Virus record (IMG/VR): IMGVR_UViG_3300023179_000377
Location: 1-29,494 of that record
Length of the DNA: 29,494 bases
From: a virus
Reading direction: 5' to 3' (one strand)
Made by a program: the position numbers and the translations under genes. The notes beneath the pieces were generated by a model. The model was given only the letters and a program-made list of their open reading frames with translations, ran no database searches and was not told where the DNA came from. Of the stretch, positions 1 through 29,494 are shown piece by piece (the stretch's first letter is position 1; every line of letters begins with the position of its first letter).

Positions 1-1
1 A

Positions 2-331
2 TCCAACAAGCAACATACTGTGAAAAGGTATGAGAGTGATGAGGACGTTCGTCAGATCTTGTCTCTTCACAGCATCGACTTCGTTCTCGTAGACGGTCCT
101 AGCTCTCAACGTCTCGACGTACTGAGAATTGCACTACAGAGTCATGTGTCTGTCATCGTCGAGCACGATTCTGAGACTCATTCCCACACCGAGCTCTCAG
201 AACGTCAGCATCTCGCACGCTGCTTTGGATACGAGGCTCACATATCCACGACTCGGAATCCTGAGACATCTTTTTACGTGAGAGACTCTCGATTCATCTC
301 CGGAGTTTCAGATTCTCTCGTGGTTTTGTGA
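2..331 (+). CDS. Methyltransferase-like protein, C-terminal end (partial)
   Basis: The reading frame is open from the first bases of the window, so this is the C-terminal end of a longer protein; a GTG at position 20 is probably internal. The roughly 110 visible residues contain an acidic strand-turn (IDFVLVDGPSSQRLD), then a second strand (VSVIVEHDSET) and a later beta hairpin (GYEAHIS...TSFYVRD). This order matches the second half of class I SAM-dependent methyltransferase folds, where D-G-P-S-G/S is followed by I-V-x-H-D. The SAM-binding glycine motif would lie outside the window, so activity cannot be judged. The gene ends 36 bases before the next one. The fold assignment is inferred from motif shape only; another Rossmann-like protein is possible. 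Confidence 0.5.
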   Translation, partial: SNKQHTVKRYESDEDVRQILSLHSIDFVLVDGPSSQRLDVLRIALQSHVSVIVEHDSETHSHTELSERQHLARCFGYEAHISTTRNPETSFYVRDSRFISGVSDSLVVL

Positions 332-355
332 AGAAAATCTCTCGGATGAGAGTCA

Positions 356-361
356 TACTTA
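356..361 (+). promoter_or_regulatory. Candidate late promoter TACTTA
   Basis: The sequence ATACTTA lies 6 bases before the ATG at 368, with no Shine-Dalgarno sequence between. The same TAYTTA hexamer precedes most other + strand transcription units here. It is inferred to be a phage-specific -10-like element giving a leaderless or nearly leaderless transcript. Confidence 0.45.
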
Positions 362-367
362 CTCACT

Positions 368-922
368 ATGAAGCTAGGCATCTCACAGTTGCAGCGTCTC
401 ATCTCTGAGGCGATCGAAGAAGCGAAGAAGAAAAAGAGCGACGCCACGGAGCATCCGCCACAGTACGATGCACCCCAGGGCAGCAAACGGGACGCGCAGC
501 TTGATCAGACCAAGGCCGATCTGGAGAGCGGCGATCCAGAACGAGTGAAGCGAGCATATGCTAGGAGAGATCGGATGGAGAAGGCTGAACGCGAGAAGTC
601 GGGCTGGAAGAACAAGCCGAGGTCTGACTCTGAGTCTGCCAAGAAAGAGGGACTCGATCTTCTTCGTGACCTCATAGCTGAAGCCATCAATGAAGAGCTC
701 AGCAAGAAGACGAAAGAGACACTAAGAAAGAAAGCTGAGAAGAGGGGATTGACTCCCGGTTCTGTCGAGTCCGAGTACAAGAAGGGCCTCGCCGCGTGGG
801 CCACATCGGGATCCCGTAAGGGGATGTCGCAGCACCAGTGGGCGATGGCGCGCGTCAACTCCGCCAATCCGTCAAAGAGCTGGGCCACGGTGAAAAAGTC
901 TAAGAGCAAGAAGAAGAAGTGA
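368..922 (+). CDS. Basic DUF5824-like protein with two LxxLI helices
   Basis: This 184-residue, lysine-rich protein starts with an amphipathic helix (MKLGISQLQRLISEAIEEA) that recurs at the N-terminus of several other proteins in the window. A second copy (LLRDLIAEAINEEL) lies at residues 98-111. Residues 112-165, including RKKAEKRGLTPGSV and GLAAW...SQHQWAMARVNS, resemble the small phage domain I remember as DUF5824; that name is from memory. The tail is almost all lysine and serine, which fits nucleic acid binding or packaging into the head. No catalytic motif is visible. ATG 368 is chosen because the helix starts there; no Shine-Dalgarno precedes it. The stop overlaps the next GTG start as GTGA. 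The function is unknown, and delivery into the capsid is a hypothesis. Confidence 0.75.
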   Translation: MKLGISQLQRLISEAIEEAKKKKSDATEHPPQYDAPQGSKRDAQLDQTKADLESGDPERVKRAYARRDRMEKAEREKSGWKNKPRSDSESAKKEGLDLLRDLIAEAINEELSKKTKETLRKKAEKRGLTPGSVESEYKKGLAAWATSGSRKGMSQHQWAMARVNSANPSKSWATVKKSKSKKKK

Positions 923-1581
923 AGCTCCTCCTCGTCTCCACCACCACCAACGAGAGGCGGTCTTCGTCTCGTGCCGTCCTGTCTCTCTTCGAGAGGGCGG
1001 CAGCGTCGCGTGGCCACGAGATCCGATACATCGACGCAAACAAGCTCCATATCGTGAAGAACCTGTCGTGCTACGCAGACGGAGGTCGCCAATGCGGAGA
1101 CCCGGAGGCAGGGCCATACCGCTGTTGGGCACACAAGCACGCCGAAGACGAGCCCGAGAAGTGGGGTGGACGAGACGAGATGCCGCAGATCTACGACGGT
1201 CTGACCTGGGCTGACGCTGTGGTGTGGGCCACGTCCGTGAGGTGGGGCAGCCACACCGCTCTCCTCCAGACCCTCATCGAGCGGATGAACACGCTAGAGA
1301 ATCGACAGACAGTCTACGGAGAAGACAATCCGCTGTGGGGCAAGCGGTGCGGCGTGGTGGTGACAGGTCAGCACTGGAGAGCTGACGAGGTGGCCAACCG
1401 CCTCGTTGAAGTGTTTGACCTCTACGGCTTTCACACGTCACCCTCGTGCGTCTTGTCGTGGCAGCACGTCTCTGACATGAATGAAGAGTTAGAAGACAAC
1501 AACGTCGACGTCGTGAAGAGAGAGCTGAGAGAGGACAAGTTCGTCCCCGTGACCCGCCTTCTCTCAGCGATGGGCCTATGA
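919..1581 (+). CDS. NAD(P)H-dependent FMN reductase-like flavoprotein
   Basis: This 220-residue protein has a flavodoxin-like fold. It opens with a hydrophobic strand (MKLLLVSTTTN) leading into an S/R-rich turn (RRSSSRAV) that would bind FMN phosphate. A later strand is followed by TSVRWGSHTALLQTLIER, the counterpart of the P-x-Y-W-G-S-x-S-x-x-L-K-x-x-I-D-R segment of NADPH-dependent FMN reductases. A third strand (KRCGVVVTGQHW) follows at about residues 143-154. Members transfer hydride from NAD(P)H to FMN and onwards; the natural acceptor here is unknown. The start is GTG, overlapping the previous stop by four bases, so the two genes are probably co-translated. It looks like an auxiliary metabolic gene. 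A 39-base piece of its 3' half is repeated at 4247-4285. Confidence 0.75.
   Translation: MKLLLVSTTTNERRSSSRAVLSLFERAAASRGHEIRYIDANKLHIVKNLSCYADGGRQCGDPEAGPYRCWAHKHAEDEPEKWGGRDEMPQIYDGLTWADAVVWATSVRWGSHTALLQTLIERMNTLENRQTVYGEDNPLWGKRCGVVVTGQHWRADEVANRLVEVFDLYGFHTSPSCVLSWQHVSDMNEELEDNNVDVVKRELREDKFVPVTRLLSAMGL
1402..1440 (+). repeat. 39-bp repeat, copy 1 (inside flavoprotein gene)
   Basis: This stretch encodes RLVEVFDLYGFHTS of the flavoprotein. It matches 4247-4285 at 37 of 39 positions in the same orientation. The two copies bracket the minus-strand adhesin cassette. Confidence 0.85.
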
Positions 1582-1667
1582 TACAAATCTGCGTGTGATT
1601 TCCAGCGGCTGGTTTGCCCAAGCAAAGTAAAGCAAAGGTGCCATGTCGCTCCTCGCGACGCGACAAT

Positions 1668-2417
1668 TTACTTCCCATATTTAGCCTTTGTTTCGTTGTA
1701 ATTCTGAAGGATCTCTGTGTCGGTTAAGGCACGATCGTATGAAAGGACTTCACCAATTTTTCCGGAAAAATAAAGTGGGTTTGAGGGGTTCACATAACGC
1801 GCGAGGTAAGACACGTTTTTAGTTGTGTAAGTTGGGCGATAACCTCCGTTGTTTTCAAATTGTCCGTCAACATACAGGCGAAGACCAGGAGCCCCTGGTC
1901 CACCTTTCCAGGTCACCACGAAGTTACGCCATACACCGCCAGGGAGTGTGTTAGGAGCCCATACGTCGCCGTCTGAGATCCAATAAAAACGATTCGTGCC
2001 AGTGGAGCTGAAGTTTCCCTGACCAAAAGATGCATGAGATGCTGGTACACCATAAGCAATAATTACACCGTCAGCACCTTGGCACAACACCCACGTCGAC
2101 AGCGTGCGTTCTGGCTCCTCGCCGTAAACGAAGGCGTCGTTGTTCAGCACGGCATATTGATTCGTTCCGTTGAATTCGAACCACCCACTGCTGTTCCAGG
2201 TTGGCCCATTGACGAGCTCAGCGTTATGATCGTTGCCTGATTGGTCTTGCCACACAGAACCGCCTGAGAATGCCGATCCCTCTAGCTGCATCAGTAATCC
2301 AGAACGAACGATGTTAGGAAGCTGTATGCCACCACCCCCTCCGCCCGAGCTTCTGACCTTCATCCCTGTTTTCGTAAAATCTCCGCGGATATTAAGTCCG
2401 CCCATCTTTATAGCCAC
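1668..2417 (-). CDS. LamG/concanavalin-like adhesin (fibre tip type)
   Basis: The protein has 249 residues. Residues 1-21 (MAIKMGGLNIRGDFTKTGMK) are nearly identical to the start of the neighbouring 453-residue protein, followed by a glycine linker (SSGGGGGGI). Residues 36-249 have the hallmarks of a LamG/laminin-G3 jelly roll: VWQDQSGNDHNAELVNGPTW, FEFNGTNQYAVL, a central WRNFVVTWKGG and LRLYVDGQ, ending in GKIGEVLSYDRALTDTEI. Such domains bind glycans and are common in phage tail-fibre and surface proteins. The start codon is GTG where the paralogue has ATG; both share a leader with GGAAAGAG upstream. It is the last gene of a three-gene minus-strand unit and converges on the flavoprotein gene. 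A receptor-binding role is inferred from the fold and the shared anchor. Confidence 0.75.
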   Translation of the reverse strand: MAIKMGGLNIRGDFTKTGMKVRSSGGGGGGIQLPNIVRSGLLMQLEGSAFSGGSVWQDQSGNDHNAELVNGPTWNSSGWFEFNGTNQYAVLNNDAFVYGEEPERTLSTWVLCQGADGVIIAYGVPASHASFGQGNFSSTGTNRFYWISDGDVWAPNTLPGGVWRNFVVTWKGGPGAPGLRLYVDGQFENNGGYRPTYTTKNVSYLARYVNPSNPLYFSGKIGEVLSYDRALTDTEILQNYNETKAKYGK

Positions 2418-2478
2418 GGTATAAGTCTCTTTCCGGTGTGAATTCAGCCGACGTCTATCATGATTAGTACAATCATTA
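2356..2478. repeat. 123-bp direct repeat, copy 1 (adhesin leader and anchor)
   Basis: This region covers the 5' leader and first 20 or so codons of the LamG adhesin. It matches 4037-4159 with about seven mismatches in 123 bases, in the same orientation. One mismatch turns the ATG start of the other copy into GTG. Confidence 0.9.
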
Positions 2479-2494
2479 TGATGTTTATCATCAA

Positions 2495-2722
2495 TTATGG
2501 ATTAACGAATCTAGATCCTCTCCACAATTTTATTGTCGTTCCATTGTCATCTACCAGCTTATAAAGCTCGCCATCTCTTGTGAGTTTCACATTTTCATTG
2601 ATGATATCTTCTACAAGAGAAGAAGACAACCCTATCGACAAGCCATGGACTGGACAGGGAATGTGTTCTTCTAATTCGATTAGTTTATCAAACAGCTGCA
2701 AGTTTTTTGGTAAATTATCCAT
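2495..2722 (-). CDS. Small hypothetical protein between two adhesin genes
   Basis: I choose ATG at 2722, giving 75 residues (MDNLPKNLQLFDKLIELEEH...), because AGGAGAGGA lies about 8 bases upstream. A GTG at 2743 would overlap the previous stop and lacks a ribosome site. The protein has an amphipathic N-terminal helix, a C-P-V-H-G turn, then a short beta-like C-terminus (GELYKLVDDNGTTIKLWRG). I do not recognise the family. Its place between two adhesins suggests a fibre chaperone or accessory, but nothing in the sequence proves that. Confidence 0.65.
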   Translation of the reverse strand: MDNLPKNLQLFDKLIELEEHIPCPVHGLSIGLSSSLVEDIINENVKLTRDGELYKLVDDNGTTIKLWRGSRFVNP

Positions 2723-2736
2723 TTTATCCTCTCCTG

Positions 2737-4098
2737 TTACCACATCGATGAAACGTAGATTGAAATTGTGCCATCGTTGTAGCTGTAAGTCGCGACGGGT
2801 CCCACGATGGTGTTGTCGTAGTTTAGCACGTATGTGCTGATGTTATTTGTGCTTAAATCTTGATAAGTAGTGATAATTGATTTGTTTTCCCTCACGTAGT
2901 CTGCCAGCCCAGTGAAGTTATTTGGGTAATCTGAAGAATAAGTCCCAGAAGCAGCTATGATCGTCTCACTTCCGTCCAAGTTACATTGAACAAAAGCGGG
3001 CACGTTGTTTGTGGGGTCCGTTCCATCACAAATATATTTTTCATCTCTCGCTTTTTGTGAAGCGAATGTGAATGGAGCATCACTGCTTCCATAAGACGTG
3101 TAGGTCACCCTGTTGTTCGAATCAATTAAAATTTTTCCAAATTCTAATCCAAGTCCCGAGTTGATAGTTCTCAAAACAGTTAGGAATATAAGTCCATTTG
3201 ACATCTGGAAGCTAGGTACCAAAAAAGAAGTAGTTAAAATGGGAATGTCGGCTGGCTGGCCGTCTGGTCCATTTACTTCCAACAGGGACGCTACTCCATC
3301 AGATATTTGCCACATGCAGAATGTCTTTCTATACCTATTCTGACCACTGTATGCGCCTGTTACATAAAACCCATATACCAAAAGACTGTTGTCGGGTCTC
3401 TTGAAAACTCCTCTAGCGAAAACACGCGAGGCTCCGCCGGGGCTTGGCAATGATATTTCTGAATAAAAATCGTTGGATCCGTACACGCCAACCTTAGCAG
3501 TAAAGGTAGCGGTAGTAACAAACACTACGCTGTCGTCGTTTAAGACAGCCACAGGCCCCCCAACAAGCGCCGGCGTCGTCGACTGGGTGGAGATGCTACA
3601 AGTATTGTCTGGATGTATGACAAGGATCCGATAAGAAGAATCGTTCGTCCGCGTCACAGGCACGACTATAGACCCATCAGATCTTACAACAGGCGTGACT
3701 GGTTGTTTAACATCTTCATTGACGTAAGGATTCCCTTCGTTTTGCAACGTTCCATCGGGGTTGCTAACGAACCAAGCGACGTAACTGTTCACGTAATTCA
3801 AATCACTTATCTCACCCAAGATCACTCTTGTGCCATCTGGTCTAACGACTCCGCTCGGGGTTACGTATGAACTGATAAAAATGCTTGGTAGCCCATTGTA
3901 GGCCAAAGATCTTACTTTTGATGCAGTTCCATCAGATCCAAATCGTAGAATGTCAGATGCAGGCCCATCGTAATTGTTAGCGGAGGTAATAGCATAGTTA
4001 TATCTCACAGACGGTGGTCCGCCGCCGCTCTGCTTTACCTTCATCCCTGTTTTCGTAAAATCTCCGCGGATCTTAAGTCCGCCCATCTTTATAGCCAT
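2737..4098 (-). CDS. Beta-propeller-like adhesin with shared N-terminal anchor
   Basis: The protein has 453 residues. The first 21 (MAIKMGGLKIRGDFTKTGMK) match the LamG protein downstream, followed by a short G/P linker (KQSGGGPPS). The rest has repeated units of about 50-60 residues, each with a turn of the form R/L-x-D-G/D/N-S/T before a hydrophobic strand: RPDGTRVILGEI, RSDGSIVVPVT, LNDDSVVFVTT and RPDNSLLVYGFYV. This is the pattern of a bladed beta-propeller. No enzyme motif is seen. It is the first gene of the minus-strand unit, with ATG start and GGAAAGAG about 10 bases upstream. It is probably a virion surface adhesin mounted by the same N-terminal plug as the LamG protein. The fold is inferred from repeat spacing. 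Confidence 0.65.
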   Translation of the reverse strand: MAIKMGGLKIRGDFTKTGMKVKQSGGGPPSVRYNYAITSANNYDGPASDILRFGSDGTASKVRSLAYNGLPSIFISSYVTPSGVVRPDGTRVILGEISDLNYVNSYVAWFVSNPDGTLQNEGNPYVNEDVKQPVTPVVRSDGSIVVPVTRTNDSSYRILVIHPDNTCSISTQSTTPALVGGPVAVLNDDSVVFVTTATFTAKVGVYGSNDFYSEISLPSPGGASRVFARGVFKRPDNSLLVYGFYVTGAYSGQNRYRKTFCMWQISDGVASLLEVNGPDGQPADIPILTTSFLVPSFQMSNGLIFLTVLRTINSGLGLEFGKILIDSNNRVTYTSYGSSDAPFTFASQKARDEKYICDGTDPTNNVPAFVQCNLDGSETIIAASGTYSSDYPNNFTGLADYVRENKSIITTYQDLSTNNISTYVLNYDNTIVGPVATYSYNDGTISIYVSSMW

Positions 4099-4159
4099 GG
4101 TATAAGTCTCTTTCCGGCGTGAATTCAGCCGACGTCTATCGTAATTAGACCAATCATTA
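4037..4159. repeat. 123-bp direct repeat, copy 2 (adhesin leader and anchor)
   Basis: This covers the 5' leader and first 20 or so codons of the propeller-like adhesin and is the partner of 2356-2478. Conservation extends about 60 bases upstream of the start codon, so the leader was copied together with the anchor. Confidence 0.9.
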
Positions 4160-4161
4160 AT

Positions 4162-4167
4162 TATTTA
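4162..4167 (+). promoter_or_regulatory. TATTTA element in the divergent region
   Basis: This is a + oriented TATTTA in the 250-base gap between the minus-strand adhesin unit and the Cys-rich gene at 4349. It lies 181 bases before that ATG, so it is a weaker promoter candidate than the others. A TATAGT at 4336-4341, seven bases before ATG 4349, is an alternative. Confidence 0.25.
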
Positions 4168-4222
4168 CATTTATGGAATCACAAGATTAATGTTTAGAAT
4201 TTTGAACGCAACTTCAGGTCTG

Positions 4223-4324
4223 ATGAAGGATCAGAAACAGGTTCGTCTCGCTGAAGTGTTTGACCTCTACGGCTTTCAGACGTCACGTCTTCAACAGCGC
4301 TCAAAGTATCTCAGGCTCTTTTAG
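4223..4324 (+). pseudogene. Remnant of a flavoprotein gene beside the adhesin cassette
   Basis: This 33-codon open frame starts at an ATG and contains VRLAEVFDLYGFQTS, matching RLVEVFDLYGFHTS of the flavoprotein at 919-1581. It then diverges and stops. It has no ribosome site. It looks like a leftover 3' fragment from a duplication or recombination that placed the minus-strand adhesin cassette between two flavoprotein-derived segments. The rest of the 4099-4348 gap holds only the adhesin leader copy and AT-rich sequence. Confidence 0.6.
4247..4285 (+). repeat. 39-bp repeat, copy 2 (intergenic scar)
   Basis: This matches 1402-1440 with two mismatches in 39 bases, in the same orientation. Here it lies outside any intact gene. 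Confidence 0.85.
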
Positions 4325-4348
4325 GCGGCTTGGTGTATAGTCGCTCTC

Positions 4349-4813
4349 ATGAGTGATCATGTAAAGTTGCCTGTCGTGTCTGGAGACGCCTCTCGCCCTT
4401 GCGGCCCCTGCGCATCTTGCTGTGAAGGTTGGCTGTCCGCCAACATCAAGGGCCACGAGATGCATCCCGGTCGACCCTGCTTCTTCCTCGCTGAGGGCAA
4501 GTGCACCGACTACGAAGGCCGACCAAACACATGCAAAGTCTACAACTGTGCCTGGAAAGCGGAGGGCGACGTCTTCCCCCAGTGGATGCGACCCGACCGG
4601 AGCGGTGTGATCATCTCTAAAATCGTGCTACCGTCTCGTGCAGATCTCACCCACTACGAGGTGGCGGAGGCCCATGGCAAGCTAGACGTGAAGACCCTGA
4701 ACTGGCTGATCCAATGGGCGCTGGAGACGGGCAACAACCTCTTCTATCAGATCGATGGTAAGCACCATGCCATAGGCTCACCAGTTTTTAAAGCATCGAT
4801 GGCGTGCAAATAG
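4349..4813 (+). CDS. YkgJ-like Cys-rich metal-binding protein
   Basis: The protein has 154 residues. Eight cysteines fall in the pattern of the YkgJ (zinc/iron-chelating) family: C18-x2-C21-x2-C24-C25, then C44 in GRPCFFL, C52 in GKCTDYEGRP, C62 and C67 in TCKVYNCAW. The family is thought to bind a metal or Fe-S cluster, but its reaction is not settled. The C-terminal half is mixed helix and strand without a known motif. ATG 4349 is the only sensible start, since the Cys motif begins at residue 18. No Shine-Dalgarno is visible, and a TATAGT lies 7 bases upstream. The stop codon is inside the left arm of the terminator hairpin. It could be an auxiliary metabolic gene. Confidence 0.75.
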   Translation: MSDHVKLPVVSGDASRPCGPCASCCEGWLSANIKGHEMHPGRPCFFLAEGKCTDYEGRPNTCKVYNCAWKAEGDVFPQWMRPDRSGVIISKIVLPSRADLTHYEVAEAHGKLDVKTLNWLIQWALETGNNLFYQIDGKHHAIGSPVFKASMACK

Positions 4814-4841
4814 AAAATTTTTCAGAAAATTTTTCTATTTG
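4807..4841 (+). terminator. Terminator-like hairpin
   Basis: A near-perfect inverted repeat: CAAATAGAAAATTTT, a short loop, then AAAATTTTTCTATTTG, followed by a T-rich stretch. It overlaps the stop codon of the Cys-rich gene. The stem is A/T-rich, so it may be weak or act in both directions. Confidence 0.6.
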
Positions 4842-4845
4842 ACTT

Positions 4846-4851
4846 TATTTA
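4846..4851 (+). promoter_or_regulatory. Candidate late promoter TATTTA
   Basis: TATTTA directly follows the terminator hairpin and ends 10 bases before ATG 4862. No clear Shine-Dalgarno lies between. Confidence 0.45.
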
Positions 4852-4861
4852 AGAAGCAAAC

Positions 4862-5689
4862 ATGAAAAATTCAGCAACATCATCGCTGCGGACACAAAGA
4901 CGCGCTCAGAGACGACTTATTGAGTCGTACATCAGAGAAGTAATTCAATCGTCTAGTAGCCCGAAGCTACTTGCTTCTTCTAGTCATGTGTCGATAGTCT
5001 TAGAGCGATTAGACAGAGATTTCGATGTACTTTTGTCTGAAGGTGTCATGGAAGATCTTAGGGGCGCCTACGAGACTGCAAAGAGTGGAGCGCTTAAGCT
5101 CAAAGAAAAGATAAGTGATGCATCGCTCGCCGCGATGCAAAAAGTCAATGAATTCTTCATGAGCGCTGTACAGAGAGCTGTGAGTGCAATAAAGAGTTCA
5201 CCTGAGGCATTAGCAAAGATTGCATCGTCTATCATCAACAAGGTAGAAGCGTTTAGGAAGAATCACCCACTTCTCTTTAACGCAGTGTTGGTCGTAGTTG
5301 TAATCATAATCATCGTCGGTGTTCAGGTCCTCTTCGAGAAGTCGGCCCATGCGGACGTTGCCGAAGCAGGCAAAGCGCTGACGAAACAGAAGTACGAGAC
5401 CCTACGTGGTCTACTTCTAGACTACCAGACACATGCAGGATCTTCTGACATAGACAAACAGCTTAAACTTGCTGACGCAATAGACAAACTCGATGCAGCT
5501 GCCAGATCAAAAAATCTAGTAGACGTCAAGTCCATACAGAGCGCTGCAGGTGACGTCGTCAGTAGAGCACTTTCCGTTCTCAACAAGATTAATAAGGAAG
5601 CGGCCTCAGGCGACGCGGGTGCGCAGGGCGTGATCGAGAGATGGATCGATCTCGGTAAGAACACGGTGATGATCTACACGAAGATGTGA
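4862..5689 (+). CDS. One-pass membrane protein with LIxE helix
   Basis: The protein has 275 residues. An arginine-rich N-terminal helix (RRAQRRLIESYIREVI, residues 13-28) carries the L-I-x-E motif shared with other small proteins here. Residues 60-135 are predicted helix. Residues 138-158 (LLFNAVLVVVVIIIIVGVQVL) form one very hydrophobic transmembrane segment, followed by a soluble helical domain of about 115 residues. No enzyme motif is seen. Candidate roles are a virion protein involved in membrane penetration, an internal virion protein, or an inner-membrane effector; the sequence does not decide. It has its own promoter candidate, and the following gap holds a weak hairpin, so it is probably expressed alone. 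Confidence 0.75.
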   Translation: MKNSATSSLRTQRRAQRRLIESYIREVIQSSSSPKLLASSSHVSIVLERLDRDFDVLLSEGVMEDLRGAYETAKSGALKLKEKISDASLAAMQKVNEFFMSAVQRAVSAIKSSPEALAKIASSIINKVEAFRKNHPLLFNAVLVVVVIIIIVGVQVLFEKSAHADVAEAGKALTKQKYETLRGLLLDYQTHAGSSDIDKQLKLADAIDKLDAAARSKNLVDVKSIQSAAGDVVSRALSVLNKINKEAASGDAGAQGVIERWIDLGKNTVMIYTKM

Positions 5690-5718
5690 GATCACCACTG
5701 CGCACCCGCGTGACACTC

Positions 5719-5736
5719 GAGGCCATTTATTGCCTC
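5719..5736 (+). terminator. Weak terminator-like hairpin
   Basis: GAGGC, an 8-base loop, then GCCTC, after the membrane protein gene and without a clear U-run. The preceding bases TGACACTCGAGGC resemble those entering the strong terminator at 6452. The rest of the 5690-5896 gap shows no gene. Confidence 0.35.
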
Positions 5737-5862
5737 TACAAACGCAGTGAACCTTGTAGACCAGGCGGAATACTCTCAACACACCAGACGACGGTGTCTT
5801 CGGACTTGTGCCTTCCCGAGAGATCCGAAGAAACTAGACGTAGCACTTAAGATCTTGAGCGA

Positions 5863-5868
5863 TATTTA
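5863..5868 (+). promoter_or_regulatory. Candidate late promoter TATTTA
   Basis: GATATTTA lies 28 bases before ATG 5897, the start of a single-gene unit closed by a strong terminator. Confidence 0.5.
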
Positions 5869-5869
5869 A

Positions 5870-5894
5870 GAGAGCATTCTAGTAAGGAGCTCTC
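5870..5894 (+). promoter_or_regulatory. Leader stem-loop around the ribosome site
   Basis: GAGAGC and GCTCTC can pair across a 13-base loop that contains AAGGA of the Shine-Dalgarno sequence, just before ATG 5897. It may stabilise the mRNA or tune translation. If transcription starts about 6 bases after TATTTA, the left arm would be partly lost. Confidence 0.3.
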
Positions 5895-5896
5895 TC

Positions 5897-6427
5897 ATGT
5901 CAAAAGTTCTCATCAACGACGTCGTAGGAATTCAGACCTCGGCCGCAGGAAGCGGTCTACAGGTCGACACGCCGGTCACATTCGGCACTGACACGACGAT
6001 CAGCGGCAACACCACACTCAACGGCACTTTCCTCACGATGGCGGGCGTCACACAGACGGGAGGTCGAAGACAGATCATAAAGTCGGGCACGACTCTCACG
6101 TCAGCAAACAGCGGTGCTGTTCTTATCCCAGCTGGCTCCGCTCAGACATTCACGCTTCCCGCCCCTGCAGAGGGTCTCCACTTTAAGATGCATGCTGCCT
6201 CTGCTGCAGCTCACAAGCTGCAAGTCTCCAGCGGAGCAAAGATCTATGGTATTGCTATCAACATTAACAATGAGATCGCAGCCGCAGCCGAAGGCCAAGT
6301 GATATCGAATGTGAACTCGGTCGCTTTCGGAGTTGCACTTAAGGTGGGCGACTTCATGGAGGTCGTCTGTGACGGCTCTAACTGGTATCTCTACTCGGTG
6401 ACCAACGATCCTTTGACGACCACATAA
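5897..6427 (+). CDS. Probable virion surface or decoration protein
   Basis: The protein has 176 residues and is rich in Gly, Ala, Thr, Ser and Val with almost no long helices. The N-terminal part (VDTPVTFGTDTTISGNTTLN) looks like a repeated beta-turn fibre segment. Residues 75-170 include QTFTLPAPAEGLHFKMHAAS, followed by short strands ending in GDFMEVVCDGSNWYLYSV. The same layout (F/I-T-L-P...G-L-x-F-K, later a W-x-x-Y/L end) occurs in small phage fibre and head-surface proteins. The AAGGAG ribosome site is good. It is a single-gene unit with its own promoter candidate and the strongest terminator in this part, as expected for an abundant structural protein. Head decoration versus tail appendage cannot be decided. 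Confidence 0.65.
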   Translation: MSKVLINDVVGIQTSAAGSGLQVDTPVTFGTDTTISGNTTLNGTFLTMAGVTQTGGRRQIIKSGTTLTSANSGAVLIPAGSAQTFTLPAPAEGLHFKMHAASAAAHKLQVSSGAKIYGIAININNEIAAAAEGQVISNVNSVAFGVALKVGDFMEVVCDGSNWYLYSVTNDPLTTT

Positions 6428-6451
6428 GCATTATATGACATGACACACTCG

Positions 6452-6489
6452 AGGCAGCTCTCACGAAGAGAGCTGCCTTTCTGTCTTTT
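6452..6489 (+). terminator. Strong Rho-independent terminator
   Basis: A perfect 11-base stem (AGGCAGCTCTC / GAGAGCTGCCT) with a 5-base loop, then TTCTGTCTTTT. It ends the 5897-6427 unit. Confidence 0.9.
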
Positions 6490-6507
6490 AAAACGCAATA
6501 AAGCAGA

Positions 6508-6513
6508 TACTTA
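6508..6513 (+). promoter_or_regulatory. Candidate late promoter TACTTA
   Basis: GATACTTA ends exactly 6 bases before ATG 6520. This is the same spacing as at 356-361, again with no ribosome site. Confidence 0.5.
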
Positions 6514-6519
6514 TTGCTC

Positions 6520-6822
6520 ATGGTACTCACAGAGAAAGCCCTACGAAACATGATTCGCTCCCAGATCCGACTCCTCAACGAGGAGTCACAAGCACCTTCG
6601 ACAGGCAAGGACATAAAGGGAGGAGCTGCTGCAGACAAGGCTGCAGACAAGATCACATCCAACACTGCGCTGAAGAAGTCGATCGATGCTATCACGACAG
6701 CAGACGGACTTGCCTCTTTCCTCCAAGACATCCTCTCTGCAGCTGCAGAGAAGGGAATTGATAAGAATGAGATCAAGACGGCGCTGAAGAAGGTCGCATC
6801 TGCAGTGGCGGCTGTAAAGTAA
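6520..6822 (+). CDS. Small helical protein with LxxLI-type N-terminus
   Basis: This 100-residue protein starts MVLTEKALRNMIRSQIRLLNEES, another member of the shared N-terminal helix group. A Gly/Ala-rich linker follows (GKDIKGGAAADKAADK), then a helical domain (residues 48-100) rich in Ala, Lys and Ile. I start at ATG 6520 because it restores the common M-x-L-T-E-x-x-L pattern; a TTG two codons upstream is less likely. A T4-gp21-like cleavage site (L-N-E) would fall at residues 19-21. It is likely co-transcribed with the ParB-fold gene 21 bases downstream. The function is unknown. Confidence 0.7.
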   Translation: MVLTEKALRNMIRSQIRLLNEESQAPSTGKDIKGGAAADKAADKITSNTALKKSIDAITTADGLASFLQDILSAAAEKGIDKNEIKTALKKVASAVAAVK

Positions 6823-6843
6823 CACAGAGAAAAAGTTATTCAA

Positions 6844-7821
6844 ATGAGGCTAACAGAATCACAGCTCCGCAGACTGATATCGACAGAAGCGCGCAAAGCG
6901 CTGTGTGAGACTTCGTCACCCCTCAAGACTCTTGCTCGTCGCCTCCGTGAGGATGCTGACCCAAAGAAGATCGACTCAGAGAAGTTTCCGACGAAACTGA
7001 GCGACGTTGATCAGAGCTCAGCGAAGCAGCTCGCCACCGGTGGCTTTAATGACAATAAGATGAAAGACGACACCGCCGGCGCGAAGAAGATATCGCTTCC
7101 TGCAGCAGCGCTGAAGGCGTCTCAGACCACGATGGACTTTGGTAAGTTCGTAGGAATGGCGATACAGATGTTGGGCAAGATGGGCAGCTTCTCCGGTGGC
7201 GCCGGCGGCGACCTGGGAGCTATCATATCTGCGGATAACCACATCATGGACGGACATCACCGCTGGGCTGCCACACTGATGGTCGATCCCCGTGCAAACG
7301 TCGGTGGCATAAAGGTACAGCTGCCAGGCGAAAAGCTTGTAGGTGTTCTCAACGTATGGACAGTCGCTCATGGGGGAGCAGGCAAGCCCTCAGACACAGA
7401 TCTCGCTTCCCTGACAGGCGATGCCGTTGCCGAAAAGTTTAAGGAGATGGCGGGACAGGGTGGCAAGTTTCTACCTTCACCCGAAGAGATGCTAGAAGCA
7501 TTCAAGAAGAACGGCTTCGACTCTCTAGACGCCGCCGCCGCTCACGTCAAGAAGAATTGGGACGCGACTACGAAGCAGAGAAATATCGAAGGTTGGATGC
7601 CACCCAAGGTCGACATGCCAGCTATTGAGCCTGATCAACTACCACAAGTCGCTAATGACATTTCTTCTGGCAAGATGGACATCAATCCTCCATACTCGTC
7701 TGGAAAAAGTGGCGGTAACAAACCAGAAGAAAATGGCAAGTCGCAGAAGGAGTCTTACCGAACTTCTGTCGACATCGTCGTAGAGAGGTGGCAGCGTCTC
7801 GCTGGTATCATCAAGGGGTGA
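6844..7821 (+). CDS. ParB/sulfiredoxin-fold protein
   Basis: The protein has 325 residues. The N-terminus (MRLTESQLRRLISTEARKAL) is the clearest copy of the shared helix motif. Residues 126-150 hold IISADNHIMDGHHRWAAT, matching the D-G-H-H/N-R signature of the ParB N-terminal/sulfiredoxin fold, whose members act as CTPases, nucleases or phosphotransferases. H138, H139 and R140 are present, so an active nucleotide site is possible. Residues 165-230 look like the rest of that domain. The C-terminus ends in DIVVERWQRLAGI, a short helix I have seen at the ends of other phage proteins. No helix-turn-helix or centromere-binding part is seen, so a plasmid-type partition role is unlikely. It is followed three bases later by the next gene. 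Confidence 0.65.
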   Translation: MRLTESQLRRLISTEARKALCETSSPLKTLARRLREDADPKKIDSEKFPTKLSDVDQSSAKQLATGGFNDNKMKDDTAGAKKISLPAAALKASQTTMDFGKFVGMAIQMLGKMGSFSGGAGGDLGAIISADNHIMDGHHRWAATLMVDPRANVGGIKVQLPGEKLVGVLNVWTVAHGGAGKPSDTDLASLTGDAVAEKFKEMAGQGGKFLPSPEEMLEAFKKNGFDSLDAAAAHVKKNWDATTKQRNIEGWMPPKVDMPAIEPDQLPQVANDISSGKMDINPPYSSGKSGGNKPEENGKSQKESYRTSVDIVVERWQRLAGIIKG

Positions 7822-7824
7822 CAC

Positions 7825-8892
7825 TTGCCTACGCCTCGATTCGAGAACCTAACGTCCGAGGAAGCCGTCGCCGTCGTCGATGCCTTCCTCGGACGAGAGT
7901 CTTCTGCGCAGTTCACTGAGAAGCTAGCGGGCCAACACATCACTGCACGTGTTTCTCCGCCGAATCGTGTTCAGTATGCCATCAAGTCTCACGGTGGAAG
8001 ATTCGGCGGATCGGGATACTTCCCAGCTATGGAGCAAGCTCTCGAGTCGTTCCATCCAAAAGTCACAGCTCCTGTCACCTATAACTTTGAGGTGATCCGG
8101 CCTTCACGTCGTCCCGATTACATTGACTATCCCGTCAAAAAGCTGTCTGCAGTTGAATACACGGGGCAGCTGACACAAGACGTCGCAAGAGTCCTCAATA
8201 GCAGTCAAGACAGAGTTTCGTTCCTCACCAAAGATTCTATCAAACGCGATGTCACGAATCTTGTCACGGATCCTAGTCAACGTAGCACTCTTCAACGATT
8301 CAGAGACACGCTAGCTTCGGGAGCACGTGTCACTATCACTCAGAAACGTGAAGTCGCTTCGATATTAGAAGACCTCGTCGATGCGGGCAAGGTTCCTTCG
8401 TCGCTCGGCGGACCCCGGGTAGAAGGGCTGTTCGGTCAGGTCGGCGACTCTGGTTTCAAGATACCTTCCAAGTCGTATGCCAACATTCAGAGACGACAGG
8501 CGCGTTTCTATGCTGCATCGAGGAAGAGCGGAGCTTACGCATATCCACAGAGATTTCGTAAGGCTGTGAGCGACCCTTCTGCTGACGGTCTGGTGAGCGA
8601 TGTACTCGAGTACATAGACTACATGGCGTCAGGTGGTCCAGGACCTGGGTTCCGAGTCTTCTTCTCCAGCACACAAGCGATCCAGCTGAAGAAGCTAGCG
8701 GACGAGTTTAGAGCGGGAGACGCTGACTCAGGTGCAGAGCTAGCTCATCAGTTCTTCGATAGGATAGCTGACAGAGACTCATGGGCCTCTTCTGCAAACT
8801 CTGAGACAAATGAGTCGGTTGTAAGGTCAGACGATTATTTCGACATTGTCTCTGAGGCACTGTTGCGTGCTTATCTTCGCCACGTGATTTGA
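7825..8892 (+). CDS. Ligase/nucleotidyltransferase-fold-like protein
   Basis: The protein has 355 residues. The start is TTG at 7825, with AAGGGG 6 bases upstream, right after the previous stop. The first 100 residues follow the layout of the phage ligase-like family: FENLTSEEAVAVVDAFLG, then FTEKLAGQHITARV (residues 30-43), then YAIKSHGGRF, and YNFEVIRP at 86-93. In DNA/RNA ligase folds the first motif is K-x-D-G and the third carries a catalytic glutamate. Here K33, G36 and E89 would fit, but the aspartate is Ala35, so activity may be lost or altered. The remaining 250 residues are helical and unrecognised. The assignment rests on motif order only. Confidence 0.4.
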   Translation: MPTPRFENLTSEEAVAVVDAFLGRESSAQFTEKLAGQHITARVSPPNRVQYAIKSHGGRFGGSGYFPAMEQALESFHPKVTAPVTYNFEVIRPSRRPDYIDYPVKKLSAVEYTGQLTQDVARVLNSSQDRVSFLTKDSIKRDVTNLVTDPSQRSTLQRFRDTLASGARVTITQKREVASILEDLVDAGKVPSSLGGPRVEGLFGQVGDSGFKIPSKSYANIQRRQARFYAASRKSGAYAYPQRFRKAVSDPSADGLVSDVLEYIDYMASGGPGPGFRVFFSSTQAIQLKKLADEFRAGDADSGAELAHQFFDRIADRDSWASSANSETNESVVRSDDYFDIVSEALLRAYLRHVI

Positions 8893-8924
8893 AGATAGCG
8901 AGTGGTGTGTGCTACATTGATGGC

Positions 8925-9284
8925 ATGTGGCTATTCACCAAGTTTGGTTTCTTTTCTGTAGTCGAGTCTGATGCAAATACTCTGACTGTTCGATCACGAT
9001 CTGTAGGAGATCTCGAGTCTCTAATAGACCACCACGGAAGCGTTCTTTGTCTCACGAAGTCGAACATCAAGTCGTCTCCGCTGTCTGACTACCGATACCG
9101 AGTCTTCGTTCCGAAGGAGAAGTGGTCTGTTACACTGAGTCAGATCGCTAGTGACATTGACTATAAAAGCTTCAAGGACAAGGTCTTTGATGACATGGAC
9201 GCACCTCGCGCCGACTCGTATCACGATGTCTGGGAAGTCATGTATAATCTACAGCGAAGCGAGGAGAAGAAAAAAGAAGCCTGA
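8925..9284 (+). CDS. Small conserved protein of the MWxFTxxGFFS type
   Basis: I start at ATG 8925, giving 119 residues (MWLFTKFGFFSVVESD...), because this opening matches a small conserved family I recall from bacteria and phages that begins M-W-I-F-T-x-x-G-F-F-S. A TTG at 8889 would overlap the previous gene. Typical later elements are LTVRSRSVGDLESL, YRYRVFVPKEKWSVTLSQIASDIDYKSFKD and a closing YHDVWEVMYNLQ. It is probably a two-layer alpha/beta fold. No function is known to me. Confidence 0.65.
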   Translation: MWLFTKFGFFSVVESDANTLTVRSRSVGDLESLIDHHGSVLCLTKSNIKSSPLSDYRYRVFVPKEKWSVTLSQIASDIDYKSFKDKVFDDMDAPRADSYHDVWEVMYNLQRSEEKKKEA

Positions 9285-9363
9285 GTCATTGAACAGCTAT
9301 TCAGTGCATGGATATAGTGGTTTCAACGAGGCGGAAACGAATACGTCTCAGGAGAAATGAACA

Positions 9364-9642
9364 ATGGCTCGAAAGAATAACACCCGCAACGCTGTTTCCT
9401 ATCAGAACCGTAATGCAACGATCCGTACACGTGAGGATCGCCGTGGCAAGCTTCGCACGGAGACTTTCCGTCGCTCTGAGGACAGCACCAACGTAGCGAT
9501 CTCGACCAATCCGGCTACCGACTCGACGATGCTCTTCATCGACTCGCCCGATGGTCAGAGCTACAGCTTCGACGGTCGCATGGCACGCACCATCTACCGT
9601 ACGCTTCAGAAGCACTACGAGTTCACTGGTAAGTCTCTCTGA
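9364..9642 (+). CDS. Small basic hypothetical protein
   Basis: The protein has 92 residues. The N-terminal 35 are basic and unstructured (MARKNNTRNAVSYQNRNA), and the C-terminal 40 form a compact domain (MLFIDSPDGQSYSFDG...ARTIYRTLQKHYEFTGKS). Start ATG 9364 follows CAGGAGAAATGAACA, a good ribosome site. A terminator hairpin follows 22 bases after the stop. The family is unrecognised; its size and basic tail would fit a nucleic acid-associated or virion protein. Confidence 0.65.
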   Translation: MARKNNTRNAVSYQNRNATIRTREDRRGKLRTETFRRSEDSTNVAISTNPATDSTMLFIDSPDGQSYSFDGRMARTIYRTLQKHYEFTGKSL

Positions 9643-9664
9643 GATAGAGATCAGTAGCTAACAC

Positions 9665-9698
9665 CAAAGAGAGGAACAGATTTCTGTTCCTCTCTTTG
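9665..9698 (+). terminator. Terminator-like perfect hairpin
   Basis: A 15-base perfect inverted repeat (CAAAGAGAGGAACAG / CTGTTCCTCTCTTTG) around the loop ATTT. The U-run is weak. The next promoter candidate begins three bases later. Confidence 0.7.
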
Positions 9699-9700
9699 AC

Positions 9701-9706
9701 TATTTA
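9701..9706 (+). promoter_or_regulatory. Candidate late promoter TATTTA
   Basis: TATTTA lies 17 bases before ATG 9724, with GAGAGG in between as the ribosome site. Confidence 0.45.
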
Positions 9707-9723
9707 ATGAGAGGTATCTTTAA

Positions 9724-10236
9724 ATGAAGCTCACAAGACAAGAGGCACTCTTTCTTTATGGCATTCTCTTTTCCTTTAACAGCAATTCTCTGAATAATGC
9801 ACAACTAAGCTTGCTCGAGGACATCGAGGAGAAGATCAACAACTTCTTGACGAGAAGTGAAACATCACAGTCGGAACTGGAAGTATCATCAGACGATGAA
9901 GACGAAGACGAAGACCAGAAGGAGACTCCTGAACACGACGAGCATCTCGCAACCCAGGATCTGATCTCCCTGCCAGAGATCGATCTTGTCGGCCACACAG
10001 AAGGTGTTTCAACGTTCTGCTTTGAAGGCGCCGACGATGACACAGCTTCTACGGTTCTAGATGGTGATCTCATTGAGGAGAGCATCCAGTGCATCCGTCG
10101 AATTGATCGTAAGTCCTTTGAGGTTCTACACGAGGATCGCTGGACAACATATAGGGCAAAACGCTTGCCGAAGGCATGGATTGATCTCCTCGAAGAGGGC
10201 GTTATCTACCTCGTTACGGATGAGACGGCTTGTTGA
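9724..10236 (+). CDS. Acidic hypothetical protein
   Basis: The protein has 170 residues. An N-terminal helical part (MKLTRQEALFLYGILFSF, then two helices to residue 42) leads into a very acidic linker (SSDDEDEDEDQ, about residues 55-65). A C-terminal domain follows, with VLDGDLIEESIQCIRRI and ending in AWIDLLEEGVIYLVTDE. The linker suggests two independent domains or a DNA-mimic surface, but no family is recognised. The next gene starts one base after this stop, and its N-terminus (LTPVELFSLFKLV) resembles this one, so the pair may be distant paralogues in one operon. Confidence 0.6.
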   Translation: MKLTRQEALFLYGILFSFNSNSLNNAQLSLLEDIEEKINNFLTRSETSQSELEVSSDDEDEDEDQKETPEHDEHLATQDLISLPEIDLVGHTEGVSTFCFEGADDDTASTVLDGDLIEESIQCIRRIDRKSFEVLHEDRWTTYRAKRLPKAWIDLLEEGVIYLVTDETAC

Positions 10237-10237
10237 G

Positions 10238-10534
10238 ATGAAGACTGTTAACTTAACACCTGTCGAGTTATTCTCATTGTTTAAGCTGGTTACTCAGAGA
10301 GCAGCTTCTGTTACTGCAGCTGAAGCAACTGAGCTCTCTCTCATTTCAACAAAGTTATCGGATGCAATCCTAGAAATTCTTCAGGATCTTCAAGACGAAG
10401 AGGCTGCAGATGGATTCAGGCGATGGCAGAGTTCTACGATAAATAAGATACAGACACTCAATGAGTCAATGAAGAACATTCACACAGATGAGTATTATTC
10501 GACAGACAAGACGAAGATGAAGAGACGTAAATAA
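10238..10534 (+). CDS. Small helical hypothetical protein
   Basis: ATG 10238 gives 98 residues (MKTVNLTPVELFSLFKLV...). The frame is open further upstream, but that part overlaps the previous gene as a shadow. The protein is nearly all helix (residues 8-80) with a charged, lysine-rich tail. It is coupled to the preceding gene with one base between stop and start. Its function is unknown. Confidence 0.6.
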   Translation: MKTVNLTPVELFSLFKLVTQRAASVTAAEATELSLISTKLSDAILEILQDLQDEEAADGFRRWQSSTINKIQTLNESMKNIHTDEYYSTDKTKMKRRK

Positions 10535-10554
10535 GATTTGGGGGCGACAGAGTT

Positions 10555-10849
10555 TTGTCAGACCAAAAGATTTGGATTGAATCTGACGGTTCATGGATCT
10601 TTCTAGAAAGATCCAGAAGATCATAGCTTTGAAGTGACAAAGCTTAGAGATGCAGCTGAAGAATAAGAAGTATTCAGCAGGAATGTTCTTTTGATCAGAG
10701 TCAATAATGAAGACTCAACGATAGATGAGCAAGTACGATTCGTTCTACATGAAGTAGAATTATGGTATAGAACCAAAGAAAAAGTTCCCTACCGCACAAG
10801 TTCTGAGAAAGAAGACAAACTTGAGGAGCAACCTCCAACGGTTAGTTAG
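10555..10849 (+). pseudogene. Possible decayed small gene in the 10535-10895 gap
   Basis: This 361-base gap has no intact gene, but protein-like text spans two frames. Frame 1 from TTG 10555 reads SDQKIWIESDGSWIFLE. Skipping one base inside the palindrome at 10595-10614 continues as DPEDHSFEVTKLRDAAEE, then TAA at 10664. The same frame then resumes with NVLLIRVNNEDSTIDEQV and VLHEVELWYRTKEKVPYRTS until TAG at 10847. One extra base and one nonsense codon would explain a broken gene of about 97 codons. The alternative is chance, or a short separate ORF from TTG 10691. Confidence 0.35.
10595..10614. repeat. Perfect 20-bp palindrome
   Basis: GGATCTTTCTAGAAAGATCC is its own reverse complement, with no spacer. 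It could be a protein-binding operator or part of a hairpin. It has no U-run, so it does not look like a terminator. Confidence 0.6.
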
Positions 10850-10895
10850 GACAGTACCGCGCACCTCCGCCATACCTACAAATAGGAGACATGAC

Positions 10896-11081
10896 ATGTC
10901 AGCAGCAACAGAGATTCTACTTGAAGACATCAAGAACACATCAGAAGCACTATCGGCTGCTCAAAATGCAGACGACACACCTGAAGTAAACAGGCTGACT
11001 AACGTTCTAAAAGAGTTGAAGGCACGCTTCACGAAAGCCAATGAAGTTCTCAACGAGAACAGATCGGTTCTAAAGGGATGA
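10896..11081 (+). CDS. Small coiled-coil protein
   Basis: The protein has 61 residues from ATG 10896, chosen because AGGAG lies 7 bases upstream. It is a pair of helices (ATEILLEDIKNTSEALSAAQ and VNRLTNVLKELKARFTKANE), probably a coiled-coil hairpin. Its stop overlaps the next start as ATGA, so the two are translationally coupled. The function is unknown. Confidence 0.65.
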   Translation: MSAATEILLEDIKNTSEALSAAQNADDTPEVNRLTNVLKELKARFTKANEVLNENRSVLKG

Positions 11082-11302
11082 TCAACAACAAAGCAGATCT
11101 GTTCCAGCCCGTTACAGCTACGAGAATAGGCGCACCACCTGTAGTCGTTCGAGCAGTGGTTACGACAAATACAGACTACGTAGCAGGAGGAATGCCTCAA
11201 GCTGCGACGAAAGTGGAGAACTACATACTTCTTTCAGCCCTGCCTAAGGAGTTACAGGATAGAGTTCGAACAGCAGTCCAGGCCATTATCAGTGGTATGT
11301 GA
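11078..11302 (+). CDS. Small hypothetical protein
   Basis: The protein has 74 residues. The start ATG overlaps the previous stop by four bases. It has a beta-rich first half (IGAPPVVVRAVVTTNTDYV) and a C-terminal helix (LPKELQDRVRTAVQAII). No family is recognised. It belongs to the same short operon as the coiled-coil gene. Confidence 0.6.
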   Translation: MINNKADLFQPVTATRIGAPPVVVRAVVTTNTDYVAGGMPQAATKVENYILLSALPKELQDRVRTAVQAIISGM

Positions 11303-11303
11303 A

Positions 11304-11309
11304 TACTTA
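11304..11309 (+). promoter_or_regulatory. Candidate late promoter TACTTA
   Basis: ATACTTA sits between the stop at 11302 and ATG 11317, seven bases from the start codon, with no ribosome site. Confidence 0.45.
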
Positions 11310-11316
11310 GCGATGT

Positions 11317-11640
11317 ATGCCGCGTCGTAGATCTAATCGGGACATCATAAGAAGCAAGATTGACGACGGAGGTGCAGGAGCTGGTAGCATGGACTACAAG
11401 CCGCCCTCCTATGGTAGCGGTCTTGTGAAGAATGGAGAAGAGGACCTTGGTGAGGAAGTCATCGAGGAGTCTCTTCTTCGTGATTTAATTTCAGAGATAG
11501 TTCGTAAGTGCGGTGATGAATGGTGTCTATTCACTAAAAGCAAGGACAAGAAGACAGGCCGCCGTCGACGTCTCGGTACACACTCTAGTAAAGCGGGGGC
11601 TTATCGTCAAGAGAGAGCTATAAAAGCTCACGGTGGTTGA
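11317..11640 (+). CDS. Basic small protein with LIxE helix and QERAI tail
   Basis: The protein has 107 residues. Residues 52-64 (SLLRDLISEIVRK) carry the L-x-x-L-I-x-E motif seen elsewhere at N-termini. Residues 67-103 (DEWCLFTKSKDKKTG, LGTHSSKAGAYRQERAI) match a short C-terminal module common in large phages: W-C-L-x-S/T-K, basic turn, L-G-x-H-x-S-K, Q-E-R-A-I. The module's function is unknown; its basic nature suggests nucleic acid contact. ATG 11317 lies 7 bases after a TACTTA element. Confidence 0.65.
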   Translation: MPRRRSNRDIIRSKIDDGGAGAGSMDYKPPSYGSGLVKNGEEDLGEEVIEESLLRDLISEIVRKCGDEWCLFTKSKDKKTGRRRRLGTHSSKAGAYRQERAIKAHGG

Positions 11641-11658
11641 AGCTGTTCGCTCTTGATC

Positions 11659-11686
11659 GAATACTTATCCCAAGAGGATAGTATTC
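11659..11686 (+). promoter_or_regulatory. Promoter candidate inside an inverted repeat before the neck genes
   Basis: GAATACTTATCC and GGATAGTATTC pair over 11 bases (one bulge) around the loop CAAGA. The left arm contains TACTTA (11662-11667), and the AGAGGA ribosome site lies in the loop and right arm. It is either a DNA operator overlapping the promoter or, if transcription starts upstream, an mRNA hairpin that hides the ribosome site of the gp13-like gene. Confidence 0.45.
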
Positions 11687-11690
11687 GCTG

Positions 11691-12869
11691 ATGTCCACAT
11701 TCTCACAGACGATAAATCCGACACCGTTCGGATTCTTTGACAGTGACGCCCAGTTTCAAGGAGAAGCTGATGGAATGGTCACTTATATCAAGCGCAAGCT
11801 CGGTGACGACGTCCTTTCAGTCGAGCTGACGAAGAAGGAGATCTGGGCGTGCTTCGAAGAAGCTTGTTGTGAATACGGACGCCTCGTTCATGAGACGAAG
11901 ATCGTCTCTGAGTTGACCAACGTCCTCGGGCTCTCCACAGGATCTGCAGACTTCACTAACAAGTATGCCAGAAAGTCTCTCGACTACCTTCTCAGAATGG
12001 CAGATCCCTATGCGATCGAGGCATACGTGGGTGGCTCTGCCAATCCAACTCTAGGTTATTTTAATCTAGAGATTGGGAGACAGGACTATGACATTTACAC
12101 AGAGTTGTTAGACGTGGTCTCAGGAAGCTCCATATACAGTAACCTTCCCGCGGGCGGAAAGGGTAAGCTGAAGGTCGTAGAGCTGTTTCACATGGAGCCA
12201 CTTGCAGCTCAACAGTTCTTGCTCAACGCCTCCAACATCACCAACTTCCTGGCCACAAACTTCAACTACGAGTCCTACGTCAACTCTTCTATATTCTACG
12301 TTCTTCCGATCTTTGAAGATGTTCTCAGAAGAGGAATGCTAGAGTCTGCATTCCGAGTTCGAAGGTCACACTTCTCTTACGAGATACAAGGAAGTAAGCT
12401 TCGTATCTTCCCGATACCAACGACAGATTTACAGACAGGTAAGTTGTTCTGTAAAGTTCTACCACCACAGAATCCGTACAATCCATCTGCCTTTGGAGAT
12501 GACTCCATCTATGGAATATCCGGACCTCAGAACTTCCCGTTGGGAAACATACCGTTTGCTACGATAAATCAGCCTGGAAGACAATGGATACGTCAATACA
12601 CTTTAGCTCTGGCCAGAGAGCTCCTAGGACTCATTCGTTCAAAGTTCCAGAGCATACCGATACCAAATGCAGACTTACAGCTCAACGGAGAGAACCTCGT
12701 CTCGACGGGTCGGGAGGACAAGGACAAACTGCAGACACAACTCAAAGAGTTCTTAGCGAACTTGACTCAACAGAAGCTTCTAGAAGCAGATGCTAACGCC
12801 GCCGATTTTCTCAACAAACAGCTGAGATACATTCCCATGCCGCTTGGCAAGGCCATCTCGATAGGTTGA
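11691..12869 (+). CDS. Neck protein, gp13-like
   Basis: The protein has 392 residues. The opening (FGFFDSDAQFQ...DGMVTYIKRKLGDDVLSVELTKKEIWACFEEACCEYG) is the pattern I associate with T4-type neck proteins. A later part (YTLALARELLGLIRSKFQSIPIPNADLQLNGENL) continues the match. T4 gp13 is about 310 residues, so this is a longer version. In T4, gp13 and gp14 close the filled head and form the neck to which the tail attaches. Gene order supports this: gp14-like, gp15-like and sheath genes follow directly. The identification is by pattern and synteny, not by alignment. Confidence 0.7.
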   Translation: MSTFSQTINPTPFGFFDSDAQFQGEADGMVTYIKRKLGDDVLSVELTKKEIWACFEEACCEYGRLVHETKIVSELTNVLGLSTGSADFTNKYARKSLDYLLRMADPYAIEAYVGGSANPTLGYFNLEIGRQDYDIYTELLDVVSGSSIYSNLPAGGKGKLKVVELFHMEPLAAQQFLLNASNITNFLATNFNYESYVNSSIFYVLPIFEDVLRRGMLESAFRVRRSHFSYEIQGSKLRIFPIPTTDLQTGKLFCKVLPPQNPYNPSAFGDDSIYGISGPQNFPLGNIPFATINQPGRQWIRQYTLALARELLGLIRSKFQSIPIPNADLQLNGENLVSTGREDKDKLQTQLKEFLANLTQQKLLEADANAADFLNKQLRYIPMPLGKAISIG

Positions 12870-12872
12870 TGT

Positions 12873-13541
12873 ATGTCCAGGTTGTTCATCACGCCACGGG
12901 AGGTTAACTTCATCTCTGACATTACGAAGGAGTTGTTGAAGGACGTAGTGGGACAGAAGATCTACTACTATCCAATCTCAGAGAAGAAGACGAAGACGCA
13001 CGGCGTCTACAATGAGTCTCTACAGAAGATATACGACAATCCCATAATCGTCGATGCGCTTGTTGATAACAACTTCCAGGCTGACACGAAGATTGACAAG
13101 TTTGGAATTGACGCTCAGTTTAAGATCGAGGTATACGTGCAATATAGAGACCTCGTCGACAAGGGAATCAACGTCAACATCGGTGACTTCTTCTCGTTTT
13201 CCGATGTATTCTACGAGATCACTGAGCGTGTCTTCATGCGCAACATCTACGGTCTACCTGAGCACAAAGACGGAGTGAAGCTTATCGGTGTCAAGGCTCG
13301 TGAGAGCCTCTTCAAGGCTCCTACGTTGGGGCCAACAGACATCACGCGTCCAGAAGCAGATGCTGTTCAGACGACCTTCGTCCAGCAGCGAGGTGAGGCA
13401 ACAGATGCTGAAGGCAATCCAACGGGTGACAAGAGAGAGCTGGTAGAGAACGGTGTCCTCGATAAGCCGTTGACGGGCCCAAAAGAAGTCTCTCCGCAGG
13501 GTGATGCATCGGGTGTTGGAAGCAGCTTCTATGACGAATGA
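12873..13541 (+). CDS. Neck/head-closure protein, gp14-like
   Basis: The protein has 222 residues; T4 gp14 has 256. The N-terminal 150 residues hold alternating strands (IYYYPISEK, KFGIDAQFKIEVYVQYRDL) and a characteristic NIGDFFSFSDVFYEITE, the G-D-x-x...Y-E-I element of head-closure and neck proteins. The last 60 residues are low-complexity and acidic, ending SSFYDE. It starts three bases after the gp13-like stop with little ribosome site, so coupled translation is likely. It would form the second layer of the neck. Position between gp13-like and gp15-like genes is the strongest support. Confidence 0.65.
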   Translation: MSRLFITPREVNFISDITKELLKDVVGQKIYYYPISEKKTKTHGVYNESLQKIYDNPIIVDALVDNNFQADTKIDKFGIDAQFKIEVYVQYRDLVDKGINVNIGDFFSFSDVFYEITERVFMRNIYGLPEHKDGVKLIGVKARESLFKAPTLGPTDITRPEADAVQTTFVQQRGEATDAEGNPTGDKRELVENGVLDKPLTGPKEVSPQGDASGVGSSFYDE

Positions 13542-13549
13542 GGTGAGAC

Positions 13550-14728
13550 ATGGCTACAAGGTTCAAGGCTGGCAGTAGAAGCAACTACGGAGTCTCTCCT
13601 CTACCTACTGGGTATGAGACGGCTCAATACGGTCCTGTCGATCTGTACATTCCTCCCTGCGGAATAGAAGACGTCGACACAGCGATGTTCAATCTGTTCG
13701 ACAAGGAGATATCTCCTGAGTGTGGAGGAAAAGACAGCGCCCCTCTCAAGAAAGCCCCCATCATCTTCGCCGCGGGTGAGAAATGGGCGTTACTCAAAAA
13801 GGGAAGGCCGATTCGAGATCGGAACAACACCCTTATCCTACCTCTGATAACGATAGTCAGAACAGAAGTCGCACAGCAGCCAACTGATGACGTCAGTGGC
13901 CGAGGAATCAATCAGCATGTGGGCGAGATTGTTATCAAGAGAAGGCTCGATAAATCAGACCGTGATTACCAGAACCTGATTAACAAGATTTTATTGGGCT
14001 ATCAGCAGAACGTTCCAAACACAGAAGACAACGTCGTCAATCAGGTTGAGACTGCCCGAGATGTAGGCAGTCTTCGAAGCGATCCCGACATCAAGCGTGG
14101 TGCATATCTCAAGTCGTCGCTGAAGAACAACGTCTACGAGACTATAGTCGTCCCGACTCCACAGTTCTACACAGTCAAGTATCAAGTGACTGTGTGGACA
14201 CAGTACATGCAGCATACAAATCAGATAATCGAACGGATCATCTCTTCATTTCTGCCACAGGGACAGTCTTGGAGGCTAGATACGCCAAAGGGCTACTGGT
14301 TCGTCGCGTCCCTTGATGGCGGCAATTTTGAGAATGAGACCAACTTCGATGACATGTCGCAGCAGGAGAGATTCATCAAGACCAACTTCACAGTCTCAGT
14401 TCCGGCTTACATCTTTGCCTCCGATGCTCCCGGTAACCCAGTGCCAGTCAAACGATACGTCTCTTCTCCAACTGTCAAATTCGAAACAACTGATGACTCA
14501 CTCACAGACAGCGACTTCATGTTCGGATCAGACGATCCAACGCTACCGATAGATGATTTGGACAACACGAGAGAGGACCAAAGACCGGGCGGCTGGCGTC
14601 TTCAGAAAATTTATCCGAACGTCACTGATGCCATTTCCAAGGACGTTCAGAGGAAAGTTCAAGGTGAGACGATCGTGACTGATGCTTCTGAGAGAGACGC
14701 TCTGAAAATATTGCTGTTCAACAAGTGA
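13550..14728 (+). CDS. gp15: Tail sheath stabiliser/completion protein, gp15-like
   Basis: The protein has 392 residues; T4 gp15 has 272. The region at 207-290 (FYTVKYQVTVWTQYMQHTNQ, IIERIISSFLPQGQSWRL, then FIKTNFTVSVPAYIF) mirrors the central part of T4 gp15, where E-L-S-I-F-T-R-Y...Q-I-V-E-Q-I-L-P-Y-F is followed by R-R-x-E-W-S-L-T-F. An earlier LILPLITIVRTEV strand also fits. The protein forms the ring that caps the finished tail tube and sheath and docks to the neck. The start has a good ribosome site (GAGGTGAG). Extra length comes from the N-terminal 70 residues and the acidic C-terminal 100. Confidence 0.75.
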   Translation: MATRFKAGSRSNYGVSPLPTGYETAQYGPVDLYIPPCGIEDVDTAMFNLFDKEISPECGGKDSAPLKKAPIIFAAGEKWALLKKGRPIRDRNNTLILPLITIVRTEVAQQPTDDVSGRGINQHVGEIVIKRRLDKSDRDYQNLINKILLGYQQNVPNTEDNVVNQVETARDVGSLRSDPDIKRGAYLKSSLKNNVYETIVVPTPQFYTVKYQVTVWTQYMQHTNQIIERIISSFLPQGQSWRLDTPKGYWFVASLDGGNFENETNFDDMSQQERFIKTNFTVSVPAYIFASDAPGNPVPVKRYVSSPTVKFETTDDSLTDSDFMFGSDDPTLPIDDLDNTREDQRPGGWRLQKIYPNVTDAISKDVQRKVQGETIVTDASERDALKILLFNK

Positions 14729-14747
14729 CATTTGACTTTTCCTGAGA

Positions 14748-14753
14748 TACTTA
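14748..14753 (+). promoter_or_regulatory. Candidate late promoter TACTTA
   Basis: GAGATACTTA lies 30 bases before the sheath gene ATG 14784, with AAGGAG as ribosome site between them. Confidence 0.5.
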
Positions 14754-14783
14754 ACATTTGATGTAATCTCAAGGAGATAGGAA

Positions 14784-17700
14784 ATGTCAGAGCAGTCCTT
14801 CAAGTCCCCAAATTTCTACGAACGTGAAATAGACCTTTCGAGCCCGCGAGTCACAGGACCGGTCGGAGTTCCTGGTGCAATCATCGGCACTTCTAACAAG
14901 GGTCCTGCTTTCGTTCCTGTCACCGTCGCAAATTTCAGTGAGTTCACGAACATCTTTGGTAACCTCGATCCGATGCATGCTGGACCCTATGCTGCCAACG
15001 AGTTCTTGAAGAACAAGACAGCATTGACTTACCTAAGAGTCCTAGGTGCTGGTGCGAACTCGACAGCTGCAGACGTCTCTAACACTCTCCTCAAGGGCAC
15101 AGTTGTCAATGCAGGTTTCACTCGCTTGGGCACATCCGGCTCGGCGCACAGTGCTGACAAGAGACACAGAGGCGCAGTACAGTTTCTCGCTGCTACACAC
15201 ACGCTAGGCGCACACGAAGGAACTTCGGTCGCTTACTTCACAGACAACGACACGACACTGGGAGCTTCTTCTGTCAACCTCGTGAGAGGAATGATCATGA
15301 CCCCCGACACTTCAAGGGTCTATGTCACGTCAGAGACGAACATCACCCCGTCTTTCTTTTCGACCCCCACGTCGGTCAACGACGACTTTACGATGGGAAG
15401 CACAGGAAAGTTCAAGATCATCATCTCTTCCAGCTTAGGATCTAATTTCTCTGCGTCTGATGGCATTCCGGGCCTTCTGATCCTCACAGCGTCATTCGAT
15501 CCAACGAGCAAGGACTACTTTGGAAAGGTCCTTAATTCTGATCCGGATAAGTTCTACACGAATCAGCACTACTTGCACGCAGACTTAGCTGTTGATGTAC
15601 CCGTCGCTTACGTGGCTTCTAACGCTCATGTTGCATTGCTCTCGGGCTCGGCCAACACTTCGACATCATCTGGTGATCCGAATCTTACGTTCCGCGAGGT
15701 CTTTGGCAAGTATGATACGAGATACACCACACCGGCGACATCTTTCTTCATCTCTCAGCCATTCGGTGCTGTTGAGCATGACCTCTTCAAGTTCGAAGCG
15801 ATCGATGACGGAGAGTATGCAAACAGTCTCTACAAGATCTCAATCACTAACGTTAAGGCGTCGTTGAACGACTCATACAAGTTCGGTACATTCAACGTTC
15901 AGATTCGTGACTGGAAAGACACAGATCTCAACCCTGTAGTCATAGAACAGTTCAGCAACTGTTCTCTCGATCCTAGCTCTCCAAACTATGTTGCAAAGAT
16001 GATTGGAGACAGGAAGGTCTCCTACAACTTTGACACTGACGTAACTTCAGAGAAGCGCCTGTTCGCTTCCGGCAAGTATTCAAACAACTCTAAGTACGTT
16101 CGGATCGTGATGAACGAAGACGTTGAACTTGGTAAGATACCTACTAACGCGCTTCCTTTCGGATTCAGAGGGCCCGAGATTCTCAATATCAACCCGTTGC
16201 TAGCAGCAAGTGATTCTCTATCAGCTGTCAATGCTAGACTAGGTGGTCAGCTTTCTACTGCTGCACTATCTCTCACAAGCTCATTCTTGCCTCCCGTTCC
16301 TCACCGTTTCAAGGTAACGAGAGGCGAGGTAACAGGAAGCAACTTCCTCGGTCAACCTGGCCCATCTGAGCAAGCAAACCCGACTTTCTACTGGGGAGTT
16401 AAGTTCGAGAGAAGCAGCACCTCTTCTGACCCTTCTGCAGACAACAGAGTGATACTCAACAACAACGTGATAACTGAGAAGAACGAGCTTCTCCATTCTT
16501 ACACGAAATTCTGTGGCATTAGAAAGCTTGATGCACTTGTTACGGGGTCGTCAGTAGACTCCCTCAATAACAATAAGTTCAGTCTCTCCAAGGTAGCCTT
16601 CTACAACAGCGACATCTCGCATCTGACTGCTTCTATCAACACGCACATGAAGGAAGCAGCATACATCAGAAATGCGAAAGTCGATACTACGACGTATAAC
16701 GTCAAAGATCCGTTGTCTTCACAGACGAGAATAACGCTGGCATCACTTCTCGCTCAGGGAACTGCCCCTCAGTTCAACAGATTCTCGACCTTCACGAAGT
16801 TTACCAACTTCATGTACGGCGGATTCGATGGAACCAACTTCCTTAACAGAGACGCTCGTCGACTCAACGACAAGTCGGTGTCATTCGATTCTCCTGGTGG
16901 CGCTTCGGGGGCGAATGCTGCAGTTCCTCTCGGATTCTCTTCAAACCCATCTGGAGAGGGACCGGATAACAATGGCGTCACATCTTATCTCACAGCTGTT
17001 GACATCGTGACAAACCCGATGGAGGCGAACAACAACCTTCTCGCGATACCCGGCATCAAGGAGCCCTACGTCAATGATCAAGCTGCGAAGAAGGTAAAGA
17101 ACTACGGACTCGCCATGTACGTCATGGACGTCCCGGGCTACGACGATGATCAAGAGCGTTTGTACGATGACTCGACGAAGAAGCCCAATATCAAGAATAC
17201 GGCTGCTCTGTTCGACGGCCGCTCCATCGACAACGACTATGCTGCAGCATACTTCCCAGACGTATTTCTAGACGATTCTACTAATCGTCGCAAGGTAAAG
17301 GTTCCTGCATCTGTCGCAGCACTTGGAGCCCTAGGCTTCAACGATAGAATCGCATATCCGTGGTTCGCTCCCGCCGGTTTCAATCGTGCAGCCCTAGACT
17401 TTGTCACGAACGTCGACGTAAGATTGAATGTTGCCGACAGAGATCGGCTCTATGAGTCGCGCATTAATCCCATCGCAACGTTCCCAAGGCTAGGATATGT
17501 GATCTACGGTCAGAAGACGCTGAAGATTAATAAGTCTGCTCTCGATAGAGTCAACGTCAGGCGCTTGATGCTTGAGCTCAAGCGTATCATCGTTGGGATC
17601 GCTCAGAGAATCGTCTTCGAGCAGAACACACCTGCAGTCAGAAACAAGTTCGTAGCAGACGCATCATTCCAGCTCGGACTCGTCCAGCTACAAGCAGGAA

Positions 17701-17858
17701 TAGAGGCATTCCAGGTCATCATGAACGAGTCCAACAACACACAGGACGACGTCGATCTCAATCGCCTCAACGGACGAATCGTCGTCATACCAACTCGTGT
17801 GGTGGAGTTCATCGCGATCGACTTCATTATCACGAACGCCGGTGTGGAGTTCGTGTGA
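14784..17858 (+). CDS. gp18: Tail sheath protein, copy 1 (gp18-like)
   Basis: The protein has 1024 residues, against 659 for T4 gp18. The N-terminus (NFYEREIDLSS...GVPGAIIGTSNKGPAFVPVTV) is the classic sheath opening. The middle part shows the gp18-like block FNVQIRDWKDTDLNPVV followed by the segment around FSNCSLDPSSPNYVAKMIGD. The C-terminal 150 residues hold PWFAPAGFNRA, VNVRRLMLELKRII and the final strands (GRIVVIPTRVVEFIAIDFII) that lock onto neighbouring subunits and the tube. The extra 350 residues fall between the N-terminal and core domains, where sheath proteins carry outward-facing insertions. It has a strong ribosome site and its own promoter candidate. It is followed by a diverged copy. 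Confidence 0.95.
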   Translation: MSEQSFKSPNFYEREIDLSSPRVTGPVGVPGAIIGTSNKGPAFVPVTVANFSEFTNIFGNLDPMHAGPYAANEFLKNKTALTYLRVLGAGANSTAADVSNTLLKGTVVNAGFTRLGTSGSAHSADKRHRGAVQFLAATHTLGAHEGTSVAYFTDNDTTLGASSVNLVRGMIMTPDTSRVYVTSETNITPSFFSTPTSVNDDFTMGSTGKFKIIISSSLGSNFSASDGIPGLLILTASFDPTSKDYFGKVLNSDPDKFYTNQHYLHADLAVDVPVAYVASNAHVALLSGSANTSTSSGDPNLTFREVFGKYDTRYTTPATSFFISQPFGAVEHDLFKFEAIDDGEYANSLYKISITNVKASLNDSYKFGTFNVQIRDWKDTDLNPVVIEQFSNCSLDPSSPNYVAKMIGDRKVSYNFDTDVTSEKRLFASGKYSNNSKYVRIVMNEDVELGKIPTNALPFGFRGPEILNINPLLAASDSLSAVNARLGGQLSTAALSLTSSFLPPVPHRFKVTRGEVTGSNFLGQPGPSEQANPTFYWGVKFERSSTSSDPSADNRVILNNNVITEKNELLHSYTKFCGIRKLDALVTGSSVDSLNNNKFSLSKVAFYNSDISHLTASINTHMKEAAYIRNAKVDTTTYNVKDPLSSQTRITLASLLAQGTAPQFNRFSTFTKFTNFMYGGFDGTNFLNRDARRLNDKSVSFDSPGGASGANAAVPLGFSSNPSGEGPDNNGVTSYLTAVDIVTNPMEANNNLLAIPGIKEPYVNDQAAKKVKNYGLAMYVMDVPGYDDDQERLYDDSTKKPNIKNTAALFDGRSIDNDYAAAYFPDVFLDDSTNRRKVKVPASVAALGALGFNDRIAYPWFAPAGFNRAALDFVTNVDVRLNVADRDRLYESRINPIATFPRLGYVIYGQKTLKINKSALDRVNVRRLMLELKRIIVGIAQRIVFEQNTPAVRNKFVADASFQLGLVQLQAGIEAFQVIMNESNNTQDDVDLNRLNGRIVVIPTRVVEFIAIDFIITNAGVEFV

Positions 17859-17905
17859 AAAACTCGGTCTACTACATAGTTAGAGCTAGCATCGGGAGCT
17901 AATAA

Positions 17906-20900
17906 ATGGCACAGTTGAAATTCGGAAGCGCAGGTGTAACAGCACGTGAAATAGACCTCTCGGGTCCCGTATCACAATCTCCTGTAGGAGTACCCGCAGG
18001 AATCGTTGGTACTTCCAAGAAGGGACCGGCATTCGTTCCCATAACAGTTGGAAACATCAACGACTGGTACGCGAAGTTTGGTCGGACCGACGGAAAGAAG
18101 TTCGGTCCACTTGCTGTGTTGGAGTGGCTCAGGAACGCACAGGCTGTCACCTATCTTAAGGTCCTCGGCGTAGGAACAGGACGAATGAGGAATAACGACG
18201 GCACAGTAACAAGTGCCGGCTTCACTGTTGGAGATCAACTCTTCGACGAAAATGGTTATAAGTCTGGCAACATTTACGCAAATACCGCGGGTGACCCCGG
18301 ACGTACCTACTTCCTCGGATGCTTCATGTCTGAATCAGCAGGGTCTACGATCTTCAGTGATGCTGGATTGCAGGGTCCCGGATCTGTTACTCCAGGCAGC
18401 TCTACAGCGCTTCCTATCGTAAGAGGTGTGCTGATGGCACCCTCAGGCGTCTATCTCACGCTCTCTGCTTCAATGCAGACGATCGACTCTTCGAAACCTT
18501 TAAAAACTGATATCGGATCTACGGGCAGCTATAAAGGCTTTGCAGTTGGTGATGTTGTTCTCTCAAGTAACGGTGTTCCGAAGCAGGACTTCACACTTCT
18601 CCTCAACGGTCACAAGGGAACAAATCCAACTTATCCCAACATAATCACAGCGTCATTTGACGTGAGATCAAACAACTACATCGCCAAATCACTCAACACA
18701 GACCCCTATAAGATCCAAGAGGCCGGCCACTATCTCTATGCTCACTGGGACATCCACCCTGTCCTCGCCGCAGTCACAGGAACAGGTCTCGTTGCAGCAG
18801 CTTATGGAGCTGGCGGTACGAAGCATGCCGGCATTGAAACAGCAGCTTTCGTTCTTCACTCTGGCGAAGACAGAGGCACAGGTACAGATTCAGTTCCCAA
18901 CTATGAGTCTTTCACTGATAGATTCGGTCATGCTAAGACACCCTGGATCGTTTCACAGAAGTTCGGCGGAAGAGCCCAAGAGCTCTTCAGACTACACTCG
19001 CTTGACGACGGCGCAGGAGTCTCCACCAGTGTGAAGGTGTCGATTGAGAATATCACACCCTCTACGGATCCTCTCAACAGGTTCGGATCTTTCAACGTAG
19101 TGCTTCGTGTGTGGTCTGATAGAGACCTCGACAAGAAAGTTGTCTCAAACGAGACTTTCAGCGGTGTCAACCTCGATCCTTCTTCTGACAGATACATCGG
19201 CAAGGTTATAGGAGACGTCCACGCTTACTATGACTTCGACCGTGAGGAGTCCGAGCAGAAGCTAGTGATCGAGGGCAACTATGAGAACAGATCTAGCTAT
19301 GTCCGAGTTGAAGTACACCCAGACATTGTCAACGGATTCGTAGACCCTACTGCGATACCGATGGGATTCCGAGGAATTGACCATCTCGTGACGAGCGGAT
19401 CTTCTCCCCTTGAATCTGTCGCCACAGCACATGGAACGCTGTCTGTCTCTAATGCAACGAGGAGAGCTGTCACTCCACCCCTTCCCTTTAGGACGAGGAT
19501 AACGACAGGCACTGAAGACACGAACATGGAACAGCTTGAACCAAGCTTCTACTGGGGAGTTCAGTTCGAGCATCCTGAGACCTTGGCCTCGAAGAACACT
19601 TCTGTGCTTCCAAACTCCGGCTTGACTTCTTACGCCAAGTACTTCCCAGACTTTGCTGTAGGAACAGCCAAATTCGTTACAGGAAGCAATGCTGGAGACC
19701 CAGACACAGTCAATCTCGGGATCGTCGATGCTGATAGGTTCTGCAACAACTTCTTCACTCTCGAAAACCTCCAAGTCGTGACGGGATCGAACGGCCTCGC
19801 CAACCCTGACAAGTGGCTTTCAGCCCGATACCTCAGGAACGGTAAGGTTACTGTCAGCGACCCAGACAAGACGAGAGCTTTCACCACAGACGATCTCTTG
19901 TCGAACAAGCGGTTCGCTAAGTTCACTCTCTTCATGCAGGGCGGATTCGACGGTGTCAACATCTTCGATGAAGACTCTGCAGAGCTTCTCAACCCAGCCG
20001 TAACAGCAGAGATGGATTCTGCTTCTGACCGCGGTCTTGCTGAGGGACCAACCGTGAGGACATACCTCAAGGCGATCGAAGTGATGCAGAACACGACGAA
20101 CGTCGACATACAGCTCTTCGCCATCCCGGGCATCCGCGAGCCCATCGTCACAGATGCAGCTACTCTGGCCGTCGAGGATCGTTTCGACGCGATGTACGTC
20201 ATGGACATCGAAGAGAAGGACGATTCGAACACAAACGTCGTTCTCGACACCCAGGTACCGTCCGTTACAAACACGATCAACACATTCATCGATCGCAGCG
20301 TCAACTCCTCCTTCGCTGCAGCGTACTTCCCAGACGTCCTCTACAGCGATCCAACGGGTGCTAACCTCTTCGTTCCCCCGTCAGTCCTCGTCCTCGGGGC
20401 TCTGTCGTTGAACGACTCAGTCGGACATCCATGGTTCGCCCCCGCCGGTTTCACAAGAGGTGCTCTCCCAGACGCAGCACTCGAACCCCGCGTGAGGCTG
20501 AATCAGGCTGACATGGACAAGCTGTACGACAACAAGATCAACCCGCTCGTTGCATTCCCAGGTGCAACACGGGGAGGAACTAATCCTCGGAGTGGAATCG
20601 TAGTGTGGGGACAGAAGACGCTCCAGGTCGCAGCTTCGGCTCTCGACAGGGTCAACGTCCGCCGTCTCCTCATCGAGATCCGTCGTCAGGTGCGAGACAT
20701 CGCTCAGACGATCCTCTTCGAGCCCAACCGAGAGGCAACACTCGCACGATTCTCTTCAGCTGTCACACCCCGTCTACAGAGAATCCAAGCTCTCAGCGGA
20801 CTCGAGCGGTTCAAGGTCATCATCGACTCCTCGACGACGACTCAGGACGACATCCTCAACAACACGATCCGTGGAAAGATCTACGTGCAGCCCACGAAGA

Positions 20901-20953
20901 GCATCGAGTTCGTCTCCCTCGACTTCGTGGTGGCCAACAACATACAGCAGTGA
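17906..20953 (+). CDS. gp18: Tail sheath protein, copy 2 (gp18-like paralogue)
   Basis: The protein has 1015 residues and is collinear with the preceding sheath gene from end to end. Matching anchors are REIDLSGPVSQSPVGVPAGI, GTSKKGPAFVPITVGN, FNVVLRVWSDRDLDKKVVS, SFYWGVQFE, PWFAPAGFTRGALP, ALDRVNVRRLLIEIRRQVRD and the closing KSIEFVSLDFVV. Between anchors the two differ widely, so this is an old duplication, not a recent copy. Both C-terminal linking domains look complete. GGGAG lies 7 bases upstream of ATG 17906, and the gap between the two genes is 47 bases with no terminator, so both are probably expressed together. Whether both enter one sheath or form alternatives is not visible. Confidence 0.95.
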   Translation: MAQLKFGSAGVTAREIDLSGPVSQSPVGVPAGIVGTSKKGPAFVPITVGNINDWYAKFGRTDGKKFGPLAVLEWLRNAQAVTYLKVLGVGTGRMRNNDGTVTSAGFTVGDQLFDENGYKSGNIYANTAGDPGRTYFLGCFMSESAGSTIFSDAGLQGPGSVTPGSSTALPIVRGVLMAPSGVYLTLSASMQTIDSSKPLKTDIGSTGSYKGFAVGDVVLSSNGVPKQDFTLLLNGHKGTNPTYPNIITASFDVRSNNYIAKSLNTDPYKIQEAGHYLYAHWDIHPVLAAVTGTGLVAAAYGAGGTKHAGIETAAFVLHSGEDRGTGTDSVPNYESFTDRFGHAKTPWIVSQKFGGRAQELFRLHSLDDGAGVSTSVKVSIENITPSTDPLNRFGSFNVVLRVWSDRDLDKKVVSNETFSGVNLDPSSDRYIGKVIGDVHAYYDFDREESEQKLVIEGNYENRSSYVRVEVHPDIVNGFVDPTAIPMGFRGIDHLVTSGSSPLESVATAHGTLSVSNATRRAVTPPLPFRTRITTGTEDTNMEQLEPSFYWGVQFEHPETLASKNTSVLPNSGLTSYAKYFPDFAVGTAKFVTGSNAGDPDTVNLGIVDADRFCNNFFTLENLQVVTGSNGLANPDKWLSARYLRNGKVTVSDPDKTRAFTTDDLLSNKRFAKFTLFMQGGFDGVNIFDEDSAELLNPAVTAEMDSASDRGLAEGPTVRTYLKAIEVMQNTTNVDIQLFAIPGIREPIVTDAATLAVEDRFDAMYVMDIEEKDDSNTNVVLDTQVPSVTNTINTFIDRSVNSSFAAAYFPDVLYSDPTGANLFVPPSVLVLGALSLNDSVGHPWFAPAGFTRGALPDAALEPRVRLNQADMDKLYDNKINPLVAFPGATRGGTNPRSGIVVWGQKTLQVAASALDRVNVRRLLIEIRRQVRDIAQTILFEPNREATLARFSSAVTPRLQRIQALSGLERFKVIIDSSTTTQDDILNNTIRGKIYVQPTKSIEFVSLDFVVANNIQQ

Positions 20954-20961
20954 TAGAATAA

Positions 20962-21348
20962 ATGAGAATATCACGTAACGAGTTACAGGGCCTGATTAAC
21001 GAAGAGATTTCTCGGGCCCTTCTGAGGAGGGAGAACCGCCGTCTCGTGGAGACCGTGTCGTCCTACGGGGACATGGGACAAGGTTCTCTCTACGACATCG
21101 AAGCATCGGAGCTCCTCGACTTCGCGAAGAGCTACGCCTCTCTAGGCAACGCAATTCAAGAGCAGCTCGATGAGCTCCTCGACGAGCAGGAAGACGCCAG
21201 TGTCAATCCCAACGCCGTGCAGGTGATGGAGGAGAGACTCGGCGGCATGAATGCAGAGATCGACGGAGCGATCGAGGCATGGAGAGCTGCACGTGACGAA
21301 GAAGAGGACGACGGCAGCTGGGAAGCAGCAGCCCGCGCGAACCGCTGA
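20962..21348 (+). CDS. Small acidic protein with LxxLIxEE N-terminus
   Basis: The protein has 128 residues. The N-terminus (MRISRNELQGLINEEISRAL) belongs to the shared helix group, with I-N-E at residues 12-14. The rest is acidic helix (ASELLDFAKSYASLGNAIQE, EQLDELLDEQEDA) ending EEEDDGSWEAAARANR. It starts 8 bases after the second sheath stop with no ribosome site, so translation is probably coupled. Function is unknown; an internal or scaffold-like virion role is a guess from the motif. Confidence 0.7.
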   Translation: MRISRNELQGLINEEISRALLRRENRRLVETVSSYGDMGQGSLYDIEASELLDFAKSYASLGNAIQEQLDELLDEQEDASVNPNAVQVMEERLGGMNAEIDGAIEAWRAARDEEEDDGSWEAAARANR

Positions 21349-21354
21349 CTGCGA

Positions 21355-23013
21355 CTATCGGAGAGTCATCTCGTACACGACGTTTTCACACCCCCAGATC
21401 TTCACGACACCAGCCGCCTCTGCCACTTCCGCTTCTGTGAGTCCGTTCGCAGAGTCTGCCCTGTACTTGAATCGATTGTATCTCTCTTCAAAGTCAGTCC
21501 ACCAGAAGCGCGGAGGAGTTCTGTCTACCTCGACGAATCCTGCAACTGCGTATCCTCTCCCGGTGCCACCGTGTCTCGTGTCGACGTACGTCATCAGTTT
21601 GTCGTAGCCTTCTTGTCTACCCCAAGCCGAGGCCTCACGTACTAATCGGCTCAGACCTCCGGGCACGTTGTGACCCAGTGCAGCCGCACATCGTGCGACC
21701 TCTATGACGCCCTCTTTCCTATGGAAGGGACTTCTCACTGAGAGTGCATAGACGAGAGTGTCTCGGTCGAAGAGACCCCATGCTGCTTTAGACGCTACGT
21801 CTCCGTCGATGTGGTTCGTTTCAAAGAAAGACCTTCTAATCCCAGGTTGCAAGGGCTTCACGACGCATCGCCGAGCACCGACAGACTGTGTGCTCATCTT
21901 GAGGCGGGAAGAGATCATAGACTTGACGATATCAGTCTTGTCACGCCACTCGTCTTCGAACACGTGTAGGAGATTCACGCCTGCAGCAACAGCCGCTGCT
22001 GTCTTGTTCGCGTGGTATGAAGACGAACGATTCGTGTGGGAGTGCCAGTAGAGACCGTTGTACTCAATGCCTAGACACGAGTCAGGAACGTAGATGTCTA
22101 GCTCAAGACCTCCCAGCTTCGTTCGATCGTTCCGCTTCACTGTGCACCCAATACTCTCTAGCCACACTGCGATGCTCTCTTGCGCCACCGAGCCACCAGG
22201 AGAGCATTTGAAGCACTTGCCATACTGCAGGGACCTCAGGGATCCGTAGAACACCTCACTACAGCTAGAGCACTGTACTTGGATCACCTTCTGAGCATCG
22301 TTGATGTAACTCTCGAGGCCTCCTACTACACGGAGTCGCCCCGACGCCTCGACTCGTTCTCTGATTTCTTCAGTCCCGAGGCGCTTCATGCTGTCGAGGT
22401 ACCGCCTGATGTTCTCTTGCCGCAGTGTCATTGACACACGGTTCGCCATCGCGTCGACGCGCTCGTCTGTCTCCCTCGTGAGGCCCTTCGCCCATGGCGT
22501 GACTTTACCCTCTGCATACTGTATCTTTAGCTGCTCTGCAGCGGCAGCGATCCTCGGGTCAGACGCAGCGGTGGAGCCTTTGTTCCACGCTACGATGTCA
22601 CCTGACTCGAAAGCAGCCTTTCTGCCGCTGCTCGTCGCTGCTCCCCTCGCTGCGACCCTCGGGTCGCCCTCAGCAGTGAGGCCCTTGCACCAAGACTCTT
22701 TGCCCTTCAGCGACGCACTTCTCTTTTTGGATATCTGCGCAGCTTCTTCGGGTGTACACGTGGCATATATGGAACCGTTGTGACCCGTCAGCACCTTCGA
22801 GTAGCCCTTCCACCAACCGTTCCATCGCGTCTCTGCTCCGCATCCGCATGCACAACGACCCGGTCCGTCGTTCACAGCGTCCCACACGTCTTTCAGGGTC
22901 TTGCCGTGCTTGTCGATCACATGAGCCTCGAAGTTCGTCAGCCTCTTCGTCTCAAACGAGTCACACAACGGACACACTGCTACCCGCAGCTCTCTTCCTT
23001 CAATAGCACCCAT
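21355..23013 (-). CDS. Homing endonuclease, Vsr/EDxHD-type, with zinc fingers
   Basis: The protein has 552 residues and is inserted against the direction of the tail genes. In order: a C2H2-like finger (C14, C17, H31, H36); a CACGCG knuckle at 54-59; three repeats of a W-x-K-G-x-T motif with following D-P/E-R (WCKGLT 109, WNKGST 143, WAKGLT 174), typical of DNA-binding modules in homing enzymes; and a four-Cys ribbon (C248, C251, C267, C270). The nuclease core is at 278-370: ESIAVWLESIGC, LELDIYVPDSCLGIEYNG, WHSH and HVFEDEW, the pattern of the Vsr/EDxHD family. A C-terminal part (YVDTRHGGTGRGYAVAGFVE) follows. It would cut a DNA site and spread its own gene. The GGAG ribosome site is good, with no TAYTTA promoter. 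Confidence 0.85.
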   Translation of the reverse strand: MGAIEGRELRVAVCPLCDSFETKRLTNFEAHVIDKHGKTLKDVWDAVNDGPGRCACGCGAETRWNGWWKGYSKVLTGHNGSIYATCTPEEAAQISKKRSASLKGKESWCKGLTAEGDPRVAARGAATSSGRKAAFESGDIVAWNKGSTAASDPRIAAAAEQLKIQYAEGKVTPWAKGLTRETDERVDAMANRVSMTLRQENIRRYLDSMKRLGTEEIRERVEASGRLRVVGGLESYINDAQKVIQVQCSSCSEVFYGSLRSLQYGKCFKCSPGGSVAQESIAVWLESIGCTVKRNDRTKLGGLELDIYVPDSCLGIEYNGLYWHSHTNRSSSYHANKTAAAVAAGVNLLHVFEDEWRDKTDIVKSMISSRLKMSTQSVGARRCVVKPLQPGIRRSFFETNHIDGDVASKAAWGLFDRDTLVYALSVRSPFHRKEGVIEVARCAAALGHNVPGGLSRLVREASAWGRQEGYDKLMTYVDTRHGGTGRGYAVAGFVEVDRTPPRFWWTDFEERYNRFKYRADSANGLTEAEVAEAAGVVKIWGCENVVYEMTLR

Positions 23014-23079
23014 GTGTTCTTGCTCCTAGCTATGAATATAACTTTTTTACGAAAAAATATCAAAAAAATAGATCGTCGA

Positions 23080-23085
23080 TATTTA
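23080..23085 (+). promoter_or_regulatory. Candidate late promoter TATTTA
   Basis: GATATTTA lies 39 bases before the tail tube ATG at 23125, in an AT-rich gap shared with the divergent homing endonuclease gene. Confidence 0.5.
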
Positions 23086-23124
23086 AAGTCAAGCCCAAAC
23101 CGAGGCCGCAAGGAGAAAAACAAA

Positions 23125-23616
23125 ATGGCTGCTGAAACACTTGACGTAACATCGATGATTCCTGTGAAATTCGAACCAAAACGTAAAAACAGATGGGTAC
23201 TCATGATTGAGGGCATCGATGCCTACATCATCAAGACGACAGCTCGACCCACGATAACGACGGAAGAGGTCGAAGTGCCGTTCATCAACTCCCGTCGGTA
23301 CCTCGCGGGCAAGACCACTTTCGGAACGATGGCTGTGACGCTCCACGACCCGATCGCTCCCTCAGGTGCACAGCAGGTGATGGAGTGGGTGAGAACTCAC
23401 TTCGAGTCAGTGTCCGGACGTTCCGGCTATGCTGACTTCTACAAGCGTGACATCCAGCTGAAACTGCTGGATCCCGTCGGAACTGTGGTCGAGCTCTGGG
23501 ACATCAAGGGTGCATTCATCACCGAGGCGAACTTCGGCGAGGTGACCTACGAGGACGGTGGACCCACCGAGATCTCAATGACACTTCGCTTTGATAACTG
23601 TGTGCTCCAGTTTTGA
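23125..23616 (+). CDS. gp19: Tail tube protein, gp19-like
   Basis: The protein has 163 residues, the same length as T4 gp19. Features fit the tube fold: an N-terminal arm (MAAETLDVTSMIPVKFEPKR), the strand pair NRWVLMIEGIDAYIIKTTAR, a mid-domain GTMAVTLHDPIAPSGAQQVM with E-W-V-R, DFYKRDIQLKLLDPVGTVVE, and the closing GAFITEANFGEVTYEDGG then EISMTLRFDNCVL. It forms the hexameric rings of the inner tail tube through which DNA passes. ATG 23125 is chosen over upstream frames because AAGGAG lies 10 bases before it. It has its own promoter candidate and terminator, as expected for a very abundant protein, and is bracketed by two homing endonuclease genes. Confidence 0.9.
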   Translation: MAAETLDVTSMIPVKFEPKRKNRWVLMIEGIDAYIIKTTARPTITTEEVEVPFINSRRYLAGKTTFGTMAVTLHDPIAPSGAQQVMEWVRTHFESVSGRSGYADFYKRDIQLKLLDPVGTVVELWDIKGAFITEANFGEVTYEDGGPTEISMTLRFDNCVLQF

Positions 23617-23658
23617 CGCTGTACTTCGACAATCGCGACTGACAATTGTCTTCATGAG

Positions 23659-23689
23659 AGAGGCTGCTTCGGCAGCCTCTTTCGATTTA
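23659..23689 (+). terminator. Strong Rho-independent terminator with cUUCGg loop
   Basis: AGAGGCTGC and GCAGCCTCT form a 9-base perfect stem closed by a C(TTCG)G tetraloop, followed by TTCGATTT. It ends the tail tube unit. Confidence 0.9.
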
Positions 23690-23728
23690 AGATTGTACAA
23701 TTTCTTATCAAAGTCTATAGTTAGGAGT

Positions 23729-24499
23729 ATGAAGTGTCCAAGCTGTGAAGTTCAGTACGATAAGCTTATCTCTCTTTCTCTACACTATAGAAAAGTCCAT
23801 AGTGGTACTGCAAAGCAGCTGCGTATCGACCTCTTCCACGGCGGCAAAGAACCTACCTGTGCCTGCGGTTGTGGTACACCGACGAAGTTCATGTCCGTCG
23901 AGAAGGGATTCTCAGAGTATGCTTGGGGACACCAAGCGAAGGTGAGGAACAATTGGGGTCACAACGATTCTGCTCGAGCAAACAGCCTAAAGAAGCGTCG
24001 CGACGACAGCCTGTGGAACAAGAATCCATGGAACAGGGACAAGACCAAAGAAGACGACGATCGTCTCGCAGTTGCAGGAAAGACACTCAAAGAAAGACAC
24101 GGAGAGAGATACGCTTCTCTGATGAGGGAAAATAGACTATCGGGAGCTATACCAACGCTCACCGGTCCTTCTCACCCATTGTGGAAAGGCGGTGTCTCAG
24201 AGCTCGGTGCCATGTGTCGCTCTCGCCTCTATCGGGAGTGGTCTTTCCCAAAGATGGCTGCAGCCGGTTTCAAGTGCACCTCGTGCGGTGCAGATCGGAA
24301 CCTCGAGGTTCACCACGACGGTGAGCGTTTCGCGACCATCCTCCAGAAGGGCATTGAGACGTTGGGAGAACCCAGTGACGACTGGGACCGCAAGACATGC
24401 TTCGTCGACTGGGTCCTGTGGTACCACACCACGAACGACGTCTCAGGCAAGGTGTTGTGCTCTCACTGCCACGATGCACTGCATCAGCGCGGCTTCTAA
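23729..24499 (+). CDS. HNH homing endonuclease with zinc finger
   Basis: ATG 23729 gives 256 residues beginning MKCPSCEVQYDKL; upstream in-frame sequence is the tube terminator region. In order: a C2H2-like finger (C3, C6, H19, H24); a CACGCG knuckle at 44-49, as in the Vsr-type enzyme; a basic linker with NKNPWNRDKT and a PLWKGG segment at 150-155; and the HNH domain with C183-x2-C186, NLEVHH (191-196) and C244-x2-CH (247-248). It would nick or cut DNA and home into alleles lacking it. The AGGAG before the start is only one base away from ATG, so translation is probably weak. It sits just after the tube gene's terminator. Confidence 0.85.
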   Translation: MKCPSCEVQYDKLISLSLHYRKVHSGTAKQLRIDLFHGGKEPTCACGCGTPTKFMSVEKGFSEYAWGHQAKVRNNWGHNDSARANSLKKRRDDSLWNKNPWNRDKTKEDDDRLAVAGKTLKERHGERYASLMRENRLSGAIPTLTGPSHPLWKGGVSELGAMCRSRLYREWSFPKMAAAGFKCTSCGADRNLEVHHDGERFATILQKGIETLGEPSDDWDRKTCFVDWVLWYHTTNDVSGKVLCSHCHDALHQRGF

Positions 24500-24515
24500 T
24501 AACACAGCAAAATTT

Positions 24516-24545
24516 CTACGATGTACTCGTAGGACGAATATTCGT
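24516..24545. terminator. Possible bidirectional terminator between convergent genes
   Basis: Two adjacent dyads lie in the 51-base gap: CTACGA/TCGTAG with a 5-base loop, and the 12-base palindrome ACGAATATTCGT. T-rich bases follow on the + side. The stems are short, so strength is uncertain. Confidence 0.4.
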
Positions 24546-24550
24546 ATTTG

Positions 24551-25117
24551 TTAGAAGCCCCTGCTGTCCTTAGCAGCAGAGTTGTAGTAGACGAGACTCG
24601 AGACGTTTGTGGTCTTCGATATCGTCGGTGTCGAGTAGCTGAACGTCAACAGGTTCGGCCCACCTATATCCCCAAATATGACGAGGATGGGATAGCTGAC
24701 CCCGGCTGTGAGTGTAACAGACGCAGAGACCTCCTTTGATCCGTGAGGTCCGCCGTTGTTGACGAGACAGTTAGATACCGTTGCACCACGTTTCGTGTTC
24801 TCGCCGATCCACATGTAAGAAGCATCGTCGCTGTTGAGGTAGAACGTGTAGGTATCAGTGGTGGCAGGCCGAAAGTAGCCCGTCCATCTGACGCTGAAGT
24901 TGTCGTCCCCGCTGGGAGACGTGTCTGAGATTGCCGTTGGGTAGGTAGTCGCGGAGATCGTTCTTCCGTCGAACCACGCGGGGTCGTCGGCAAAGTAGCC
25001 GCTGTTGTACCTGTCTTTCTTTATCCCGCTCACGTACACCGGCTCGACGTAAGAGAACCCGTTGCCGAATCCGCAGGACTGTGAGAATCCGAAAGCCTGG
25101 TTGAATCCGGTGTTCAT
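24551..25117 (-). CDS. PA14-domain surface protein
   Basis: The protein has 188 residues. Residues 38-150 follow the PA14 fold: GYFADDPAWFDGRTI, then NFSVRWTGYFRPATTDTYTF, YLNSDDASYMWIGE and a later strand SVTLTAGVSYPILVIFGDIG. PA14 domains bind carbohydrates in adhesins, glycosidases and toxins. The N-terminal 36 residues are Gly/Phe/Asn-rich (FNQAFGFSQSCGFGNGFSYV) and may be an attachment strand. It starts one base after the upstream gene's stop, so the two are one operon. It is probably a receptor-binding or fibre-tip protein, inferred from the domain and the phage tail context. Confidence 0.75.
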   Translation of the reverse strand: MNTGFNQAFGFSQSCGFGNGFSYVEPVYVSGIKKDRYNSGYFADDPAWFDGRTISATTYPTAISDTSPSGDDNFSVRWTGYFRPATTDTYTFYLNSDDASYMWIGENTKRGATVSNCLVNNGGPHGSKEVSASVTLTAGVSYPILVIFGDIGGPNLLTFSYSTPTISKTTNVSSLVYYNSAAKDSRGF

Positions 25118-25118
25118 G

Positions 25119-25511
25119 TCACCCCACGCCAGTGAATCCGTTGGATCCCGTGATGGGAGTGAGGTTCTTGTACGGGATCGTGGTGAGACCCGCCACTACT
25201 GAGAATCCCGTCGAAGCGCCTGAGGAGCCCGATAAGAACACTCTGTCCGTCCTCAGGTCTCCTGAGAACGACTCTCCACCGTTCAGGAGGAAGAAGTTAG
25301 AGTTGGCAGGAATCAATCCGTTCGCCGTGAAAGACACAGCAAGTACACCGGCGTCGGACGTGTTTCTGATCACGATGAACTTTGATACGTAGCCGAACGA
25401 GATCTCTTTGACAGAGCCGAGAGCGACTGTAGAAGAAGTTACGAATGGAGAAGCGGATATAGAATACGCTCCTGCGTAGAACTCACCTTGTGACGGATAG
25501 TTTAGTGCCAT
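25119..25511 (-). CDS. Small beta-rich virion-type protein
   Basis: The protein has 130 residues. It is nearly all strand: SVKEISFGYVSKFIVIRNTS, VLAVSFTANG, NSNFFLLNGGESF, LRTDRVFLSG and STGFSVVAGLTTI. This order (surface strand with I-x-N, then N-x-F-F/Y...G-G, then D-x-V/L-F-L, then V-x-A-G-L-T-x-I) recurs in small phage tail or head surface proteins. The function is not known; it probably serves as an adapter for the PA14 protein encoded next. The ribosome site AAAGGTGAG is good, with a TATTTA on the same strand 19 bases before the start. Confidence 0.6.
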   Translation of the reverse strand: MALNYPSQGEFYAGAYSISASPFVTSSTVALGSVKEISFGYVSKFIVIRNTSDAGVLAVSFTANGLIPANSNFFLLNGGESFSGDLRTDRVFLSGSSGASTGFSVVAGLTTIPYKNLTPITGSNGFTGVG

Positions 25512-25530
25512 TGACTCACCTTTGTTTCGA

Positions 25531-25536
25531 TAAATA
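25531..25536 (-). promoter_or_regulatory. Candidate late promoter TATTTA on the minus strand
   Basis: Read on the minus strand, CATATTTATCG lies 19 bases before ATG 25511 with AAAGGTGAG in between. It is the only minus-strand match to the hexamer that is well placed for a gene. Confidence 0.45.
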
Positions 25537-25599
25537 TGTCAAGAAGTAAACTGTGACGACATTATACGATATTTTCCGGATGTCATTTGTGGGTTCTGC

Positions 25600-25605
25600 T
25601 ATTTA
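25600..25605 (+). promoter_or_regulatory. Candidate late promoter TATTTA
   Basis: GCTATTTA lies 48 bases before ATG 25654 in the divergent 25512-25653 gap. The sequence GCTATTTAC recurs before the gene at 26835. Confidence 0.4.
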
Positions 25606-25653
25606 CTCCTGTCAGACTTTGTTTAGTTTTATAGATCAGGAGACAGTACACAC

Positions 25654-26535
25654 ATGAGTGAAGACAGAGAGCAGAAGAACGCAGTGTTTGGACAGGGAAT
25701 TACCAGCCTGCCGGCGGGCGTTGACCCGAGGATGCCCAGGACGACAGCTGCGGACAAGGCGAAGTCAGACTTCGGCCTCGACATACCGCAAGAGATCGTT
25801 CCGCTTCCGTCGAATGGCAAGGTGTATCCCCCTGACTCTACACTCTACGGATCTGATTCTGTTGAGATCAAGGCGATGACGGCGAAAGAAGAGGACATCC
25901 TCACTTCTCGTGCGCTCCTCAAGAAGGGTACAGTCATCTCTGAGCTGATCAAGTCATGCCTCATCGATAAGTCAATCAATCCACTTGACCTGCTGTCAGG
26001 TGACCGCAATGCACTGATGGTGGCGATCCGAATCACAGGGTACGGTCCTGAGTACAACGTTGAGATGGAATGTCCCGAGTGCTCTGTAAAGTCTCCCCAC
26101 GCATTCAACCTCGGCACTCTTCCTATCAAGCGGCTTGAGATCGAGCCTGCAATTCCGGGCTCTAACGTCTTCGAGTTCAAGCTTCCCTACAGCGGAAAGA
26201 TCGTCAAATTCAAGTTCATGACGGGACGTGACGAGGAAGAGATGTCTCAGCTCGCCGAGAAGCAGAAGAAGCTCGCTCTCGGAACAGAGTCTAGCGTCAC
26301 TACCTCTCTTCTCTTCTCCATCATCTCGATCGACGGTATCGAAGACAGAGCGAAGATCGCTAACTTCGTCAAGGTGATGCCTGCTCGAGACTCTCTAGCA
26401 CTCCGGGACTACGTCAAGGACAATGAGCCAGGTATCGTCATGAAGCAGGACACTACTTGCAACGCTTGTGGTCACACAGAGGAGGTCTCCATGCCACTCG
26501 GCGTCACGTTTCTTTGGCCTTCAGCCGGAAGATAG
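25654..26535 (+). CDS. Baseplate/tail-assembly protein, gp26-like
   Basis: The protein has 293 residues. VPLPSNGKVYPP (49-60), then VEIKAMTAKEEDILTSRALL and later TGYGPEYNVEMECPECSVKS match the family named after the T4 baseplate protein gp26. Two C-x2-C pairs (C140/C143, C269/C272) could bind zinc. Gene order places it between the tube and tape measure genes, where tail-assembly chaperones lie in many myophages. Ribosome site CAGGAGA. The frame ends at TAG 26533. A second ORF continues in the +1 frame and looks like a missing C-terminal part. An internal ATG at 26491, preceded by GAGGAGG, would make only 14 residues. Confidence 0.7.
   Translation: MSEDREQKNAVFGQGITSLPAGVDPRMPRTTAADKAKSDFGLDIPQEIVPLPSNGKVYPPDSTLYGSDSVEIKAMTAKEEDILTSRALLKKGTVISELIKSCLIDKSINPLDLLSGDRNALMVAIRITGYGPEYNVEMECPECSVKSPHAFNLGTLPIKRLEIEPAIPGSNVFEFKLPYSGKIVKFKFMTGRDEEEMSQLAEKQKKLALGTESSVTTSLLFSIISIDGIEDRAKIANFVKVMPARDSLALRDYVKDNEPGIVMKQDTTCNACGHTEEVSMPLGVTFLWPSAGR
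26512..26535 (+). other. Candidate +1 frameshift window
   Basis: In the gp26-like frame the codons read TTT CTT TGG, then six more codons to AGA TAG. CTT followed by T is the slip used in the bacterial RF2 gene, where CUU re-pairs on UUU. A second option is AGA immediately before the TAG stop. Either joins the gp26-like protein to the downstream ORF, which has no normal start codon near the junction. Confidence 0.45.
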
Positions 26536-26782
26536 AGCTAATGTCATACTGGAACCCGCCTTCCTGCTCACGTATTACGGCGGGTTCCTCTATGAGGAAG
26601 TACAGAACATGCCTGTTCAGTACAAGCGTTGGTTCATAGAGCGGATAAGCAGAGAGCTCAACAGGACTTCCGAATCGGGACAGACCCAGTCACGCGCTCT
26701 CCACCAGAATGACTCAGAGACCCGTGCACTGATGGGCCGTACACGAGAGTCTTCTCCATCGAGACTCAGACGTTTCACATAA
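26513..26782 (+). CDS. +1-frame extension of the gp26-like protein
   Basis: About 88 residues in the +1 frame relative to the gp26-like gene. The meaningful part begins right at the gp26 stop: EDRANVILEPAFLLTYYGGF, then LYEEVQNMPVQYKRWFIERI, then a polar tail (SESGQTQSRALHQNDSETRA). This has the look of a conserved helical domain, with an M-P-x-x-Y-x-R/K-x-x-I/M motif like the ends of other tail chaperone proteins. No ATG or TTG lies in this frame before residue N-M-P; the only earlier choice is a GTG at 26468 inside the previous gene without a ribosome site. So it is either made by frameshift fusion, or a sequencing error or real mutation split one gene. Confidence 0.55.
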   Translation, partial: FGLQPEDRANVILEPAFLLTYYGGFLYEEVQNMPVQYKRWFIERISRELNRTSESGQTQSRALHQNDSETRALMGRTRESSPSRLRRFT

Positions 26783-26810
26783 ATTTCGGCAACCTTTGTC
26801 ATCGAGCCGC

Positions 26811-26816
26811 TATTTA
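26811..26816 (+). promoter_or_regulatory. Candidate late promoter TATTTA
   Basis: GCTATTTACCTG lies 18 bases before ATG 26835, upstream of the small gene and the tape measure gene. Confidence 0.45.
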
Positions 26817-26834
26817 CCTGTGCAGGAGACAAAG

Positions 26835-27134
26835 ATGCACCAAGAAGAAGAGAAGCAGTCTCTCAACGAGTTGTCTTTCGGACTCAACCTCGCAGGAAAG
26901 ATTTTCCTAGCTTCGTGTGGAGCATGGTTGGTTGGAAAGCTTGTCAACATGAAGCTTCGAGGCACGAGAGAAGAAGTCGGAGCGGTTGCAAATGCTCTCA
27001 TGGCGTCTCGTCGGTTCCAGGACGAGCTCAACAGGCCCGGTGCCTCGGTAGAGTCTGTTGTCGAGAAGTTGCGCATCAAGAATATGTCTGCCGCAGAGTT
27101 TGAGAGAGTCCTCGGCGTACGCTGGCCACTCTGA
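26835..27134 (+). CDS. Small conserved protein before the tape measure gene
   Basis: I start at ATG 26835 (MHQEEEKQSLNELSFGLNL...), 99 residues, because GCAGGAGAC lies just upstream. It has one moderately hydrophobic helix (LAGKIFLASCGAWLVGKLV, residues 19-37) and then a soluble helical domain (TREEVGAVANALMASRRFQD, SVEKLRIKNMSAAEFERVLG with minor gaps). The ending is VRWPL. The hydrophobic helix may be a membrane segment or may pack on the tape measure. It ends 14 bases before the tape measure gene, so it is in the same operon and may assist it. Confidence 0.65.
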   Translation: MHQEEEKQSLNELSFGLNLAGKIFLASCGAWLVGKLVNMKLRGTREEVGAVANALMASRRFQDELNRPGASVESVVEKLRIKNMSAAEFERVLGVRWPL

Positions 27135-27148
27135 CGTAGGGAGTCGAC

Positions 27149-29494
27149 ATGGCTGATCCGAGTGGCAATAATCCTGGTGGACCTGATCCTCGAGTAGCAC
27201 AAGAGATAGCTCGAGCGATGCAGGCAGTGAGAGACAACACTGTCGCTGCCACAAGAGCGTTCGAAGATCAACTTCGAATCGTTACGCAGCTGAGAGATGC
27301 GATGCAGCAGATGTCTAGTATCGATATGACGAAGACGGGACCATCAGCCCAATCTGCAGCAGATTGGCAGAAGGTTACGAATGAGCTGAATAAGTCGCGT
27401 AAGGCTTCGGACACTACCACAGAATCTCTCAAGAAAGCATCTGTTGTGATGCAGTCCAAGTTTGCGAAAGCTGCCATCGTAGGTGCTAGCGCCCTCAGCG
27501 GTCTAGGTCAGGGCTTCAGAAATCTCTATGCGCTGACGAAATCAGTAGGTAGCTTCTTTGGCTCCGTGGTCTCTGGCGCTACAAAGGTGGCAAAGTCAAT
27601 CATTGCAATTCCGTTTACGATGATAAATAAACTGTTTAGCATGGCCCAGAGTGGCGGCGGATCCAACGAATTGGCTGTCGCACTTGAAGAAGTCAGAGCT
27701 CAGTTCGGAGACCTAAACAGCACAGCGTCTCAGACAGTCATTCAAGGTGCCAGGAGCATGGAGGGCTTCGCCGGTGCTGGTATCAGTGCGTTGCGTGTGT
27801 TTGGCAACGTCGCCGAGCGAATGAAACTGCTCAATAAGCTAGCCGGCGACTTAGGACCGCTCTTTCTAGCAAATATAGAAAAATTCAAGGGAGCCGAGGG
27901 TGCAATTCTCGGTTATCAAAAGGGACTCGGCCTCACAAACGAGATGATGTCTGCTGTCACTGTTAGGGCACAGCAGATGGGAACAGGTGTTACTGACGTT
28001 CTCAATGACATGACTAAGTTGTCGCTCGGCATGGCTAAGTCTATGGGTCTCAATGCTAAGGTCTTGTCCCGCGACATGGGAAAGGCGATGCAGGACAGCG
28101 CTCGATTCGGACACCTACTTGGAAAAGAGATTGCAGCCAACGCCGCGTACGCTCAAAAGCTGGGCGTCTCTCTCGACAAGCTGACAGGACTCATGGATAA
28201 GTTCGAGACTTTTGACGAAGCTGCAGAGTCTACGTCAAAGTTGAACGAGCAGTTCGGACTCAACATCGACGCCCAAGAGATAATGTCTGCTCAGTCACCT
28301 GGAGCGAAACTCGACATACTCAGGAAGCAATTTGCAGCGACGGGTAAAGATCTCAAAGATCTCACCTACCAGGAGAGAAAGCTCATTGCTGCTAACACGG
28401 GCCTCGACGCTTCTACGCTTGACACTGTTCTCGCTCAAGAGAAAGCCGGCGTTTCTTTTGATGAGATGACGTCTGCTAGCGAGTCAGCCGAGAAGAAGCA
28501 GTTGTCTCAGACAGAGGCGATGCACGAACTTGCCACAGCAATGGAGCGCATCACTCAAAGCGGCGGCGGCGAAGGCGGCGGAATATTTGCGCACATCTTC
28601 CGAGGATTTGCTAGGGGAGTTCAGTCGAACAAAGAGTTCATCGGTTTGATGCGCAACATCAACATCGTGATGAGAGAGGCTACGATCTTCGGCGTCAAAC
28701 TCGGAAAGATGTTCGTGGATCTCTTCCCAGGCGTTAAAGACATCTTCGGCGGATTGAAGGACATGTTCGATCCTAAGCGCTTCAGGAAGATGTTCGATGG
28801 AGTCCTGAAGGCTTTTGACGTCTTTAAAGTCGGTGGCAGCGGCAAGATGGAAGACTTCATGGACAACATCAAGAAGGTCTTCACAAACTTCTTTGATGAA
28901 GGAGCCCCGGCGGGAAAAAAGGTCCTCGAAGGATTTAAGAAATTCTTCAAGGCTATGTTAAACGTCGTTGGTGCTGTAGGCGCCTGGCTTGTTCCAAAAC
29001 TCTCTGAGATTATAGTAAAGATAACCGACTGGATTCGAAATCCAAAAGTTCCAAAAGTTTCCACCGATGGCCTGGGTAACGTCGTGATGTCACCCATGGA
29101 GAAGGCCCTCGAGGCTGTCAAAGAGAAGCTTGTTCCTGCTCTCGAGGATTTAGCCTCAGCGATCTGGGATAGACTGAAACAAGCATTGATGAGCAGCATT
29201 GGCAAGAAAGCTCTCGCTGGAGCAGCTCTGACTGTTCTTGCCCCTGCCCTGTTGAACGGCCTGCTCGGAGCATCTTCTGCAGGAATCTTCTCTAGCGCCG
29301 GAAAGTTGATAGTGAAAGGTCTTACGGGTGGACTCGCGGCTGAAGATGCAGGGGCAGTAAAAGATATAGGGCTGGGACTGTTTGGCATCGCTAAGAAGGT
29401 GACGTCTAATCCCGAGACGATGGCAAAGATAAGTGGACAGTTCGCTAAGTTTGGAGAAATACTTGGTCCACGAGCGATGAAAGCGATACCTGTC
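27149..29494 (+). CDS. Tail tape measure protein (partial, N-terminal 782 residues)
   Basis: The frame is open from ATG 27149 (TAGGGAG 5 bases upstream) to the window end, 782 codons with no stop, so the gene continues. The protein starts polar (MADPSGNNPGGPDPRVAQEI), then long helical stretches with few aromatic residues, alternating with hydrophobic segments. These include VGAVGAWLVPKLSEIIVKIT and, at about residues 687-710, LAGAALTVLAPALLNGLLGA. A Gly-rich break (SGGGEGGG) lies near residue 472. Length, composition and position after the tube gene fit a tape measure, which sets tail length and is ejected into the host. No lysozyme or peptidase motif is visible in this part. Confidence 0.8.
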   Translation, partial: MADPSGNNPGGPDPRVAQEIARAMQAVRDNTVAATRAFEDQLRIVTQLRDAMQQMSSIDMTKTGPSAQSAADWQKVTNELNKSRKASDTTTESLKKASVVMQSKFAKAAIVGASALSGLGQGFRNLYALTKSVGSFFGSVVSGATKVAKSIIAIPFTMINKLFSMAQSGGGSNELAVALEEVRAQFGDLNSTASQTVIQGARSMEGFAGAGISALRVFGNVAERMKLLNKLAGDLGPLFLANIEKFKGAEGAILGYQKGLGLTNEMMSAVTVRAQQMGTGVTDVLNDMTKLSLGMAKSMGLNAKVLSRDMGKAMQDSARFGHLLGKEIAANAAYAQKLGVSLDKLTGLMDKFETFDEAAESTSKLNEQFGLNIDAQEIMSAQSPGAKLDILRKQFAATGKDLKDLTYQERKLIAANTGLDASTLDTVLAQEKAGVSFDEMTSASESAEKKQLSQTEAMHELATAMERITQSGGGEGGGIFAHIFRGFARGVQSNKEFIGLMRNINIVMREATIFGVKLGKMFVDLFPGVKDIFGGLKDMFDPKRFRKMFDGVLKAFDVFKVGGSGKMEDFMDNIKKVFTNFFDEGAPAGKKVLEGFKKFFKAMLNVVGAVGAWLVPKLSEIIVKITDWIRNPKVPKVSTDGLGNVVMSPMEKALEAVKEKLVPALEDLASAIWDRLKQALMSSIGKKALAGAALTVLAPALLNGLLGASSAGIFSSAGKLIVKGLTGGLAAEDAGAVKDIGLGLFGIAKKVTSNPETMAKISGQFAKFGEILGPRAMKAIPV

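Follow-up and report, generated by a model that had tools for sequence, protein, structure and literature searches.

Control of tail length by short and long chaperone forms has been described as relying on lambda-type frameshifts in nearly all long-tailed phages, with T4 as the exception (PMC5009743). T4-like phages encode the short and long chaperones, gp26 and gp51, as separate genes (Vladimirov, Gautam, and Davidson 2022, Virology 566:9-15, as cited in PMC10885494 and PMC12846349), and, compared with T4 gp51, the cyanophage protein of that name is missing the first ~200 residues and is similar to the C-terminal part (Sullivan et al., PMC3037559). The tail chaperones of Vandenendeviridae and Andersonviridae, such as that of Pseudomonas phage Adele, use a -1 frameshift (PMC12846349). 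Shifts of +1 have also been reported by PRFect in an annotated actinophage set (PMC10885494), so the +1 direction alone is not new. We describe here a gp26-type locus that, judged from sequence comparison, very probably encodes short and long forms of a tail assembly chaperone by means of a programmed +1 ribosomal frameshift.

The locus lies on a contig of 29,494 bases from an uncultured virus (IMG/VR record IMGVR_UViG_3300023179_000377), the whole of which was analyzed and is referred to below as the window. The features of the locus and its surroundings are as follows.

25654 to 26535, plus strand: gp26-like gene, candidate short tail assembly chaperone (TAC-N or lambda G analogue), PF12322 T4_baseplate.
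26479 to 26485, plus strand: GAGGAGG within the coding sequence (Glu-Glu-Val), 26 bases before the slip codon, found in some members of the family and not in others.
26509 to 26520, plus strand: putative frameshift site TTT CTT TGG CCT, near-invariant in 75 distinct loci, with the P-site codon CTT at 26512-26514, the skipped base T at 26515, and the first +1 codon GGC at 26516-26518.
26516 to 26782, plus strand: +1-frame C-terminal domain, DUF6760-like, 88 amino acids, in the +1 frame in all loci, with pN/pS of about 0.26 and three confidently predicted helices.
26533 to 26535, plus strand: TAG stop of the short product, read directly.
About 26835 to 27134, plus strand: small open reading frame (ORF) after the chaperone locus and ahead of the presumed tape measure gene, from the ORF list, with a counterpart in locus L001.
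27149 to 29494, plus strand: presumed tape measure protein, from its position and the annotation of relatives, continuing past the window end.

The gp26-like gene matches Pfam T4_baseplate at 2e-16 (60.8 bits, against a curated cut-off of 24.5) and a PHROG "baseplate hub" family at 1.4e-18. Its 3′ codons are ACG TTT CTT TGG CCT TCA GCC GGA AGA TAG. An earlier reading of the window, made from the sequence alone, held that this frame ends at 26533 and is continued in the +1 frame, and both points stand: the continuation reaches 26782, in a frame open from before 26468, and the joined product (gp26 part plus +1 domain; TAC-NC or GT analogue) would have 375 amino acids. The gp26-like protein also carries conserved CxxC pairs at residues 140-143 and 269-272, which may make up one zinc site. 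Gene order in the window and its relatives is tube, gp26, +1 domain, small ORF, and tape measure, the last assigned by position. The description of the site as lying before the tape measure gene was therefore broadly right, with the qualifications that the small ORF intervenes and that the tape measure is identified by position and by the annotation of relatives. A tail tape measure is annotated at the equivalent position in Flavobacterium phage immuto and Listeria phage LIS04, and a Pfam search of 27149-29494 matched no model.

Other genes of the window include two consecutive tail-sheath-like genes of ~1,020 amino acids each (14784-17858 and 17906-20953; Pfam and PHROGs sheath matches), that is, a duplicated sheath gene. 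Two zinc-finger- or HNH-like ORFs without a Pfam match (21355-23013, minus strand, and 23591-24499, plus strand) lie next to the tail tube gene and ahead of gp26 and are possibly homing endonucleases inserted in the tail module. A PA14/GLEYA domain protein is encoded on the opposite strand within the same module (24551-25117, minus strand), a Laminin_G_3 protein at 1668-2417 (minus strand), and a phage-borne flavodoxin-like or NADPH-dependent FMN reductase at 919-1581.

Relatives were collected from IMG/VR. A search with the +1 domain found two close loci at 64% identity; querying with the gp26 part yielded over 600 matches, of which the best 80 were used. The comparison covers 81 related loci, 75 of them distinct (under 90% identity). 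In all 81 loci (75 distinct), wherever the sequence continues, the domain follows gp26 in the +1 frame, and never in the 0 or +2 frame. The gp26 frame of the relatives stops 9 to 21 bases past the start of TGG.

The 12-base junction has the consensus TTT YTT TGG CCT and is near-invariant over the 75 distinct loci. Codon -2 is TTT in 73 and TTC in 2; the slip codon before TGG is TTT in 64, CTT in 11, and TTC in none; the A-site codon is TGG in 74 and TAC in 1; and the codon after it is CCT in 72, TCT in 2, and CCA in 1. TTT has a background frequency of 0.73 among the Phe codons of the same genes, which gives its use at all 64 Phe slip codons a P of 1.6e-9; the use of CTT at all 11 Leu slip codons has a P of 2e-4. 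Re-pairing one base forward is always possible because the slip codon is TTT or CTT followed by T, the only codons here that allow it, and never TTC, which does not. These counts bear out the choice of CTT T (26512-26515) as the slip sequence in the sequence-only reading; it lies in the gp26 frame, and related loci show only CTT or TTT there. Conservation of CCT is explicable because this codon helps form a +1-frame Leu codon, and FFWP may be conserved partly for the sake of the short protein. Two loci read TTC TTT TGG, and in those at least the slip would therefore fall at the second codon; a slip at the first TTT is possible in the others. A +1 stop lies 8 to 14 bases upstream of TGG in 29 of the 75 loci and, taken with the gp26 stop, would confine the shift to about 20 to 30 bases.

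Two candidate accessories to the slip site find no support. The AGA-TAG stop context is variable in relatives and located after the slip site, and GAGGAGG, 26 bases upstream of CTT, is too distant to act as in RF2 and is unlikely to stimulate a frameshift. GGAGG recurs at one fixed position, 28 bases upstream of TGG, in 27 of the 75 loci, within a stretch coding for Glu-Val. Just 2 of the 75 have, 15 bases or less from the slip site, a G-rich element that could serve as an RF2-like Shine-Dalgarno sequence, and no conserved downstream RNA structure was found across the distinct loci (mean fold z, -0.33).

The +1 domain is under purifying selection and evolves as a protein, with a median pN/pS of 0.26 over 603 pairs; between the window and L001, pN is 0.27 and pS 0.94, with synonymous sites near saturation. 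Its consensus in relatives is GLxxxYxExVYExxFxLKYxGGWSFxEAYNLPVxLRRWFxxRL. The domain of the window itself scores E 0.023 against DUF6760 (PF20546), short of the cut-off, and the model is matched at E<=0.01 by the domains of 14 of 48 relatives, with 1.7e-4 as the best value.

Homologues with both parts in one frame, proposed earlier as the support to seek for a fusion, were found. Two Bacteroidota contractile-injection-like loci (L202 871-1626 and L203 871-1626) each carry the T4_baseplate-like and DUF6760 parts in a single ORF. The ORF of L202 matches PF12322 at 2.3e-9 and DUF6760 at 1.4e-6, and its junction, ...MQSFFMLRLTGERRNLLEEVH..., has FF at the position of the phage slip codons. In a third Bacteroidota injection-system locus (L201), the DUF6760 part occupies a separate frame past an upstream stop. 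Searches for DUF6760 gave 3 matches in 395 Bacteroidota genomes and none in the 7 genomes holding L193-L199.

Among named phages, the +1 part by itself (an 87-amino-acid query) found no match, and chimeric consensus queries matched only Mel-JY01 and one uncultured phage; the other relatives were reached through the gp26 part. Microcystis phage Mel-JY01 has the +1 arrangement with TTT TTT TGG CCT and is annotated with two overlapping genes, and immuto has it with TTT CTT TGG CCT, the +1 domain not being annotated as such. The gp26 frame is also continued in the +1 frame, after TTT C or TTT T, in Streptomyces phages BRock and LuckySocke, Streptococcus phage SagM-GXN1, Bacillus phage SP-15, and LIS04, the site in BRock and SP-15 being TTT C.

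Other relatives shift in the opposite direction. T TTT TTC and T TTT TTT are textbook -1 heptamers, and right after one of them the domain appears in the -1 frame in the jumbo phages RaK2, Munch, BF, PA5oct, Atu_ph07, and XacN1 (L090-L092 and L096-L098). The -1 continuations of these six phages are mostly unannotated or recorded as a "hypothetical gene". In cyanophage-type loci (L107-L188), all 55 distinct junctions read nnT TTT TTC Gnn stop (for example, L107 2178-2196), and TTT TTC is invariant in the 25 loci that are under 90% identity (P=1e-13 for TTC alone). The annotation there calls the -1 frame a small "gp51", and this frame contains an ATG of its own, 17 bases past the start of the heptamer's first codon. 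With both a heptamer and an ATG present, frameshift and separate start are each open at these loci; a -1 frameshift yielding a gp26-gp51 fusion is likely.

The cyanophage ATG bears on the main rival to a frameshift in the window, which is that the second ORF is a separate small gene, translated from a start codon of its own, perhaps not AUG, or by ribosomes that re-initiate where gp26 ends. This is the view of the annotators: the second coding sequence of Mel-JY01 begins at TTG. The separate frame of L201 also agrees with it. In the window, the +1 frame offers a single ATG, GTG, or TTG upstream of the conserved part, namely the GTG at 26468; the next start is an ATG within the domain. The continuation has, as was first noted, no ATG or TTG ahead of its conserved part, and the GTG, with no visible Shine-Dalgarno sequence before it, could in principle start the second frame, as could starts in some relatives. 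However, 33 of the 75 loci have no ATG, GTG, or TTG from the last +1 stop to base +30, that is, in the open +1 stretch ahead of the domain. Independent initiation also leaves unexplained both the absence of TTC before TGG and the exact TTT TTC of the 25 distinct cyanophage-type loci, and one-frame fusions exist. We regard a separate gene as improbable. Still less probable is transcriptional slippage, in which a run of T would alter the mRNA and make a ribosomal slip unnecessary; many relatives do have seven T (TTTTTTT) at the site, but the window and 10 other distinct loci keep the same arrangement with TTTCTTT, in which no more than three T are consecutive, and the site is TTT C in BRock and SP-15. 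An assembly error or a broken (pseudogenised) fused gene, conceivable for an uncultured viral contig, is the least credible reading of all, since 75 distinct loci and the sequenced phages Mel-JY01 and immuto all share the frame break and the +1 side is under purifying selection; chance or a sequencing slip is likewise refuted by the recurrence of the +1 arrangement and the 12-base junction in 81 loci (75 distinct). The comparative evidence, from the 75 distinct loci and from the one-frame homologues, thus strongly supports the initial proposal of a programmed +1 frameshift joining the gp26-like and second frames.

The relation of the locus to the two T4 genes was examined by profile comparison and phylogeny. 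PF12322 is matched by both T4 gp26 (8.8e-64) and T4 gp51 (3.9e-52), and gp51 has an extra tail of ~48 residues. In HHalign, the cyanophage -1 domains compared with gp51 homologues align exactly to this tail (97% probability; E 1.5e-10), with a score of about 60 versus at most 16 in column-shuffled controls (n=100). The marine +1 domain alone gave a nonsignificant 5 to 6% against the T4 gp51 tail; its link to that tail needs the cyanophage intermediates. Scores of the fused profile against T4 proteins in HMMER were weak. The complete frameshift-bearing phages examined have one PF12322 gene and T4 has two, Mel-JY01 and immuto falling under the search threshold and having the gene found by tblastn. 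A maximum-likelihood tree groups the TGG-type +1 proteins together (96/92), and likewise the T4 gp26 and gp51-type proteins (98/90), which adjoin the cyanophage -1 group; several of its branches are long, which makes its deep order uncertain.

Structures of the gp26 part and the +1 domain were modeled separately with AlphaFold2. The gp26 model has a pLDDT of 88, and the +1 domain is predicted as three helices with a pLDDT of about 95 over residues 11-50. Foldseek found nothing in the PDB for the gp26 model at E<=0.001, and PDB sequence searches with the fused protein or T4 gp51 gave no match. The top PDB chains for the gp26 model in VIA-align were 3fgx (uncharacterised; Z 5.8), 2ob9 (HK97 tail assembly chaperone; Z 5.6), and 3klu (YqbN; Z 5.5), all below Z 8. 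Known tail assembly chaperones are thus among the nearest neighbours of the predicted fold of the short product, a suggestive result, as Z values of 5.5 to 5.8 are no proof of a shared fold by themselves. In a viral structure library, the best functionally named match of the gp26 model was the baseplate hub subunit of SP-15 (E 3.5e-20).

The sequences themselves show the frame relation, the conserved site, the lack of starts in many relatives, the selection on the +1 protein, and the one-frame homologues; from these we infer slippage, its probable codon, its low rate, and a chaperone function, as follows. The majority of ribosomes would stay in the gp26-like frame as far as the TAG at 26533 and make the short protein. 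A minority would pause with the peptidyl-tRNA on CUU (mostly UUU in relatives) in the P site and UGG (Trp) in the A site; the paused tRNA would slip one base forward and re-pair with UUU, and reading would resume in the +1 frame at GGC CTT CAG to give the 375-residue long form. In the manner of lambda gpG and gpGT, the two forms would then cover the tape measure protein and bring in tail tube subunits.

We consider it reasonably probable that a stop-codon-independent +1 shift at YUU UGG C, conserved in a very large and mostly uncultured group of myoviruses, is how chaperones of the T4 gp26 type produce their long form, and that the family has arrived at four solutions to a single need: a +1 shift, a -1 shift, a one-frame fusion, and two paralogues (T4 genes 26 and 51, which would then derive from a frameshifted gene). 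With frameshifts in both directions in the wider relatives of gp26 and gp51, the two-gene state of T4 can be read as a derived alternative. Frameshifting, thought absent from T4-type phages, would be common in their relatives and here take an unusual forward form. If it works, the +1 site would provide a compact natural test of forward slippage, on a sense codon, with no RF2-type Shine-Dalgarno sequence and no conserved structure detected. The comparison also corrects annotation, the end of the long form being missed or entered as a separate "hypothetical gene" in public records such as those of immuto, Mel-JY01, and BRock.

In the literature searched, where Vladimirov et al. 2022 is represented by the papers citing it, no report describes a +1 shift for genes of the gp26 type or a conserved YTT TGG CCT site. 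The part that appears to be new is a +1 form that is conserved widely and falls on a sense codon (YUU UGG C); frameshifted chaperones and the T4 two-gene state are known.

The heptamer has two parallels outside phage tails. In bacterial prfB (RF2), CUU UGA C likewise has a CUU U slip codon that re-pairs to UUU, but there a stop codon occupies the A site, a Shine-Dalgarno sequence lies three bases upstream, and the shift regulates release factor, whereas here the A site holds UGG, a sense codon, GAGGAGG stands 26 bases before the slip codon, and a second product would be made. The +1 site of the yeast Ty1 element, a eukaryotic retrotransposon, is CUU AGG C; it shares the P-site CUU, a slow sense codon in the A site, and GGC as the first +1 codon, a likeness of the heptamer only that implies no common origin. 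Among phages, lambda G/GT has the same place just upstream of the tape measure gene and the same short and long forms with a common N-terminal part, but lambda shifts by -1, and the present shift is +1, at YUU UGG C, in another protein family (PF12322). The Adele-type, cyanophage, and RaK2- and PA5oct-type shifts also use a T-rich site near the end of the short form and upstream of the tape measure, but in the -1 direction at GTTTTT or T TTT TTC rather than +1 at YTT TGG C. T4 gp26 and gp51 belong to the same Pfam family; gp26 corresponds to the short form, and gp51 extends that form by a tail to which the shifted domain is related. T4 uses two genes without a frameshift where the present locus would use one gene with a +1 shift.
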